Positions 1 through 64,000 of a stretch of DNA of 64,000 nucleotides are shown piece by piece (the stretch's first letter is position 1; the number at the start of each line of letters is the position of its first letter). The stretch is from positions 186,001 to 250,000 of the forward strand of contig JAHDVH010000003.1 of NCBI GenBank assembly GCA_023382385.1. The letters run 5' to 3'. This stretch comes from a bacterium. GTDB taxonomy: Bacteria > Electryoneota > RPQS01. The position numbers and the translations under genes are program-made. The notes under the pieces were generated by a model. That model searched no databases. It worked only from the letters and a program-made list of their open reading frames with translations, and was not told the DNA's origin.

Positions 1-1
1 G

Positions 2-2116
2 TCCGGCCAGGCGATCCCCCGAGGATGGGTGTTGCTAAGAGGCAACCAGACGGTCCATGCGCTTGTCGGAGACACAACTGGACTGGGGCTGGCGCTGGAT
101 GGATTCTCGAAGTACGGAGCACCCGACATTCTGCTCGGAAATCCGGAGGCTGGGCGCGATCGCTTCTTGGCGCTGCAGTATGGGCCTCCGGCAAGCACGC
201 AGAACCCGAATCCTGGACAACTTGTCGCCCTTTTCGGAGCTTCAGACTTGTTTTCGCTTCCGGCAGATCCGCCGACACGCTGGGTCTTGATGAACGGTCC
301 CAAAGAAGCTTTCCTGGCCTCGACCAGAGGCGGTGAGCCACCGATAGGTGCCGGGACATGGGGGTTGCTGATTTCGCAGACTTACGGTATCGTCAACCTG
401 GATGGTGGCGTACCTCTGGCATACTGTAAGCTGCATGTCCCCGGCATGGAACCGCTCTTGGTGGTGTCCGAGATCAACGCGCCGACCGGCGCTGGAAGTG
501 CGGCAAGTGCATTGTTACTGCTGTGTGCTGGTACGGCCTTTCTGGTCCTTGCCTTTGGTGCCCGCAAGCCAAGTTTAACTGAATCGGCAGTTGCCAGTCA
601 ACCTGCCTATTCGCAAGATGATCAGAAGGCAACTGCGCCTGAAATCGTGACCTTTCGCCAAATCTTCCAGGCGGTCCGTACACCACTGTGCGTTGTGGAT
701 GGAAGCGGCAGAGTTCTGCGGGTGAATTCCGCTGCACGTGAGCTGTTGCGCCTGCCCAAGGGAGGCCAGCCAGACGACTCCGTAACCGTGATTGGAACCA
801 ACTTCCAAGGCTCGCTTAAAGAATTCTTGAAAGAAGCTGCCTCAACGGAATTCAAACAAGGAAGCTGGCTATTATGCCAGATGGACAAGCATTTCTTTGA
901 CGGGGAAGTGATTGCGACAAGGCTGTCCGGCACGCTTAACGAACAAGGACCAGTCGCATTGGAATTTGTCGAGCACAGCAAAGTTGAAGCGAATAACGCC
1001 CCGGTTACAAGGCCGACATCCCACGCCCTCGTTGATATGCTCAACCCGCAACCAGTCCTGCTGATTGATTCCGAGGGGAGAGTCATCTCAGGCAACAGCG
1101 CCGCTCTCGACATTTGCTCTAAGCTCGTCGACAAGCCGATGCTTCATGAGATACTTCCGGGCATTGAACAAGCAAATATTGCTGGTATTCTTGATCCGTT
1201 GCGCGCCCAGCGATTCGAAAGCCTCTTCGGGTCAAGGGTCCACGAGTTTTATCCCGTTCCTGCCGAACAAGGCACTCTCCTGTATGGGTTAAGGCGTACG
1301 GACGCGCAGTCGTTGCAGGTTGAGCTGCACCAAGCACAAGAGAACTTCAACACTCTCTGCGCGATTTCGAGTGAAGCGATACTGCTAGTGGAGCCGCGCG
1401 AATACAAGATTCTCGAGTCAAATCTGTCAGCTTCAGAGCTGTTTGGAGCCACCCATCCCGGGCTGATCGGTAAGAGTATGGACGAGTTTGCCGAGTGGCC
1501 GTGGCAGGAGGATCATCTGCGCAGCACGGTGCAATTGCAGAGAAATGACGGACAAGTTGTGCCGTGCTCCTTTGAACATGAACTCATCAAAGTGGAAGGC
1601 GAGCCCACTCTGTTAGTCGTGGTATCGCGCGTTTCGGACGAAGTCCAACAGGATGTCAGGCAACTGGCCGACTACACAACTGAACTTGCGGAGAAGCTTG
1701 CGGAGCAACTTCAGAGGGAGGCAAGCCCAGCACAAGAATCTGCTCAGATGACGGTAGGACCGGGGATGCTCGTGGTGACCAATCCCACTGTTCGGGATGT
1801 GGCAAGAAGGATGCTTGAGCACTTGGGACACAACTGCGAAGTATTCACGAATCTCGACGATGCAACCGTTTGGCTCGTCCGAAGCGACCAGCGTCCGGAA
1901 TTCGTCATCATTGACTTGGGTGATTTTGACCAGCCTGCCGATTGGGTGGAGATGCTGCGTGCTCGTTGCGGCGATGTTCCATGTGTCGGCCTTTCCGATA
2001 GCGAGAATGGTTTCCTTCCCTTCGGACCCAATGCGATACTAAACAAGCCCTTTGAACTTGAGGACATCGCAGGGAGCCTTCTGTCCCTTGAGCTTGAGGT
2101 AGTTACTCCTGATTAG
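2..2116 (+). CDS. PAS-PAS-PAS-receiver membrane signalling protein (5' end outside window)
   Basis: The reading frame is open to the left edge, so the true start lies outside; the first in-window start would be GTG at 29. One membrane segment lies at about 491-560 (Leu/Ala-rich, followed by GARKP). Three PAS-like segments follow, each opening with a variant of 'P-hydrophobic-hydrophobic-V/I-D-x-x-G-R-V' (about 650-960, 1030-1260 and 1330-1640). A receiver-like domain occupies about 1750-2100. It keeps the phospho-acceptor motif (VIIDLGDF) and the conserved lysine (LNKPF), but the acidic pair at the end of its first strand is replaced by T-N (LVVTNP). No histidine-kinase H-box, ATPase, GGDEF or helix-turn-helix is visible. 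It probably senses a signal and passes it on through protein contacts, or has lost phosphotransfer. The missing N-terminus might hold another module. Confidence 0.75.
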   Translation, partial: SGQAIPRGWVLLRGNQTVHALVGDTTGLGLALDGFSKYGAPDILLGNPEAGRDRFLALQYGPPASTQNPNPGQLVALFGASDLFSLPADPPTRWVLMNGPKEAFLASTRGGEPPIGAGTWGLLISQTYGIVNLDGGVPLAYCKLHVPGMEPLLVVSEINAPTGAGSAASALLLLCAGTAFLVLAFGARKPSLTESAVASQPAYSQDDQKATAPEIVTFRQIFQAVRTPLCVVDGSGRVLRVNSAARELLRLPKGGQPDDSVTVIGTNFQGSLKEFLKEAASTEFKQGSWLLCQMDKHFFDGEVIATRLSGTLNEQGPVALEFVEHSKVEANNAPVTRPTSHALVDMLNPQPVLLIDSEGRVISGNSAALDICSKLVDKPMLHEILPGIEQANIAGILDPLRAQRFESLFGSRVHEFYPVPAEQGTLLYGLRRTDAQSLQVELHQAQENFNTLCAISSEAILLVEPREYKILESNLSASELFGATHPGLIGKSMDEFAEWPWQEDHLRSTVQLQRNDGQVVPCSFEHELIKVEGEPTLLVVVSRVSDEVQQDVRQLADYTTELAEKLAEQLQREASPAQESAQMTVGPGMLVVTNPTVRDVARRMLEHLGHNCEVFTNLDDATVWLVRSDQRPEFVIIDLGDFDQPADWVEMLRARCGDVPCVGLSDSENGFLPFGPNAILNKPFELEDIAGSLLSLELEVVTPD

Positions 2117-2136
2117 TTGAGCTGTTCCGCTTTATT

Positions 2137-2167
2137 GAGAGCGCCTCCACGGAGGCGCTCTCTTTTT
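2137..2167 (+). terminator. Intrinsic terminator after the PAS-receiver gene
   Basis: A 12-base perfect inverted repeat (gagagcgcctcc / ggaggcgctctc) is followed by a run of five T, 20 bases past the stop codon. The rest of the gap up to the next gene at 2435 (about 270 bases, AT-rich) shows no clear promoter or RNA gene. Confidence 0.85.
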
Positions 2168-2434
2168 GTGCCGTTGCCTCCACATTCGGTTCACTGGATA
2201 GAATTTTTCGCAAGAGTTTGGGTCAGAAATTCCCAAGTTTGCCCGCAATTCTAATGAGTTAAATCGTTATCTCATGAGAGTTTCACATAGCACTAACGAC
2301 CCCCTTTGTGAACGCGTTCACTTGCTTTAGCACCGTTTTGTCATTATCTTTCAGTTTGTAGTTTTTGGCACGTGGGACAGAGAAGTTGCTCCAAACGGTG
2401 TTTTTTCTGAAGTTATTCTGAAGAGGTGAAAGAG

Positions 2435-5400
2435 ATGCGACAGTTGCGTGTGCTTTGGGTGCTGGCCGCTTTGTGCTGGGCTGCGATGCCCGTGCTTGCA
2501 CAGAGTTTTGGCGACGTTGTTATCACGGAAGTTATGTATGACGATACGGCGTCAACAGACGCAGAATGGGTCGAGATCCGTAACACGACCGCCGCGCCGA
2601 TTAACATTGGCGGTTGGGTTCTCATCGATGACAATGTCTATCCCGCAGACGGGGGCGAAGGAGGAATCCGAGTACCTGACGGCACAATGATTGGCGCAGG
2701 CGCGTATCTTGTCTTGACGAAAGAAACTTCAACTGGTTTGCCGAACGTCGTTGTTTGCACTCAGTATATCGGCAGTTTCACGCTGGGCAACGCAGGGGAC
2801 AATCTTGCGCTCTATACCGCGCAAACCGGCGGAACATTGATAGACGGTTCACTTACGGTGCAGTATCCCGACCTTACTCTTACGATAGGCAACTCAATTG
2901 AAAAGTGTAACGTCAATGCAACGTGGAGCGGCAGTCCCACCGACTGGATCGAATCAACAACTGTCTACTCTCCGACGGGACGCTATCGCAACTGTACTCC
3001 CGGTGCGGCAAACACGCCGTGCAGCGGTGGAGATGTCACTCCTCCTGCATTAGTGAGCGTTACAGTTATCTCAAACACGCAACTGGACGTTCTGTTTGAT
3101 GAACCCGTTCTACAGACTGTTGCTGAGACTGAGGCGAATTACTCCGTCAATAACGGAGTGGGGTCGCCTACGCTTGCGCTTAGGGATCCGGGAAATACTG
3201 CGCTTGTGCATCTCACTTTTTCAGCAATGTCGCCCAATACATATACGCTGACAGTCCTGACGATTGAAGATCTTGCGAGCAATGTGGCGAACAATCTGAC
3301 GCGCAATTTCACAGTCGTTGGGGCTGCTACAAATGCCGTTGTCATTACCGAAGTCATGTATGACGACATCAATGCCGGTGCGGTACCTGATGCCGAGTGG
3401 GTAGAGATCTACAACACCACCGGTTCGCCCATTAATATCGGTGGTTGGGTTCTGACGGATGACAATGTCTATCCGGCCGTAACGGAAGGCGCGCTTTACA
3501 TACCGGCAGGGACAATCATCAACCCCGGTCAGTATCTCGTTCTTACGAAGGTAGCACTTCCTGAAATCGCAAACGAAATCGTTTGTGCGGATTCCTCGGG
3601 CGGTTGGGGACTGAATAATAATGGCGATAACCTTGCCATCTTCACTGCGCTCACGGGAGGAACGCTCGTTCACGGATCTCTCACTGTAAACTATCCGGAC
3701 TTGGCAGGCACGAACGTCGGCAATTCGATAGAAGTCTGCCTGAACGATGTGGGCCTTAACTGGGAAAGCGTGCAGTGGTATGAGTCCGCGAGTGCCTTCA
3801 ATGCAGGACCTTACTTGAACTGCACCCCGGGAGCCGCTCCGTCGATTTGCGTGCCCGATGTGACTCCCCCCGTCTTGCTCTCCGCAACGCTTGCCTCACC
3901 GAATCAAGTTGACGCGTTGTTTGATGAGGCTCTTAATCCAGCGACAGCAAATCTTGCGACGAACTACAGCGTAGATAACGGCGTTGGCAACCCGACGACT
4001 GCTGTGCTGCAAGGTGATAATAGCACCGTGCGGCTGACTTTTGGCGCGGCTCTTTCGCCTAATCTCTACACCCTGACGGTAAACAACGTGCAGGATGTTG
4101 CAGGAAACACAGTCGCGCCGAACAGCACGGCACAATTTGAGGTCATGGGTTCAAACTATGATATCATTTTCACAGAAGTCATGCCCAACCCGAACTTCGC
4201 AGGGAGTGCCGATAGCTTGGGAGAGTGGTTTGAAATTTACAATCGCGGCGCCGTTGCCGTTAATCTTGCTGGTTGGGTAATCTCCGACAACAACGGTTCC
4301 GACACTCTTGAAGGCAATCCCGTTGTTTCCGCAGGTGGCTACTTTGTCTTCTGTTCAAACGGAGATAGTGCAACGAACGGAGGAGTTCCCGAAAGCTACG
4401 CCTACCGTTACGGGCTTTCAGGTTGGGGACTTGCTTTGAATAATACGTCTGAAACTCTAAGCCTGCGTGACGCTTCGAACACTACCGTTGCTTCCGTTAC
4501 TTACGGGGGTCTACCCTTTACAGCTGGAGTAAGCGCACAGTTGACGAACACGACCTTGGATCCGGCAAACCCCGCGAACTGGTGCGCCGCTACAACGTCT
4601 TGGAGTGGCGCAAACAACGGAGATCGCGGAACACCCGGAGCAGCTTCGATATGTGGAGTGCCGGCTGAACCTGACACAGTTACAATTTGTCAGATCCTGC
4701 AGCGCGACACGTGCGGCGTGCCCGTGTGGAACGATTCGCTGCTCGTGACGTATGGTGTGGTGACTTATCGGGACTCGTGCCGCAGAAATCTCTACGTCGA
4801 GTCCAACGGCTGTGCGGTTCTTGTATTCGGATCGGCCGCTCAAACGAACATGATCGGAGCCGCACGCCTGCCGTTGCCAGGTGACTCTGTCCGTATTCGA
4901 GGTGCGTTGGATCACTTCGCAGGTCTGACAGAGTTTTCTCAGTTTGCAGTAGAAGCCGCTTCTGTAACGTTCATTTCTGAGGGGCACTCGATTCCTGCGC
5001 CTGTTCAGATTCCAGCGAACATCGTCTCCCAAGCGGCAGCAGCATGCGCGCCAGAAGACTATGAGTCACGCCACGTGACGGTCAGTAACGTGACGTTTGT
5101 TGAAGTCGGAACCTTTGCCGCAGGCGTTAACTATCACCTTGTAAGCGGAATGGACACTGTGCAGTTCCGCGTCAATATCTGCGATACCTTGGTTGGAGAC
5201 TCAATTCCCGTTGGGGCGATCAATTTGACTGGAATCCTCGCGCAGTATGACACGTCCGGTTGTTACTGTCAAGAGTATCAGATCATGACGGGCAGAATCG
5301 CACCGTTTGAGGATGCTCAGTGCGGAGTCCCGATTGAAGTTACCGCCATTCGCCTCGCTGCGTTAAATCAGGTGCAGCTTCGCTGGAGCGCACCGCAGGG

Positions 5401-5569
5401 CAACGACTGTGGCTGCTACAACGTTTGGTATGCCACGGCCTCTGAACCGGTCTTTCCGCTGGACTATACGTTATTGACGCTCACACCGATTTCCGCAACG
5501 CAGTACACGGATGACATTTCGGCAGCAAATCGACGAATCTATGTCGTAACCGGTGTGCCTTGCCCGTAA
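2435..5569 (+). CDS. Secreted protein with three lamin-tail (LTD) domains
   Basis: A Sec signal peptide ends near VLAQ. Three LTD-type beta-sandwich domains follow, each opening with a variant of 'ITEVMYDD...EWVEIYN' and holding an N-I-G-G-W-V-L or N-L-A-G-W-V-I core (about residues 25-195, 295-480 and 570-740). The first two are each followed by a Big/SbsA-like module starting DVTPP. An OB-fold-like region (about 750-950) comes next, then a fibronectin-III-like tail ending RRIYVVTGVPCP. There is no NYPNPFN sorting domain. LTD plus OB-fold architecture is known from extracellular nucleases, but no nuclease domain is visible, so an adhesin or surface-scaffold role is inferred. The start chosen is ATG 2435, with the purine-rich aggtga just upstream; an in-frame GTG lies at 2426. 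The gene stands alone between two terminators. Confidence 0.85.
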   Translation: MRQLRVLWVLAALCWAAMPVLAQSFGDVVITEVMYDDTASTDAEWVEIRNTTAAPINIGGWVLIDDNVYPADGGEGGIRVPDGTMIGAGAYLVLTKETSTGLPNVVVCTQYIGSFTLGNAGDNLALYTAQTGGTLIDGSLTVQYPDLTLTIGNSIEKCNVNATWSGSPTDWIESTTVYSPTGRYRNCTPGAANTPCSGGDVTPPALVSVTVISNTQLDVLFDEPVLQTVAETEANYSVNNGVGSPTLALRDPGNTALVHLTFSAMSPNTYTLTVLTIEDLASNVANNLTRNFTVVGAATNAVVITEVMYDDINAGAVPDAEWVEIYNTTGSPINIGGWVLTDDNVYPAVTEGALYIPAGTIINPGQYLVLTKVALPEIANEIVCADSSGGWGLNNNGDNLAIFTALTGGTLVHGSLTVNYPDLAGTNVGNSIEVCLNDVGLNWESVQWYESASAFNAGPYLNCTPGAAPSICVPDVTPPVLLSATLASPNQVDALFDEALNPATANLATNYSVDNGVGNPTTAVLQGDNSTVRLTFGAALSPNLYTLTVNNVQDVAGNTVAPNSTAQFEVMGSNYDIIFTEVMPNPNFAGSADSLGEWFEIYNRGAVAVNLAGWVISDNNGSDTLEGNPVVSAGGYFVFCSNGDSATNGGVPESYAYRYGLSGWGLALNNTSETLSLRDASNTTVASVTYGGLPFTAGVSAQLTNTTLDPANPANWCAATTSWSGANNGDRGTPGAASICGVPAEPDTVTICQILQRDTCGVPVWNDSLLVTYGVVTYRDSCRRNLYVESNGCAVLVFGSAAQTNMIGAARLPLPGDSVRIRGALDHFAGLTEFSQFAVEAASVTFISEGHSIPAPVQIPANIVSQAAAACAPEDYESRHVTVSNVTFVEVGTFAAGVNYHLVSGMDTVQFRVNICDTLVGDSIPVGAINLTGILAQYDTSGCYCQEYQIMTGRIAPFEDAQCGVPIEVTAIRLAALNQVQLRWSAPQGNDCGCYNVWYATASEPVFPLDYTLLTLTPISATQYTDDISAANRRIYVVTGVPCP

Positions 5570-5590
5570 CTGCCCGTCCTGTTTAAGCAA

Positions 5591-5624
5591 AGGCAGTCCG
5601 GAACCAAATTCCGGACTGCCTTTC
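5591..5624 (+). terminator. Intrinsic terminator after the LTD protein gene
   Basis: A 13-base inverted repeat (aggcagtccggaa / ttccggactgcct) with a five-base loop is followed by T-rich sequence, 21 bases past the stop. Confidence 0.85.
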
Positions 5625-5680
5625 TATTTGAATTTACTGGACTTGCTGAAAAGTTGAACATGTCATGTCAACCTAAAGCA

Positions 5681-5697
5681 TTGGCACAAGGCTTGCT
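5681..5697 (+). promoter_or_regulatory. Sigma-54 (-24/-12) promoter of flgB
   Basis: TTGGCAC, five bases, then TTGCT matches the sigma-54 consensus (TTGGCACG-N4-TTGCW) in both blocks and in the spacing between the invariant GG and GC. The predicted start near 5707 leaves only about 20 bases before the flgB ATG, just enough for the AAGGGAG ribosome site at 5711-5717. A GTTGA...TCAAC inverted repeat begins at 5653, inside the region where an enhancer protein could bind. Confidence 0.7.
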
Positions 5698-5726
5698 ATT
5701 TGAAGTGTCGAAGGGAGAACACTCGT

Positions 5727-6158
5727 ATGTCAGATAATCTGATTCAAAACTTTCTGGTAGGTCAAAATCCGACGGTTGGGACGCTTAAGGCCGTCTTGGA
5801 TGCACAGGCTACGCGGCAACGAGCCCACTCGCAGAACATCGCGAACGCCGAGACGCCTGGTTATCAACGGGTACGCGTGGAGTTTGAAGATCAGCTTCGA
5901 CAGCAGCTCGACGGTGATAGTCAGAAACTTGCTCGCAGCAACGAGCGTCACCTTCCTGCCAGTGGAGACGCGGGAGATCTTGCTCCGCGCATCACGCGTG
6001 AACAGATCCCTGAAGACGTGACAGGAGTGAATGGCGTGAGCATTGAAGAAGAGATGGCAGAAATGGCGGAGACCCAATTGCGCTACTTAACGGCGCTCGA
6101 ATTGCTCAAGCGTCGCTACAATGGAATGAAGGAAGCGATTACCGGAAATCCGCGCTAA
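5727..6158 (+). CDS. flgB: Flagellar basal-body rod protein FlgB
   Basis: The 143-residue product matches FlgB in length and in its diagnostic N-terminal motif, here SQNIANAETPGYQ (residues about 33-45; family form 'ANIANADTPGY'). FlgB forms the proximal rod of the flagellar basal body in the periplasm and is exported by the flagellar type III apparatus. The C-terminal half has the usual amphipathic heptad character (EEEMAEMAETQLRYLTALELL). ATG 5727 was chosen because it follows AAGGGAG by nine bases; a TTG nine codons earlier would put extra residues before the conserved region. The gene is alone. In most bacteria flgC and fliE follow directly, but here a terminator and a converging tyrA follow. 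The upstream sigma-54 promoter fits flagellar regulation. Confidence 0.88.
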   Translation: MSDNLIQNFLVGQNPTVGTLKAVLDAQATRQRAHSQNIANAETPGYQRVRVEFEDQLRQQLDGDSQKLARSNERHLPASGDAGDLAPRITREQIPEDVTGVNGVSIEEEMAEMAETQLRYLTALELLKRRYNGMKEAITGNPR

Positions 6159-6178
6159 TTGTCTGCTCATTGAATAAG

Positions 6179-6207
6179 AATCGCCCGCATATGCTGCGGG
6201 CGATTTC
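6179..6207. terminator. Bidirectional terminator between flgB and tyrA
   Basis: An inverted repeat (aatcgcccgca / tgcgggcgatt) lies between the convergent genes flgB and tyrA. It is followed by pyrimidine-rich sequence on the plus strand and AT-rich sequence on the minus strand. Confidence 0.75.
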
Positions 6208-6226
6208 TCTCTCTTAAGTGGACTCT

Positions 6227-7414
6227 TTAATCGCGAAGCATCGCCGTATAGCCATGCTGTTTGAGAATCTGGATAGCGCTGCGAGCATCAGATTGCGATT
6301 CCAAACTTACTCGCAGAACTCCGCCGTGACGCTCACGGCTGTGGAGCATTCCGATGTCCCTAATATTGATATTATGCTCGGCAAGCAGTCCGGCGATGCG
6401 AGCAAGCGTTCCGGGGCGATCGGGCACGATGACGGTCAACTCGGACTGAGAATCCCAATCGCCCGGCCTTTCCCGTGCAAGTTTTCGTTGGAACGAATAG
6501 GCTCTCTGCCAGACCTCATCGAGTTTTCCGGCCTCAAACAGTTTTCGAATCTCTTCAAAGTGCGAGCAGAACGAATCAAGCGCCCGCTTTGTCTCGTCGA
6601 GGTTTGCTGCAAGCACAGACTCCCAGGCTGAAGCAGGCAAAGCAGAAAGCGCGGTCATCGTCTGGAAGTGACCTGTTGCGAGCTTCTGAGCTAAAGGTAT
6701 CTCTCGACTGACAACCGCAAGCCAATCTGTCAGGGCAAGAGCAAAAACCAACGGCATATGGGTGGTCGCCGCCGTGATTCGGTCGTGCGACTCAGCGTCT
6801 AGGATTATGGGAAAAGCGCCGAGCATGCGAATCCACCACTTCAGTGCGCCAAGGCGCTCGTCCGGCACGCCTTCAGGCGGCGTCAAGAGCCAGTACGCGC
6901 TGGCAAACAGATCGGGGTTTGCGTTCGCTATTCCTTGTCGATGACTTCCCGCCAACGGATGCCCGCCAATGAAGACACCACGGGCACCACTCGTGTCTTG
7001 TGCGAGGTTCATCAGCTTGGACTTGGCACCTGTTGTGTCCATGATGACTGAGTCGGGAGAACAAGTGCGAAGAATGGTCGGTAGTATTTGCTCAACTTGC
7101 GACAAGTCCATGGCAAGCACAACCAGTTCCGCGCCAGTCAGAGCTTCCGCTATATCGCCTGCGCCATGATCAATGGCGCCGCGCATCAAAGCCTCTTCCA
7201 GAACGTCCTGCTTGTCATAGCCCACGATGGAACCGGTGAAACCCATCGCTTTGAGCTTCAGCCCAATGGATCCACCGATCAGTCCAACACCCAGCAACGC
7301 AATCTTTCGAAAATCGTGGTGCAAGAGTTCCAGCGGATCGGGAAGTGTCAGCTCCACTAATTCCGCGTCACTTGCCGGTGTGGGCTCCATGGAAGTCATG
7401 CGTTTTCTGCTCAT
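6227..7414 (-). CDS. tyrA: Prephenate dehydrogenase with C-terminal ACT domain
   Basis: This enzyme oxidatively decarboxylates prephenate to 4-hydroxyphenylpyruvate with NAD(P)+ in tyrosine synthesis. The dinucleotide-binding glycine motif GVGLIGGSIG is near residues 42-51, and the family motif GGHPLAGSHRQGI at about 149-161 carries the substrate-side histidines. The all-helical dimerisation domain follows. The last 75 residues begin LTVIVPDRPGTLARI, an ACT domain that usually mediates feedback control by tyrosine. The 395-residue length fits dehydrogenase plus ACT. Its start is ambiguous, since in-frame ATGs also lie at 7399 and 7390. It is about 245 bases from sufU, beyond the sufU terminator, so it is probably transcribed separately. 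Confidence 0.93.
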   Translation of the reverse strand: MSRKRMTSMEPTPASDAELVELTLPDPLELLHHDFRKIALLGVGLIGGSIGLKLKAMGFTGSIVGYDKQDVLEEALMRGAIDHGAGDIAEALTGAELVVLAMDLSQVEQILPTILRTCSPDSVIMDTTGAKSKLMNLAQDTSGARGVFIGGHPLAGSHRQGIANANPDLFASAYWLLTPPEGVPDERLGALKWWIRMLGAFPIILDAESHDRITAATTHMPLVFALALTDWLAVVSREIPLAQKLATGHFQTMTALSALPASAWESVLAANLDETKRALDSFCSHFEEIRKLFEAGKLDEVWQRAYSFQRKLARERPGDWDSQSELTVIVPDRPGTLARIAGLLAEHNINIRDIGMLHSRERHGGVLRVSLESQSDARSAIQILKQHGYTAMLRD

Positions 7415-7607
7415 CTTTTCAGTATTCGTTCAACGCCCACTCGTAAGGGGGCCGTTACGTCTGCGTCTAAGCAAATCACCAGTCTGCTTTCCTATTATTC
7501 CAAGCTAATTGTGGATAGAGTTGCAAAACGTGGGCCATGTATATTAAAAAGCAAATATAACACATCCTATAGCAGATTGCAACGGGCGAACAGTCAAGGC
7601 AGGCAAC

Positions 7608-7637
7608 AAAAAAGAATGCCTTTCTAAGGGCATTCTT
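7608..7637 (-). terminator. Terminator of the suf operon
   Basis: Read on the minus strand, aagaatgcc / ggcattctt forms a nine-base stem followed by six T, 23 bases beyond the sufU stop. The remaining gap up to tyrA is AT-rich and should hold the tyrA promoter, but no consensus hexamers stand out. Confidence 0.85.
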
Positions 7638-7659
7638 CGGCAAATATAGTGGTAAATAT

Positions 7660-8085
7660 CTATTTTTTTGTAATTTGATTCACCGCTTCTTCCATGGTAG
7701 TCCATGCCAGAGTCGCGCACTTCACGCGTACAGGCAATTGCGCGACACCGATCAAGGATGCCATGTCATTCATCGACTCACCCGCAGGCTCTTCGCCTTC
7801 ACGTATAAGGTGGCGGAATTGGCTTATCCGCTCCTGCACTTCCTCAATGGTCCGACCCTTTAGGTCTTCCGTGAGCATGGAAGCACTCGCCATGGAAATC
7901 GCACATCCGTTGCCTTCGAATGTGATGTCGCTCACCAAGCCGTTCTCGAGCCTCAAATGCAAGACGATTTCATCACCACACAAAGGGTTCTTGCCTTCGA
8001 CACTGATCGTTTCATCAGGCAACTTCCCTTTATTCCGTGGAAGGCGATAGTGATCAAGCAGGATGTCACTATAGAGATCGTTCAT
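7660..8085 (-). CDS. sufU: Fe-S cluster assembly scaffold/sulfur-acceptor SufU
   Basis: The 141-residue product has the SufU/IscU pattern: NPLCGDE (Cys36, Asp38), GNGCAIS (Cys61) and VKCATLAW (Cys near 122). These three cysteines and the aspartate bind zinc or a nascent cluster. The SufU insertion between the second and third cysteines is present, separating it from IscU. In SUF systems without SufE, SufU receives persulfide sulfur from SufS. The ATG overlaps the sufS stop (ATGA), so the two are translationally coupled. No sufE-like gene is visible in the window, which fits SufU as the partner. Confidence 0.93.
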   Translation of the reverse strand: MNDLYSDILLDHYRLPRNKGKLPDETISVEGKNPLCGDEIVLHLRLENGLVSDITFEGNGCAISMASASMLTEDLKGRTIEEVQERISQFRHLIREGEEPAGESMNDMASLIGVAQLPVRVKCATLAWTTMEEAVNQITKK

Positions 8086-9296
8086 ACCAGGACTTTTCGT
8101 GCCACGCGCAAGCCGTCTATCAGCGCGTCAACATCATCTGATGAATTGTAGAGATAGAAACTTGCCCGTGCAGTTGCCGAAACGTCCAGCCAGCGCATTA
8201 ACGGCTGACAGCAGTGGTGTCCGGCACGTATAGCAATTCCTTCGCGATCGAGGAGACCCGCGAGGTCGTGAGGATGAATACCCTTAACATTGAAAGAGAC
8301 AACCGCTCCCCTTTGTGTGCCGGGACCGTACACCGTGACATCCGGTTCACGACTCAATTTGTCAAGCGTCAGACTGGTCAACAGGTGATCTGCTTGGGCA
8401 ATTCGTTCCATGCCAATTCTGCTAAGGTATCGAACGGCCTCGGCAAGACTGATTGCTTCCGCGATCGCAGGTGTACCCGCCTCAAATTTGTACGGCAAGT
8501 CATTCCAAGTCGCATGATCGAGGTACACATCGCGGATCATCTCACCGCCAGTCAGGAACGGATCCATGTCCTGAAGAATTTCCGGTCGACCATAAAGAAC
8601 ACCGATTCCTGTTGGACCCAGCATCTTGTGGCCCGAGAATGCGTAGAAATCCGGGTTAAGTTCGCGAAGGTTTATCGGCATGTGCGGCACGGCTTGTGCC
8701 CCGTCAATGAGTGCTTTCGCACCGACCTTGTGCGCAAGCTCAATCAGTTCGCCGACAGGATTGATGGTTCCCAGTACATTGGAGACATGCGTTACGGCAA
8801 TGAGTGCGGTGCCGGAGTCAATCAACTTACGTGCTTCTGCTACATCGAGCGATCCGTCACTTTTGATCGGAATGAAGCGCAACTCGGCGCCAACCGACTT
8901 TGCGACCAACTGCCAAGGCACGAGGTTCGCGTGATGCTCCATGGGAGTCAACACTATGGACTGTCCATGCTTGACAAACTTGTGTCCAAAGGAACGAGCG
9001 ACCAAGTTAATTGACTCAGTCGTTCCGCGCGTGAAAATCACGCCTTCGAGCGATGGGGCGCTTATAAACTCGGCAACAGTGCGCCGCGCAGCCTCATAGT
9101 CGCGCGTTGCGGCTTCACCAAGTGTATGAATGCCCCGATGCACGTTTGCATAACGCGATTCACAGAATCTACAATATGACTGTAAGACGTCATTCGGCTT
9201 CTGTGAACTTGCCGCGCTGTCCAAATAGACCAACCGTTTTCCGTTGATCTTTATGTTCAATATCGGGAAGTCTTTGCGAACATCGCGCTCAAACAT
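8082..9296 (-). CDS. sufS: Cysteine desulfurase SufS (class II)
   Basis: This PLP-dependent enzyme mobilises sulfur from L-cysteine as a persulfide. Visible motifs are LDSAASSQKP near the N-terminus, the cofactor-stacking EHHANLVPW, the DGAQAVPH aspartate, the PLP-lysine motif SGHKMLGPTG (about residue 226) and the catalytic cysteine in RAGHHCCQP (about 364). The extended RxGHHC loop and 404-residue length place it in the SufS branch rather than IscS/NifS. It lies four bases after the Rieske gene and overlaps sufU by four bases. Confidence 0.95.
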   Translation of the reverse strand: MFERDVRKDFPILNIKINGKRLVYLDSAASSQKPNDVLQSYCRFCESRYANVHRGIHTLGEAATRDYEAARRTVAEFISAPSLEGVIFTRGTTESINLVARSFGHKFVKHGQSIVLTPMEHHANLVPWQLVAKSVGAELRFIPIKSDGSLDVAEARKLIDSGTALIAVTHVSNVLGTINPVGELIELAHKVGAKALIDGAQAVPHMPINLRELNPDFYAFSGHKMLGPTGIGVLYGRPEILQDMDPFLTGGEMIRDVYLDHATWNDLPYKFEAGTPAIAEAISLAEAVRYLSRIGMERIAQADHLLTSLTLDKLSREPDVTVYGPGTQRGAVVSFNVKGIHPHDLAGLLDREGIAIRAGHHCCQPLMRWLDVSATARASFYLYNSSDDVDALIDGLRVARKVLV

Positions 9297-9300
9297 GCGA

Positions 9301-9642
9301 TTATGCTCCTTCCGACTGCAAATACTTCACTGGAACGGCAACCAAGACATCATCTCCTTGTCGTTCGACTGAGAATGTCTCGATTGGTTCAGTCGCAGGC
9401 AATGACAGCGCCTCGCCGGTCTTTAGTGAGAATCTTGCTCCGTGTCGCGGACACTCTATGCAGTCCCCTTCCAGCCAACCGTCAGAAAGATACTCATGCT
9501 CATGCGAACATACATCCGATGTCGCATACAGCTTGCCATCGACCTGGAACAATCCAAGTTCCAATGACCCTACCTGAAATCCCTTACCACCGTTCCGAGG
9601 GAGATCAGCAATTGTACAAATCTTTACAAGTTTTGTTTCCAT
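9301..9642 (-). CDS. Small Rieske [2Fe-2S] ferredoxin-like protein in the suf operon
   Basis: The 113-residue single-domain Rieske protein has a CSH motif (Cys-x-His, residues about 45-47) and CPRH (Cys-x2-His, about 64-67), the ligands of a [2Fe-2S] cluster. It has no signal peptide or membrane anchor, so it is a cytoplasmic soluble type like the ferredoxin subunits of ring-hydroxylating dioxygenases and NirD. No oxygenase gene is nearby. Placement between sufD and sufS suggests it is an electron donor or client of Fe-S assembly. Small Rieske genes in suf operons of other bacteria are known, but their role is not settled. Confidence 0.88.
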   Translation of the reverse strand: METKLVKICTIADLPRNGGKGFQVGSLELGLFQVDGKLYATSDVCSHEHEYLSDGWLEGDCIECPRHGARFSLKTGEALSLPATEPIETFSVERQGDDVLVAVPVKYLQSEGA

Positions 9643-9683
9643 AAAACGTATTCTATACTCAAGAATTTCGATAGTGTTCTAAC

Positions 9684-9719
9684 AAGAACGCCCCTTGCGA
9701 TTGTGCACGGGGCGTTCTT
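9684..9719 (-). terminator. Intra-operon hairpin between sufD and the Rieske gene
   Basis: An 11-base perfect inverted repeat (aagaacgcccc / ggggcgttctt) with a 14-base loop sits in the only sizeable gap (84 bases) of the suf operon. On the minus strand the tract after the stem is short in T, so it may attenuate, stabilise or process the message rather than end it. Confidence 0.5.
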
Positions 9720-9726
9720 TCATGTA

Positions 9727-10911
9727 TCAGCGACCCGTTGCCCGGCCCACAGTTTGTGAAACTCGTGATCGCCAGTTATCCCGAACGTCTTCCAAAACTT
9801 CAGGGACATTGTTGATGACTTCTTCAGCGAAACCGGTCGCAATCGCGGTAAGGGCCTGACGGAAGGTCAATCCGCGAGCCTGCAAATAGAACATCTGCTC
9901 TTTGTTCAGATGACCGATGGACGCACCGTGACTGCACTTCACATCATCGGCAATAATCTCCAACTTTGGAATTGCTTCTGCATGTGTGCCGGGATCCAAC
10001 ATCAGATTACGGCACGTTTGATAGGCATCCGTCTTCTGCGCATGCTGCGGGACCGTGATGATGCCCTGATAGATCGAGTGGGCGTCACCTGCGAGCAGAG
10101 TCTTGAACAGAAGATTTGAGAAACCGTTCGGAGTGTTATGATGCTGATGTGTCCTATGTTCGGCACGCGCTTCTCCGTCGCCGCTGAAGAGACCGCTCAG
10201 ATGAGCTTCTGTGTTCGCGCCGAGCAAGTCAATTCTAAGTTTTGCGACATGCCACTTATATCCGGTCGTAAACGAGCACCAATTCAAGTAGCCATCCCGC
10301 TCGACTCTCACACGTCCGGTACGATAGACCGAAGCATCGGCATCAATCAGTTCATCATGCACGTAGTGCAGGCGTGCACCCTGCTTAACAAGAATCTCGG
10401 TGCGGCCGATGAGCGGAACTGCATTGCCCCCGCCTATCCACCGATCATGCACGATAGCTTCAGCGCCGCGCTCAACGATAATCAGAGTTGTTGGTGCAGC
10501 AAGCCCATTTCCGGCGAGGTGATGCGAGAGGTCGATCACGACTCCTGTTGTATTCGCTGGAATTCGAAGGCAGAGCGGCTGTCCTGTCAAAGCGCGGTGA
10601 TAACTCAGAAACTTCGCATCCACGTCATCCGAATCGTAGCTAAGCAGTTCAGCGAAAGCTTCGCGGTCAGCAGGAGTAGCAAGCAGTGCGTCTTGGGTCA
10701 AACCGCTTCGTACTGCCAGAGTGCTCTTGACTTGTGTTGCGTCCTTTGCACTTTCCGCAATCTGCCACGGGAAGGCAGCGGGATCGTTCTTACGCCATTC
10801 CTCGTTGTCACGGGCAGGCAAGGCGGCGGCACGCGCCTGTTCAATCCAACTTGCGCGTTGTTCAGAGAAAGTCAGGTTCTGTTCTGTTGATACTGTGTCG
10901 ATATTGCTCAT
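9727..10911 (-). CDS. sufD: Fe-S cluster assembly protein SufD
   Basis: SufD is the SufB paralogue in the SufBC2D scaffold. The 394-residue protein has the right-handed parallel beta-helix core and the typical C-terminal stretch ADDVKCSHGASIGHLNKEQ followed by a helical end that binds SufC. Cys and His of the KCSHGA motif are conserved. The N-terminal helical part (about 100 residues) is more divergent, as is usual. It starts 21 bases after the sufB stop, consistent with one transcript. Confidence 0.93.
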   Translation of the reverse strand: MSNIDTVSTEQNLTFSEQRASWIEQARAAALPARDNEEWRKNDPAAFPWQIAESAKDATQVKSTLAVRSGLTQDALLATPADREAFAELLSYDSDDVDAKFLSYHRALTGQPLCLRIPANTTGVVIDLSHHLAGNGLAAPTTLIIVERGAEAIVHDRWIGGGNAVPLIGRTEILVKQGARLHYVHDELIDADASVYRTGRVRVERDGYLNWCSFTTGYKWHVAKLRIDLLGANTEAHLSGLFSGDGEARAEHRTHQHHNTPNGFSNLLFKTLLAGDAHSIYQGIITVPQHAQKTDAYQTCRNLMLDPGTHAEAIPKLEIIADDVKCSHGASIGHLNKEQMFYLQARGLTFRQALTAIATGFAEEVINNVPEVLEDVRDNWRSRVSQTVGRATGR

Positions 10912-10932
10912 TCGCAGGTTGGTCGCTGTCTT

Positions 10933-12342
10933 TCAGCCGACCGACCCCTCCATCTGTAGCTGTATTAGTCGATTCATCTCGAGTGCATACTCCATCGGCA
11001 GCTCCTTGACAACGGGTTCAATGAACCCGCGCACAATCATCGTCATCGCCTCTTCTTCGGAAATACCCCGACTCTGCAGGTAGAATACTTGCTCGTCCCC
11101 AATCTTAGAAACGGTTGCTTCGTGGCCTAATTCTACTCGTTCTTCCTGAATATTCATGTAAGGATAGGTGTCGCTGCGACTGTGATCATCCAACAGCAGC
11201 GCATCACAACTGACATTGCTCTTGCTGTTTGTTGCGCCTTTTGCAACTTCCACCAAACCGCGATAAGAAGTCCGGCCGCCTCCCCGTGATATTGACTTGG
11301 ACAACACGACAGAGGTCGTATCCGGAGCCTTATGTACGACTTTCGCGCCTGCTTCCGTGTGCATACCGGAACCTGCGTAGGCAACAGAGAGAATGTCCGC
11401 CTTTGCACCGCGCCCCATTAAGTATACAGAGGGATACTTCATCGTGATCTTTGATCCGATGTTGCAATCCACCCATTCCATGGTCGCGCCTTCCTCGGCG
11501 ATTGCACGTTTCGTCACAAGATTATACACATTCTTCGACCAGTTCTGAATGGTCGTGTAGCGGACTTTCGAATTCTTTTTGCAATAGATCTCCACCACCG
11601 CAGAATGCAGCGAGTCGCTGGAGTAGACAGGTGCAGTGCAGCCCTCTACATAATGGACGTTCGAGCCTTCATCCGCAATGATCAGCGTTCGCTCAAATTG
11701 ACCGGAGTTCTTTGCATTGATTCGAAAGTACGCCTGCAAAGGGATAGTAACGTGAACGCCTTTGGGAACGTAGATGAAACTTCCGCCTGACCACACCGCA
11801 GTATTCAGAGCAGCAAGCTTGTTGTCACCCGCTGGAATACACTTGGCGAAATACTCTTTGAAAATGTCAGGATGCTCGCGAAGACCGGTGTCGGTATCCA
11901 AGAAGATGACACCGAGCTTGCTCCACTGCTCCTGAAGCGAGTGATAGACGACTTCGCTCTCGTATTGCGCGCCTACACCGGCAAGGAACTTCTTCTCGGC
12001 CTCAGGTATTCCCAGTTTGTCGTAGGTTTCACGAATCTCCTTTGGAACCGCGTCCCAGTCGTGCTCCACCTTATCTGAGGGCTTGATGTAGTAGTGAATG
12101 TCTTCGAAGTCAACAACTTTGAGGTCGGGACCCCATTCAGGCAGTGGTTTCTTGTAGAAGTAGTCGAGGCCCTTTAGACGCAAATTTAGCATCCACTCAG
12201 GCTCGTTCTTGTAACGCGAAATTTCCTCTACGACGTGCTTGGACAAGCCTTTTTCGAACTTTACGACGTTGTTCTCAGGAACTGAGAAGCCGTACTTGTC
12301 GTAGTTGTCCAGGTCCAGCGTGAATTCTTTCGAGGCAGGCAT
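10933..12342 (-). CDS. sufB: Fe-S cluster assembly scaffold SufB
   Basis: The 469-residue scaffold carries the hallmark segments [39 protein letters not shown] (here in pieces), [19 protein letters not shown] and [10 protein letters not shown] with the conserved cysteine. The C-terminal segment has [19 protein letters not shown]. SufB builds the nascent cluster together with SufC ATPase and SufD. GGAG lies seven bases before the ATG. It follows three glycosyltransferase-like genes rather than sufC itself, a gap of only 26 bases. Confidence 0.96.
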
Positions 12343-12368
12343 ATCTAACTCCAGTGATCCGTATCTCT

Positions 12369-13151
12369 TTATTGTCCGGTGACGCGGCGCACAAATTTTC
12401 CAAGTTTCAACTTGACTGAATTGTCATACTCCAGCAAGTTTCGCAAGGCGGGCGACTCTGTCTTATAGTATAACTGCGCCAACTCGTCCGGCCGCCACTG
12501 TTGCGCCGAAAACATCTTATCCTTAAAATTGATCGGGCGATTCCGACCATATCCGAACGGCAATTCCACGAACGACTCATGGTCCCTGATGATCTGCAGG
12601 AATTTGTCTTCTGTGTCCATTTCGCGATCATTCTGCGGTATCGCAAGATATGCGTCCAGGAACTTCATAAAATAGTCGCGGTGTATGAGCATCAAACTCT
12701 GGTCGGAACGATTCGGGCCGCCAAGTGAAAAGGAAATGCCTTTATCTTTCGCCTTCATCTCGGAAATCGCGCTCTCAATTATGCCCTCGCCGTAAATCAG
12801 GCAATCCTGTTCCATGTAGACCGAGTACTCCGCATCGTTCATGAACGAATAGAATGCACCGATCAGAATCGCGCGGCTTGCCCCGCAGAACTTCGTGTCG
12901 CAAGTCATACCGTGCAAGAAGTTGCGCTTCATGCTGACGAACTCAACTTCTTTCCCGGTCAGATCCGGTTTGACGGGACTTGCCGAATCTACAATGATAA
13001 TCTTCTCAGGACTCGAGTATCTGCGCAAGAACTCATACCAAACCTCAAAGAACGCGGTGGTGCGGATCCGCCGATCAGAGTATTTGGTTGCGCCAGGATG
13101 AACCGCCGTGCCGTCGCACCAGTATCCGCCGTGTATGATGTATCCGGACAC
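12369..13151 (-). CDS. Glycosyltransferase-like protein (middle of suf operon)
   Basis: The product is 260 residues, cytosolic, with no signal peptide. The segment [20 protein letters not shown] resembles the acidic metal-binding loop of GT-A fold glycosyltransferases (an E-Q-D-C in place of DxD), preceded by a strand-helix pattern with [10 protein letters not shown] as a likely nucleotide-side strand. The family was not recognised with confidence. It lies six bases after the upstream GT9-like gene and 26 bases before sufB, so it is co-transcribed with Fe-S genes. A role in surface-glycan synthesis is inferred only from the fold hint and from its two neighbours. Confidence 0.5.
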
Positions 13152-13157
13152 TACGCA

Positions 13158-13904
13158 CTACCTCACAATACGCTGTATGAAGCAATAACGGTGCTCGGAC
13201 AATCGATTAGAGAATTTGCAGATGTTCGTGGAATGCGGATAAATGTAAACCATGGTTGGTGTGATACCGGCCCAATCAAGGACGTGAAAGAGTCCTGATT
13301 GGCAAACATGGCACTCGCGCGCGCCGGCCATACGGCGTGCATTGGTGAGGATATCTTCCGAATGGTCAATCACGGTTGCGTCCGGAATTTCCGACAGCAT
13401 AAACTCATCACTTACCAAGATCGCAGTGCTGCTTTCGAACTCACAGAGATTCAGCCGAAATTGAGAGTCATAGCCGATTCCATACTCTTCTGCGACGTAC
13501 TGCGGGACGAAGCGGCGCGGCGTCCGTCGAAAACCGAAGTTGTATGTTTCGATCGCTGCAATTCCGTATCGGTTTGGATCATGATGATACGGTTGACCAC
13601 CCTTTTCCCAATCACTGATCGGGAAATCTGCCAATGTAACTTCGGCTGTCATTTCCTGCAGCTTGAGCAGTGAGACGACTTTGCTGAACAGATCGAATTC
13701 CTTTGCAAGCACAAAGTGAATTTTGCGGCGGCGAGTTTTGAACAGCCACGATGCAACCGGCAATGTCGCAATGAAGTCCCCCAGTTTGCCGCAGTGCGTG
13801 ACTGTAATCACACCGGCAGGATATTCCGTGTCAATCGCTCTTGCTCTTTGCAGATAGCGAAGCTTTGCGAGCGGGCCGCCATAACGCGTTCCATGCTGCA
13901 TCAC
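13158..13904 (-). CDS. GT9 (heptosyltransferase)-like protein
   Basis: The 248-residue protein begins its conserved part with VTHCGKLGDFIATLPVASWL, which matches the opening of GT-B family 9 enzymes (glycine-rich 'GDxxxxLPVxxxL' loop). Near the C-terminus, CHVCQSGLFHVLDWAGITP resembles the nucleotide-sugar site of that family (canonical GxDSGPxHLAxxxGxP), with D replaced by Q. It is shorter than full heptosyltransferases (about 350 residues). Its ATG overlaps the stop of the preceding GT9-like gene (ATGA). Activity is uncertain because the acidic residue of the C-terminal loop is missing. Confidence 0.6.
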   Translation of the reverse strand: MMQHGTRYGGPLAKLRYLQRARAIDTEYPAGVITVTHCGKLGDFIATLPVASWLFKTRRRKIHFVLAKEFDLFSKVVSLLKLQEMTAEVTLADFPISDWEKGGQPYHHDPNRYGIAAIETYNFGFRRTPRRFVPQYVAEEYGIGYDSQFRLNLCEFESSTAILVSDEFMLSEIPDATVIDHSEDILTNARRMAGARECHVCQSGLFHVLDWAGITPTMVYIYPHSTNICKFSNRLSEHRYCFIQRIVR

Positions 13905-14485
13905 AACTTCGCACTCACACCAATCTGCTTCAGCGCATCGCTAACTGCCGTGGCGACAGACGTCACGGAAATTGGTCCAAGCGCTTTGCTCTCCGGCGCA
14001 TGCGATAACGCATCGACGACAAAGGTGTCGTGCCAGCGGGGAGCAACCCGACTCTTGTCGGCGGCAATCACGATTTGGGGTTTGCCAAGTCCCGCAGCAA
14101 TGAAGCGCCACGCTGAATCCATTCCAATCCAAAGCAACGCCTGGCCAATGTAAGACGCCCGCTTGTCCGCACGATCTTTCAAAAAGTGATCGTTCGCCCG
14201 AAGAAGCTTGGTGCACGACGTATTCCCAAGCTGCAAGACTGAAATACCAACTGAATCAAGATTTGCGATCAGAATTTCGAAGCGGGGTGCGGGCCACTGT
14301 TCACCATCAACAGAGGGCGACGTATCGATCACGACAGTGCGCTTCATGTCCAGCTTGCCGGGTGGATTCTGTTTGGGCAGCTTGGCAACGTCCACCATCG
14401 GTCTGCCCGAGTCGTCAAGTGTGACCTGAAATCCCAGCAGCTTAGTCGATTTGTCGACTATCTCTTCTGCGTCAATGGCTGTCAA
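13901..14485 (-). CDS. Short GT9-like protein (C-terminal half of heptosyltransferase fold)
   Basis: Only 194 residues. The conserved stretch WIGMDSAWRFIAAGLGKPQIVI (read in two parts: WIGMDSAWRF and IAAGLGKPQIVI) matches the C-terminal nucleotide-sugar-binding loop of GT-B family 9 glycosyltransferases, keeping the D-S pair. The N-terminal Rossmann half of that fold is not seen. It begins three bases after the sufC stop, and its own stop overlaps the next gene. It may work with the downstream GT9-like protein as a split enzyme, though each retains its own C-terminal motif; a paralogous pair is the alternative. Confidence 0.55.
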   Translation of the reverse strand: MTAIDAEEIVDKSTKLLGFQVTLDDSGRPMVDVAKLPKQNPPGKLDMKRTVVIDTSPSVDGEQWPAPRFEILIANLDSVGISVLQLGNTSCTKLLRANDHFLKDRADKRASYIGQALLWIGMDSAWRFIAAGLGKPQIVIAADKSRVAPRWHDTFVVDALSHAPESKALGPISVTSVATAVSDALKQIGVSAKL

Positions 14486-14488
14486 TGC

Positions 14489-15235
14489 TTAGGCGGCAAC
14501 CTCTTCTTTTATCCAATCATAGCCTTGCTCTTCAAGCTTAAAGGCCAGAGTCTTATCGCCAGACTTTACAATCCGCCCATCCACAAGAATGTGAACATAG
14601 TCCGGCACGATGTAGTTCAGCAATCTCTGGTAGTGTGTAATGACGAGTGCGCTGAAGTTTGGGCCACGCAAGCTATTGACACCTTGCGAAACGATTTTCA
14701 AAGCATCAATGTCCAATCCAGAGTCCGTCTCATCCAGAATGGCCAGTTCCGGCTTCAACATTCCCATTTGGAGAATCTCGTTGCGCTTCTTTTCGCCACC
14801 CGAGAATCCCTCGTTCAGATAGCGTTTCGTAAACTCCGGCCTGATATCGAGCAGCTTGAGCCACTTCTTAATCTCGGTATCGAACTCCTTAAAGCTCGGG
14901 GTCTGCCCAAACCTTTCGGTCATCGCCAGACGGAGGAAATTGTTGACAGAGACTCCATAGATTTCCTGCGGGTACTGAAAAGCCAGAAAGATACCCTTCT
15001 TCGCACGTTCATCTGGTTCCATTTCAAGCAGACTTTCGCCCTTCCATATAATGTCGCCGCCAGTCACCTCATACTTTGGATGACCCATAATTGCGGCGGA
15101 AAGCGTAGATTTTCCGCTCCCGTTTGGTCCCATGATCGCGTGCACCTCCCCGACTGGAACGTCAAGGCTAAGCCCGCGAAGAATCTCTTTCCCCTCGACT
15201 GCAACGTGGAGATCACGAATTTCAAGCTGGTTCAC
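14489..15235 (-). CDS. sufC: SUF system ATPase SufC
   Basis: This ABC-type ATPase drives the SufBC2D scaffold. Walker A GPNGSGKST (about residues 36-44), Q-loop FQYPQEI, signature SGGEKKR, Walker B LAILDETDSGLD and switch histidine ITHY are all present. The ETDSGLD variant is characteristic of SufC. Length (248) is normal. It is the first structural gene after the Rrf2 regulator (39-base gap), and the operon order sufC-[three genes]-sufB-sufD is unusual. Confidence 0.96.
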   Translation of the reverse strand: MNQLEIRDLHVAVEGKEILRGLSLDVPVGEVHAIMGPNGSGKSTLSAAIMGHPKYEVTGGDIIWKGESLLEMEPDERAKKGIFLAFQYPQEIYGVSVNNFLRLAMTERFGQTPSFKEFDTEIKKWLKLLDIRPEFTKRYLNEGFSGGEKKRNEILQMGMLKPELAILDETDSGLDIDALKIVSQGVNSLRGPNFSALVITHYQRLLNYIVPDYVHILVDGRIVKSGDKTLAFKLEEQGYDWIKEEVAA

Positions 15236-15274
15236 AGCTACTCCTCAAACTTTATCCTTCAATTTCAAAAATCG

Positions 15275-15778
15275 TCAACTTCTTGCGGCGCGCGCCGTAA
15301 CGGCTGCAGGATCAGGCACGTCCGCTGCAGCTGAGCGATAAACCGAAGCCAGAGGCGTAAACTGCTGTTTCTCCTCCATCTCGAGCAGGTCAGCCAATGT
15401 CCGCTCTCTGAAAAAACCACGCAGCATATCCTCCGCCTCTGACCACAGGTGTCTGACAGTACACTCTTCTGAGTGAACACAGCAAGTCGGGTCAGACGTA
15501 CATTCGTTAAACGCCAAACTCCCCTCAAATGCTTCAATCACCTGTAAAACATTAATTTCACTTGGCTTCTTGGCCAAAGCGATTCCACCTCCCTTCCCAC
15601 GATGGGTCTCAAGCAACCCTTCGCTGGATAGATAGGCGACAATTTTGGTCAAAAAGACCCTCGGGATGTGCTGTTGCTCCGCAATTTCACGAGTAACAAA
15701 TGTTTTGCCCTCGTCATAGCCTCGGGCCACAAACATAAGCATACGGAGTGCGTAATCGGCCTGCAATGAAATTAGCAT
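15275..15778 (-). CDS. Rrf2-family (IscR/SufR-like) Fe-S-sensing repressor
   Basis: The 167-residue winged-helix protein starts MLISLQADYALRML, the standard Rrf2 opening. ATG 15778 was chosen because AAAGG lies seven bases upstream and the open frame before it contains the promoter. The recognition helix region reads IPRVFLTKIVAYL, followed by the wing GKGGGIALAK. The cluster-binding region has Cys93, Cys99, Cys100 and Cys106, close to the IscR spacing. By family knowledge it senses cellular Fe-S status and represses the suf operon it heads. A palindrome overlapping its own -10 box supports autoregulation. Confidence 0.92.
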   Translation of the reverse strand: MLISLQADYALRMLMFVARGYDEGKTFVTREIAEQQHIPRVFLTKIVAYLSSEGLLETHRGKGGGIALAKKPSEINVLQVIEAFEGSLAFNECTSDPTCCVHSEECTVRHLWSEAEDMLRGFFRERTLADLLEMEEKQQFTPLASVYRSAAADVPDPAAVTARAARS

Positions 15779-15809
15779 GGTATTACCTTTAAACCTGACT
15801 TTGCCAGTC

Positions 15810-15844
15810 ATATTAAATATACAGCTAAAGTTCCGGCAAGTCAA
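15810..15844 (-). promoter_or_regulatory. Promoter and candidate operator of the rrf2-suf operon
   Basis: On the minus strand TTGACT (15839-15844), 17 bases, then TATATT (15816-15821): a near-consensus sigma-70 promoter. An 11-base perfect palindrome, atattaaatat (15810-15820), overlaps the -10 box and is a candidate operator for the Rrf2 protein. A second inverted repeat TGACT-N5-AGTCA lies just downstream (15795-15809). Confidence 0.75.
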
Positions 15845-15909
15845 GTCCTTTGTCGAACAACGCTTTCGGTGTAAGTTTGTGAATAATTACACGAGAATCA
15901 AGCAAAGAC

Positions 15910-15938
15910 TTGAATTATTCTGGAGGCATGTGTATCTT
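15910..15938 (+). promoter_or_regulatory. Promoter of the TPP-riboswitch transcript
   Basis: TTGAAT (15910-15915), a 17-base spacer and TATCTT (15933-15938) put the transcription start close to 15945, exactly where the riboswitch P1 stem begins. It fires divergently from the rrf2 promoter about 70 bases away. Confidence 0.65.
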
Positions 15939-15945
15939 TGACATG

Positions 15946-16040
15946 TAGCCGTAGGGGTGGTCGCATGGGTTTTCCACAAGCGGCCTGAGAGAGTCCCTCG
16001 AACCTGAACCGGATAATGCCGGCGGAGGAAACGGTGCGGT
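15946..16040 (+). ncRNA. TPP riboswitch (THI element)
   Basis: The conserved blocks of the thiamine pyrophosphate aptamer appear in order: GGGGTG (P2/J region), CGGCCTGAGAGAG (containing the invariant CUGAGA), a short variable stem, GAACCTGAACCGG, ATAATGCCGGCG and GAGGAA. P1 can form from gccgt (about 15948-15952) and acggt (16031-16035). The 3' part of P1 overlaps tgcggt (16035-16040), which is complementary to the 5' arm of the downstream terminator (accgca, 16079-16084). Thus ligand binding would free the terminator. This means expression is switched off when TPP is plentiful. Confidence 0.93.
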
Positions 16041-16079
16041 ATCGTGGGCCACCAGTTATGGATTCCCAGAAGTGAATGA

Positions 16080-16113
16080 CCGCAGCCGTCTAACGATTGG
16101 CTGCGGTTTTTTT
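16080..16113 (+). terminator. Riboswitch-controlled intrinsic terminator
   Basis: A perfect eight-base stem (ccgcagcc / ggctgcgg) with an 11-base loop is followed by seven T, between the TPP aptamer and the receptor start at 16129. This is the expression platform of the riboswitch: premature termination when TPP is bound. Confidence 0.9.
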
Positions 16114-16128
16114 ACATTTGGAGTTCAC

Positions 16129-18597
16129 ATGAAGCTGTTTCACGTCTTGCTCTTGGGCATTTGTACGTACGCGTTCGGCCAGTCAGCGTTGACAGGCATC
16201 GTCAGTGACTGGTCAAACGGCCGTGCTCTTGATGGAGTCTTGGTTGAACTGGACTTGGATACTATCGCGACCACGAATCGATTTGGCCGATACCTTACGG
16301 AACCAATTGATAAACCAAGCGTGGTTGTGAAGTTCTCGCGCGACGGTTATGTTCCTTTTTCGGTTGTGCTCGTGCTTGCCGACGCCGATCTTACAGAGTA
16401 TAATGTCGAACTCAGGCCATTTGTTCCCGGCGCGGAATCCGCAGAGAGCCTTCGCGAGGCGCCACGCTACAAGATTGATGAAGTTACTGTGACAACCACG
16501 CGTGCTGCATCAGATTATCCGGTAACGTATTCAAATGTTGGCAGAGAAATTCTTGATAAGACTCATTACGGACAGGATTTGCCGCAGCTGTTCACACAGT
16601 TGCCAAGCGTGAACACCTACTCGGACGGAAGCAACGGACTTGGTTACTCGTATTTGCGCATGCGAGGATTCAGTCAGAATCGTGTAGGTGTCTACCTCAA
16701 CGGCATCCCCCTCAACGATGCCGAATCACATGAAGTGTTTTGGATTGACCTTCCGGACTTCGCCGAGGACGTCCAAGACATGCAAGTCCAACGTGGCATC
16801 GGCAGTTCGTTATACGGGGCGGCGGCGCTGGGAGGATCAATCAATCTGATTACAAAGACTCCAGGACTTGGCGATCGCCCGACTTTGCGGGCCGAAGGAA
16901 TGTATGGGACGTGGAATACCAGACGCGCATCTCTGCAATACACTTCCGGGCGTGTCGGCAAACGTTACGGCTTTGCCGGCCGATTCACGCGTATGGAATC
17001 GAATGGGTATCGATTTGGTTCATGGGCGAAGCTCTGGAGTTACTATTTCGCCGCAACAAGATTCTCGAATCGGCATACGACGCGAATTCTGTTTTATGGC
17101 GGGCCTTCCAAGACACACCTTGCCTACGAAGGAGTTTCAAGAGAATTCCTGAACGGTGAGGTGAGCGGTGACAAGAGCACAGACCGTCGATATAATCCTC
17201 TTTCTTATCCGGGCGAGATTGACCATTTTTTTCAACCTCACTATGAGCTGCATGACACGTGGCGGCTGCGCGATGATATTGTACTGGATAATTCTCTTTA
17301 CATCTTCCGAGGCGACGGCTACTACGATCAGTTCCGCAGCGATCAAGACTTGTCCCGTTACTTCTATTCGCTTCCAGCAGATTCGCTGAGCGCGGACGTT
17401 CTGCGCCGTAGAAACGTCGCGGAGATTGACGGAGGCTGGATTCCACGATCCACATTCCAACATAGATTTGGCCAGACAGTGGTCGGTGGAGAACTTCGTC
17501 TGCATGAGGCCCGTCACGAAGGAACGGTTCAATGGGCTTCACAACTGCCTTCGGAAGCTCGTCCGAACTTTCACTATTACGACTATCGAGTTGAGAAGCA
17601 GGTATTCGCGGGCTACGTACATAATCTCATCAGACTTGCGGACCCCCTTCAGGCGATGTTCGATTTGCAGGTTAAGACCCAACGATACAAGATGAGTGAT
17701 GATCGGCTGTTCGACGTTTCGCTGGACAAAACATTCTCGGCGCTCGCCCCTCGGGTGGGGCTTAATTACCGCCTGCATGACGGCAATGCAGCGAAGAACA
17801 TTCCACTGTCCGTTGTCTATGCCAATGCCTCCCTCGCACAGCGTGAACCTGCATTTAGGGACTTATACAATGCGCAAGACTACTACTCCACTCCGCTAAT
17901 CGCTCCGAACAGATTCGCAAGAGGAACTCAAGGTGGTGAGTATGTCGGCCCAATGCTGAGCGATGAGAAACTTGCAAACTTCGAAATCGGGTGCATTGCA
18001 CATTGGAGGACTGCGCACTTTGGCCTCAATTACTATCTAATGAATCTTCGCGATGCCATTGTGACGGACAACGGACAGCTTGACGACCTGGGAAATCTGC
18101 TCTCGGCAAATGCCGAGCGGGTACGCCATCAGGGTTTTGAATTTGTCGGTGGTCTTGCACCATTTCGGTGGCTCAAGCTGAGCGGCAATCTCGCACTGGC
18201 AGATCACAGATTCGTAGACTACGTTGAGATCGATTGGGTCACATATGAGCCAACATCCCGCAACGGCAATCGGATCGGTCAGGACCCCCTGTATCTCGCA
18301 AACTTACAGGCCGATGTCGAATACGGCGGGTTCATCGGAGGCCTCGGTGCCCGATTTGTGGGAGCGCAATTCACGGATAACAGTGAAGACAAATCGACAG
18401 AGATTGACGCCTATTCGCTTGTTCACATTGACTTGGGCTACAAAATCAAGAACCTCCCTGGGAATGTCCCTCTTGCAGAGATACGTGTCAGGGTGAACAA
18501 TGTGCTAAACCGTGAATATGAGACTGTGGGCTACGGACCAACCTACATCGTCGGCGCTCCGCGCGCACTGTATACCACGCTGGCAGTCGAACTGTAA
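16129..18597 (+). CDS. TonB-dependent outer-membrane receptor under TPP riboswitch control
   Basis: The 822-residue protein has a signal peptide (cleavage near FGQ), a carboxypeptidase-regulatory-like beta domain (LTGIVSDWSNGRALDGVLVE onward, residues about 20-100), a TonB plug domain (DEVTVTTTRA, then RMRGFSQNRVGVYLNGIPLND and YGAAALGGSINLIT), and a 22-strand-type barrel ending VAEL-like (LYTTLAVEL with terminal aromatic-free Leu). It should bring a scarce ligand across the outer membrane using TonB energy. The riboswitch points to thiamine, a phosphorylated form or a precursor as ligand. ATG 16129 follows GGAG by about six bases. The stop overlaps the start of the symporter gene (TAATG). 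Confidence 0.9.
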   Translation: MKLFHVLLLGICTYAFGQSALTGIVSDWSNGRALDGVLVELDLDTIATTNRFGRYLTEPIDKPSVVVKFSRDGYVPFSVVLVLADADLTEYNVELRPFVPGAESAESLREAPRYKIDEVTVTTTRAASDYPVTYSNVGREILDKTHYGQDLPQLFTQLPSVNTYSDGSNGLGYSYLRMRGFSQNRVGVYLNGIPLNDAESHEVFWIDLPDFAEDVQDMQVQRGIGSSLYGAAALGGSINLITKTPGLGDRPTLRAEGMYGTWNTRRASLQYTSGRVGKRYGFAGRFTRMESNGYRFGSWAKLWSYYFAATRFSNRHTTRILFYGGPSKTHLAYEGVSREFLNGEVSGDKSTDRRYNPLSYPGEIDHFFQPHYELHDTWRLRDDIVLDNSLYIFRGDGYYDQFRSDQDLSRYFYSLPADSLSADVLRRRNVAEIDGGWIPRSTFQHRFGQTVVGGELRLHEARHEGTVQWASQLPSEARPNFHYYDYRVEKQVFAGYVHNLIRLADPLQAMFDLQVKTQRYKMSDDRLFDVSLDKTFSALAPRVGLNYRLHDGNAAKNIPLSVVYANASLAQREPAFRDLYNAQDYYSTPLIAPNRFARGTQGGEYVGPMLSDEKLANFEIGCIAHWRTAHFGLNYYLMNLRDAIVTDNGQLDDLGNLLSANAERVRHQGFEFVGGLAPFRWLKLSGNLALADHRFVDYVEIDWVTYEPTSRNGNRIGQDPLYLANLQADVEYGGFIGGLGARFVGAQFTDNSEDKSTEIDAYSLVHIDLGYKIKNLPGNVPLAEIRVRVNNVLNREYETVGYGPTYIVGAPRALYTTLAVEL

Positions 18598-19994
18598 TGG
18601 AGCCTTGGGGTCTCGCGCACGCGACCACGATTGATCTCGTCATTGTGGCGATATCATTGGGAGCAGTACTCGTTGCTGGCCTCTGGAAGCCTGCGAGTGG
18701 TTTTGGGGAGTATGTCATTGCAGGCAGGCGACTTTCCGCTCCGGCATTCGTCATGTCTCTGGTCACTTCATGGTACGGGGGAATTCTTGGAGTCAGCGAG
18801 TATTCGTACTCCTACGGACTCTCGAACTGGTTTGTCTTTGGCGCTCCTTATTACCTATACGCGGTGATCTTTGCACTGTTTCTGGCAAAGCGAGCGCGAA
18901 AGTCTGAGCTTCTCTCATTGCCGGATCGGTTCCAGCTTGCCTACGGGCGAAGTGCAGCGAGACTATGCGGTGGCATAATCTTCCTTACCACTATGCCCGC
19001 CGCATACTTGTTGATGATGGGCAAGTTGATAGAGTGGATGTTTGGATGGTCGTACTCCATGTCTCTCGTAGTCGGAACGCTCTTGTCGACTCTGTACCTT
19101 TTCCGTGGCGGTTTGAAAAGTGTGGTTCGCACGGATATGCTTCAGTTTCTGCTGATGTACGTCGGGTTCGCCGTGATGGTTGTGACTCTGTTCTCTACTT
19201 ACGGCGGGCTAAACTTCATCAAGGCGCGTGTGCCTGAAGTCCTACTGACACCCACCGGCGGGCAAACAATTGGCGCCGTGCTAGTCTGGTACTTTATCGC
19301 ATCAACAACGCTCGTCGAACCGCTCTTCTATGAGCGCGCGTATGCCGCAAAATCAGAGAAGATAGTACTCCCTGGCATTCTTGTCGCCATCGTATTCTGG
19401 GCTTTGTTTGACTTCATGACAACCGCCACCGGATTGTACGCGCGCGCCCTACTTGGTGACGTTGCTTCGCCGATCTTCGCATTTCCCGAACTTGCCGCCC
19501 GCGTACTTCCTGCGGGATTGTTCGGACTTTTTCTCGCCGCCCTCGTTGCCACTGTGGCTTCCACTATCGACAGCTATATGTTTATCGCCGGTGCAGCGCT
19601 TGGCAGAGATGTCGCAGCCCGTGGGCGACCTGCAAGCGAAGAGACGGTGCTCAGGTATGTGCAAGTCGGGGCAATCTGTGCCGCCATTTGTGCTTTCTCT
19701 CTCGCGTGGTTCTCTTCGTCAGTCATCACACTCTGGCATGCTATCGGCTCGATCGCTGCTCCTTCCCTTCTGTTTCCGGGATTGCTGGCGTGGTTCTCAA
19801 AAAACCCTCCCTCACCCCGCATCGCAGTCATGGCGATGACTTTCGCCGGTCTCTCCGCATTAACTTGGAGGCTCTCTGGACTCTGGACGGAAAACGGAAG
19901 TTATTGGTTAGAAATCGAGCCTATCTATGCGGGATTGATCGTGAGCTTTGTAATCCTTGGTATTGGTCTTCAGAAACGCGGTGTTCAAAACTGA
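18597..19994 (+). CDS. Sodium:solute symporter (SSS family), candidate thiamine/precursor permease
   Basis: The 465-residue protein has about 13 hydrophobic segments and SSS-family signatures: an N-terminal GEYVIAGRRLSAPAFVMSLV stretch, the SWYGG-like helix-1 break, and a conserved helix region LFLAALVATVASTIDSYMFIAGAAL matching the family's S/T-rich sodium-site helix. It is translationally coupled to the receptor (one-base overlap of stop and start) and lies on the same riboswitch transcript. It is therefore inferred to carry the receptor's ligand over the inner membrane with Na+. SSS members in this branch vary in substrate, so the assignment rests on context. Confidence 0.85.
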   Translation: MEPWGLAHATTIDLVIVAISLGAVLVAGLWKPASGFGEYVIAGRRLSAPAFVMSLVTSWYGGILGVSEYSYSYGLSNWFVFGAPYYLYAVIFALFLAKRARKSELLSLPDRFQLAYGRSAARLCGGIIFLTTMPAAYLLMMGKLIEWMFGWSYSMSLVVGTLLSTLYLFRGGLKSVVRTDMLQFLLMYVGFAVMVVTLFSTYGGLNFIKARVPEVLLTPTGGQTIGAVLVWYFIASTTLVEPLFYERAYAAKSEKIVLPGILVAIVFWALFDFMTTATGLYARALLGDVASPIFAFPELAARVLPAGLFGLFLAALVATVASTIDSYMFIAGAALGRDVAARGRPASEETVLRYVQVGAICAAICAFSLAWFSSSVITLWHAIGSIAAPSLLFPGLLAWFSKNPPSPRIAVMAMTFAGLSALTWRLSGLWTENGSYWLEIEPIYAGLIVSFVILGIGLQKRGVQN

Positions 19995-20028
19995 AGCTGG
20001 AATTGTTCTGTCTGTTGTTTTCAATAGA

Positions 20029-20063
20029 GAAAACCCGCCGAGTGCTCGACGGGTTTTCTTTTG
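20029..20063. terminator. Terminator between symporter gene and convergent lipoprotein gene
   Basis: A stem of gaaaacccg-cga and tcg-acgggttttc followed by TTTT ends the riboswitch operon 35 bases after the stop. The complementary strand also has an A-flanked stem and may serve the converging operon. Confidence 0.85.
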
Positions 20064-20079
20064 CAGCAAGTCCCTCTCG

Positions 20080-21843
20080 TCAGGAACCCAAGCCTGTCAG
20101 CATACGCGGCAATAAGACATCAAACAAGTCTTCCACTTGATCCTGCCTGCAATAGTAGAGCGGAACCCCGAACACTGCGACACGGAAACTCAAGTCATAC
20201 ACATACGCCAATACTTGGCCGTTCTGGAAGTAATTTGGGTCTCGGGTAGTTGCGCGTCCAATGACCACACACTCTCCTCGCGGTTCAAACACCCATGTGC
20301 GGGGAAGTGCGCCTTGCCAAACAGGAACCGGCACCTTTGTCGCGTCAATTTGAACCGACGGGAAGCCGTTTGAGCCGGTGAATCCATTCACCTGCGCATT
20401 CACGTTGGGATTTGTGCTGGGATCCCGTCTGCAGCTGAATACGCGCAGGAATCTGTACTCAAACACAGAACCTCCGTAAGTCGCTGCGGGTTCAGTCGTA
20501 TATGCGCTCATGAAGTCCCAACCGCTGAAGATTACACGACCTCCCCGCGACATGAATTCACCCAGTATTCTACGGTAATTCTGGACTTGAATCAAGTTTC
20601 GTTCATCTGCGTTCCAGATAATCAGGCCAATGAACTCGATGTCCTTGGGCGACAAATATGTCCCCAGCGGCGAATTTCCTCGTTCGAATAAGTCGAGGTG
20701 TCGCACATTATACCCTTCGACTATCGCGGAATAGAAGTTGTCAATCTGCACGTCTGACGCGCCGCCCGCCGCTTCACGCGCTTCGTCCACAACCAGAATG
20801 CTATCCGAAAGCTGTTGATTGAGCAGCTTGAACACAAGCGTGGCAGAGTCGGATATTGCACCTGCGGCGTCGCGAGCTTGAAAATAATACTCGTAAGATC
20901 CCAAAGGCAAATCGGTCAAAACCAGCTCCGGGATGTCCTGCCAGCTGCTCCATGCGCTCGTGGATTCCCGATAGCGATATGCGTTGAGCACACCACTGTA
21001 GGTTGCAACATCTGCTTCGAATGCCAATATCAGTTCAGCGTTGTTACTCCGATAAATCGATCCATCAGGATACAGGCTGTCGGAAGCGATGCCATAGTTA
21101 TAACGAGCAGGGACTCCTGTGATTACCGGGCGGTGGTCGAGCTCAACGTTCACTGTTCGTGAAATTGTCGGAGAGACGGCCAGTCCGGAGTCGCGGCAAC
21201 GCGCATAAATCGTGTGACTGCCTTCTGTCAGCCGACTGTTTGAAAGAGCCACGACGCCCGATCGAAAGAAGCCAAGAGATGTGTCGGCGAAGAGAAAAAC
21301 AGAGTCAGTAGACCATGCACACCAGCTCATTGTATCATCAATGCTCACCGAGAATTCAATTCCAGAACGATTTGCGTCTGATGCTTCGAGCCGCAGCTGA
21401 AATCCCCTTCCTACAAATGAGTTGGGTCTTACTGTGTTTGTACTGGAGAAATCGCAGGTTGGTGCAGTGTTTCTTGTGTAGAACTGTCGTTGCGGCGGAT
21501 TGGGGTCTGATGATCCCTCGTTATCGACCGCCTGCACACTGAACGTGTGCGAGAAAACTTCACCCGAAGAAGGAGAGGTAAACGAAATTGTGCTGTCCGT
21601 GCGTGTCGTAAAGGCGACCTGTTCTCCGTCAATAAACATGTTGAATCCTGCGATTTCGCCGTCAACATCATTCCCACTCCAACGCAATGTCAGGTAGTGG
21701 TTCACCGTTGAACCATTTTGCGGCGCAGAGGTAATGGCCGTTGTGGGAGGTTGATTCTCAAACGGGGAACCGGGATTCGAGACTTTGCACGACGCGCAGG
21801 CCAGCGCGAGGAGAAGGGTGACTATTCTAAGATTATTTTGCAT
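20080..21843 (-). CDS. Outer-membrane-type lipoprotein with Ig/FN3-like domains and GATase-like C-terminus
   Basis: ATG 21843 follows AAGGAG; the signal peptide MQNNLRIVTLLLALAC has lipobox cysteines at LAC and CASC. Residues about 30-130 form an FN3-like domain (PTTAITSAPQNGSTV, LRWSGNDVDGEI). A second Ig-like domain follows, repeating the 'TLRW..D.DG' theme. The last 220 residues start DSILVVDEAREAAGG and include FIGLIIWNADERN and GGRVIFSGWDF. This alternating strand-helix pattern resembles class I glutamine-amidotransferase or flavodoxin-like folds without their catalytic residues. Last gene of the five-gene outer-membrane operon, 11 bases after the PorV-like gene. Function unknown. Confidence 0.8.
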   Translation of the reverse strand: MQNNLRIVTLLLALACASCKVSNPGSPFENQPPTTAITSAPQNGSTVNHYLTLRWSGNDVDGEIAGFNMFIDGEQVAFTTRTDSTISFTSPSSGEVFSHTFSVQAVDNEGSSDPNPPQRQFYTRNTAPTCDFSSTNTVRPNSFVGRGFQLRLEASDANRSGIEFSVSIDDTMSWCAWSTDSVFLFADTSLGFFRSGVVALSNSRLTEGSHTIYARCRDSGLAVSPTISRTVNVELDHRPVITGVPARYNYGIASDSLYPDGSIYRSNNAELILAFEADVATYSGVLNAYRYRESTSAWSSWQDIPELVLTDLPLGSYEYYFQARDAAGAISDSATLVFKLLNQQLSDSILVVDEAREAAGGASDVQIDNFYSAIVEGYNVRHLDLFERGNSPLGTYLSPKDIEFIGLIIWNADERNLIQVQNYRRILGEFMSRGGRVIFSGWDFMSAYTTEPAATYGGSVFEYRFLRVFSCRRDPSTNPNVNAQVNGFTGSNGFPSVQIDATKVPVPVWQGALPRTWVFEPRGECVVIGRATTRDPNYFQNGQVLAYVYDLSFRVAVFGVPLYYCRQDQVEDLFDVLLPRMLTGLGS

Positions 21844-21854
21844 TGCTTGCTCCT

Positions 21855-22895
21855 TCACCACGCGAAAGCAACCGAAAAGCGATGCGGTTGGTCCGCAAAA
21901 CCATCGCTTGCGGAAGTGATTTTTCCCCAATGCGAGTATGCGTAGTCGAAAGTCAGAATGTATTCATTCATGACGTCAAAGTTCAGGCCGAATCCGAGGG
22001 CGAAACTCTCCTCATCGTATCCGAACTTTCCGCCCGCGCGCAAGAATAGTGTGTTCTTGTAGCCATACTCCCCGCCCAGATTCAGCCGCTCTTTGTTGTC
22101 GTTCGGATGGTCCATTTCAATAGCAAAAATACCGGAATGAGCTTCCGACTCTTGAATTGCAAGCATCTGCCAAACATCAAACGAAATGCCAAGACGGAAC
22201 ATCGTCGGAAGAGACGCGCCTTCGTACTCTTCCGTTGCAACTGGCTCTCCGTTCGATGCTGCTTCACGATGATCCAGGAAGTTGCCGGAGTACTGCACAT
22301 CGGGCCCCAGATTCTGAATAGCCATTCCCAACTTCAGAGAGCGAAGCCCTGTCTGATACATTGTTCCAAGGTCGATCGCAACGCCGTTATACACTTGTTC
22401 TTCCAAGGCACTGCGCAAGTACCGTAATTGACCACCAAGTGAAAACTTATCTGTCAGGCGCTCAGCGTACGACGCTCCAATTACGAAGTCGTAAGCGTTG
22501 AAGTACTCGCCTGTGCCTTCCGGCCGTTCCCAAGTTCGGACAGGCATATCGTTCGTAAACAGATTGATTATGTGCACCGAAAAGGCGCGGTACTGCCCGA
22601 TTGGACTCGCATAAGAAACAGAATTGCACTGAATGTCAACCGGCATATTTATCTGGGTGATTTGGAACTGGTTCTTTCTGGTCGTCGTCAGACTTCCCGG
22701 ATTCCACCAGACTGATTCGGAGCCTTCTGTGGCGGCCACAAAGGCATTGCCCATCGCGACTCCGCGCACGCCCATGGGCATTTTCAGAATTTGCATGGAG
22801 GTTGTGCCCACCTTCTCCAATCCAAAGACGGTCGTTACTGCCAGTAGCGTCGCGAGTATCAGCAGCAATGGTCTTGGAACTTGTGCTCTTATCAT
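21855..22895 (-). CDS. PorV/PorQ-family outer-membrane barrel protein
   Basis: The 346-residue protein has a signal peptide (…TTVFGLEKVG) and the family opening in which a mature N-terminus is followed by LKMPMGVRGVAMGNAFVAATEGSESVWWNPGSL (motifs 'A-M-G-x-A-x-V-A' and 'W-x-N-P-A/G'). It continues with alternating amphipathic strands up to a C-terminal aromatic strand, FSVAFAW. In T9SS bacteria PorV shuttles cargo in the outer membrane and PorQ-like relatives help attachment. In this operon it sits beside a T9SS-sorted protein, so a cargo-specific partner is plausible. Its ATG overlaps the preceding stop by four bases. Confidence 0.85.
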   Translation of the reverse strand: MIRAQVPRPLLLILATLLAVTTVFGLEKVGTTSMQILKMPMGVRGVAMGNAFVAATEGSESVWWNPGSLTTTRKNQFQITQINMPVDIQCNSVSYASPIGQYRAFSVHIINLFTNDMPVRTWERPEGTGEYFNAYDFVIGASYAERLTDKFSLGGQLRYLRSALEEQVYNGVAIDLGTMYQTGLRSLKLGMAIQNLGPDVQYSGNFLDHREAASNGEPVATEEYEGASLPTMFRLGISFDVWQMLAIQESEAHSGIFAIEMDHPNDNKERLNLGGEYGYKNTLFLRAGGKFGYDEESFALGFGLNFDVMNEYILTFDYAYSHWGKITSASDGFADQPHRFSVAFAW

Positions 22896-23797
22896 GGTCG
22901 ATCCTCCGCGTAAACCAGGACGATTGCCGCTGTGATGTTCGTAACCGCGCCTGTAGCACGAGCGCTGAGCGTGTGCTGTCCAACGGACAAACAGGGTCGC
23001 TGTGATCCGGGAAAGCAGGTCGTCCAGTTGATTTCTATTGGCCGACCCGGGTTGTTCAGGTCTGCTGCCTCGAATTGTGCCAAGTCCAATTGAAAGCCGC
23101 GTCCTTTGAAGCCGCTCTGAGAGTTCGTTTCGGCGAGATATATTCCTTGCCCACTAAGTCTTCCATCAGGCAATAGCAAGCCGTCGGGATAGGCGGTTGT
23201 GGTGTCGCCATCCATCCAAAGCGCAAGAGTGAATCGGTCGTCCAATACCAATCCCAGCGAATCCCGCCTATCTCCCAGCTCTGTCGTATCCGCAATCGCA
23301 ATGTCCAGCGAATCCTGAAATGTCTCCTGAATGCTCCGTGCTTGCGATTCGGCTGAAAGAAGTCCCGACGTATCAGACGGGCACTCTTCGGGAAGCGAAT
23401 CACAGAGTGCGCGGATACCGGCAACAGAATCTATGACGCCCTGCTGTGTCTCTATCCCGACAAGATAACGCACAATTTCGGTACTGTAGGCAGGGAACGA
23501 GTCAGAAACAATGCTCTCATACCACTCGACATCGTCATCAGGAAGGACATACGCCGCTATCGTCAGCCGTGCCGGTCGATCTACCCCGGGAAGATTGATC
23601 GAAGCGAGCGGCGCCGCGACTTCAAATTCTGCAGAGATGATCTCACCGTTCGAGGCGGTATTTTGCCACAGCAGTATTGTTTCAGTATGAGCCGGATTCG
23701 GCGCGGTCACCGGCGGCGTACGGGGATCGTCGCACGCGGTAATACTGCTCACAGCGAGAATTAATAGACAAATGAAAATCTTAGGTTTCGTCATCAT
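22892..23797 (-). CDS. Lipoprotein of the outer-membrane operon
   Basis: The 301-residue protein has a lipoprotein signal (SSITAC, mature Cys followed by DD; Asp at +2 is an inner-membrane retention signal in enterobacteria, but the rule need not hold here). The body shows beta-rich sequence with a central Ser/Asp-rich helical stretch (about residues 110-190) and no recognised domain. It ends with a strand-rich region (SARATGAVTNITAAIVLVYAEDRP). It is 18 bases downstream of the T9SS-sorted gene and overlaps the PorV-like gene. Function unknown; operon context suggests a part of a surface complex. Confidence 0.75.
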   Translation of the reverse strand: MMTKPKIFICLLILAVSSITACDDPRTPPVTAPNPAHTETILLWQNTASNGEIISAEFEVAAPLASINLPGVDRPARLTIAAYVLPDDDVEWYESIVSDSFPAYSTEIVRYLVGIETQQGVIDSVAGIRALCDSLPEECPSDTSGLLSAESQARSIQETFQDSLDIAIADTTELGDRRDSLGLVLDDRFTLALWMDGDTTTAYPDGLLLPDGRLSGQGIYLAETNSQSGFKGRGFQLDLAQFEAADLNNPGRPIEINWTTCFPGSQRPCLSVGQHTLSARATGAVTNITAAIVLVYAEDRP

Positions 23798-23815
23798 GCA
23801 AAGTGCTCCAGTGGT

Positions 23816-26140
23816 TTATTTGATGACGACAAATTTGTCCAGATACTTATCTCCGCCAAACTCTACGGAGAAATAGTAGATGCCGCTGACGATCTCCTGA
23901 CCATTGCGCGTTCGGAGGTTCCATTCTGCTTGTTCCGTGCCGTTGTAGTGATCGATTGAACCAAGGTAGTCTCCAGCAAGAGAGAAGATCCGGATTATGC
24001 ACTTGCCCTGTTCAAGATTGGTCGGAAGACCGCGGAAAAACAGCTTGCGAACAAACTCGAGTCCGGCGCTCGTCTCGTTCGGTATCGCCTCGCCTCGGTG
24101 CCCGCCTTTGTAGGGATTCGGAAATACGTAGACTTTGCTCAGGTCGGCATGGGGGGATTCGCCCGCGACTGCCTGTTTGGCGATCGTGACTGACTTGGTG
24201 TATCCCGTACGGCTCGATTCAAGGACACCGGCGCCGAATACGCCCATGTCAAAAGCCCGTACGATGTACTCGTAAGTTTGGCCCGGAATAAGGCCAATGT
24301 CCCAGTAGACATACTCAAAGGATCCGTCTGGATAGTGGATTGAATCGGTCGGCATTCCATAGTTAAAATTCTGCCATTCGAATTCTCCTTCAAGCTCGTC
24401 AATAATGTCGTATTCTCTCAGTGTTTGCCATACCGTCTGGCCTGTTCTGCGTTCGATACGGTATCCCTCGAAGTCGGCCAGATTCGTAATAGCATCTATG
24501 GATGCCTCAGAATTCGGTTTCCAGCGAATCCGGACGCGGTCTTCATACACATCGAGCGAAAATTCAGGCGGTTCGGGCGCAGACGGACCCTGGAAGTCAT
24601 TCAGGTACATGGCAAGCGCCCACTCTGCATTGACACCAATGTCCGCTGTATCATCTCCCGCAATGAAAGCGACTGTGATCGGCAGCGTCTCGCCCGGGCG
24701 AATCGTGAAGCCGTTTGTGGCTTCAGCACCAAACGAAATCAACATGCGCCAGTCACCAGCGGTCGGGCTTAACGGATCAATGTCGCCTGACGACATCATA
24801 TTGTACTTCTCAGCGTTGGTCTCGGGGTCTCCGCCCGCAACTCGTTCAAAATTCCGGAACGAGACCCGTAATTGATTCAGCGCAACAGGTGTCTTGACCA
24901 CTCGCATGGCGAAGACACCGGGACCCGGACCGTCGGTATCGTTGATTTCATCATAGTGCACTGCCATTAACCGGCCAGCGTCATAGTAGTTGTAGTCGTC
25001 CGTTGACCCCGCGTCGCCGCCTTCCCCCTGCGCGAGAATATCCGGGTCGGCGAACAATCCAATATACACATTTCGCAACGGCAATGGTCCGACGTTGCGA
25101 ATACGGTAATCCAGCAGAATGAAGTCTGCGGCGTAGTCTTCAGGAAAAGCGTACGTCCGCTGTGTTACGATGAGATTCAGCGGAGTATGTCCATCGACAT
25201 CCGGACTCGATACAAACTGCGGTTGAATGTCATCCATGTAGACCGCGTAATACTCCTGCACGCCGCGGGCCACGCCGTCTTCGTCTGCCAGTCCATCACC
25301 GTCATCGTCGAGAAAACCCGGACAACAATCGCCGTCAAAATTCGAGTCTTCCATGTCAATCAGCCCGTCCGAATCGTTGTCCACAAAGTCGTTGGACATA
25401 TCTCCTGCAGGATCCTCGTCGATGTGAGGTTCCGGGTCATAGTTGCAATTGCCATCTCGGTTGGAATCGCCGCTTGAATCGGTATCTTCATCCACCAATC
25501 CATCCGCGTCGTCATCAAGTCCATTGACGATCTCTTCGTCAATCTGACCATCTTTGTCGTCATCAAATCCGATCAGGCCCCGCCCGCCATCCCAATTGCT
25601 CGAAGGCCGCCCATCGCCGTCCCAATCATCAGTCAATGGATCCCAATCTTCGTCGTCATCCGCGCCTTTCGCTCCAGCAACGAAGAAACGGTCGCCAAAG
25701 CGGCTAAAAGACTTCGAGGTCAGGTGCCAATCCGGATTTGCCGCCGTATTTGCGAAGGGCATGGCGAGGATGTTCTTGGGATAAAACTCGCCGGTGCCGT
25801 TGTCGCCATCGGTAGCCGTTGACACGAGTCGAACGCCGTTCATATCCGCGCCAATCCAAACGCCAGCGGAGAACAGAAAGTCATTGCCACTGTTGATCGG
25901 GAACTCGAATCCCGCGAACCCGGGAACATTATTTGGATTGCCAACTTCTCCGTAGTTCGAGAGCGTCATCAACACGTTTCCAATGTCGTGTGCAATCACA
26001 TCGGGACGCGCTCCGGGGTCGACGTCATCCATGTTGCGAACAGGTCCACGGTCTGTAATTCGCCGCGCGTCTGCCTTCTGAGGCAAACAGACGAGTATCG
26101 AGGCAATCAGCAGAATAAGTCTTAAACAGTGATTCTTCAT
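23816..26140 (-). CDS. Secreted T9SS-sorted protein with DxDGDG repeats
   Basis: The 774-residue protein starts with a signal peptide (…CLPQKADA). Residues about 170-300 hold at least six Asp-rich calcium-binding-type repeats (DDDKDGQIDEE, DDDADGLVDED, DNDSDGLIDMED, DDDGDGLADED), like thrombospondin-3 or dockerin loops. A beta-rich central region and an FN3-like domain (PEFSLDVYEDRVRIRWKP) follow. The C-terminal 90 residues (VYVFPNPYKGG ... IRIFSLAGDYLGS ... GIYYFSVEFGGDKYLDKFVVIK in pieces) match the T9SS/FlgD-like sorting fold. Lying directly after the TonB receptor (15 bases), it is likely a surface-bound partner. Ca2+ binding is inferred. Confidence 0.85.
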   Translation of the reverse strand: MKNHCLRLILLIASILVCLPQKADARRITDRGPVRNMDDVDPGARPDVIAHDIGNVLMTLSNYGEVGNPNNVPGFAGFEFPINSGNDFLFSAGVWIGADMNGVRLVSTATDGDNGTGEFYPKNILAMPFANTAANPDWHLTSKSFSRFGDRFFVAGAKGADDDEDWDPLTDDWDGDGRPSSNWDGGRGLIGFDDDKDGQIDEEIVNGLDDDADGLVDEDTDSSGDSNRDGNCNYDPEPHIDEDPAGDMSNDFVDNDSDGLIDMEDSNFDGDCCPGFLDDDGDGLADEDGVARGVQEYYAVYMDDIQPQFVSSPDVDGHTPLNLIVTQRTYAFPEDYAADFILLDYRIRNVGPLPLRNVYIGLFADPDILAQGEGGDAGSTDDYNYYDAGRLMAVHYDEINDTDGPGPGVFAMRVVKTPVALNQLRVSFRNFERVAGGDPETNAEKYNMMSSGDIDPLSPTAGDWRMLISFGAEATNGFTIRPGETLPITVAFIAGDDTADIGVNAEWALAMYLNDFQGPSAPEPPEFSLDVYEDRVRIRWKPNSEASIDAITNLADFEGYRIERRTGQTVWQTLREYDIIDELEGEFEWQNFNYGMPTDSIHYPDGSFEYVYWDIGLIPGQTYEYIVRAFDMGVFGAGVLESSRTGYTKSVTIAKQAVAGESPHADLSKVYVFPNPYKGGHRGEAIPNETSAGLEFVRKLFFRGLPTNLEQGKCIIRIFSLAGDYLGSIDHYNGTEQAEWNLRTRNGQEIVSGIYYFSVEFGGDKYLDKFVVIK

Positions 26141-26155
26141 GTGAAACCCTTCTGC

Positions 26156-29100
26156 CTAAAAGTCAACCGCGAGGCCTACGCGAACCTGACGAGGGATGTC
26201 CCACGCGTCTGGATTTGCTCCGGCCTTCGGATTCAGACCATAGTTGGGCGAATTACTGTCATTGATGAACCCAGGTTCGCCGTCATTATACGTGTCAATC
26301 GTGTTCTGGTTGCGGTCCCAACCCAGCACATTGCGGACATTAAACAGGTTGCGCACTTCAAGCAGCGCACGCCACTCCAAACCACCTGTTCGAAAGTGTC
26401 GCGCAACGTTGATGTCCGTCTGATAAGTCCACGGGGAATTCTTGCCGAACTCCTGCCCTTCAATGTTGTTACCGTTCACCTGAGTTGGAGTGTACGGCAA
26501 ACCGGATAGGAACTGTGAGAGCCAGTTGATCGTCCAACCAGAGCGCAGCCATTCAGCTGAGAAAGGCTCGCCCTTCAGCGCGTAATTCGCGCCGAGATTG
26601 AAAACTACCTGATGGCGGCGGTCCCAAGCCAACGGAGTCTCGCCAGCAGGAACCACGTAGTTGCTGCGGGTTACGTCCGACCCGATGTCGTAGGAATTCT
26701 TGCCGGTCGCCCAGGAGATCGTATATGTCAAACGTCCCGACAAATAGGAGCCGTAGTCCTTGGTCAGATTGAACTCAAATCCGCGAACGGAGGCATAATC
26801 CGCGTTGTAATAGATAGCCGCATTTTGACGACTCTGAAGCGGAATGCCTAACTCGAAGTAGAGTTGATTCTGCGATGCCGTCTGAATCCAGTTCTTGATG
26901 TCTTTGTAATAGGTGGAAACATCCAGCAGAAAATCCGCGCCAAACTGGTGACGCACACCAAGTTCATAGGCGATGGTTTTGGACGGCTTCAGATCGGGGT
27001 TCCCAATTACAGGTGTGCCGCCGGTTTGCAGCTGATTGACGCCCGTCAAATAGTAGTCGTGACGACCGCGTTGATAGAAATAGCCATAATTGAAATGAAA
27101 CACATCGCGGTCGGTAACGCTGTATGCGATTCCCAGTCTCGGCGACACATATGCCTCACCGCTCTTTCCCGGCGGCTCGTAATCCACGTAGTTGGCCCGT
27201 GAAGGGTCATTCGCAATGGGCGTACGGATCGCGTCGCCACCAATCCGCCAGTAGTCAAGTCTAACACCTGCGTTTATGATGATATCGCGATACTCCATCT
27301 TGTCCTGCAGGTACATTGCAGCCGCTGAAGGATAATAACGATATACGTCCGTGTAGATACCCTGTCCGCGATTAGCGATGCTGGGATACGGTCTATCTTC
27401 CGCAGCCACGTTGTAGTAGTTGTATTCCAATCCGCTCTTCAACTGATGCCGGGGATGAAGTTGCGATGTGATGTCCCATTTCAAAGTGTAGGTTTGGGAC
27501 TCGAAGCGTGCCCAGTCAGGAACAAGCTGTTGACTGTTTCCTGCAAGTCCATCGCCTGCAATGTGGAATCCATTGATGTTGGGGTATGCATTGCTCGGAT
27601 TGTTGAAGTCATACAATCCGTCCCCGTCCAGATCAGTGAACGGTTCTCCGATGTCGTAGCGCCCGTTATAGCGGCCATCGGCGTTAGGCAAGTCCACAAA
27701 TGGCTCGGAAGCGACGCCATATTCACTGGCGGACTTGTTTCCGCCGGCCAGCATTCGCGACGCGTCATAGACTCCAATCCGGAAAGTGTGAAACGTTTTC
27801 GCACTCAAGTTGTGATTCAGAGTCAGGTACAATTGCTGGTCGCGGATGGTTTCGGCACGTACGTGATTGGCAGGATTATAGAAATACGCCTGCAAATCCT
27901 CGTCTACCAGCCCGTCACCGTCGTCGTCGACCCAGTTTAACGCTTCTTCATCGACCCGGCCATCCCCGTCGTCATCCGCGAGTTCAGCGTCGCGGCCATC
28001 CACCACCCCGTCGCCATTCAAATCCTGATAGGTCCACTGCCTGTATTCATCCGCATTCGTTGCCAGGCCTTGAATGGAAGCCAAGGCATGCATTCCCGCA
28101 GTCTGCTCAGCAAGTGGGAAATCGTATGGGAAGACCTGCGAGAGCCTGTACCAATACGGATTAACACGCTCCTGATTGCTAACCCAGCCTATGCTTAACT
28201 TGTAGTTCTTTTCGGAATTGTAGGTTACTTTCACATTTGTATTGTTGTAGGCTTCTGCTTTGCGAATGTCCGAACCGAACCAATCAAAAACCTGTGGACG
28301 AAACCACGTATCGCCCCCAATGTTTGTCCCAAACTCATTTGCATTGCGACTCCAGAACGTTCCCGAGGCGAAAATCGACGTGAATCCAGGAACTTCAACT
28401 CCGAGTTGCGGCAGAAGCCGATCCGTGATCGGCTCTGGTCCCGAGATGGACATCTCGGTGTAGTCGTAGTTCTGGTAGCCGTTCTTGCGGTCATCTGGCT
28501 GGTGTGGCAAATCTCCTGCGACACTCTTGCCCAAGTCGCTGAATTTGCCGTTTCCAAAACCATCCAAGTCCATCACATGCTCAACATGTCCCGTGTACTT
28601 GCGATCGCCATCGCGCGTGACGAGGTTCACTACTGCGGACTGCGCTTCTCCATACTCAGCGCTGAATCCCGCAGTCATGACCTGCATTTCACCAATCGCA
28701 GCTTTGGGAACTTGCAGATAGCGCCGCTGAAACTGCGGATCACGAACTGACATGCCGTCGACTAAGAAGAGTATTTCGTCACGCCGACCGCCGCGAATGT
28801 GCAGATTAGTGCCACTCCCAACCACACCTGCCTGCCGAGCCAGTGCGTCTGAAAACTGAGTTACGGGGAGTTCTGTGATTTCGCGGGTATCTACAGTACG
28901 GACTGTGCTTGCTACGTCCCTTTTGACAACATCCCGCTCTGCCGTTATGGTCACTTCCTGGCCCTCAAGCACGGTCTCTTTTAAGCGGATGTTTAGCTCG
29001 GTCGTCTGTTCGGACGCAATCGTAACTCCGGTCACGTTTTGTGTCTCGAAGCCAATGGTTGTCACTTTTACCGTGTACGTACCGATTGGCAAGTTCAGAA

Positions 29101-29293
29101 CAAAAAACTCGCCGTCCACATTTGTAGTCGCTCCGCGAATTGTTCCTTCCACCGTTATATTTGCACCGGGGATAGGGTCATTCGTGCTGGCGTCCACAAC
29201 TGTGCCGGCGAGTTTTCCGGTGCCTTGAGCCCAGGCAGCTGACGAAGCTGCAAGTGCGACAAGGCCCCAAAACAGTCGTTTCAATTTGTTCAT
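26156..29293 (-). CDS. TonB-dependent receptor with carboxypeptidase-regulatory domain and embedded DxDGDG loops
   Basis: The 1045-residue protein has ATG 29293 preceded by GGAGG, a signal peptide (…ASSAAWAQG), a CarboxypepD-reg-like domain (KLAGTVVDASTNDPIPGANI, residues about 25-105) and a plug (RTVDTREITELPV, HIRGGRRDEILFLVDGMSVRD). A long barrel follows, with FNLGANYAL and a final strand VRVGLAVDF. Unusually, one extracellular region (about residues 455-510) contains DLNGDGVVDGRD, DDDGDGRVDEE and DDDGDGLVDED, the same Asp-rich repeats as in the next gene. First gene of a five-gene operon. Its ligand is unknown. Confidence 0.9.
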   Translation of the reverse strand: MNKLKRLFWGLVALAASSAAWAQGTGKLAGTVVDASTNDPIPGANITVEGTIRGATTNVDGEFFVLNLPIGTYTVKVTTIGFETQNVTGVTIASEQTTELNIRLKETVLEGQEVTITAERDVVKRDVASTVRTVDTREITELPVTQFSDALARQAGVVGSGTNLHIRGGRRDEILFLVDGMSVRDPQFQRRYLQVPKAAIGEMQVMTAGFSAEYGEAQSAVVNLVTRDGDRKYTGHVEHVMDLDGFGNGKFSDLGKSVAGDLPHQPDDRKNGYQNYDYTEMSISGPEPITDRLLPQLGVEVPGFTSIFASGTFWSRNANEFGTNIGGDTWFRPQVFDWFGSDIRKAEAYNNTNVKVTYNSEKNYKLSIGWVSNQERVNPYWYRLSQVFPYDFPLAEQTAGMHALASIQGLATNADEYRQWTYQDLNGDGVVDGRDAELADDDGDGRVDEEALNWVDDDGDGLVDEDLQAYFYNPANHVRAETIRDQQLYLTLNHNLSAKTFHTFRIGVYDASRMLAGGNKSASEYGVASEPFVDLPNADGRYNGRYDIGEPFTDLDGDGLYDFNNPSNAYPNINGFHIAGDGLAGNSQQLVPDWARFESQTYTLKWDITSQLHPRHQLKSGLEYNYYNVAAEDRPYPSIANRGQGIYTDVYRYYPSAAAMYLQDKMEYRDIIINAGVRLDYWRIGGDAIRTPIANDPSRANYVDYEPPGKSGEAYVSPRLGIAYSVTDRDVFHFNYGYFYQRGRHDYYLTGVNQLQTGGTPVIGNPDLKPSKTIAYELGVRHQFGADFLLDVSTYYKDIKNWIQTASQNQLYFELGIPLQSRQNAAIYYNADYASVRGFEFNLTKDYGSYLSGRLTYTISWATGKNSYDIGSDVTRSNYVVPAGETPLAWDRRHQVVFNLGANYALKGEPFSAEWLRSGWTINWLSQFLSGLPYTPTQVNGNNIEGQEFGKNSPWTYQTDINVARHFRTGGLEWRALLEVRNLFNVRNVLGWDRNQNTIDTYNDGEPGFINDSNSPNYGLNPKAGANPDAWDIPRQVRVGLAVDF

Positions 29294-29428
29294 GCGACAC
29301 CTCCGGGCAGGACTGCCCGTTCGCGTAGGTAGGCGGGAGTTATTCGGATTGCAACAAAAACCGCGTGCTGGCTTGCCTCTTCCGATGAAAGGGCAATGGG
29401 AGCAGCACACGGCGAGCAGGACTGACTG

Positions 29429-29457
29429 AAGTTAATATCAATCCGTTGAATTGTCAA
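29429..29457 (-). promoter_or_regulatory. Possible promoter of the five-gene outer-membrane operon
   Basis: On the minus strand a consensus TTGACA (29452-29457) is followed after 17 bases by TAACTT (29429-29434), a weak -10; TATTAA at 29432-29437 is a better hexamer but only 14 bases away. The 377-base gap 29294-29670 otherwise holds only a roughly 130-base leader, AT-rich sequence and the glnN terminator. Confidence 0.35.
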
Positions 29458-29621
29458 GGGTTTAGAGAGCAATTTCGGACTCTTTCCTCCGGCTAAATAC
29501 TTGAGTTTGGATTGTTTTTCGGCTGTTCAATTCTTCATAATTGCACAATATTCAACGTATTAGTGACCCGTAACGCTCGAGAGTTTGCGTCTTCTCACGT
29601 TGTGTGACCTCTTAACATAAG

Positions 29622-29649
29622 AAAAGCCCCTGCGAATACAGGGGCTTCA
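29622..29649 (-). terminator. Terminator of glnN
   Basis: On the minus strand the stem aagcccctg / caggggctt with a six-base loop is followed by TTTTCTTAT, 22 bases beyond the glnN stop. Confidence 0.85.
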
Positions 29650-29670
29650 AGAAGCACTGTGCTGCGTAAC

Positions 29671-31857
29671 TTAGCTCAGGTGAAGCAACTCTCGATACTT
29701 GGGCATTGGCCACAGGCTGTCGTCGACTATAACCTCAAGTTCATCCCCCGAGGCACGCAGCTCTTGCATCGCAGGAATGATAAAGTCCCGATAATACGAT
29801 GCAACCAGCAGATGATCATCCGTTTCAGGGACCGCAGCTCGTGCTCGATCGAGGTGCTTCAATCGCGAGATGAAACGCTCGATTGCCTGAGTCACCAATT
29901 CCAGCAGACCTCTTTGACCGGCAAGCGGGACGGCCGACAGCACTTCTTCAGCGGCATCAATTGTCTCGGCAACATTTCGCTGATACTCCAGGGCCGCAGG
30001 CAGGATTTGTGTTGCACCGATTGACGACATAAGGCCTGCTTCAATGCTGATCGTCTTAATATAAGTATCGAGCTTGATATGATAGCGGCTGTAAAGTTCA
30101 GACTCACTAAGGATACCAAGTTTAGAGAAGAGTTCAACGGATTTCGCCGTCTTAAATGCGGGAATCGCGTCGACCGCTGTACGAAGATTCGGGAGGCCGC
30201 GCCGTTCAGCCTCTTTATGCCACTCCAATGAGTAACCGTCCCCTCCAAAAAGCACATCTTTGTGAGCTGCAAGTTCGCGCTGAACTGTTAATCGAACCGC
30301 ATCGTTGAACACTTGGCCTTGCTGTAGCGCACTCTCAATCTCGGCTGCCATGTGATTCAGGGATTCTGCCACAATCGCATTGATAACCATATTCGGCCGC
30401 GCTATGTTCTGTCCGCTTCCGACCGCACGAAACTCGAACTTGTTGGCCGTGAACGCAAATGGCGACGTTCTATTACGGTCTGAATCGTGCAGGGGCAGCT
30501 GTGGCAGGGATGAAACCCCGATATTCAGATACTCCTGCTTCTTTGTCTTATGCGTCAATCCCTCGATTATGGATTGAACGACTTCGCTTAGTGTATCCCC
30601 GAGATAGACGCTGATTATGGCGGGCGGAGCTTCATTTGCTCCCAAGCGGTGATCATTTGCCGGCGTCGCGATGGCAGCTCGAATCAGATCGGAATGCAAG
30701 TGGACGGCGCGAACGACAGCCGTCAGGAATACCAGGAATTGAGCGTTCTCGTGCGGAGTATGGCCGGGTTCAAGCAGGTTATTCCCTTTGTCGTCAGCCA
30801 TTGACCAGTTATTGTGCTTGCCGCTGCCATTAATTCCCGCAAACGGTTTCTCATGCAGCAAGCAGGCAAATTCGTGCCTCGCCGCAACGCGCCGCATCAC
30901 GGACATCATGAGCATGTTGTGATCGGTGGCAATATTGGCCCGTTCGAATACAGGTGCTATCTCAAATTGTGCCGGTGCCACTTCGTTGTGCCGCGTCGTC
31001 ACCGGAATGCCAAGTTTATACAGCTCCAGTTCGAGGTCTTCCATAAACCCCAGCACTCTCTCAGGGATCGAACCGAAGTAATGATCCTCCATTTCCTGAC
31101 CCTTCGGGGGGCGTGCGCCAAATAGTGTGCGGCCGCACGTCATTAAGTCCGGACGCTGGAGGTAGAGTGCGCGATCCACAAGAAAATACTCTTGCTCGCA
31201 GCCCACGGTTGTGACAACCTGTTTCGCCTCATTGCCGAATAACTTCAGCACGCGAATCGCCGCCTGGCTCAACGCATCAATGGAACGCAGAAGCGGCGCT
31301 TTCTTATCAAGAGCATGGCCATTGAATCCGAGAAAGACGCTCGGGATATAGAGCGTCTTGCCGTAACGGCCTTCCATCAGGAAAGCCGGGCTTGTGGGAT
31401 CCCACCCAGTGTATCCGCGAGCTTCAAACGTTGAACGCGTTCCGCCAGAGGGGAAACTCGAAGCGTCCGGCTCGCCTTGCATCAGATTGGCGCCAGTAAA
31501 CTCTGTGATGACTCCGCCATCCTGTGTCGGAATCAAAAACGACTGATGCTTCTCAGCCGTTAATCCGTGTAACGGGTGAAACCAGTGCGAGTAGTGTGTC
31601 GCGCCACGAGCCTGCGCCCAATCTTTCATCGCGGCGGCAACAACATCTGCCGTCGCCGGGTCGAGCGACGTGCCGGAGTCGTGAATCTCCAGCAGGTGTT
31701 TGTATACTGGTTTCGGCAAGACCTGACGCATCACTGACAGAGAAAACACGTTCAGTCCGAAGAGTTCGGACGGTTGAACCGGCTGACTTGCTCCATTTCG
31801 AATGGTTCCATTCGCTGTTTGCTGGGAGTGATCTGTGCGAAACACTGTCTTGCTCAT
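29671..31857 (-). CDS. glnN: Type III glutamine synthetase (GSIII)
   Basis: It makes glutamine from glutamate, ammonia and ATP. The 728-residue length and dodecameric GSIII signatures separate it from GSI and GSII: FPSGGTRSTFEARGYTGWD (in pieces), VGCEQEYFLVD (metal-binding Glu), RHNEVAPAQFEIAPVFE, the nucleotide-site segment FAGINGSGKHNNWS, and ANDHRLGANEAPPAI. ATG 31857 was preferred to upstream in-frame starts because AAGG lies upstream and the preceding frame overlaps the thioesterase gene. It follows that gene by 49 bases. GSIII is common in Bacteroidota, cyanobacteria and some candidate phyla. Confidence 0.95.
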   Translation of the reverse strand: MSKTVFRTDHSQQTANGTIRNGASQPVQPSELFGLNVFSLSVMRQVLPKPVYKHLLEIHDSGTSLDPATADVVAAAMKDWAQARGATHYSHWFHPLHGLTAEKHQSFLIPTQDGGVITEFTGANLMQGEPDASSFPSGGTRSTFEARGYTGWDPTSPAFLMEGRYGKTLYIPSVFLGFNGHALDKKAPLLRSIDALSQAAIRVLKLFGNEAKQVVTTVGCEQEYFLVDRALYLQRPDLMTCGRTLFGARPPKGQEMEDHYFGSIPERVLGFMEDLELELYKLGIPVTTRHNEVAPAQFEIAPVFERANIATDHNMLMMSVMRRVAARHEFACLLHEKPFAGINGSGKHNNWSMADDKGNNLLEPGHTPHENAQFLVFLTAVVRAVHLHSDLIRAAIATPANDHRLGANEAPPAIISVYLGDTLSEVVQSIIEGLTHKTKKQEYLNIGVSSLPQLPLHDSDRNRTSPFAFTANKFEFRAVGSGQNIARPNMVINAIVAESLNHMAAEIESALQQGQVFNDAVRLTVQRELAAHKDVLFGGDGYSLEWHKEAERRGLPNLRTAVDAIPAFKTAKSVELFSKLGILSESELYSRYHIKLDTYIKTISIEAGLMSSIGATQILPAALEYQRNVAETIDAAEEVLSAVPLAGQRGLLELVTQAIERFISRLKHLDRARAAVPETDDHLLVASYYRDFIIPAMQELRASGDELEVIVDDSLWPMPKYRELLHLS

Positions 31858-31906
31858 GTGCGCCTTTTGGGTTGGATGGTATCCAGAAGTGTCAGAAAGG
31901 AAAGTA

Positions 31907-32281
31907 CTAAGTGCGGGAAATCGGTTTTGGGCGGCCGTGTTCGTCGACACATACAAACACGGCGCTTGTCTTTACGACAACGGTCCCATGTGTCGTGACA
32001 GCTTCTATCTCGAAAGAACAGCTTGTGCGGCCAATGCGCGGATTCATGCAGAAAAAATGGATGATGTCGCCTTCACGCACCGGATGGTGGAACTCGAACT
32101 CGCCAAACTTGAGAGTTACCATGTACCGTTCACCGGTGTGCTCATGCGCAAATATCGCCGCCGCTTCATCAACCCAAGCCATCATATTCCCGCCAAAGAG
32201 TGTACCATTCACTCCAAGGTTCTGTACCATGCAAAGCTTGGATGATACCTTGTAGCGTTGAATTGACTGCGAGTCTGTCAT
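31907..32281 (-). CDS. Hotdog-fold acyl-CoA thioesterase
   Basis: The 124-residue single hotdog domain has the YciA/BFIT-like motif NLGVNGTLFGGNMMAWVDEAAAIFA (in pieces: NGTLFGGNMM, WVDEAA), where the Asp/Glu of the long helix acts in thioester hydrolysis. The second strand region is VKTSAVFVCVDEHGRP. It likely hydrolyses acyl-CoA in the cytoplasm. It begins one base after the stop of the protease gene and 49 bases before glnN, so it can be co-transcribed with both. The functional link with a secreted protease and glutamine synthetase is unclear. Confidence 0.85.
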   Translation of the reverse strand: MTDSQSIQRYKVSSKLCMVQNLGVNGTLFGGNMMAWVDEAAAIFAHEHTGERYMVTLKFGEFEFHHPVREGDIIHFFCMNPRIGRTSCSFEIEAVTTHGTVVVKTSAVFVCVDEHGRPKPISRT

Positions 32282-32282
32282 A

Positions 32283-34418
32283 CTATTTCACAAGAAGCAG
32301 CTTGCGTTCGGCCTTGAAAGAGGCGGCCTCCAAACGATACACATAAAGTCCGGTGGCAAGGTCGCTCGCCTCTAAGCTGAGGACGTGACGGCCGGCATTG
32401 TAACCGCGATTGCCAATCAACTCGCGAACCAGTTGTCCTTGTATGTTGTACAACTTGAGACTGACTGCGGCGTGTTGAGGCAAGTCGAATGCAATCTGCG
32501 TCACCGCATTGAACGGATTGGGATAGTTTTGATGCAGCATAAACTCGGTTGGCAGCAAACTCGACTCGTCTGAACTCAAATTCGGAGTACCGTTGGCAAT
32601 CAGTTCGACCGAGTCCGGCGAACTCGCAGCCGAGTGATGAATGATCAGCCACCCACGCACCTCCCCGAGTTCCGTGGGTGATACGCGCGGATACAAGCGA
32701 AGCAATGGCCCGGGCTGCAGGACAGCGGGACCGCTGAAGTTAATCGAAAACGGCGACTGCGTGCTCACTGAGTTGATAACCAATGGCACGTTTCCAACCG
32801 TGCGAAGTCCGATTAAGGTACTGTCTACTGTGGCAATCGGAACATCACCGAAATTCGTCGAAGACCCGGTGAACAGTATCAGCGAAGACGTTATGGCAAA
32901 GGCCGACACTTCACAGGTCAGGACGCCGCCCGGTCCGTTGTGATTGATGACCAATTCTCCGCTGTGAAAACCTTCTGTCTCCCCGTTGAATGTCACAGTA
33001 ATGGGAAGGTCGCTGTTCGGCGCAAGCGACGTTGGGCCGACAGGTGAGACGGAAAATGGTCCGCTGACTGTGATTGATGAGACAGCGAGTTGACCTGCCT
33101 GCGGAGGATTGGTCAAAACGACCGCTCCAGCAACAGTTTCTCCCACCTGAGTTGAGTCAATCCGGAGCGGACATCCACTGAGGTAAGGTGTTGCAGGATC
33201 CACTGATTCAATCGTCAAACGATAGAGCTGAATCGTGTTGTTTGTCGCACCATTAACCAGCACTTTCAAATTTGTCTGGCCTTGAGGAACATCATAGCGG
33301 AAAATCTCTTCGGTTCCTCCTGCAGGCTGGGAGTTGGATATGACCAATGGACTGCCGTTGGAATCAGTCAGGGTTAGATTGAGATTCTGATTACTGTGTG
33401 TGCTGTAGGGAGTGCCGGCTTCGCAGCTTCCATCGTTATTCTGTTCACCTTCGAGGTAATCATACCCGTCAGGAGCAAGTGTAACGGTCAATGAACGTCC
33501 GTTTACGATACTGAATTCCCACCAATCCGTGTCGGCGTCGTCATCAAGACTTGCAAGTTCAAGAACCCTGGTTCCGTCGATCAGACCAAGACTGTGAGCA
33601 GAGCTTTGGGTGTCGTTTGGCTCGTAGGGATCCCCGTAGCCGCGCTGCCCAGCAAGAATATCGTCGTGCTGTGGCCCATCGAACGCCGAGGTGTACGTCG
33701 GTTCCATGAGTTTGGTGGTGTTAATCGGGCAAACATGCTCGATTCCCAAGCCATGACCGTGCTCATGGGCAACAATGTTTCGGAAAAACCGGTAATTGTT
33801 GGTTCCGGAGGCCCAATTCTCGTCAGAGTCCAGCACCATATCGCCACGGTCTGGAAAGTAGTTGTAGGCCAATACCCCGCTTTGTCCGTCAATCGGAACC
33901 ATTGCTATTCGAACATCGCCGCGAGCTCCGATAACTCCCGGACTACTGTTCCCGAATGCGGCTCCATCATCGGCAACCTGCATATAGGTATTTCCCGTAA
34001 CGTCCGACCAGCCAGCGAAGACCTGCGCAAATAAATCCTGCCAAACCTGTTGATTCCCGAACAATTGGTTCATTCGTGTGTATAAGCGGCTGGCTTGTCC
34101 CTGAATCAGCACGCCGTCCGGGACAAAGCTGTAGGTCAAAGTAACTCCTGTGCCCTGACTGCCTGTACTCCCATTAGCTGTGTTCTGCCAGCGTCCGCCG
34201 AGGTTGAAATCCAACGCACCCTCCCTGTCCAGCAATCGGTGGGTCCATTCTGCCATGTACCCAGCATCGGTGCCTTCGGCAAAGCAGACCGCGAGAGGCG
34301 GGAGCTGCGGGGAGAGTTCCGCTTTCTGGGCTGACTGCTGGTGATCGGTTGTGGCAGGAGCCTGCCAAATCATGCCCACCAAAGATGCAGCGGCTATGCA
34401 GAAAATCACGTGGCGCAT
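32283..34418 (-). CDS. Matrixin-like zinc metalloprotease with T9SS sorting domain
   Basis: The 711-residue secreted protein has a signal peptide (SLVGMIWQAPA) and a catalytic domain (about residues 70-260) with the metzincin zinc motif HEHGHGLGIEH (HExxHxxGxxH). This is followed by the turn motif KLMEP, with Met in place for the Met-turn. A PPC-like beta domain (about 265-400) comes next, then two choice-of-anchor-D/ASH-like domains (about 410-620). The C-terminal domain begins HQNYPNPFNAVTQIAF and ends FKAERKLLLVK, a T9SS type A signal. The protein is inferred to be exported by T9SS and surface-attached or released. Its catalytic and PPC parts are clearly paralogous to the divergent gene at 34686. 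Confidence 0.92.
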   Translation of the reverse strand: MRHVIFCIAAASLVGMIWQAPATTDHQQSAQKAELSPQLPPLAVCFAEGTDAGYMAEWTHRLLDREGALDFNLGGRWQNTANGSTGSQGTGVTLTYSFVPDGVLIQGQASRLYTRMNQLFGNQQVWQDLFAQVFAGWSDVTGNTYMQVADDGAAFGNSSPGVIGARGDVRIAMVPIDGQSGVLAYNYFPDRGDMVLDSDENWASGTNNYRFFRNIVAHEHGHGLGIEHVCPINTTKLMEPTYTSAFDGPQHDDILAGQRGYGDPYEPNDTQSSAHSLGLIDGTRVLELASLDDDADTDWWEFSIVNGRSLTVTLAPDGYDYLEGEQNNDGSCEAGTPYSTHSNQNLNLTLTDSNGSPLVISNSQPAGGTEEIFRYDVPQGQTNLKVLVNGATNNTIQLYRLTIESVDPATPYLSGCPLRIDSTQVGETVAGAVVLTNPPQAGQLAVSSITVSGPFSVSPVGPTSLAPNSDLPITVTFNGETEGFHSGELVINHNGPGGVLTCEVSAFAITSSLILFTGSSTNFGDVPIATVDSTLIGLRTVGNVPLVINSVSTQSPFSINFSGPAVLQPGPLLRLYPRVSPTELGEVRGWLIIHHSAASSPDSVELIANGTPNLSSDESSLLPTEFMLHQNYPNPFNAVTQIAFDLPQHAAVSLKLYNIQGQLVRELIGNRGYNAGRHVLSLEASDLATGLYVYRLEAASFKAERKLLLVK

Positions 34419-34685
34419 GCTGTTATCCTTAAATAATTGTTTTGCAATACTTAATCGTCGAAGCGGAGACCGTCTATAAACGTTTAAAATACGTATCGGT
34501 TAGGCCGAATGCAAGCACTTTGGCAGATTCCTTGCTGTGGAATATGCGGAGTTGGTTGTTGCTAAATTTCCTTCGCAGCATTCCGGCCTTGCATCTGCCT
34601 CGAATTGCTATTAACTTAAGCTTTCGCCATGTCTTGGCATTAGATGCAGATGCTATACTTTACGATGAAACCAATGGGTCCTGGG

Positions 34686-37607
34686 ATGAAAGCTTGTTTG
34701 GTCGGTTTTCGCGTCTTATTACTTACCCTCTTTGGGTTGCTTGTTTCCGTTCCGTCTACCGTCTGTAGTGCTGATGTGATTTGCCCGGATTGCGGCAAAG
34801 TCGTTGAGAACGATTCACCGTGGGAAGCGGTAACTGCATTAGAGAACAAAGACACTTGGAAGAGCGCTTTGGCGCCTAAAATGTACTGTTTCGATCCGGG
34901 TACACCTGAGGACGTTGTTCAGTCACTGGTGAATCGAATCTACAACAACCCTGCCTCCTACATCAGCAGCAGTCGTTGGACGGCAACAGCATCGGGCACG
35001 ACCGGAGCTCAAGGTGAGCCGACGGTCCTCACGTACAGCTTTGTGCCGGACGGAACTACCGTTCCTGATGATCCACCGCCGAATGGCTTTGGGAATCAGG
35101 TCAATAACATCCATGCCATGATGATTGCGAAATTCGGCAGCGTTGCCAACGGTAAGGCGAAGTTCAGACAGGCTTTCAATCAATGGCAGGCGCTAACAGG
35201 TTTAACCTATGTGGAAGAGACGAATGATGATGGCGCTGCTCTGTTTTCTTCACCCGGTGTGCTTGGCGTCAGGGGTGACATTCGACTCTCGGCAATCCCC
35301 ATGGATGGCTCGTCCGGAGTCCTTGCTTACAACTACTTTCCGAATACCGGAGACATGGTATTGGATAATGCCGAAAGCTGGCAGAATTCCAGCTCGGACT
35401 ATCGGTTCTTTCGCAATGTAGTCACCCATGAAGCGGGACACGGTATCGGTCTGTCCCATGTCTGCCCGGATGATTGTCAGTTTCTGATGGAGCCATACAT
35501 CTGCACGGCATACGATGGCCCGCAGCATGACGATATTCGTGGAGGTCAGCGGCAATACGGAGATACGACCGAAACCAATGACTCGCCCGCAACTGCGACT
35601 TCATTAGGCAGTCCCGCTAATGGCACAACGACGGTCACAAATCTGTCAATAGACGACAATGGCGATCAAGACTATTTTGCCTTCACTGTGCCGACGAACA
35701 AACAAATCACGGTAACCGTTACTCCTGTCGGAATGTTCTATGACCAGTGTGCGCAGACTCAGGCTTGCGCATGTGCGGCAGGGGACACAGTAAGGACCAC
35801 AGACGACGTGAATCTGTCCGTGCGGCTTATCGGCACAAACGGTTCCACGATTCTGGCGGAGGCAAGCAGTCAACCTGCCGGCGTGGCGGAGACCATTCCT
35901 AATACAGCCCTTCCGACTGCGGGAACGTACTACATTCGGGTCTACCAGGGCACGACGAATGCGATCCAGTTGTACAATCTCAGCTTCACCTTGTCCAATC
36001 TTGTGGTGCCGTCAATAACTGTGTCACAGCCAAATGGTGGCGAGTTTTGGAATGCGGGCACTAATCAGACGATTACGTGGACGTCCACAAGTGTGACAGG
36101 TAATGTGAATATCGAACTGAATCGGAATTTCCCGGGCGGAACGTGGGATATGCTGTTTGCGAATACGGCGAATGACGGAACGCAATTGTGGAACGTCGTT
36201 GGTGCAGGCGGAACTGAAGCCAACTGCAAGGTTCGCGTGACGAGCATCAACACCCCGAGTGCGACAGACGAATCCAACAATGTGTTCACGATCTTCTCGC
36301 CTTCCATTCAGGTTGTCCGGCCGAACGGCGGAGAAGTTCTAAACGGTTCTGCTCTTGAGCAGATAAATCTTATTCCGAGTGGAATCACAGGCAACGTCCT
36401 TGTGGAATTGAATCGTGGATATCCCGCCGGAACGTGGGAAAACATCGGTTCCATTCCGAACACAGGCGGCACTCTTGTGTTTGGCGGTCCGCCCACAACG
36501 ACCGCTCGAATTCGATTGACGTCAATTAATCAGCCGAGCGTGTCGGATATTTCCGATGCGAATTTCGAAATCTACGTTGTGAATCTTCCGCCAGTCATTA
36601 AACATGATCCGAAGGGGGATCAGTCACCTGGCAACTCGGTTGTCACTGCTGTAATCACGGATGATGCCGGTCCGATCACCGCAACGCTTTACTATCGTCC
36701 CTCAGGTGGCGGGGCATTTTCCTCCGTGAGCATGCCTTCAACCGGAAACCCGAATGAGTTCGCAGGACAATTTGTTGCGGTCGAAGGAAGCTACGACTAC
36801 TACCTGCAGGCGCTGGATGCTTCAGACTTCGCCGCGACCGATACCTTTAGTTTCGATGTCAAGGCCTGCGAAGACGTGATTGCCTTCGATGACGGAACTA
36901 CAGAAGGGTACAATTGGGCCTACGAAACGCCGTACTCGTGGGCTGTGAAATATGCGCCCGAAGCGTATCCGTTTTTACTGTGCGGATTTGAAGTGGCTGT
37001 TGCGAAGTTCCATCCAGACAGCAGCCATTCCCGAATCGGTGCCAGAGTTCTGCTTGCTGACGGAATCGGAGGCCTGCCCGGTACTGAGATTTGGAGTGAG
37101 ATTAGTGGCTCGGTCGGCAATGTGATCGGAGGTCTTCCCGCCGGTCAAGTTGCGTGGGCGCGAGTCTTAACTCCTGAAACACCGTTGATTATGAACCAAC
37201 CGTTCTTTGTGGCCGTCGATAATCCCCAAGGCGGCGCATACGAGGCCTTCGGTCGTGACGATAACACCAATAGTAGCAACAGCTATTTCTACGATGGCTG
37301 CGATTCGCTATGGTATAGCGAGAACGATCTGGTCCCCAACGCGCAAGGCGGACAGCGTATGATTCGATTGCTGGGGGCATCGGTTCCACCCCCAAGCGAA
37401 TTGGTCATTCTCTCAAGCGGAAATGACATCGTTCTCTTTTGGGCGAGTTCCGGTGCACCTTATTATCGAGTCTACAGTTCGACAACCACCGGAGGGCCTT
37501 TCACGACGCTTGAAGGTTCAACTTCCGATACGACCTTCACAGATCTTGGTGCCGTCATGTCGAATGATCTCAAGTTCTATGTGGTTGTAGCCTCTGCGAC
37601 TCCCTGA
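34686..37607 (+). CDS. Second matrixin-like metalloprotease (no T9SS domain), paralogue
   Basis: The product has a signal peptide, a Cys pair (VICPDCGKV), and a matrixin domain with HEAGHGIGLSH (HExxHxxGxxH) and LMEP. A PPC-like domain (about 315-450) follows, then two Kre9/KNH-like modules each opening 'QPNGGE / RPNGGE', a Big-like module, and a beta domain starting CEDVIAFDDGT. An FN3-like tail ends LKFYVVVASATP. The segments GSSGVLAYNYFPNTGDMVLD and YDGPQHDDI are nearly identical to the paralogue at 32283. The start is uncertain: ATG 34686 gives the most compact signal peptide, with 34665 and 34644 in frame, and none has a good ribosome site. No NYPNPFN domain is present. Confidence 0.88.
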   Translation: MKACLVGFRVLLLTLFGLLVSVPSTVCSADVICPDCGKVVENDSPWEAVTALENKDTWKSALAPKMYCFDPGTPEDVVQSLVNRIYNNPASYISSSRWTATASGTTGAQGEPTVLTYSFVPDGTTVPDDPPPNGFGNQVNNIHAMMIAKFGSVANGKAKFRQAFNQWQALTGLTYVEETNDDGAALFSSPGVLGVRGDIRLSAIPMDGSSGVLAYNYFPNTGDMVLDNAESWQNSSSDYRFFRNVVTHEAGHGIGLSHVCPDDCQFLMEPYICTAYDGPQHDDIRGGQRQYGDTTETNDSPATATSLGSPANGTTTVTNLSIDDNGDQDYFAFTVPTNKQITVTVTPVGMFYDQCAQTQACACAAGDTVRTTDDVNLSVRLIGTNGSTILAEASSQPAGVAETIPNTALPTAGTYYIRVYQGTTNAIQLYNLSFTLSNLVVPSITVSQPNGGEFWNAGTNQTITWTSTSVTGNVNIELNRNFPGGTWDMLFANTANDGTQLWNVVGAGGTEANCKVRVTSINTPSATDESNNVFTIFSPSIQVVRPNGGEVLNGSALEQINLIPSGITGNVLVELNRGYPAGTWENIGSIPNTGGTLVFGGPPTTTARIRLTSINQPSVSDISDANFEIYVVNLPPVIKHDPKGDQSPGNSVVTAVITDDAGPITATLYYRPSGGGAFSSVSMPSTGNPNEFAGQFVAVEGSYDYYLQALDASDFAATDTFSFDVKACEDVIAFDDGTTEGYNWAYETPYSWAVKYAPEAYPFLLCGFEVAVAKFHPDSSHSRIGARVLLADGIGGLPGTEIWSEISGSVGNVIGGLPAGQVAWARVLTPETPLIMNQPFFVAVDNPQGGAYEAFGRDDNTNSSNSYFYDGCDSLWYSENDLVPNAQGGQRMIRLLGASVPPPSELVILSSGNDIVLFWASSGAPYYRVYSSTTTGGPFTTLEGSTSDTTFTDLGAVMSNDLKFYVVVASATP

Positions 37608-37628
37608 CAAGTTTCGTTTGGATTCATT

Positions 37629-37655
37629 GAGAGCCCGGGCAACCGGGCTCTCGTG
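37629..37655 (+). terminator. Terminator after the second matrixin-like gene
   Basis: A 10-base stem (gagagcccgg / ccgggctctc) lies 22 bases past the stop, followed by a T-rich tract interrupted by G and C. The remaining gap to 37873 is AT-rich without a clear consensus promoter. Confidence 0.65.
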
Positions 37656-37872
37656 TCTCTAATTCCTGCATTTATAGCAGAATATTCCCTTTCCATGTGG
37701 ACTGATGCGCTTCAAACAATAAGAGAAACTCTTGCTAAGGTTTTGTTAATGCCAAGTTGCGTTTTCTTGCAGATGTCATCTCAATAGCTTACCTTTTCAC
37801 TTGTAAGGGAACAGCGAGGTGTTTACGTTGAGTCGAAACCCAAAACGGTCAACACCGGGAGGTTGAACGATA

Positions 37873-39243
37873 ATGAACAATCCAAGAGTTTGCTGCGTCT
37901 TCTTCGCGCTGCTGCTTTTCCTCGCCTCGGCCGACGCGCAACCCATTCAAGTTGGGTTTGGATATTGCGCTGAAGCAGAGCCGATCGGTTGCGGCTGCAG
38001 TTTGCCGACACGAGTACCCATTGCAGATGGCGAGAACTCGTGGTGTATCTTCTGGGATCGCAATGGAAATGGTCCGGACGAGTTGGACGAATTGCTGGCA
38101 GAAGGAGTTGGCTATGGCCAGGCTAACTACAGTTGCAAGCCGTTTAATGGCGTGGAGTATTGCGGCTCTGAAGGCAGTTTCTTTGCCGATCAGTACTTGA
38201 TCATCGGGATTCCACCCGTGCCGCCCGATTCTTCAAGTTACTTCATCAAAGTGACAGGCGAGAGTTGCTGCTGGGTGTCCGATACCTTTGTCGTTGAAGT
38301 GGGTTTTCAGGAAATCTATCTCGCCGATGATGACTGGACTTGTGAAGACATCGCGTGTCCATTTGGTGAAGCACCTAATCCAGTACAGAGCATTTCCGCC
38401 ACGATGGATGCATACTGTCTGCAAGTTGATTTCACTTGGGAACACGATGGTCAAAACGTGACCGGCTTCAATCTATACACGAGAACTGATCCGGGTCAGC
38501 CTTGGCTCTTTCTCCGTCCGTTCTCTGGGACGGAGCGTTCTGGCGGAATCCCCGCATGCGTGGACGGACCGATTCAGATTGGATTACGGGCAGTGAACGG
38601 TGCACAGATGTCGGACATTGTCTTTACGACAGGGACGACGTACCTGCGTCATTTCCCGGATCAGGGCGCCGTTCAATGGGTCGGTGGAAACGACTACAGA
38701 CTTAACCTGGTGAGACCACCCGCAGGTGGCAGTTGTGCTGCGTTCTTGTGGTTCGACTTCTATTCCGGGGGGAGTTTCGTGGAGCGGGTTCTGTCGGTAA
38801 CCAACTTTGAGCGCGTATTAGAGATGACGTTCGACGTCACGCTTCCGACACCGCCCAACGCAGACTGCTACATTGTCATGCTTGACAGCTTCCCGGATCC
38901 TCTGAATCCCATGTACGGTTGCGGTTTGACGGATACAGCATTCTTTACAGTGGATGCAGGCGATGCGCCTAGTCTTGTCCGCGAGTTCAACTTGCATCAG
39001 AACTATCCCAACCCTTTCAATCCAGTCACTACTATCGCTTTCATTCTTCCATCAACCGGCTACGCGGAGCTTGCAGTATTCAATTTACAGGGTCAACGTG
39101 TCGCAACGCTTCTGTCGGGGGTCGCGACCGCTGGTGAGCACAGAGTCGAGTGGTCGGCGAGCGATATCGCTTCTGGAGTGTACATATACCGTCTGCAAAC
39201 GGATACCCACTTGTCGACTCGCAAAATGGTGTTGATGAAGTGA
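37873..39243 (+). CDS. Secreted protein with T9SS type A sorting domain
   Basis: The 456-residue protein has a signal peptide (MNNPRVCCVFFALLLFLASADAQ in pieces; cleavage near ADA-QP). A Cys-rich N-terminal region (CAEAEPIGCGCSLP, CVSDTFVVEV) suggests disulfide stabilisation in the periplasm or outside. Residues about 170-270 are FN3-like. The last 80 residues form the sorting domain: HQNYPNPFNPVTTIAF ... LAVFNLQGQRVATLL ... GVYIYRLQTD ... RKMVLMK. The ATG is preceded by GGGAGG, ten bases upstream. It lies downstream of the protease gene, behind a terminator. The binding partner or activity is not recognisable. Confidence 0.85.
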   Translation: MNNPRVCCVFFALLLFLASADAQPIQVGFGYCAEAEPIGCGCSLPTRVPIADGENSWCIFWDRNGNGPDELDELLAEGVGYGQANYSCKPFNGVEYCGSEGSFFADQYLIIGIPPVPPDSSSYFIKVTGESCCWVSDTFVVEVGFQEIYLADDDWTCEDIACPFGEAPNPVQSISATMDAYCLQVDFTWEHDGQNVTGFNLYTRTDPGQPWLFLRPFSGTERSGGIPACVDGPIQIGLRAVNGAQMSDIVFTTGTTYLRHFPDQGAVQWVGGNDYRLNLVRPPAGGSCAAFLWFDFYSGGSFVERVLSVTNFERVLEMTFDVTLPTPPNADCYIVMLDSFPDPLNPMYGCGLTDTAFFTVDAGDAPSLVREFNLHQNYPNPFNPVTTIAFILPSTGYAELAVFNLQGQRVATLLSGVATAGEHRVEWSASDIASGVYIYRLQTDTHLSTRKMVLMK

Positions 39244-39261
39244 CGGGAAGTCATTTCAACG

Positions 39262-39297
39262 AACAGCCCGGCGAATTCTCGTCGGGCTGTTTGTTTT
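39262..39297. terminator. Terminator between 37873 gene and the gamma-glutamyl operon
   Basis: The stem aacagcccg-cga / tcg-cgggctgtt is followed by TGTTTT on the plus strand. It lies between two convergent genes and may serve both. Confidence 0.8.
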
Positions 39298-39312
39298 GGC
39301 TTTCATCTTCAG

Positions 39313-40023
39313 CTAAGGCGATTTCACTCGCTTCAGAGTTCCTTGAACTCTAAACTCCGCATTGTACGGTGTGTAGTCCAAAACGATGTCGTAGGCCGGG
39401 CCTTCGTCAAAAGTAAGATACAACACTGTCGCTTCATCAGCAGCGGCATACTTTCCGCGTACGGGCGGCACGAAATTGCTTGTCCAGCGACACGTGCTGC
39501 TCACTCGGACATCGTCCAACCAGCCGTCAAAGCCGCGCGGCTTGTCATCATCCCCAATCCCGTTGCCTATCCAAACTGGCTTGCGCGTAACTGTGAGCGG
39601 CACATCAATCACGGTCGCGGAGAACAGATTGCCATCCACGAAGAACCGCAAGGACTTTCCATCATATGTCACAGCAACGTGCTGCCACTTCCAATATGTG
39701 ACTGCGCCCTTCTCAGAGAGCTGCCAGCCTGCGTCGCGACTCGGTCGAAAGCCAATGCGGGCATCGTCGGAAAGGTAGAATGTCAAACCACTCTTCTCCT
39801 GATCAAGGATTCGTCCTCGCCCTCCACCACCCTGAGTCCTCGGACGCACCCAAGCCTCAAAGGTGTACTCACGGGCGCCCTTGATCGACTGCAAACCATC
39901 GATGTGTTCAATCTTGCCTCCGGCGGTCTTGCCGTCCAGATCCAGACAGTAATTCCACGACCGTGGTTGCGAGAAGAGCAAGGCAGTCGACGAGATCAGG
40001 ATGAACAGAACCCGAAGAATCAC
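39313..40023 (-). CDS. LamG/concanavalin-A-like domain protein
   Basis: The 236-residue protein has a signal peptide (…STALLFSQ) and a single jelly-roll domain of LamG/laminin-G-3 type: YTFEAWVRPRT, WQHVAVTYDGKSLRFFVDG and GWLDDVRVSS are the diagnostic strands. Such domains bind glycans or proteins outside the cytoplasm. It is the last gene of the gamma-glutamyl operon, its ATG overlapping the DUF6305-like stop by four bases. It may bind the operon's polymer substrate or cell wall, but this is inference. Confidence 0.85.
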   Translation of the reverse strand: MILRVLFILISSTALLFSQPRSWNYCLDLDGKTAGGKIEHIDGLQSIKGAREYTFEAWVRPRTQGGGGRGRILDQEKSGLTFYLSDDARIGFRPSRDAGWQLSEKGAVTYWKWQHVAVTYDGKSLRFFVDGNLFSATVIDVPLTVTRKPVWIGNGIGDDDKPRGFDGWLDDVRVSSTCRWTSNFVPPVRGKYAAADEATVLYLTFDEGPAYDIVLDYTPYNAEFRVQGTLKRVKSP

Positions 40024-40571
40024 TCTTTCGCCTTCTCCTCAACTGAATACTTTGTTCTCAGCAACGGTCCCAAATCGGTAATCTTTTCAACCACCGAATA
40101 GTTGATTTTTCGCTCGTCGGCTATCGACTTAAAGAACCCGTCATCGTCTCCCCCGGACACTACAATCAGCTCGTTGGCAAGGCCCGCGCCCAAGCGATTG
40201 AACTCGTCAGAGAGAGCGCCTCGGCGGTTCTTTCCGCCGACATGGACTGCCAATACCGGTATGCCTTGCTTCGCGGCGCTTGACAGAAGTTCTGTAACAC
40301 GGGATGATTCTTGCTCGGAACTTACCTTGGCAGCGCCGAGTCCCTTACTTGAACCTCCCAGCACGACAATGACCGACTTGTTTCCTTCAAGATGGGTGGT
40401 ATTCGCCAGTGGCTCATATGTAAATGGAATATTCTCGCGAGTCAAGAGCGTCTTGAGCATCTGTGCGTCAGCGCTTTGTCCCGCAGAGGTCAACAACACA
40501 GGTGCCGCCAAGTCTGCGGCCAGCGCCCTGATTGTGAACAGCACAAGGGTGAGTATTGAACTTCGAAGCAT
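40020..40571 (-). CDS. DUF6305-like exported protein
   Basis: The 183-residue protein has a signal peptide (…FTIRALA). The mature start AAPVLLTSAGQSADAQMLKTLL is the conserved signature of the DUF6305 group, as I remember it. The following alternating strands and helices (VIVVLGGSSKGLGAA, GIPVLAVHVGG, NELIVVSGGDDDGFF) suggest a Rossmann-like periplasmic domain. ATG 40571 was chosen because GAGG stands six bases before it and the signal peptide begins there. It is 14 bases after the M14-like gene. The group tends to co-occur with TRAP-type permeases and M14-type hydrolases, consistent with this operon; the function is unknown. Confidence 0.7.
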   Translation of the reverse strand: MLRSSILTLVLFTIRALAADLAAPVLLTSAGQSADAQMLKTLLTRENIPFTYEPLANTTHLEGNKSVIVVLGGSSKGLGAAKVSSEQESSRVTELLSSAAKQGIPVLAVHVGGKNRRGALSDEFNRLGAGLANELIVVSGGDDDGFFKSIADERKINYSVVEKITDLGPLLRTKYSVEEKAKE

Positions 40572-40585
40572 AATGTCCTCTCTTC

Positions 40586-41713
40586 CTATTCTTTTCCGGC
40601 TGAGGAGAAATAGTGTCCCAAGCCGTTTTCTTGAATGTCTGAACAATCCGGAATGCCGACTGCAATAACAGCGCGATCGGGATGCAGTTCGTTGAAACTC
40701 TTGTTCAACATTTTGAATCCGGCGATGTGTCGGCCGACGCGCACGCCTAACGAAATTCCGTCGGGCCCATAAGGAACTCGCGTCAGATTAATCTCCGCTG
40801 CTTGAACGTACATCGGGTCTTTCCCCGTAAGTATCAAATTTGCGTCTGTCTTCCCGCGCAATCGACCTTGAATTGCATTGGCCGACTCCATGAGCGTCGC
40901 AAGGCATGGTGTATGATCACCAAGCTCCCGGTGCGAAAGGCCGCGAAAGTTGGCCGGAGATGGTTCAAGCGAGAAGTCCAGCCCTTCAAGCTGCAATTCG
41001 AGAACCGCGATCGAAGCGCAATCCATCGCCCTTTCGTGCGCCACGATCGCATTGACCACAGGATACTCAAGCGACGCCTCGTGCATGTCAATCACCAAAT
41101 CCACCCGCTCGCTGCGCACCAATTCTGCAATGGCATGTCCGATTCGCTGTGTGAAATTTCCGTCCGATCGACCCGGATAGCTACGATTGAGATTTCGACT
41201 GTCCATCCCCGAAAGCAGTTGTCCTGAGGGATAGTGCACAAATACTTCGGGATCAGGCCATTGATCAAGCGGATTTGTATAGCGGCTGCCCATTCTGAAA
41301 CTGCGTGACCCTGTAGGAGTCTCGATTGCAAATGTCGCCGGAAACGCTTCGCCTGGTGTCGTGTGCGTGAGCGCGGAGTGGTTGGCACGCGGAACAACCA
41401 GAATTCGCCCTTGCTCCATCGTCAGATTTTCTATCAGTAGATATGCGGCGAGGTAGCTTGCCGGTTCGTCGCAATGTGTTCCCCCCAAAACAAGTAGCGT
41501 CCCGCCACTAAGAGTGTCCCCAAACTCCATGACTTCGGTGTCTCCGCGCGTTCCCAGAAGCGGCGGATAGTAATCGGACAGTTTCTTGATGGCAGTAAGC
41601 GAGCGCGTTGGGAACAACGTTTCATCAGAATGCGCCTGCCGAAACTCGAATCCCGTCACGACACAGAGCGCAGTCGTGAGAATCAGTAGAACAAAAGCAC
41701 GGGCCAACTTCAT
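40586..41713 (-). CDS. Exported M14/AstE-AspA-type zinc hydrolase
   Basis: The 375-residue protein has a signal peptide or anchor (FVLLILTTALCVVTG). Zinc ligands of the M14 / succinylglutamate-desuccinylase fold are visible: GGTHCDEPA (His and Glu), RNLNRSYPG (substrate-carboxylate Arg and Asn) and VIDMHEA (third ligand His). It probably cleaves an amide or carboxy-terminal bond of a glutamyl compound in the periplasm. It overlaps the 49-residue membrane-protein gene by four bases. In this operon a gamma-glutamyl peptide or polymer is the inferred substrate. Confidence 0.82.
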   Translation of the reverse strand: MKLARAFVLLILTTALCVVTGFEFRQAHSDETLFPTRSLTAIKKLSDYYPPLLGTRGDTEVMEFGDTLSGGTLLVLGGTHCDEPASYLAAYLLIENLTMEQGRILVVPRANHSALTHTTPGEAFPATFAIETPTGSRSFRMGSRYTNPLDQWPDPEVFVHYPSGQLLSGMDSRNLNRSYPGRSDGNFTQRIGHAIAELVRSERVDLVIDMHEASLEYPVVNAIVAHERAMDCASIAVLELQLEGLDFSLEPSPANFRGLSHRELGDHTPCLATLMESANAIQGRLRGKTDANLILTGKDPMYVQAAEINLTRVPYGPDGISLGVRVGRHIAGFKMLNKSFNELHPDRAVIAVGIPDCSDIQENGLGHYFSSAGKE

Positions 41714-41859
41714 TTGAACAGGAACACGCGCATGATAATCGGAATCAGAACCACCGTTGCGGACAACTGACGCCGCCAGTCTGATTCTCGAAACAATTCA
41801 CGGAGAGTCAAGATTCCGACACTCAGTGCAATCAGCCAGTATATCCAAAAGAGGATCAT
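41710..41859 (-). CDS. 49-residue two-helix membrane protein between permease and hydrolase genes
   Basis: This small gene is coupled at both ends: its ATG overlaps the permease stop by one base and its stop overlaps the hydrolase ATG. The 49-residue product has two hydrophobic segments (about residues 2-20 and 33-47) separated by a charged loop RELFRESDWRRQ. The size and position recall the small accessory membrane proteins of permease systems: DctQ is usually about 160 residues with four helices, and PgsE of polyglutamate loci is also tiny. No homologue is asserted. The tight coupling argues that it is a real gene. Confidence 0.7.
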   Translation of the reverse strand: MILFWIYWLIALSVGILTLRELFRESDWRRQLSATVVLIPIIMRVFLFK

Positions 41860-43136
41860 CACGCCAGCCCAAACAATTTTGCAAAGTCGTTTGCGAAGTA
41901 GATCATCAGAAGCGTTACCGCGATTGAAAGAGCGATTGGCCAGACACAAAATTTCAGAATTCTGACAGTGCTGTTTTCGCCCACGACCGGTCCCGCAAGC
42001 AGAATAGCCAGGCGCGTCGGAGGCATGTAGTCGCCAACCGATGCAAGCATGGAAAGTGCCGCAGCGACGAGAATATTGCTGCGATCAAGCAATGACAGCA
42101 GAATCGGCACACCCAAAACGACGCTTGCACCGTATGCGGAAACTCCTCCAAACAACGGAACGAGTACGGCCATGCCAAGGTAAAGCTGCCAGTCAGGCAA
42201 GGACAGCAGGTTTATCACGATCCACCCGCGCGCGCCGCTTAAGGTCAGAACTTCAATAAATGCACCGATTCCTGCCAGAAGCGCAAGAATCGACAGAGAT
42301 TCGCGAGTAGCCCAGGTCGCACTATCCTTGATCGAGACTCGATCACCTGTGAAGAGCCCGACGACTGCGCTGAGAATGAATATCAAGGGTATCCCGACAT
42401 AGGGAACAACTCCCGGAACAAACTTCTCTCCCAGCATCAGACCTGCCAGAACCACAAGCGGCAGATAGAGCTTCAATCCGTATTCGCCGAAGCGAGATTG
42501 TGGAAGAAGTGTTAAGGCAGTCTGGGGATCAAAAGACTTGAAGTATCCGCCCATCAACAAAAATGCCGACAGCAGGGCAAGCGGGATAGTCGCAAGCAGC
42601 AGTGGCAGATCAAATCCAATGTACGGCATGTCCACGCCGCCACAAATCAGCATCGCGCAGATGTTCACGGGCGGTGCAACCATACCGAAGAAAGCGCCGG
42701 TCGCGATGAAAGCTCCGGCCACTGCAGGCGGTGCGCCCGTGCTCAAAAGCAACGGCGCAATCATCGCACCCGTCGTCAGAACGCAGGGTGCGGTTAGACC
42801 TGTGAACATACCGGGAAACATCACAAGCAACATCAGCAATGAGATCAGCAGAACCTTGTGGCGGCCGAAGTTCTGCACAACCCAGACGTTCAGTGTACCG
42901 AGAGCACCCGAACGCTCAAAGACTGCCATGAAGAACAGCGATGAGATTACAATGAGCATTGGATCCAAATAGAGCATGGATCCTTCAACCAGATATCTTA
43001 GTCCCAATCCATTGCCCGAAGCCAAGCTTCCACTTGCCGCCGACAACAAAAGAGCAACACCCGTAGGTATCCTCAACAGAAAGATCGCGCCGCATAGAGC
43101 GGCAATCATGACGCCAAGGACAGCTCCTTCGCTCAC
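41859..43136 (-). CDS. TRAP-type (DctM-like) permease, large subunit
   Basis: The 425-residue protein has about 12 hydrophobic segments and DctM/ion-transporter-superfamily features: LLRIPTGVALLLSA, helix-hairpin motifs FPGMFTGLTAPCVLTTGAM and the symmetrical LVPLFGGVSAYGASVVLGVP, and SVGDYMPPTRLA near the end. It starts with GTG overlapping the PgsW-like stop (GTGA). No DctP binding protein and no normal DctQ are in the operon, so it may work with the 49-residue protein. Its cargo is unknown; gamma-glutamyl breakdown products are the natural guess from its neighbours. Confidence 0.88.
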   Translation of the reverse strand: MSEGAVLGVMIAALCGAIFLLRIPTGVALLLSAASGSLASGNGLGLRYLVEGSMLYLDPMLIVISSLFFMAVFERSGALGTLNVWVVQNFGRHKVLLISLLMLLVMFPGMFTGLTAPCVLTTGAMIAPLLLSTGAPPAVAGAFIATGAFFGMVAPPVNICAMLICGGVDMPYIGFDLPLLLATIPLALLSAFLLMGGYFKSFDPQTALTLLPQSRFGEYGLKLYLPLVVLAGLMLGEKFVPGVVPYVGIPLIFILSAVVGLFTGDRVSIKDSATWATRESLSILALLAGIGAFIEVLTLSGARGWIVINLLSLPDWQLYLGMAVLVPLFGGVSAYGASVVLGVPILLSLLDRSNILVAAALSMLASVGDYMPPTRLAILLAGPVVGENSTVRILKFCVWPIALSIAVTLLMIYFANDFAKLFGLA

Positions 43137-44113
43137 CTCTTCTCCAAGAAGTACACCGGCGAAGTACCAAGTCTGGGCAATGGAGACGGATCCACCGGAA
43201 TTCCCGCATGCTGAGCAAGCTCTTCAACCTGCAGAAGATTCAAAACCGGCACTCCGGCAGCAAGGAAGTCAAACACCAATCCTCCAGTGGAGGTTGACAC
43301 GGAATTCTCCCAGTTCTTGCTATCAGGGCGAATGTAGCCCCCCGGAAGCTCCCGACCTTCAGGTCCTGTGCCGAGCATCAAATGGTTTCCGCCAACGTTG
43401 ATCAGGAGTGAGTAGCTTTGCGGATTCCCGACGGCAGCCTGCCGCTCTTCGTATTGCGCGCGACGGTTGCCCGCATCGAGTAGTCTGTATCCGAGTCGCG
43501 CGCACCTCTTTCTTAGAAAGTCAAGCGTTTCCGCGGTCAATCCGCCCCCAACATCGCCCGTCCCGCCCAGTGTCACAAGATCGCTGCGTTTGTTCAACAG
43601 GCCTTCTCTGACAAGCACGTCCTCCATATCAATCCAGGTCATATCGAGCTGATTGGCGCCATAACTTGACGCCCCGAGGCTTGCTATACGGAGCGACGGT
43701 ACGCCAAGAGTCTCAAGTGCGCAAATCAAGTTCAGATTTAGTCCCGGCAGAGAACCGGTCATCGTGACCAGGACTGAATCTTTCTTTGAAAGACCGTGCT
43801 CTTGCAGCAAACGAGTCAAATAGGCTGCAAAGTCAGGATTCGTAGCCGTACGTTTGGCCGCAAGATAGCCCGGTGTCGTAGTCAAAGGTGTAAACTCTTC
43901 ACCTACCAGACCAGTCCGATTGATGTCATTCTTCGAGTTGACTATTCCCAATCGATGTTTGGTCAGGTAGATCTCTCGAGAGGCGCGCTGCGCTTTCTGA
44001 GCAGCTTCGAGCATTAACTCGTACGAAGGGTGGCGCGATTGTGACTCTGCGTGAGCAACGGCACAAAGCAGCAGACAAATGAGGACCTTCTGGCCGCTAA
44101 TCAAGTGACGCAT
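43133..44113 (-). CDS. pgsW: PgsW-like poly-gamma-glutamate system protein
   Basis: The 326-residue protein has a signal peptide (LLLCAVAHAES). The conserved stretch INRTGLVGEEFTPLTTTPG and the following LAAKRTATNPDFA match the 'poly-gamma-glutamate system protein' family as I recall it. Later motifs are VTMTGSLPGLNL, LGASSYGANQ and TLGGTGDVGGGL. ATG 44113 was chosen over GTG 44119, because GAGGG is five to six bases upstream. By family association it works on poly-gamma-glutamate outside the cytoplasm, but its biochemistry is not known to me. It begins eight bases after the ggt stop. Confidence 0.75.
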   Translation of the reverse strand: MRHLISGQKVLICLLLCAVAHAESQSRHPSYELMLEAAQKAQRASREIYLTKHRLGIVNSKNDINRTGLVGEEFTPLTTTPGYLAAKRTATNPDFAAYLTRLLQEHGLSKKDSVLVTMTGSLPGLNLNLICALETLGVPSLRIASLGASSYGANQLDMTWIDMEDVLVREGLLNKRSDLVTLGGTGDVGGGLTAETLDFLRKRCARLGYRLLDAGNRRAQYEERQAAVGNPQSYSLLINVGGNHLMLGTGPEGRELPGGYIRPDSKNWENSVSTSTGGLVFDFLAAGVPVLNLLQVEELAQHAGIPVDPSPLPRLGTSPVYFLEKR

Positions 44114-44121
44114 TCGCACCC

Positions 44122-45876
44122 TCAGTAGCCGTCTGCCGCACCGTCACGACGAGGGTCAGAACTCCCTACCATTCGTACCTGCGAGTTCTTGGGAAAGTGA
44201 ATGGCCTGCACTCCTCCGAAGTAGTTGCTGATCGGTGCATCCGGGTATAGCTTCCACCCTTTCAGTGCAAGGGCATCCAGCGTGGATTGAGGTAATCGAG
44301 GCTCATAGACTAACGTCATTCCGGCCGGAAAGAAGCGCGGCAGGTCGAGAGCTTCGTTCAGCGGTAGATCGAATTCGAGTACAGCGAGTATAACCTGCAC
44401 AAGTGCCGCAGGAATCCGCGCTCCGCCCGGGGTGCCGATCACCATCACGGGTTCGCCATCTCTTAGGATGATGGTTGGCGCCATGCTGGATACCGGGCGA
44501 TGGTGCGGCGAAATCGAATTTGCACCGGTCGTATCTCGATCGAAGTCCGCCATATGATTATTGAGCAACAATCCTAATTCGGGAACCATGACGCCAGAAC
44601 CGAAGAAATAGTTGATGGACTGGGTAAGCGATAACAAGTTTCCGTCTTTGTCGGCCACCACAAGGTGAGTCGTATTGCCTGGGCCAAATGCGCGGACGGA
44701 ATCCAACGGAAGTAGTTTAGACACCACCGTATCCATCGGCAGTGAATCCCGGACCTCCGAAAGGTAGGTCGGAGACAACAGAGTGTCTACAGGAATGCGT
44801 GAAAACCCCGGGTCACCAAGCCAAGCAGCTGCGTCGGTGCGTGCTTTCCGAATCGCTGTGGCCACCGTATGAATATAATCCGGTGTCAATAAACCCTTTC
44901 CTTGAATGTCATACGGTTCAAGCAGCTTCAGTGTTTCCAGCAGAATTAATCCTCCTCCTGCTGGCGGGGATGTCGTTACTATCTCATAGTCGCGATATCT
45001 AACGCGAAGCGGTTTCCGTTCTACTGGTGCATATCGATTTAGATCGGACTCAGACACAAACCCACCATGGGACTTGACGGCACTTGATACTTGAGCGGAT
45101 ACAGGAGGAAAGTAGAAACTCTCAAGGCGTGTATGTGACAGGAACTTGAGCAATGCGCTTAACTTCGGTTGAGTCACGCGAAATCCTGCAGGCGGCGGCA
45201 AGCCCTCATCAAGAAAGACACGTGCAAGATTTGAGTCTGAGGAAAGCGTCTCGAGATTGTCAAGAATGATGGAGCTTTGTTTCTCCGAAACCAAGTAACC
45301 AGAATCGGCGACTGCTACTGCGTCCGCAAACAGCTCAGCCAGAGTCTTCGTGCCGAACCGGCGATGCAAGGTTTGCCATCCAGCAGGTGCACCCGGAACA
45401 AGAACGGACGTCCCACCTGTGCGTTGCGCCAATCGCAACGTGTCAAGCGGATTGAAATAGACCGACCTGCTCATTCTTGCCGGCGCAGTCTCTCGATAAT
45501 CCAAGAGGAAAGTTGAGTCGGCTGCCGCGTCATAGTATAAAGCGAAACCGCCGCCACCTAACCCACTTGCATGAGGCTCGGTAACATTGAGCATTGCCAA
45601 CGCAGCCAGCGCGGCATCTACGGCATTTCCACCGGACTCCAGCACACGCTTACCAGCGGCAGCAGCAAGCGGATGTGCACAGACCACCATTCCATTGTTA
45701 AACGCTGATAAATCTGCGCGGACGAAATTCGTATCCAGCGGCGCAGGCAAAGGCTCGACAACTGCCGGGGGCTTTGTCGAGGCGCAACCTAAGACGAGCA
45801 GGACGCAAGTGGCACCAAGCAGCTGGAAAATTATTCTTTTCCAAGCATTTGTGGGGATAAAATGGAGACATGACAT
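44122..45876 (-). CDS. ggt: Gamma-glutamyltransferase (lipoprotein)
   Basis: The 584-residue precursor has a lipoprotein signal (LLVLGC-AST). GGT cleaves gamma-glutamyl bonds, transferring the group to water or amino acids. Conserved parts: ESGGNAVDAALAALAMLNVTEPHASGLGGGGFALYY (in pieces), the autocatalytic Thr in GNTTHLVVADKDGN where the precursor splits into two subunits, and the glycine loop GTPGGARIPAALVQ. The substrate Arg lies in YRETAPA. The ATG is preceded by AAGG. First gene of the operon; facing away from marR across a 220-base gap. Membrane anchoring through lipid suggests action at the cell surface or periplasm. Confidence 0.92.
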   Translation of the reverse strand: MSCLHFIPTNAWKRIIFQLLGATCVLLVLGCASTKPPAVVEPLPAPLDTNFVRADLSAFNNGMVVCAHPLAAAAGKRVLESGGNAVDAALAALAMLNVTEPHASGLGGGGFALYYDAAADSTFLLDYRETAPARMSRSVYFNPLDTLRLAQRTGGTSVLVPGAPAGWQTLHRRFGTKTLAELFADAVAVADSGYLVSEKQSSIILDNLETLSSDSNLARVFLDEGLPPPAGFRVTQPKLSALLKFLSHTRLESFYFPPVSAQVSSAVKSHGGFVSESDLNRYAPVERKPLRVRYRDYEIVTTSPPAGGGLILLETLKLLEPYDIQGKGLLTPDYIHTVATAIRKARTDAAAWLGDPGFSRIPVDTLLSPTYLSEVRDSLPMDTVVSKLLPLDSVRAFGPGNTTHLVVADKDGNLLSLTQSINYFFGSGVMVPELGLLLNNHMADFDRDTTGANSISPHHRPVSSMAPTIILRDGEPVMVIGTPGGARIPAALVQVILAVLEFDLPLNEALDLPRFFPAGMTLVYEPRLPQSTLDALALKGWKLYPDAPISNYFGGVQAIHFPKNSQVRMVGSSDPRRDGAADGY

Positions 45877-46009
45877 AGGCCTTAAATGAACAAAAATCAA
45901 ATGCTAAAAGCAAGGAATTCTGTGTCTCTCGGAACGTGCTTCAAGTGGCAGCAAGCCTCCAGAAAATTCAGTGAAACATCGCGAAGTTAACAAAAACAAT
46001 ATCTTACAT

Positions 46010-46050
46010 TTGAAACAATATTTGACTATTTCAAGTTTCACGCTTACATT
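46010..46050 (+). promoter_or_regulatory. Promoter and candidate MarR operator of the efflux operon
   Basis: TTGACT (46022-46027), 17 bases and TACATT (46045-46050) form a good sigma-70 promoter 46 bases before the MarR start. An inverted repeat TTGAAA-N13-TTTCAA (46010-46034) spans the -35 box and may be the MarR operator, giving autoregulation. The gap also separates the divergent ggt operon, for which I found no clear promoter. Confidence 0.6.
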
Positions 46051-46095
46051 GTCCGACCTTACATAAATCATTTGAACTCTGTTTGAGGGTTTGCT

Positions 46096-46587
46096 TTGAA
46101 TTATAATCCGGATGAAATTTTCCCCTTCTGGGTCAACAGGACGGCTTTCATTTTTCGGGCACTTTTTGAACAAAGAGCCGAGCCGTTCGGCCTGAAGTGG
46201 CTCGAGGGAGTAATTCTCCTCAAGCTCGGCATGGGTCATGATACCCTTGCCGATCTGGCCCGAAATCTCGACCAGTCCCACCCTGCTATCCTCCGTCATC
46301 TCGACAAACTCGAGGAATTGGGCTTAGTTGAACGAACCAACCATCCTGAGGACAGACGAGTCAAGATTCTCGTGTTGACCAAAGCAGGGAAGTCCCGTGT
46401 TGCGGAGCTACAGGACATGACCAGCAGACTCTCGAATGAGTTCCGCGCGAGATTTGGCAGCGATCGGATCGCTCAGGCCATCACACTAATGAAAGAGGTG
46501 GTAGCGGCATACGCTGAAGACGGTCTTCAGAGTTGCCCAATTGACGAAGAACATCATGACTCAGATAAGCAGGCAGGACATGCGTAA
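46096..46587 (+). CDS. MarR-family transcriptional regulator
   Basis: The 163-residue winged-helix protein has the MarR pattern: helix-turn-helix LADLARNLDQSHPAILRHLDKLEELGLVER and the wing NHPEDRRVKILVLTKAGK (in pieces: DRRVKILVLTKAG). It starts at TTG 46096 with GAGGG about seven bases upstream. Its last codons overlap the outer-membrane factor gene that follows, so it is co-transcribed with the RND pump it probably represses, relieved by pump substrates. Confidence 0.9.
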   Translation: MNYNPDEIFPFWVNRTAFIFRALFEQRAEPFGLKWLEGVILLKLGMGHDTLADLARNLDQSHPAILRHLDKLEELGLVERTNHPEDRRVKILVLTKAGKSRVAELQDMTSRLSNEFRARFGSDRIAQAITLMKEVVAAYAEDGLQSCPIDEEHHDSDKQAGHA

Positions 46588-48007
46588 CTTCTACTTACTC
46601 TCGCTTGGCATGGCGCTTCTGGCTGGAGGGTGCGGATATGTTCAAAGGCATAATGCACCACAAATCGCTGACTTACCTTCAAACTATCACACCAGCTCGG
46701 AACTGAGCGAGTTTCGCGATGAAGCATGGTGGGTCGAGTTTGGAGATGAGACTCTAAATCAGCTCATGAATGAAGCAATTTCAAATAGTCCGAGTCTCGA
46801 GGCAGCCTTGGCGCGACTGCAACAGTTCCGTGCCCAGAGCAGAGCGACGCGGGCGAGCCTCTTCCCAACTCTGACCGCTTCCGGATCCTATCAAGACGGC
46901 GAGCGCGCATTCGGAGGTTTTGGGAAAATCGAGCTGGGATACTACGACGTTAACATAACAGCTCAATATGAGATTGACTTATGGGGAAAGCTGTCGGCTC
47001 GGCGGAGGGCCGCATTTGGCGATTTATTGGCTTCGGAAAACGACGCGCGTGCGGCCTTGCTGACATTGACGTCACAGATTGCGCGGACGTATTTTCAAAT
47101 TCTTGATCTTCGCGAGCAGCAGCGACTGATTGACCAGACCATCGCTGCAAATCAGAGCGCTTTTGATCTTGTGAAGAGTCGCTATGCATTGGGCATCGTC
47201 ACGTCCCTCGATGTCTATCAATCGGAGTCCAGCCTGGCACAATCACGCGCACAGAGATCAACTATAGAGGCTTCGCTGGCCGCGATGGAGCATTTGCTGT
47301 CCGTCTTGCTCGGGCGCTACCCTGAAGCCGGAATTGCAGGTAATATGATTTCTCTCCCGCCGGCGGTCGTAGACATCGGGACGGGATTGCCTTCTGACTT
47401 GCTTGAGCGCAGACCCGATATACGATCTGCACGGGCACGGCTGCTCGCTTCGGATGCGCGTTGGGCATCTGCAAATGCCGCCCTCCTCCCGAGTTTTACG
47501 CTTACCGGATCTTATGGGAACATTAACAAGAACCTGGAAGACGCGCTTGACCCCGAGAACTTGCTTTGGAATCTTGTTGCGGGCTTAACGGCACCGATTT
47601 TTCAGGGCGGTCGATTGGTAGGAGAAGCGCAGCGATCTGAAGCTGTTTTCTATGAAACTGCTGCAAACTACAAAGCGGTCGTGCTGAATGCTTTTAGGGA
47701 GGTTGAAGACGCGCTGGTCCGGGGTGAAAAACAGAAGGAACGCATTCTCGAGCTGGAAAGGCAAACTGCCGCTGCCGGTAACTCACTCCGAGTCGCGGAA
47801 GATCAGTATCGGCAAGGCGTCATTAACTACCTGCAAGTGCTGATTGCACAAAACTCTTACTATCAAGCTCAAAGTGCCCTAATCAGCGCGCGGCGAGAAC
47901 TTATTCAGAATCGAATTGACTTAGCGTCCGCGCTCGGCGGCTCGTGGACGGACGAAATACTGGGGAACCGTGAGCCGTCGCCGAAACTGCATACGGAGGT
48001 TCGTTGA
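46580..48007 (+). CDS. Outer-membrane factor lipoprotein (NodT/TolC-like)
   Basis: The 475-residue protein has a lipoprotein signal (LLAGGC-GY) and the OMF double repeat: ALARLQQFRAQSRATRASLFPTL for the first helical hairpin and WASANAALLPSFTLTGSYGN for the matching second repeat. LLERRPDIRSARARL is the NodT-family signature. It should form the outer-membrane exit duct of the pump. ATG 46580 was chosen because AGGAC lies just upstream and it begins the signal peptide; it overlaps the marR stop (ATGCGTAA). Confidence 0.92.
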   Translation: MRNFYLLSLGMALLAGGCGYVQRHNAPQIADLPSNYHTSSELSEFRDEAWWVEFGDETLNQLMNEAISNSPSLEAALARLQQFRAQSRATRASLFPTLTASGSYQDGERAFGGFGKIELGYYDVNITAQYEIDLWGKLSARRRAAFGDLLASENDARAALLTLTSQIARTYFQILDLREQQRLIDQTIAANQSAFDLVKSRYALGIVTSLDVYQSESSLAQSRAQRSTIEASLAAMEHLLSVLLGRYPEAGIAGNMISLPPAVVDIGTGLPSDLLERRPDIRSARARLLASDARWASANAALLPSFTLTGSYGNINKNLEDALDPENLLWNLVAGLTAPIFQGGRLVGEAQRSEAVFYETAANYKAVVLNAFREVEDALVRGEKQKERILELERQTAAAGNSLRVAEDQYRQGVINYLQVLIAQNSYYQAQSALISARRELIQNRIDLASALGGSWTDEILGNREPSPKLHTEVR

Positions 48008-48009
48008 AC

Positions 48010-49172
48010 ATGACTGCCGAGAAAAAGAAGTTCAAAATACTTTTGCCTGTCTTAATCATCGTGGGTGGCTTCCTCCTCATGATGGGACTGATTGCGAGCC
48101 GCAAGAAGCCGGAGTCGAGCATTCCGAGCTTTGCCGGCGTGCTGGTTGAAGTGCAATCAGTATCGAAAGAATCCCACCGCGCAACGGTCAGCGGTAGTGG
48201 AACCGTGCGAGCTAAGCAAGAAGTCTCTCTATCTCCTCAAGTAGGAGGGAAGGTGGAATGGGTAAGTGAGCAGTGCGCCGCCGGCGGCGAGTTTCGCAAG
48301 GGCGATATCCTATTCCGGATTGAGTCGATTGACTACGAGCTTGCGGTTGAGCAAGCTCGGGCACGAGTCGCGCAATCGGAATATCAGCTTGCAGTCGAAC
48401 AGGCACAGGCGGACGTCGCCAAGCGGGAGTGGAATCGAATGGAGGAAAGCAAAGCCGCTGTCGCCGACACACCAACTTCACTCGTCCTGCGCGAACCCCA
48501 ACTAAAGCAAGCGGAGTCCAATCTTGCGTCTGCAAAGGCCGCTCTCGAGCAAGCCGAACTCGCGCTCGAGAGGACAAGAGTTCGTGCTCCTTTTTCAGGA
48601 CGAATACGTCGTGAATCCGTTGATGTGGGCCAGATGGTCTCGCCGGGTATGCCGGTGGGCAGTCTGTACTCGACTGATGTCGTGGAAATTGAGGTCGGAT
48701 TGCCTGTTGAAGAACAGAGGTGGCTTGAGATTCCGGGTTCACCTGCGACAGTGACATTGAAAGTTGATAGAAACGACTTCACCTGGAGTGGCAAAGTTGT
48801 GCGTTGGGTCGGTGCGCTGGACAGCGTGGGGCGACTTGCACGTGTGATAGTGGACGTTGCAGCACCTTATGCAGAAAGAGAAGACGGCGGGCCGGTCCTT
48901 GCGGTCGGCAGTTTTGTGAACGTGGATATCCTTGGAAGAGAGATGCCCGATGTTGTACAACTTCCGCGTTCAGCCGTTCACAGCAACGACATCGTCTGGA
49001 TCGCAAGGCCGGATAACACTCTCGAGTTGAGGCCCACCACGTGCATTCTAAGAACCCGCAACTTTGTCTATCTCAGCCAAGGGCTTGATGCGGGCGAACG
49101 TGTTATACTGACCAGTATTTCCGGCGCAGCGGACGGTATGAAGCTACGCATTGCAAACGGAGGCTCGAACGG

Positions 49173-49176
<4 letters not shown>
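48010..49176 (+). CDS. RND periplasmic adaptor (membrane fusion) protein
   Basis: The 388-residue protein has an N-terminal membrane anchor (LLPVLIIVGGFLLMMGLIA), the lipoyl half-motif GSGTVRAKQEVSLSPQVGGKVEWV, a coiled-coil hairpin (about residues 95-180, AVEQAQADVAKREWNRMEE) and the returning lipoyl RVRAPFSGRIRRESVDVGQMV. A beta-barrel and membrane-proximal domain follow. GGAGG nine bases upstream supports ATG 48010. It overlaps the pump gene by four bases and links the inner-membrane pump to the NodT-like duct. Confidence 0.93.
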
Positions 49177-52373
<3,197 letters not shown>

Positions 52374-52395
52374 AGTTCTTGATTGTACCGTAACG

Positions 52396-52420
52396 CTGCG
52401 GGCGGCCATTGGCCGCCCGC
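52396..52420. terminator. Hairpin between the RND pump gene and nrdJ
   Basis: A perfect GC-rich ten-base repeat (gcgggcggcc / ggccgcccgc) with a three-base loop lies between the convergent genes. Neither side has a strong T-run, so termination is likely but not certain. Confidence 0.6.
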
Positions 52421-52447
52421 AAGTGTTTAGAATTCGGGGCTAACGGA

Positions 52448-55400
52448 TCAGCTGCATCCGCTCGTGCTGCCGCACGTCGTGCACTTCAGACAAGTACCGT
52501 TGCGCACCATTGTGAAACTGCCGCATTCACTGCACGCGTCGCCTTCATAGCCTTGGCGGCGGGCGAGTTCAATCAGCTGCGACTTGCTCTGTCCTGCTAC
52601 GTGTCCGTTCGTGTGGTGGTTTTCGCCGTAGGAAGCGGTTTCGTGAGATTGCGTCTGGGATTGAGCTTCTTCCACTGTTGAAGCAGAAGCAGTTGCGTAA
52701 GCCTGCGTCGAGGGGGAGTCTTCTTCACGGTCCGCTTTCTCCTCTATGGTGTCGTGGGCGATCGGAACGACGGCGACTTCGCCTTCGGGAAGGCGCCGGC
52801 TGCCGTTGATTGCGTCACTTCGCGAAGTTTCGGTTTGTGCGTCCACCACGTGCGCGAGATCATGGCGTTCAAGATAGCTGATCGCCAGTTCGCGGAACAC
52901 GTAGTCAATCACCGACGTCGCATACTTGATGTGGTCATTACCTCCGACCGGACCATTGGGATCGAATCTCGTAAACACAAACGCGTCTACATACTCTTCA
53001 AGCGGAACGCCGTGCTGCAGACCAAGGCTCACCGCGATCGCAAAACAGTTCATCAGGCTGCGGAACGACGCGCCTTCCTTGTGCATGTCCAAAAAGATCT
53101 CGCCGAGCATTCCGTCTTCATACTCGCCCGTGCGCAGATAGATCTTGTGACCGCCGATACGCGCCTTCTGTGTATACCCGTAGCGGCGATCCGGCAGACG
53201 GCGGCGGCGGGTAGTCGTGACAATCTTCTGCACGGTCTCTGCAACCACATCGCGTTCAGCTGACTCTTCCTCCAGCCCGAGTGAGGCGATGCCAAAGTCG
53301 TCGGCGGTGGCATTCAACGGCTGGGAGAGTTTTGAGCCGTCACGATAGAGCGCCACAGCCTTCAACATCATGCGCCAACTCTGGTAGTACGCATCCTTGA
53401 TGCTCTCCACAGATGCGTGACGCGGCAGGTTAATTGTCTTGGAGATTGCTCCGCTGATGAACGGCTGTGCGGCACCCATCATCTTGAGGTGCGCCAGCGG
53501 CTGTATGTATCTTTGGCCGTAGGCCCCGCATTTGTTAGCGCAGTCGAATACGGGAAGATGCTCCGGCTTCAAGTGCGGCGCACCTTCAATCGTCATCCTT
53601 CCACACACATAGTCATTGGCCTGACGGATTTGCTCTTTGGTGTAACCCAGAGCCGTCAGCAAGTCTCCGCCCGCGACCCGCAAGTCGCTGTCAGATATTT
53701 TCAAACGGTCGCGAACGACATCCGCCCCGATTATCCACGGTGCAACCGCGAAATTCAGGCTGATCGCACCCTTAATCTGCTCCTCAATTTTGTCAATGGA
53801 AGCATCCGGCAGCCCTTTGGCGCGCAAGCTCTCACGGTTGATGTGTGGCGCGCCGTCAAGCGTGCTCATTCCTGACACGTACTGAGTAATCTGGCGGATT
53901 TCTGCCTCGCCGTAGCCGAGGTTTTCAAGGGCGATCGGAACGCTACTATTGATGATTCGGAAGTAGCCGCCTCCGGCCAGTTTCTTGTATTTCACCAGCG
54001 CATAGTCGGGCTCGATGCCTGTCGTGTCGCAGTCCATAACAAGTCCGATCGTACCCGTCGGCGCCACAACGGTCGCCTGCGCGTTTCGATATCCGTTCTG
54101 AACACCGAGCGCAAGTGCTTCATCCCAGACGTCGCGAGCGGCGTCTGCGAGATACTCGGGGCAATGCGCAACGTCAAGCGGGATGGGCGGGACGCTCAGC
54201 CCTTCGTACCCGTCCAAGGTTCCACCGTATGCCGCGCGCCGATGGTTGCGAATGACGCGCAGCATGGGCTCATGATTGCGCTGGTAGGCAGGGAAGGCGC
54301 CTATCTGACCCGCCATTTCAGCCGACGTGCGATACGATTCGCCCGTCAGAATTGCCGTGAGCGCCGCGCACCACGCGCGGGCATCTATGCTGTCGTAGGG
54401 AATGCCCATGACCATGGCGAGCGTGCCAAGATTGGCATATCCCAAACCCAGCGTGCGATACTCGTAGGAGCGACGGGCAATATTCCGTGACGGGAATTGC
54501 GCCATCTCGACCGAGATATCGAGCACGGTCGTCCAAATCCGAATGGCATGGCGATACGATACGACATCGAACGTTCGGCTGGCCGGATTGAGAAACTTCA
54601 TCAAATTCAGGCTTGCCAGATTGCACGCCGTATCGTCAAGGAACATGTACTCACTACAAGGATTCGACGCTTCAATTCGACCGTCCACCGGGCAGGTATT
54701 CCACTCGTTGATCGTCGTGTCGAACTGCAATCCCGGATCGGCGGAGGCCCAAGCGGCTTCCGAAATCTGTTCCCACAAGTCGCGGGCGCGCAGCGATTTG
54801 GTGACGCGGCCATCAATACGGGCTTTCAAGTCCCACTTTTCGTCACGCTCAACTGCGCGCATAAACTTGTTGGTCAGGCGAACCGAGTTGTTCGAGTTCT
54901 GGCCGGACACCGTTTGATAGGCGGCGTTGTTCCAATCCGTGTCGTACGTGTCTATCCGCATCGCGGTATAGCCCTGAGCGGCGAACTGGAGTGTTCTGTG
55001 AATATAGGGATCAGGAATGAAATCCCTGCGGGCGCGCGTTATGGCTTGAGCAAGCCTAAGATTCTGTTTGGGATTCAGACGGGATTCCTGCGACAACGCT
55101 GGGTCATGTGCTGCGGCAAGAATTTCGTTGAGGCGGGCTTCACATACTCTGGAGCCGGCAACGAGTGCGGCGACTTTCTGCTCTTCTACGACTTTCCAGC
55201 TAATAAACTCTTCAATATCCGGGTGGTCTGCGTCGAGGCAAACCATCTTTGCGGCGCGGCGCGTCGTGCCGCCCGACTTAATTGCGCCTGCGGCGCGATC
55301 ACCAATCTTTAGAAAGCTCATCAATCCGCTCGAGACGCCGCCGCCGGAGAGTATTTCGTCTTCGCCACGCACCTTGGAGAAGTTGGTACCCGTCCCCGAG

Positions 55401-56083
55401 CCATATTTGAAGAGCCGAGCTTCGCGCACCCAGAGATCCATGATCCCGCCTTCGTTGACGAGATCGTCTTCGACAGACTGAATGAAGCAGGCATGCGGCT
55501 GCGGCCGCTCGTAAGCGTTTTGCGAGCGCTCAAGCTCACCGGTCCGGGAGTTCACAAAGTAGTGGCCCTGCGCGTGTCCCTCGATGGAGTAGGCCCAATG
55601 CAGACCGGTATTGAACCACTGCGGGCTGTTGGGAGCGCAGAATTGGGCGGCCAGCATATACTGCAGCTCGTCGAAGAAAACCCGGGCATCGTGTTCACTG
55701 TCAAAGTAGCCCGATTTCCAGCCCCAATAGGTCCAACAACCGGCCAAACGCCGGAACACTTGCCGCGAATCGCGCTCACCACCGAAGCGGCTGCTTTCGG
55801 GCATCTTGTCCAGAATCGACCAATCCGGTTCATGGCGAAGCAACCATTCCGGTACGCCCTCTTCCCAAACCGGCCGGGTGGCCATAGGGACGCCCGCTTT
55901 GCGCAGGTACTTTTGAGCGAGCACATCCACCGCCACCTGCGACCACGTTTCAGGCGCGTAAACGTCTTTTGCTTCAAACAGAACCTTACCTTCTGGGGAC
56001 GTCAGCTTGGACATCCAAGGGATGAACCGAAGGCCCGTATAGGCCTCTTGCCCCTCAATTGTATGGAAACGAGAAAACTTCAA
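52448..56083 (-). CDS. nrdJ: Adenosylcobalamin-dependent ribonucleotide reductase (class II)
   Basis: The 1211-residue enzyme makes deoxyribonucleotides with a B12-derived radical, independent of oxygen. Visible are the N-terminal NrdJ region ([10 protein letters not shown]), NSPQWFNTG, the active-site segment [21 protein letters not shown] with Cys and Glu, [21 protein letters not shown] and a TSCPD-like domain. The C-terminal part ends in a four-cysteine zinc ribbon (CSECGSF ... CLKCTTCG) followed by C for redox relay. No intein is present. TTG is the likely start, preceded by AAGGAG at seven bases; no ATG lies near the conserved start. No class I or III reductase genes are in the window. 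Confidence 0.95.
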
Positions 56084-56206
56084 GCGCGGCTCCTTGAACC
56101 CGGTGTGAACAATCCTTCTCCCTGCACCAGACGCTACCCTTGTTCATCCGCGCACGCCTCTCGCACATACTTATCATACTGTATCTATACATTCTCTAAC
56201 TCGAAA

Positions 56207-56334
56207 CCACAATATCTGGTATTACGTAGCTGGGGCCGTAATATAGGCGTGAGCCGGCAGTCAGTCAAGGGATATAACACTATTTCGCAAAATGTTTTTG
56301 GCTTAACAAGTACACAAATCACAATATATTCCAC
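56207..56334 (-). promoter_or_regulatory. nrdJ promoter with two NrdR-box-like sequences
   Basis: On the minus strand TTGACT (56263-56268), 17 bases, then TATATT (56240-56245): near-consensus sigma-70, giving a leader of roughly 150 bases. Two sequences resemble the NrdR box (consensus acaCtATATaTtGtgt): ccacaatatctggtat at 56207-56222 (11 of 16 by my alignment) and tcacaatatattccac at 56319-56334 (10 of 16). They flank the promoter 112 bases apart, wider than the usual pair spacing. No cobalamin-riboswitch signature (GCCACTG) is visible in the leader. Confidence 0.55.
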
Positions 56335-56443
56335 TCGTGATTGAGGAAAATCAATAGGATGAGGGTGAGGTGTTAGTTAATTTGAGGTGGATTCTGACTT
56401 TGCGAGCTAAGATCATGTAACATTTTGCAAGATATGTCTTTAC

Positions 56444-56524
56444 TGTGCATATGAGCAAACCTCTCTACTTAGCATTTGCTAACACTTTCAGGGGAGAGTA
56501 TACGAGTTTTTGTTCATATGTGCA
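56444..56524 (+). promoter_or_regulatory. Operator-like palindrome pair around an upstream promoter of rpsR-rpmB-rpmG
   Basis: Two copies of TG-N2-CATATG-N2-CA occur: TGTGCATATGAGCA (56444-56457) and TGTTCATATGTGCA (56511-56524). The longer arms are inverted relatives (13 of 16 bases agree). Between them lies a possible promoter, TTGCTA (56476-56481), 17 bases, TATACG (56499-56504), whose start site would fall within the second copy. This is a plausible regulator-controlled promoter; the regulator is unknown. The rest of the 604-base gap 56084-56687 holds the nrdJ leader and promoter and the downstream promoter. Confidence 0.45.
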
Positions 56525-56590
56525 ACTCCTTCGGACAAGATTTTCGAGAAAAACACATGCTAATGACCCACATCTTTCTGCACTTGGAGC

Positions 56591-56619
56591 TTGACAATAT
56601 CAGGTAGGTGCCGTATATT
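56591..56619 (+). promoter_or_regulatory. Strong sigma-70 promoter of the ribosomal protein cluster
   Basis: Perfect TTGACA (56591-56596), 17-base spacer and TATATT (56614-56619). The transcription start would be near 56626, giving a leader of about 60 bases before rpsR. Confidence 0.85.
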
Positions 56620-56687
56620 TCGGAGCTTTGGCATACAGGGTCCTGAGAGGGCCGCTTCGAGATCATACCAAATTTTTCGCAATCCTC

Positions 56688-56927
56688 ATGGCAAAGATTC
56701 GCACTAACCTGTCCCGGAAGCCGTCGTACCTGGCGGAGCACGGAATCAAGCATATTGACTACAAGGATATCAAGCTGCTGCAGCGGTTTATTGCCCCGAA
56801 CGGCCGCATCCTGCCCCGCCGCTTGACACGACTCACCCGTCAGGAACAGCGCGTGATGACGCTGGCGATCAAGCGTGCCCGCCATATTGCTCTGTTGCCG
56901 TTTGTACAGGACGCGGAAGCGTACTGA
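56688..56927 (+). CDS. rpsR: Ribosomal protein bS18 (cysteine-less form)
   Basis: The 79-residue protein has the S18 core [23 protein letters not shown] and [24 protein letters not shown]. The N-terminal zinc-type cysteine pair of the C+ form is absent (no cysteine at all). It binds the small-subunit platform with S6. ATG 56688 gives the normal length; a longer in-frame GTG/TTG extension lacks similarity. No Shine-Dalgarno is visible before it. Usually rpsR sits with rpsF and rplI, but here it heads a cluster with rpmB and rpmG. Confidence 0.93.
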
Positions 56928-56961
56928 GTTCCGGACCGAATTTAAAACACCTATTTGAATC

Positions 56962-57204
56962 ATGTCTCGAGTTTGCCCAATAACAGGACGCCGCCGCCAT
57001 AAGGCACATAATGTCAGCCATGCGAACAACAAGAGTCGCAAGTGGCAATATCCGAATCTGCGTACGAAGCGCTTCTTTGACGAAGCGACCGGTCAGTGGA
57101 TTCGCGTACGCGTATCGGCGCGCGGTCTGAAGACGCTGACGAAGAATGGCCTGCCCGCCGAGTGGCGCAAGGTCCTTGAGATGCACGCCCAGCTGCAGGG
57201 CTAA
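56962..57204 (+). CDS. rpmB: Ribosomal protein bL28 (C- form)
   Basis: The 80-residue protein begins [12 protein letters not shown] and contains [18 protein letters not shown] and [11 protein letters not shown], the L28 signatures. Only one cysteine is present, so it lacks the zinc-binding CxxC pairs of the C+ type. It is 34 bases after rpsR. Confidence 0.94.
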
Positions 57205-57215
57205 GGAGTAAGAAG

Positions 57216-57401
57216 ATGGCGAAGAAAGCAAAAGAAGGCCGCATCATCGTTACGATCGAGTGCACAGAAGCGCGGGGACAAGGCCTGACGCCGAGCCGCT
57301 ACAGCACGATGAAGAATCGTAAGAATACGCCGGATCGTCTGGAGTTGATGAAGTACAATCCGAACCTCCGCAAGATGACGCTGCACCGCGAAGTGCGCTG
57401 A
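57216..57401 (+). CDS. rpmG: Ribosomal protein bL33 (C- form)
   Basis: The 61-residue protein has the L33 pattern: [37 protein letters not shown] single cysteine, no CxxC pairs. AAGGAG seven bases upstream overlaps the rpmB stop region (11-base gap), so the two are co-translated. Confidence 0.94.
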
Positions 57402-57431
57402 TTCATCGGAATAGACGGAGACACACGTTTG

Positions 57432-57461
57432 AACGGGCCGACTTTTGTCGGCCCGTTTTCA
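57432..57461 (+). terminator. Terminator of the ribosomal protein cluster
   Basis: The stem aacgggccgac / gtcggcccgtt is followed by TTCATTT, 30 bases past rpmG. Confidence 0.85.
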
Positions 57462-57469
57462 TTTCAATG

Positions 57470-57503
57470 CAAAGCCCCCGACACTTTGATGTCGGGGGCT
57501 TTA
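57470..57503 (-). terminator. Terminator of the ZU5/YfaP-like lipoprotein gene
   Basis: A 13-base perfect inverted repeat (aaagcccccgaca / tgtcgggggcttt) lies about 40 bases beyond the minus-strand stop at 57544; the T-run is short. Confidence 0.75.
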
Positions 57504-57543
57504 TAGTCAAGGCAAATTAACAGACGCCGCTACTTGCACCGAC

Positions 57544-58887
57544 TTAGCTTTTGGCCGGTCGTTCTACTTGTCGCGTAACGGGACCTGTGCGGGACGGCAG
57601 CCACGTTATTGTCGAACCCGTTATGGTGAAGCGAGCTACTTCGATAGTCTCGCCATTATTGATTGTCCGGGCGTAGGTTCTCGTATTGCCTCTCACGACC
57701 GTACGGACGTTGATTGACTGTGATGCGATACCATTCCCACAGTCGGAGTACCAGTCCACTTCGACTTTGTATTCTCCCGCAGGCGGAGACGTCGTCCAAT
57801 AGATATTCTCGGGACGGCCGTTCTCGTAGTTTCCACAAAGGTTGTCGCGATCCAGAATTCCACCGGTGCTTGATGGGTTGTTTCCATAATAGCACATCAC
57901 GCCTGTGGGGTCTGTCACCCAGAGGTCAAGGTCGAGCGAGAGGACGTTAAACCATGTGAGTGTGACTTGAATGTCTCCTGTTCCAACCGGCGTGGTCGCA
58001 GTGGGGATGCACGCGCAGCGACCGGTATCCGCACCAACGAAGTCACTGGACAGCAGATCAACGCAGTCCGGCGAGTTATAGTGCCAAGCGTTTGCAATGG
58101 TAATTGGTTCAGTGAAGCGATGATGATACTGGCCCGGATTTAAGGGATCCTGACGCTGCAGGCAGAACGTATAGGTTCCTTGAGCGAGATACCAGTTACC
58201 GCGATTGGTCCAGCCGATTTCACCGGGAGGTGCATAGAGAACACCCTGTCCAACTTCCGGAATCCAATCGGCCTGATAGGGATACTCCAGCTCGTAGGTC
58301 TCGACACAGAGATAGAGCCAAGTGTTGCCGATGTTGTTGACTTCCAAACAACCGCTGGCATCATCCACCAAGCCTCGGCCCGTGATGTACCACGGGGAGA
58401 GTTGATAGGTCTGTGCCTTGACCGTACGCGTCTCAGGATCGTATTCCGTGCCGAAATACTCAGGCTGTCCGGTGGTCGGGTTCTGTCTCCACAAGCTTAG
58501 CTCACCGGGGTCACCGTCGCCGGGCACCGGAATGGCGATTTCCACCGGTCGCGCGAAGGTGAAGCCCTCAGGGCCGAAAATGTACACGTCTGAGAGTCTG
58601 TTCAGATTCTGAGGCGGAGTTACTTGCACGTCATTGTTCCGCTCGATTGAAAAGACAACCGAGGCAGGATCCCCGTTGGCCATTGGCGGCACGGCTCCCA
58701 CAGGCACGACGATGCGGGCGCCCGCAGGTGTCTCGATCGTGCCGGATGTCGTACTGGTTACCGTTCCGCTCGCATTCTCGGTCTGCGGCTGCGGGTTATT
58801 ATTGTTGTCTTCATCGTCGTCGCTGGGGCATCCAAGGATCAGCAATAGTGATGTCAAAAAAATTGCGAGATACCACTTCGTCTTCAT
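57544..58887 (-). CDS. Lipoprotein with ZU5-like and YfaP (DUF2135)-like domains
   Basis: The 447-residue protein has a lipobox LILGC-PS followed by an acidic Asp/Asn tract (DDDEDNNNN), a typical flexible tether. Residues about 40-150 resemble ZU5 (TSGTIETPAGARIVVPVGAV). The C-terminal part has the YfaP/DUF2135 pattern: IQVTLTWFNVLSLDLDLWVTDP, then GGILDRDNLCG, PENIYWTTSPPAGEYKVEVDWY. Several cysteines (CLEVNN, CVETYE, CVDLL, CACI) suggest disulfides. GGAGG precedes the ATG. It stands between terminators as a single gene. Role unknown; surface or periplasmic binding is likely. Confidence 0.85.
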   Translation of the reverse strand: MKTKWYLAIFLTSLLLILGCPSDDDEDNNNNPQPQTENASGTVTSTTSGTIETPAGARIVVPVGAVPPMANGDPASVVFSIERNNDVQVTPPQNLNRLSDVYIFGPEGFTFARPVEIAIPVPGDGDPGELSLWRQNPTTGQPEYFGTEYDPETRTVKAQTYQLSPWYITGRGLVDDASGCLEVNNIGNTWLYLCVETYELEYPYQADWIPEVGQGVLYAPPGEIGWTNRGNWYLAQGTYTFCLQRQDPLNPGQYHHRFTEPITIANAWHYNSPDCVDLLSSDFVGADTGRCACIPTATTPVGTGDIQVTLTWFNVLSLDLDLWVTDPTGVMCYYGNNPSSTGGILDRDNLCGNYENGRPENIYWTTSPPAGEYKVEVDWYSDCGNGIASQSINVRTVVRGNTRTYARTINNGETIEVARFTITGSTITWLPSRTGPVTRQVERPAKS

Positions 58888-59106
58888 CAGGCACCTCCGT
58901 CATAAAAGTTATTAGGATAAAATGAAGTTGTTCTTCGCTACTATAATTTAATCCGTAGAATGGCGTAGACAAGAGGCCGGATTGTGTCCTATTGAGCGTA
59001 TAGGAGTTTGTTTGAGACGAACAGACAATTATGGAGAGCGATTGTGCGTCCTCGTAATTGACGGGAAATGATTGTTTGTCACATATCATTTCTGGAAGCG
59101 ATGCCA

Positions 59107-59137
59107 AAGAAAAAGGGGCGGCCATTTGGCCGCCCCT
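59107..59137 (-). terminator. Terminator of the tricorn protease gene
   Basis: On the minus strand, an 11-base stem (aggggcggcca / tggccgcccct) followed by TTTTTC, 23 bases after the stop. The rest of the 272-base gap 58888-59159 is AT-rich and contains the upstream region of the lipoprotein gene. Confidence 0.85.
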
Positions 59138-59159
59138 CGAGCGAGTTTGTCTGTCAATC

Positions 59160-62100
59160 CTATTGGGTCGGGCCGGTCGCCGCCTTTTTAGGGAACGGCG
59201 GCATCGGAGGATACTCCATCGGGTTGTTCTTGATCTGGTCGCGGCACCACTTAATTGCATAATCGAGTTGGTCGTCCTTGCCTTCCAAAAGGTTCTTGGG
59301 AAGATTCTCGACTTCAACAGTCGGGTCAACGCCCGGTCCCTCGATTAGCCATTTCCCGTCAGCTCCCCAGCCAGTGAACTCGGGCTGAGTAGAACCGCCG
59401 CCATCAATAAACGGCTTGCCTCCGCGAATTCCAACCCATCCACCCCACGTGCGCATTCCGACCAGTGGTCCTAAGCCAAGTCGCTTCCAACCTTCCGAAA
59501 ACGTCTCGCCATCCGAACCGGTTTGCTCGTCACAGAGGGCAATTTTATGTCCGAAGAACGAAGTGTAGGGATCGTGATCAACGGCACCGTTGCGAGCCAT
59601 CCCCCATGTCCAGATCTTCCGGTCAATCTGAGACAGTATCCAGCGAGCGATGTTGCCTCCTCCGTTGTTACGCACGTCAAAGATGAAAGCCTTCTTTCCG
59701 TAGACTTGCGGATAATATTCGCGCATGAACTGCTCCATGCCAGCGCCGCCCATGTCCGACAAGTGAAGATACGCGATGTCGTCGCCACCGTGTTTCTTCA
59801 CGTAGTCCATTCGACCCTTTACCCAGTCCCAGTAGCGTAAATCGCCTTCACTGCGCATCGTCCGCACGACATACTCGCGTGCACCATCCAGCGAGGGTTT
59901 GTCGTTCACGGATACCATCACGAGCTTGCCGCCTTTGTTCGAGAGCAGTTCGAAATAGTTCTTGACCGAATTCACCGGTTTACGATCGATGGCAACAAGG
60001 TAGTCACCCGCTTTGACATTGATGCCCGGCTGCATAAGCGGGCTGGAGCGATCTTTGTCCCAGGGATCTGGAGCGAGGATGCGGTCGATTTTGTAATAGC
60101 CATTAGATTCGCGGGTGACATCAATCCCGAGCAATCCGACACTTATCCCACGAGCAGATTCGCGGTCACCACCCATAATGTATGCGTGTCCGGCATTCAG
60201 TTCACCGAAGAGCTGGCCGAGCACGTCATTCAATTCATCGCGATTTGAGATACGATCCAGGAGCTTGGCATAGTGTTCACCCTGTTTCTTCCAGTCCACG
60301 CCGTGCATTCCGGGATCGTAGAAGAAGTCGCGCTGCAGGCGCCAAGCTTCCCAATAGATTTGCCTCCACTCAGCCTGCGGGTCAACGTCATGCGTCCATT
60401 CGTCGAGCTTTAGACCTTTGTCCTTGTCATCCTTGTCCGGCTCAGGCTCCTTTGTGTCACCGGCATCCAACATGGTGAATCCGCCCTTTGTGCGAACCAC
60501 CAGTTTCTTACGGTCGAGCGAGAACGAATACCCGCGCACATCGTCAATGACTTTGTGCTCCTTCTTCTTCTTGATATCAAAACAGCGCAAAGACACAGCG
60601 GGATTCTCATCGTGGACGTTGCTCTTCCAGCCGCGTACATCAAACGCCACGTAGTAGAGCTTGCCCTCCACAGCGCCCAACCCTGTGTACCGGCCTGGAT
60701 CGGCAGGCAACAGAACGATTCGATCAACCAGGCCGTCCCAGTCAATCTTGACCTCTACTTTCTTCTCTTCCTTCTTGTCTTTGTCGTCCTTCTTATCCTT
60801 CTTGTCCTTCTTGTCTTCCTTCTTCTCGTCATCCTTTTTCTCGTCGTCTTTCTTGCTTCCCTCTATCGTGTTGTCATCATAGAGATAAGGACTCTTGGTG
60901 TCCTTTGACAAGGCAAGGGCGAAGAGCTGGCTTGTGCCCAACGTGATGAAGCTGTAATCATTCTCGCCGGAGTAGGGATTCATGAATCTCTGAGAAACAA
61001 AGTAAAGCCACTTGCCGTCCGGATCCCAAGTCGGAGATCCGCTGTCAAACATCGGATCTGTGACCAAGTGGCTGACCTTCTCCTTCATGTCATAAATCTT
61101 GACTCCGCCGAACTTATTCGGCAGCGACACACCATAGGCTATATAACGTGAATCGGGGGACCATTCGTATGAACTGATCTCCCAATCCGAGGTATCGATG
61201 ACGGAGGTGGCGCCGGTTTTCAGATTAATCAGTGCGAGTCTGCGATCCTTATTACCGGCAACCCCCCACTCCCCGTCCGGCGACATCTCGATGCTGAAGT
61301 TGTAAGTTGACGGACCGGGTGCGACTTTGCGGGCTTTACCCTTGCCGTCTGCAGGATAAGCCCACAGCGTTTGTTCGCCCTCTTGATCCGTCCACGCGTA
61401 GATCTCCTTGCCATCTTTGCTGTAGAAGGGGTTCTTCTCGCGCGCACCCGGAGACTCGGAGACTCGCAGTATTACGCCGCGACGCTCAGTGGAGGCTGTA
61501 AACAGTTCTCCTCGGGCACCCAGAACAATCCGCTTGCCGTCGGGCGACAGGCCGAAGTCACTGGTGTAGTCGTCAGGGCTGACGAACTTATCACGGGCCT
61601 GTAAACGTTCGCCTGGTAACTGGACTCTGACCAGCGTTTCATTTCCGGAAGCAAGGTCATAAACGTAGATGTCGGGGCCAACGGAGTATGAGATCTTGCC
61701 ATCGGCGATGCTCGGCCAACGGAGGTCCCAATTCGTGTGCCTCGTAAGCTGCTCGATTCCTGTGCCGTCAGGATTCATGCGATAGAGATTGTCGCGGTCG
61801 TCGTTATTGCGAACGTAATAGATCTTATCCCCAAACCACATCGGCGTGGCATCATTTCCCTTCCACGTCGTCACTTTCTTGTAGTCATGGCTCTTCGTGC
61901 TGCCAACATATATGTCTTCGGCCCAGCCTCCCTGATAACGCTTCCACGTCCTGAATCCCAATGAGAAGCGGGTATATGCAATCCGGTTGCCTTTTGGCTC
62001 GAATGCGATGTGTGCTGCCTCGGGGACTTCCACCTTAACGGGCCAATCCCCATCCACAGATACAGTGAAGATTTCACTGTTGTACTGGCCGTTCAAGAAT

Positions 62101-62474
62101 GCGGTGCGATAAGCAACTTTGCCGTCCGGTGTCCACGCCGCAACCCATTCAGCACCGGGATGATAGGTGAGCCGACGTGGTTCACCGCCGTCAGGTGAGA
62201 TGACGTAGACGTCGACGTTGCCATCATAGTTCGCGCTGAAGGCGATCCACTTGCCATCGGGTGAGAACATTGCGAAACGCTCTTCACCGCTGGCGGAAGT
62301 CAAGCGGCGGGCAACTCCGCCCGAGAGCGGTGCAATCCAGAGATCATTGTCCGCCACGAAGGCGATCTGATTTCCGTACGTGGTTGGCCATCGGTAGTAA
62401 CCGTCCCACGGCGCGGCGAGCACTGTAAGTGCGGTAACCCAGAGAAAGGCGAGAGAGGCGAGAAGTAACTTCAT
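59160..62474 (-). CDS. Tricorn protease homologue (S41, exported)
   Basis: The 1104-residue protein has a signal peptide (…TVLAAPWDGYYRWP). Two beta-propeller domains (about residues 25-540) with repeats like FSPDGKWIAFSANYDG follow. A Lys/Asp-rich low-complexity linker (KKDKKDKKDDKDKKEEKK, about 550-580) precedes the C1 helical region. A PDZ domain is at about 765-860, and the S41 protease core is at 890-1040. The catalytic Ser-Asp is in GSDGETF and the oxyanion glycine-rich stretch in VRNNGGGNIARW. The first active-site pair reads AGH rather than the SH of archaeal tricorn. It degrades oligopeptides, and a signal peptide makes it periplasmic or surface-located here. Confidence 0.9.
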   Translation of the reverse strand: MKLLLASLAFLWVTALTVLAAPWDGYYRWPTTYGNQIAFVADNDLWIAPLSGGVARRLTSASGEERFAMFSPDGKWIAFSANYDGNVDVYVISPDGGEPRRLTYHPGAEWVAAWTPDGKVAYRTAFLNGQYNSEIFTVSVDGDWPVKVEVPEAAHIAFEPKGNRIAYTRFSLGFRTWKRYQGGWAEDIYVGSTKSHDYKKVTTWKGNDATPMWFGDKIYYVRNNDDRDNLYRMNPDGTGIEQLTRHTNWDLRWPSIADGKISYSVGPDIYVYDLASGNETLVRVQLPGERLQARDKFVSPDDYTSDFGLSPDGKRIVLGARGELFTASTERRGVILRVSESPGAREKNPFYSKDGKEIYAWTDQEGEQTLWAYPADGKGKARKVAPGPSTYNFSIEMSPDGEWGVAGNKDRRLALINLKTGATSVIDTSDWEISSYEWSPDSRYIAYGVSLPNKFGGVKIYDMKEKVSHLVTDPMFDSGSPTWDPDGKWLYFVSQRFMNPYSGENDYSFITLGTSQLFALALSKDTKSPYLYDDNTIEGSKKDDEKKDDEKKEDKKDKKDKKDDKDKKEEKKVEVKIDWDGLVDRIVLLPADPGRYTGLGAVEGKLYYVAFDVRGWKSNVHDENPAVSLRCFDIKKKKEHKVIDDVRGYSFSLDRKKLVVRTKGGFTMLDAGDTKEPEPDKDDKDKGLKLDEWTHDVDPQAEWRQIYWEAWRLQRDFFYDPGMHGVDWKKQGEHYAKLLDRISNRDELNDVLGQLFGELNAGHAYIMGGDRESARGISVGLLGIDVTRESNGYYKIDRILAPDPWDKDRSSPLMQPGINVKAGDYLVAIDRKPVNSVKNYFELLSNKGGKLVMVSVNDKPSLDGAREYVVRTMRSEGDLRYWDWVKGRMDYVKKHGGDDIAYLHLSDMGGAGMEQFMREYYPQVYGKKAFIFDVRNNGGGNIARWILSQIDRKIWTWGMARNGAVDHDPYTSFFGHKIALCDEQTGSDGETFSEGWKRLGLGPLVGMRTWGGWVGIRGGKPFIDGGGSTQPEFTGWGADGKWLIEGPGVDPTVEVENLPKNLLEGKDDQLDYAIKWCRDQIKNNPMEYPPMPPFPKKAATGPTQ

Positions 62475-62546
62475 GGAAATACCTTATTTGCAGGACAAGG
62501 AGAAAGGACTATGGGAGCAATCTGTTTCGAGTGAATTGCTTAAGAC

Positions 62547-62581
62547 AAAATGGCCCCCGAAGTATAGGACTCCGGGGGCCA
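62547..62581 (-). terminator. Terminator of the 62599 gene
   Basis: On the minus strand, a long stem ggcccccgga / tcgggggcc (one mismatch region) followed by TTTTGTCTT, 18 bases beyond the stop. Confidence 0.8.
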
Positions 62582-62598
62582 AATTAAGTTGCATCAAC

Positions 62599-64000
62599 CT
62601 ACTTCAGCAACATCATCTTGCGGACGGTTGTGAAGTCACCGGCCTGCATGCTATAGAAGTAGATTCCTGACGGCAGATTGGCACCGTTAAACGAAGCGGT
62701 GTATTCACCTGCAGACAATGGTTCATTTACGAGCACGGCCACTTCCTGACCGAGCATGTTGACCACCGTCAAACGAACATCAGCCTGCACCGGCAGCGAG
62801 AAACGGATATCTGTCTGCGGGTTAAAAGGATTCGGATAGTTCTGCTTCAGCGAGAATTCATTCGGAATCGGCAAGTTAATGTCGCGAACAGCGGACGCTG
62901 TGGTATCGCCACGACCACGCAGCAGGACCGGGAAGGCCGGGTTGTTTCCTGCATTGCTGTTGATGGTAATGATGCCGTTCCAAGTGCGATGAACCGGCGG
63001 GTCGAAAGTAATCGATACATCACGGCTTTGTCCGGCGGCAACTGTGAAACTCGTCGGCGATATTGAATATGCAGGCGCAGTTGAACCCGGGGTAATCGTG
63101 ATGCTCGTGACGTTAAGCGGATCAACGCCGCCGTTGTTGAAAACGGTCAGAGTCTGCGTCACAGCAGGAGCGGCAGGATGCACGTCACCGAAGTCGACCG
63201 TATCGCGATCGGTGTCAATCACGGGGAACGGCGGAACCGCGGAAGAGGTGTCAAAGTAAACCTGCATCAAGAGGTTGCCGCCATCGTCTTCGAAGAACTG
63301 TGCACCGTTATTCGAGACTTGGAAGGCAGTCACGCCCATCGCAACATTCTCCGCTGCGTTCGGCGGATCTTCGTCGTAGCCCATCGTGATACCAGTCTGG
63401 AACAGGTATGCTGCGGCAATCTTCTGTCCCGGGAACAGCGTGACGTTGGGAGTCACGTTAATGGTGTTCCAACCCTGCACGACAGCGGGAGTTGCGGTCC
63501 ACAACGGGTTGCCGGCGGGCAGACCGGTCGCGTTGTCGATCATGTAGAAGCGGAAGTCTCCGTTGCCCGGACCGCCAACATTGACACGGAATTGCGTGAT
63601 CTTCGCAGGATACTCAGCCGGAACGAACTTCAACGCCCAACCTGAGCCAGCGCCAAAGCCAATGTAGCTGTCCGCAGTCTCTTCATTGTCGTCGTAGCGG
63701 TACCAGCGGTGATTCCCGCCTACAAAGAAACGCAGCCAAGTCGTATCGTTCTCGGTATTGTTATCTTCACCCGTCAGGACGATAGAGCGGGCGATGTACT
63801 CGCCTTCCGCGGCCGGCGTAAAGACATTGCCGGTCGAGAGTGTCGTCGTAGCACCGACGGCGAGTGCGCCGCCGATCAAATCTTCAGAGAAGACTTCGCT
63901 GCCACCCGGTCCCGTCACGGAAAGTTCAACCACGTACGCCGTGACAGGCGACGTACCAACATTCGAGATCTCCTGATCAAACAAAACGTCTTCGCCAAGC
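62599..64000 (-). CDS. T9SS-sorted surface protein (5' end outside window)
   Basis: The frame is open to the right edge. The visible part begins with a CARDB-like region (NVGTSPVTAYVVELSVTGPGG) and continues with a beta domain containing YDDNEETADSYIGFGAGSGWALKFVPAEYP, similar to the region before the tail of the second matrixin-like protease. A choice-of-anchor-D-like module (TVDFGDVHPAAPAVTQTLTVFNNGG) follows. The last 80 residues are the T9SS domain: KQNYPNPFNPQTDIRF ... LTVVNMLGQEVAVLV ... GIYFYSMQAG ... VRKMMLLK. Such architecture marks a surface or secreted protein; no catalytic motif is seen in the visible part. Confidence 0.85.
   Translation of the reverse strand, partial: LGEDVLFDQEISNVGTSPVTAYVVELSVTGPGGSEVFSEDLIGGALAVGATTTLSTGNVFTPAAEGEYIARSIVLTGEDNNTENDTTWLRFFVGGNHRWYRYDDNEETADSYIGFGAGSGWALKFVPAEYPAKITQFRVNVGGPGNGDFRFYMIDNATGLPAGNPLWTATPAVVQGWNTINVTPNVTLFPGQKIAAAYLFQTGITMGYDEDPPNAAENVAMGVTAFQVSNNGAQFFEDDGGNLLMQVYFDTSSAVPPFPVIDTDRDTVDFGDVHPAAPAVTQTLTVFNNGGVDPLNVTSITITPGSTAPAYSISPTSFTVAAGQSRDVSITFDPPVHRTWNGIITINSNAGNNPAFPVLLRGRGDTTASAVRDINLPIPNEFSLKQNYPNPFNPQTDIRFSLPVQADVRLTVVNMLGQEVAVLVNEPLSAGEYTASFNGANLPSGIYFYSMQAGDFTTVRKMMLLK

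Follow-up and report, generated by a model that had tools for sequence, protein, structure and literature searches.

In Bacteroides, thiamin uptake relies on OMthi, PnuT, and thiamin pyrophosphokinase (TPK, Tnr3) (PMC5613172). The genes located behind THI elements include omr, which codes for a BtuB-like receptor (PMC2211319), and, according to Rodionov 2002 as cited in PMC2211319 and PMC4260697, thiV, whose product is of the PanF/SSS (sodium:solute symporter) type. ThiV is counted among the thiamin transporters (PMC6593275), and the ThiV of SAR11 has been proposed to carry the pyrimidine precursor HMP (PMC11452348). In fungi, genetic evidence identifies Dur31, a protein with an SSF domain, as a thiamin transporter under the control of a TPP riboswitch (PMC5997356). 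Furthermore, in Caldithrix abyssi (Cabys_3975-3977), a TPP riboswitch lies 163 nt upstream of a TonB receptor gene (PMC5317091, 2017); the same locus also holds a sodium:solute symporter and a TPK, and the organism is a predicted thiamin auxotroph (PMC5317091).

In the present work, we analyzed a stretch of 64,000 nucleotides (hereafter, the window) in which a TPP riboswitch precedes a TonB receptor gene and an SSS carrier gene. The first-pass annotation regarded the pairing with an SSS carrier as less familiar and as bringing a second class of inner-membrane carriers under TPP control; a claim to novelty on these grounds cannot be maintained, since thiV behind THI elements (Rodionov 2002, as cited above), the C. 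abyssi locus (PMC5317091), and fungal Dur31 all predate it. The arrangement is genuine and very likely functional, and of an already described kind. We did not find its broad distribution mapped in open-licence papers; the new content lies in this distribution, in the contrast in gene content, in the case for whole thiamin over HMP, and in the expression platform, rather than in the arrangement itself. In our opinion, it is highly probable that the unit represents a TPP-riboswitch-repressed vitamin B1 import operon of a thiamin auxotroph.

The Riboswitch and Its Expression Platform

The features of the unit, in window coordinates, are the following:

15910..15938, + strand: candidate promoter, TTGAAT-17 nt-TATCTT, read from the sequence and ending just 5' of the aptamer
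15943..16047, + strand: TPP riboswitch aptamer (Rfam RF00059), 58.0 bits against a gathering score of 54.3 bits, E 8.8e-9
16031..16040, + strand: predicted antiterminator 5' half, forming a duplex with 16079-16089; 16031-16035 doubles as the P1 3' strand
16079..16113, + strand: intrinsic terminator, GC-rich stem 16079-16087/16099-16107 and U-run 16107-16113 (seven U), -20.3 kcal/mol
16120..16123, + strand: Shine-Dalgarno sequence GGAG of the receptor gene, read from the sequence
16129..18597, + strand: TonB-dependent outer-membrane receptor, 822 aa (PF07715, 2e-16; PF00593, 1.2e-30)
18597..19994, + strand: sodium:solute symporter (SSS) carrier, 465 aa (PF00474, 7.3e-32)
20028..20057, no strand assigned: intrinsic terminator past the unit, between convergent genes; hairpin inside a 52-nt fold (-22.8 kcal/mol), followed by a U-run

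A TPP aptamer had been proposed by the first-pass annotation at 15946-16040, together with a covariance-model scan as its check. The RF00059 match covers this region entirely, spans all 105 positions of the model, and is the sole Rfam match in the 64-kb window; a genome-wide scan with the covariance model retrieved no other TPP riboswitch from the 2.9 Mb genome. The lineage model R1 scores the window aptamer at 66.4 bits, with this same aptamer contained in its training set. The P1 helix is formed by 15948-15952 paired with 16031-16035, and the alignment with 29 other aptamers revealed that the CUGAGA and ACCUGA...GG.UAAU.CC.GCG.AGG.A cores are kept. These data confirm that the region has the sequence of a genuine TPP riboswitch aptamer, which would be expected to bind TPP.

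Transcription is predicted to start at about 15945, downstream of the candidate promoter; in most of its relatives within the order, similar CTTGAC...TATATT/TATCTT pairs occur about as far from the aptamer. A Bacteroidota-type TAnnTTTG motif at 15933 was also considered and was dropped in favor of the sigma-70-like pair common to the relatives.

Downstream of the aptamer, duplex folding returned a helix of 10 pairs with one bulge (G16085) between 16031-16040 and 16079-16089 (-16.4 kcal/mol), which takes up the complete P1 3' strand (five nucleotides) and whose 3' half overlaps the 5' arm of the terminator. About 10% of shuffled arms match this energy when the window is considered by itself, and the antiterminator claim thus rests on its recurrence across leaders. 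The terminator was found in all nine tested leaders from the order of the window, each with some competing pairing; moreover, 48 out of 68 related leaders contain a terminator-like site, whereas mononucleotide shuffles gave 14.6 on average (range 10-24). A consensus terminator scan with a loop limit of 8 retrieved none in the region because the 11-nt loop exceeds that limit. The computed folds agree, in silico, with the terminator and the P1-overlapping antiterminator previously claimed for this leader, and they point to a transcription-terminating platform in which the antiterminator, sharing P1, and the terminator would be mutually exclusive.

The Receptor and the Carrier

The receptor consists of a signal peptide, a carboxypeptidase-like domain, a TonB-box-like sequence (DEVTVTTTR), a plug, and a barrel. 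The plug (PF07715) and the beta-barrel (PF00593) score above the respective cut-offs and the PF13620 match falls below that of its family; none of the NCBIfam receptor families reached its cut-off. The gene starts with the ATG at 16129 and ends with the TAA at 18595-18597; a longer reading from a GTG at 16072 was discarded, as it would cross the terminator. The ATG of the SSS gene (18597) uses the last A of the receptor stop (TAATG), and this one-base overlap suggests that the two genes may be translationally coupled. The unit contains no biosynthetic gene, and both the gene calls and the overlap agree with its earlier description as a single transcription unit of two transport genes.

The divergent neighbor of the unit (window positions 14489-15844) is an Rrf2 regulator followed by SUF iron-sulfur genes. 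In most members of the family, these genes lie beside the unit in divergent orientation, and in genome G011 they are found downstream of it; two systems with no obvious connection are thus stably syntenic.

The second gene encodes a protein matching PF00474 with 111.2 bits (cut-off 22.8) and reaching neither of the NCBIfam equivalogs compared, i.e., PanF (73 of 328 bits) and PutP (52 of 515 bits). In a quick tree, it groups with the sequences of its own order with strong support. The multialignment with 93 relatives revealed a Ser/Thr pair, S322-T323, the former being Ser in 91 and the latter Thr or Ser in all 93; we take this pair, in TM8, to be the one expected at the Na2 site of SSS structures. 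Moreover, W59, Y60, E68, W78, P134, Y137, W268, and D272 show little or no variation among the 93 relatives and mostly differ in the two SSS paralogues of the genome. The conserved residues may line a thiamin site, and transport is probably sodium-driven. With thiamin as its cargo, the clade would gain a reasoned substrate, its members being otherwise labeled proline or pantothenate symporters.

Thiamin Genes of the Host Genome

The whole-genome search suggested in the first-pass annotation for thi biosynthetic genes did not reveal any recognizable ThiC, ThiE, or ThiN, nor any ThiL over the cut-off. For ThiG and ThiD, no full-length match was retrieved genome-wide, with short sub-domain echoes of about 30 and 23 bits; for comparison, the biosynthetic relatives reach 349-364 bits for ThiG (three) and 193-213 bits for ThiD (two). 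No PnuC/PnuT was found in the genome, and none of the 29 genomes searched within the phylum contains PF04973. The genome does harbor a TPK gene, unlinked to the unit (G000:C3:51356-51649), and four transketolase-family proteins needing TPP. Since TPK is present and there are no means to join the precursors, only finished thiamin would be usable by the cell. The host therefore appears to be a thiamin auxotroph. As none of the genes sought for making or joining the precursors is there and TPK is present, the unit most likely takes up intact thiamin, and not HMP or another precursor. Of the uptake of thiamin or a precursor previously proposed for this locus, the thiamin part is retained, whereas gene content (no ThiD, ThiE, or ThiN, with TPK kept) speaks against the precursor part.

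Distribution of the Unit

The riboswitch-TonB-SSS arrangement is harbored by genomes G001, G005, G006, G008, G011, G012, G015, and G030; in G003, the TonB and SSS genes are split by other reading frames, and in G020, the SSS gene overlaps that of TPK. The search for other SSS genes behind THI elements, also suggested earlier, was carried out by scanning named genomes with the SSS alignment and retaining the best 80 loci (three of which, L092, L093, and L149, are contigs of G005, G012, and G015). These loci were scanned with a covariance model trained on 30 aptamers, and TonB and TPK were located by tblastn. The model returned 54 matches, one lying in the window itself and the other 53 falling in 52 of the 80 best SSS loci (L160 having two); in all 52, the riboswitch is on the SSS strand and a TonB gene is present. 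Most of the riboswitch-less loci among the best 80 are cut by contig ends. As a check, seven loci were scanned with the Rfam model itself, which found the riboswitch in six; in the remaining one (L075), none was expected.

The 52 loci show the following gene orders: TPP-TonB-SSS in 27, TPP-TonB-TPK-SSS in 17, TPK divergent upstream in two, and TPP-SSS-TonB in six. The linkage to TPK is thus seen in other lineages, and TPK is unlinked in the order of the window. The parts are reordered yet retained, and this is good evidence that riboswitch, receptor, carrier, and TPK have a function in common. About nine phylum labels are represented, including Zixiibacteriota, KSB1, Eisenbacteria, Ignavibacteriota, Kryptoniota, Krumholzibacteriota, Latescibacterota, Gemmatimonadota, and Calditrichota, some of the MAG labels looking wrong.

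The swapped order TPP-SSS-TonB belongs to Eisenbacteria (L118, L136, L139, L140, L154, and L157), and a Zixibacterium locus (L160) has tandem TPP riboswitches, at 2104-2196 and 2389-2493, upstream of one TonB-SSS unit. Doubtful labels include those of the MAGs L093 (Puniceispirillum) and L104 (Fibrobacter), whose SSS genes group with the order of the window and with Latescibacterota.

Contrast within the Phylum

Among the 29 genomes of the phylum compared, the four harboring ThiC and ThiE, all from family f7, have neither a TPP riboswitch nor an SSS orthologue, their best SSS matches being at most 27% identical; on the contrary, 23 of the 25 genomes without ThiC and ThiE carry the riboswitch. 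As f7 is a single family, this contrast amounts to little more than one event. The two riboswitch-less exceptions are G007, which is 88% complete, and G002, in which the stretch around an SSS remnant is masked with N and which was not counted as an example lacking the unit for this reason.

In families f3 and f4, the receptor stands alone behind the riboswitch and the SSS orthologue lies elsewhere; these families lack TPK, and most of their genomes have ThiL. The genomes concerned (G013, G014, G018, G019, G023, G026, G032, and G035) harbor riboswitch-TonB and lack TPK, ThiC, and a real ThiE; a bona fide ThiL occurs in most of them, with none over the cut-off in G018. The import-operon model does not explain this gene content, for which an unrecognized thiamin kinase or the uptake of TMP are candidate routes to TMP.

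Proposed Mechanism and Alternative Explanations

According to the model we favor, at low levels of TPP, the P1 3' strand would pair with the 5' arm of the terminator, giving the antiterminator and allowing RNA polymerase to read through, so that the TonB receptor and the SSS carrier would be produced from a single coupled mRNA. Thiamin would then cross the outer membrane via the receptor and the inner membrane via the SSS carrier together with sodium, and the unlinked TPK would convert it to TPP. In turn, TPP binding to the aptamer would stabilize P1 and free the terminator, and transcription would stop.

A different cargo has to be considered in the light of SAR11 ThiV, an SSS carrier under a TPP riboswitch to which HMP uptake is attributed (PMC11452348), and of fungal Dur31, which is thought to carry HMP besides thiamin (PMC5997356): the unit might import HMP or a related precursor. 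We consider this very unlikely, as a cell could use HMP only if it also had ThiD, a thiazole source, and ThiE or ThiN, and the genome searches found none of these; TPK, whose substrate is finished thiamin, is on the contrary present, and it is operon-linked in 17 relatives. The same enzyme, retained in the genome of the window and in those 17 operons, would be pointless if TPP were imported; this makes it highly improbable that the pair directly takes up thiamin in phosphorylated form (TMP or TPP), be it in all lineages or in some. Families f3 and f4, with riboswitch-TonB, no TPK or ThiE, and mostly with ThiL, which acts on TMP, would fit such an import, but an unrecognized thiamin kinase would account for them too.

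The riboswitch might also matter for the receptor only, with the SSS carrier moving an unrelated solute and being co-transcribed by accident. The SSS family is indeed diverse, the two other SSS proteins of the genome resemble sugar and choline-type carriers, and the orthologue is unlinked in f3 and f4; however, receptor and carrier are found together under about nine phylum labels, in either of two orders and with TPK lying between or overlapping, and the orthologues are 40-70% identical, against at most about 29% for the paralogues, so that accidental co-transcription appears extremely improbable. Starting from thiamin import as the function of the unit, a broader idea can be put forward, tentatively and as a rather unlikely one: a distinct SSS clade would be the standard inner-membrane thiamin carrier of TonB uptake operons in much of the FCB-type phyla, replacing PnuT, its thiamin specificity being independent of that of SAR11 ThiV, with thiamin phosphate possibly carried where ThiL occurs but TPK does not.

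Comparison with Known Systems

The carrier of the window can be likened, at the family level, to ThiV/SSSP (SAR11, Methylobacillus, algae), as both are PF00474 carriers under a TPP riboswitch; Tyr78, Asp139, and Phe254 (SiaT numbering) are the marker residues proposed for these HMP/thiamin symporters. Unlike the unit described here, SAR11 ThiV is assigned to HMP, and the passages dealing with ThiV mention no TonB partner. Fungal Dur31/SSSQ likewise represents an SSF-domain carrier under a TPP riboswitch, but it is eukaryotic, controlled by splicing, and has no outer membrane to cross.

The OMthi-PnuT-Tnr3 system of Bacteroides shares with the unit a TonB receptor controlled by a TPP riboswitch and an inner-membrane carrier, and a TPK occurs there too; the inner carrier is PnuT there and an SSS protein here, and the likeness of the receptor to OMthi of the BT2390 type is one of context. 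The distribution of the unit points to import as the vitamin B1 supply of many, mostly uncultured, phyla, which helps to predict dependencies in communities. As far as C. abyssi is concerned, the main-text passages of the 2017 paper deal with one locus, without an expression platform or a distribution (PMC5317091). That locus and the one studied here have in common the riboswitch, the TonB receptor, the SSS symporter, and the predicted auxotrophy of the host, and they differ in the TPK, which in the genome of the window is encoded elsewhere.

What the first reader, a model, noticed from the sequence alone, without database searches (positions are those of the whole stretch)
39313..45876. Seven-gene, tightly overlapped gamma-glutamyl operon without polyglutamate synthetase genes
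Gamma-glutamyltransferase, PgsW-like protein, DctM-like permease, 49-residue membrane protein, M14-type hydrolase, DUF6305-like protein and LamG-like protein overlap or sit within 14 bases of each other. Nearly all have export signals. The ATP-dependent ligase (CapB/PgsB) and CapC are absent from the window. A coherent reading is a pathway that trims external poly-gamma-glutamate or gamma-glutamyl peptides and imports the products, rather than a capsule-making locus.
Basis: partly seen in the sequence, partly recalled or inferred. Interest (0 to 1): 0.8.

Follow-up and report, generated by a model that had tools for sequence, protein, structure and literature searches.

The report
Polyglutamate processing and uptake gene module
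This operon looks like the trimming-and-transport half of a poly-gamma-glutamate system whose polymer-making half sits elsewhere in the same genome, and in many unrelated bacteria the two halves sit together in one gene cluster that I found no paper describing.

Summary
The seven-gene operon is real and tightly packed. The inference drawn from the missing ligase is not right: the same genome carries a synthase operon (PgsB, PgsC, a second PgsW, two exported unknowns) on another contig, and 38 of 39 sampled genomes of the phylum (Calditrichota/KSB1) have PgsB. In Bacillota, Fusobacteriota, Spirochaetota, Acidobacteriota and other phyla the same GGT, DUF6305, DctM-like permease, 48-residue membrane protein and AstE/AspA-like hydrolase often sit directly beside pgsB-pgsC-pgsW. 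The window locus is therefore best read as the accessory (processing and transport) module of a poly-gamma-glutamate (PGA) system, physically split from its synthase in this lineage. The operon GGT lacks the lid loop, like the PGA-degrading Bacillus enzymes; the genome's other GGT has it. The permease has no DctP or DctQ; a conserved 47-49-residue two-helix protein follows it, and DUF6305 is exported (a lipoprotein in monoderms). Activity, substrate and transport direction are inferred, not shown. DUF6305 also has a second context in Clostridia without PGA genes. New variant of a known kind of system; interest moderate.

The parts
44122..45876 (-). gamma-glutamyltransferase, lipoprotein (VLGC lipobox), lidless type, nucleophile Thr402
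   Evidence: PF01019 438.8 bits, TIGR00066 414.9 over cut-off; aligns without a lid insertion to B. licheniformis GGT (4y23), while E. coli GGT has a 10-residue insertion there; Thr-to-PxSSM distance 62 residues, against 72 in the genome's other GGT
43133..44119 (-). PgsW2: PgsW-like protein with signal peptide and no C-terminal membrane helix (soluble paralogue)
   Evidence: TIGR04332 284 bits, cut-off 100; the alignment shows the C-terminal hydrophobic segment of most relatives is missing; AF2 pLDDT 94, pTM 0.93
41859..43136 (-). DctM-like (TRAP large subunit-like) permease without DctP or DctQ
   Evidence: PF06808 35.8 bits, cut-off 23.8; no relative among solved structures by sequence
41713..41859 (-). 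49-aa two-helix membrane protein, conserved across phyla; no Pfam or NCBIfam family
   Evidence: no hit; relatives found in 59 of 79 loci, in 51 as the run DctM-small protein-AstE; invariant Y7, P40, R44
40586..41713 (-). AstE/AspA-like zinc hydrolase with N-terminal membrane or signal segment; HxxE at 80-83, DMHE at 209
   Evidence: PF24827 39.6 bits; nearest solved structures are aspartoacylase/DoeB-type enzymes; motifs kept in 61 of 66 relatives
40020..40571 (-). DUF6305 protein, exported
   Evidence: PF19823 158 bits; AF2 pLDDT 95, pTM 0.90, Rossmann-like alpha/beta domain; only copy in the genome
39313..40023 (-). LamG/ConA-like lectin domain protein; lineage-specific addition
   Evidence: PF13385 76 bits; beside DUF6305 only in close relatives (L078 = L096, and L079)
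39258..39295 (.). 17-pair hairpin between convergent genes, likely terminator

Best explanation
The operon is the extracytoplasmic processing-and-transport module of a poly-gamma-glutamate system. Polymer is made by PgsB-PgsC, with PgsW in place of the classical PgsA, from a separate operon in this genome. In the periplasm or at the cell surface the membrane-anchored AstE/AspA-like zinc hydrolase and the lidless lipoprotein GGT shorten the polymer (or gamma-glutamyl peptides) to glutamate or short oligomers. The DctM-like permease, with the 49-residue membrane protein in the place of DctQ, takes the products back in. DUF6305 acts as the exported ligand-binding partner, and in other bacteria also serves a dedicated sensor kinase. 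Shown here: gene content, conservation, linkage to the synthase genes, lidless GGT, zinc motifs, export signals. Inferred: activities, substrate, direction of transport, the roles of DUF6305, the small protein and PgsW2.
For: A synthase operon is in the same genome. In 35 of 79 DUF6305 loci pgsB-pgsC lie within 10 kb of the same accessory genes; DctM in 64, AstE 74, GGT 68, small protein 59. Of 39 genomes holding DUF6305 loci, 33 have PgsB (E about 2e-30 or better), including 23 of the 29 whose own locus showed none. In a spirochaete sample PgsB is in 12 of 247 genomes and strong DUF6305 in 3, all three with PgsB. The GGT is lidless, as are the 71 cassette GGTs that could be measured (of 72), while the genome's other GGT has the lid; lidless GGTs have an open site suited to polymeric PGA (PMC8062742). 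Hydrolase motifs are kept in 61 of 66. DUF6305 is a lipoprotein in monoderm Bacillota and has a plain signal peptide in nearly all diderms, as expected of a binding protein.
Against: No activity data. Direction of transport is unknown. The DUF6305 model is a single Rossmann-like domain, not a two-lobed binding protein. Fifteen of 18 Clostridia with DUF6305 carry it in a different context with no PgsB, so DUF6305 alone is not a PGA marker. Six of 39 genomes tested have the module but no detectable PgsB, perhaps because several are incomplete. In one family of the phylum PgsW2 and AstE-DUF6305 lie apart from each other and no DctM was seen beside them.
Confidence: 0.55

Rival explanations
1. Stand-alone scavenging pathway: the operon trims foreign PGA or gamma-glutamyl peptides from the surroundings and imports glutamate, independent of any polymer made by the cell.
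For: No synthase in the operon; exported hydrolases plus permease; six genomes with the module and no detected PgsB.
Against: A synthase operon is in the genome; strong linkage to pgsBC elsewhere.
Confidence: 0.2
2. Export or anchoring module: the GGT acts like CapD (a GGT-family enzyme that attaches PGA to the wall), the hydrolase trims chains, and the DctM-like protein with the small protein helps export or maturation; no uptake.
For: Direct operon linkage to the synthase in other phyla; CapD is among the GGT's solved relatives.
Against: The GGT is far closer to hydrolytic Bacillus GGTs (302 bits) than to CapD (112 bits); the known transporters of the DctM family are importers (general knowledge).
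Confidence: 0.17
3. Glutathione or gamma-glutamyl amino-acid salvage with no PGA involvement.
For: GGTs of many Gram-negative bacteria act on glutathione (PMC8062742).
Against: The genome's other GGT has the lid loop and better fits that role; the module is linked to PgsB, PgsC and PgsW.
Confidence: 0.08

Closest known systems
PgsBCA/CapBCA poly-gamma-glutamate capsule operons with PgdS, GGT or CapD (Bacillus)
   Same: PgsB ligase and PgsC in the genome; a GGT-family enzyme and a hydrolase that act on PGA are part of the system in Bacillus
   Different: PgsW is present and no PgsA/CapA was seen in the synthase operon; GGT is joined by DUF6305, a DctM-like permease, a 48-aa protein and an AstE/AspA-like hydrolase; split into two loci here
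NCBIfam TIGR04332 'poly-gamma-glutamate system protein' (PgsW)
   Same: both genomic copies are members over the cut-off
   Different: the window copy is a soluble paralogue outside the synthase operon
TRAP transporters (DctPQM)
   Same: the large subunit is DctM-like
   Different: no DctP and no DctQ in the cassette; a two-helix 49-aa protein and DUF6305 in their places
AstE/AspA/DoeB deacylases
   Same: zinc motif and catalytic-domain profile
   Different: exported or membrane-anchored; substrate unknown

Membership tests
Classical PgsBCA/CapBCA PGA operon | PgsB ligase and PgsC present | tested here: met
   met for the genome (TIGR04012 403 bits, TIGR04011 122 bits on contig C1), not for the window
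Classical PgsBCA/CapBCA PGA operon | PgsA/CapA in the operon | tested here: not met
   the C1 operon runs PgsB-PgsC-PgsW-304aa-365aa; the last two have no Pfam or NCBIfam hit over cut-off; the rest of the genome was not searched for PgsA
Gamma-glutamyltransferase (T03) | full-length family match and nucleophilic Thr | tested here: met
   438.8 bits over the full profile; small-chain start aligns to Thr402
Lidless PGA-degrading GGT | no lid loop | tested here: met
   62 against 72 residues, gapless with Bacillus GGT
Lidless PGA-degrading GGT | hydrolysis of PGA | not testable with these tools
   needs enzyme assay
TRAP transporter | DctM large permease | tested here: met
   PF06808 over cut-off
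TRAP transporter | DctQ small permease and DctP binding protein | tested here: not met
   no family match to either in the operon; DUF6305 model shows no two-lobed fold
PgsW (TIGR04332) | score over curated cut-off | tested here: met
   284 bits, cut-off 100
AstE/AspA deacylase | zinc ligand motif HxxE plus later His, and profile match | tested here: met
   H80xxE83, DMHE at 209, PF24827 39.6 bits
AstE/AspA deacylase | known acyl-amino-acid substrate | not testable with these tools
   needs assay

The most novel reading that the evidence does not exclude
A so far undescribed kind of secondary transporter (DctM-like permease, 48-residue micropeptide and the exported Rossmann-like DUF6305 protein) that, with a lidless GGT and an AspA-like hydrolase, closes a make-trim-reimport cycle for poly-gamma-glutamate in many phyla, including oral treponemes and fusobacteria.
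Probability: 0.35. Interest if true: 0.68.

Novelty: new variant of a known kind. Interest (0 to 1): 0.52.

Why it matters
PGA is known mainly as a Bacillus polymer. The data suggest a widespread PGA system built on PgsBCW rather than PgsBCA that carries its own turnover and transport genes, and that the Calditrichota/KSB1 phylum almost universally encodes PGA synthesis. It gives a testable role to three uncharacterised parts (DUF6305, PgsW and a 48-aa membrane protein), and cultured carriers such as Treponema vincentii, Clostridium tetanomorphum and Fusobacterium species make it testable.

Tried and rejected
DUF6305 in viral contigs: none. The idea that DUF6305 always marks PGA: rejected, because 15 of 18 Clostridia genomes carry a second, PGA-free context; in the one locus annotated it is SBP_bac_5, DUF6305, histidine kinase, response regulator, DUF3798, ABC transporter. 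Fold search of the PgsW2 model: nothing with E <= 0.001. DUF6305 fold search: only generic alpha/beta matches, best TM 0.54 by query length. Origin of PgsW2 (duplication in the phylum or acquisition with a complete cassette): unresolved, since the tree separates it from PgsW1 but the AU test does not reject a single clade, p 0.39. The DUF6305-DctM fusion in L127 lacks the first permease helix and may be a deletion, so it is not used as proof. Promoter-like sites are no more frequent than in shuffled sequence. Literature searches for PgsW, DUF6305 and combinations with TRAP or desuccinylase terms found no description of the cassette; subscription papers are mostly not in the library.

Full report
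OBSERVATION. Families are firm for GGT, PgsW (TIGR04332), DUF6305 and LamG and adequate for the DctM-like permease; the hydrolase is AstE/AspA-like. A strong hairpin follows the last gene. The upstream MarR-like gene is divergent and heads what reads as an efflux operon.

THE SYNTHASE IS IN THE GENOME. A CapC search of the window's own genome gave one strong match on contig C1. Reading that region shows the operon PgsB (TIGR04012, 403 bits, cut-off 223), PgsC (TIGR04011, 122 bits, cut-off 96), a second PgsW (246 bits), and two exported unknowns of 304 and 365 aa. This five-gene operon was found in all 17 phylum loci read for it, counting the own one. PgsB is in 38 of 39 genomes of the phylum and in all 27 good-quality ones; PgsW is in 39 of 39, usually in two copies where DUF6305 is present. 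Titles of public records of these relatives name the group as Calditrichota/KSB1.

CONSERVATION. Within the own family the order GGT-PgsW2-DctM-small protein-AstE-DUF6305 is kept where contigs allow; LamG occurs only in close relatives. In another family of the phylum AstE-DUF6305 is kept but PgsW2 lies elsewhere. A collection scan with a DUF6305 alignment gave 79 named loci from 11 named phyla. Around DUF6305: AstE in 74, GGT in 68, DctM in 64, the small protein in 59, PgsB and PgsC in 35. The run DctM-small protein-AstE occurs in 51 loci. Complete clusters are seen for example in Clostridium pascui (L129), Treponema vincentii (L134) and Fusobacterium gastrosuis (L114). Of 39 carrier genomes searched whole, 33 have PgsB, among them 23 of 29 whose own locus showed none. 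As base rate, PgsB is in 12 of 247 spirochaetes, and the 3 with strong DUF6305 all have it; leaving out the centre genome, which was chosen for carrying both, chance is about 0.002.

AN IMPORTANT LIMIT. In 391 Clostridia, DUF6305 is in 18 genomes but clear PgsB in only 3, and a full rescoring of the DUF6305 carriers confirmed the absence. Three of the 18 have the PGA-type cassette; one of these (L175) is cut off by a contig end right inside AstE. The other 15 carry DUF6305 without any other cassette gene. In the one annotated in detail it sits between a peptide-binding lipoprotein (SBP_bac_5) and a histidine kinase plus response regulator, followed by DUF3798 and an ABC transporter. Kinases and regulators of the same kind, alike over most of their length, also flank PGA-type cassettes in Bacillota and Fusobacteriota. 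DUF6305 is thus best seen as an exported partner of transport and sensing, not as PGA-specific.

PARTS AND MECHANISM. The window GGT aligns without gap to B. licheniformis GGT where E. coli GGT has the lid loop; 71 of 72 cassette GGTs fall in the lidless range of lengths (one did not match the pattern), whereas the other GGT of this genome has the lid. A review describes lidless GGTs as having an open site suited to polymeric PGA, tested by lid insertion into B. subtilis GGT (PMC8062742). The hydrolase keeps its zinc motifs. DUF6305 has a lipobox in monoderm Bacillota and plain signal peptides in nearly all diderms, as binding proteins do; its model is confident but is a single Rossmann-like domain. 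The small protein is mostly 47-49 residues, with invariant Y7, P40, R44 and a C-terminal LRxLxIK-like end, and no family in Pfam or NCBIfam. PgsW2 has lost the C-terminal membrane segment that most relatives keep; its model has no clear match among solved structures. The most likely mechanism is make, trim and re-import of PGA, with synthesis encoded at the other locus. Trimming is supported by sequence features; import, and the roles of DUF6305, the small protein and PgsW2, are inference.

NOVELTY. Parts are known families; Fusobacterium nucleatum is reported to make PGA (PMC3815933, citing Candela 2009). No paper found in the held library describes PgsW as a PGA protein, DUF6305 or this cassette. 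I file it as a new variant of a known kind.

Noticed in passing
L002:6346-8354 (contig C1 of the own genome): Two exported proteins of unknown family (304 aa, and 365 aa that looks like an outer-membrane beta-barrel by eye) follow pgsBCW in all 17 phylum loci read; candidates for moving or holding PGA at the outer membrane.
   Followed up: partly
window 41713-41859 and its relatives in L096-L174: A 47-49-residue two-helix membrane protein conserved across phyla, after the DctM-like permease, with no Pfam or NCBIfam family.
   Followed up: yes
L131:380-2236, L142:5499-7262, L164:4230-5996: Lachnospiraceae DUF6305 lipoproteins with three tandem DUF6305 domains joined by Ala/Pro/Gly-rich linkers.
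   Followed up: no
L176-L191: Second DUF6305 context in Clostridia without PGA genes: in L183 a peptide-binding lipoprotein, DUF6305, histidine kinase, response regulator, DUF3798 and ABC transporter; homologous kinases in most of the others.
   Followed up: partly
L127:1693-3429: Treponema sp. ORF fusing DUF6305 to a DctM-like permease that lacks its first helix; may be a deletion artefact.
   Followed up: partly
window 34644-37607: Secreted matrixin-type metalloprotease with a PPC domain, followed by a protein with a Por secretion tail at 37873-39243.
   Followed up: no
window 46096-49176: MarR-like regulator followed by what reads as an outer-membrane efflux factor and a membrane-fusion protein, divergent from the GGT operon.
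   Followed up: no
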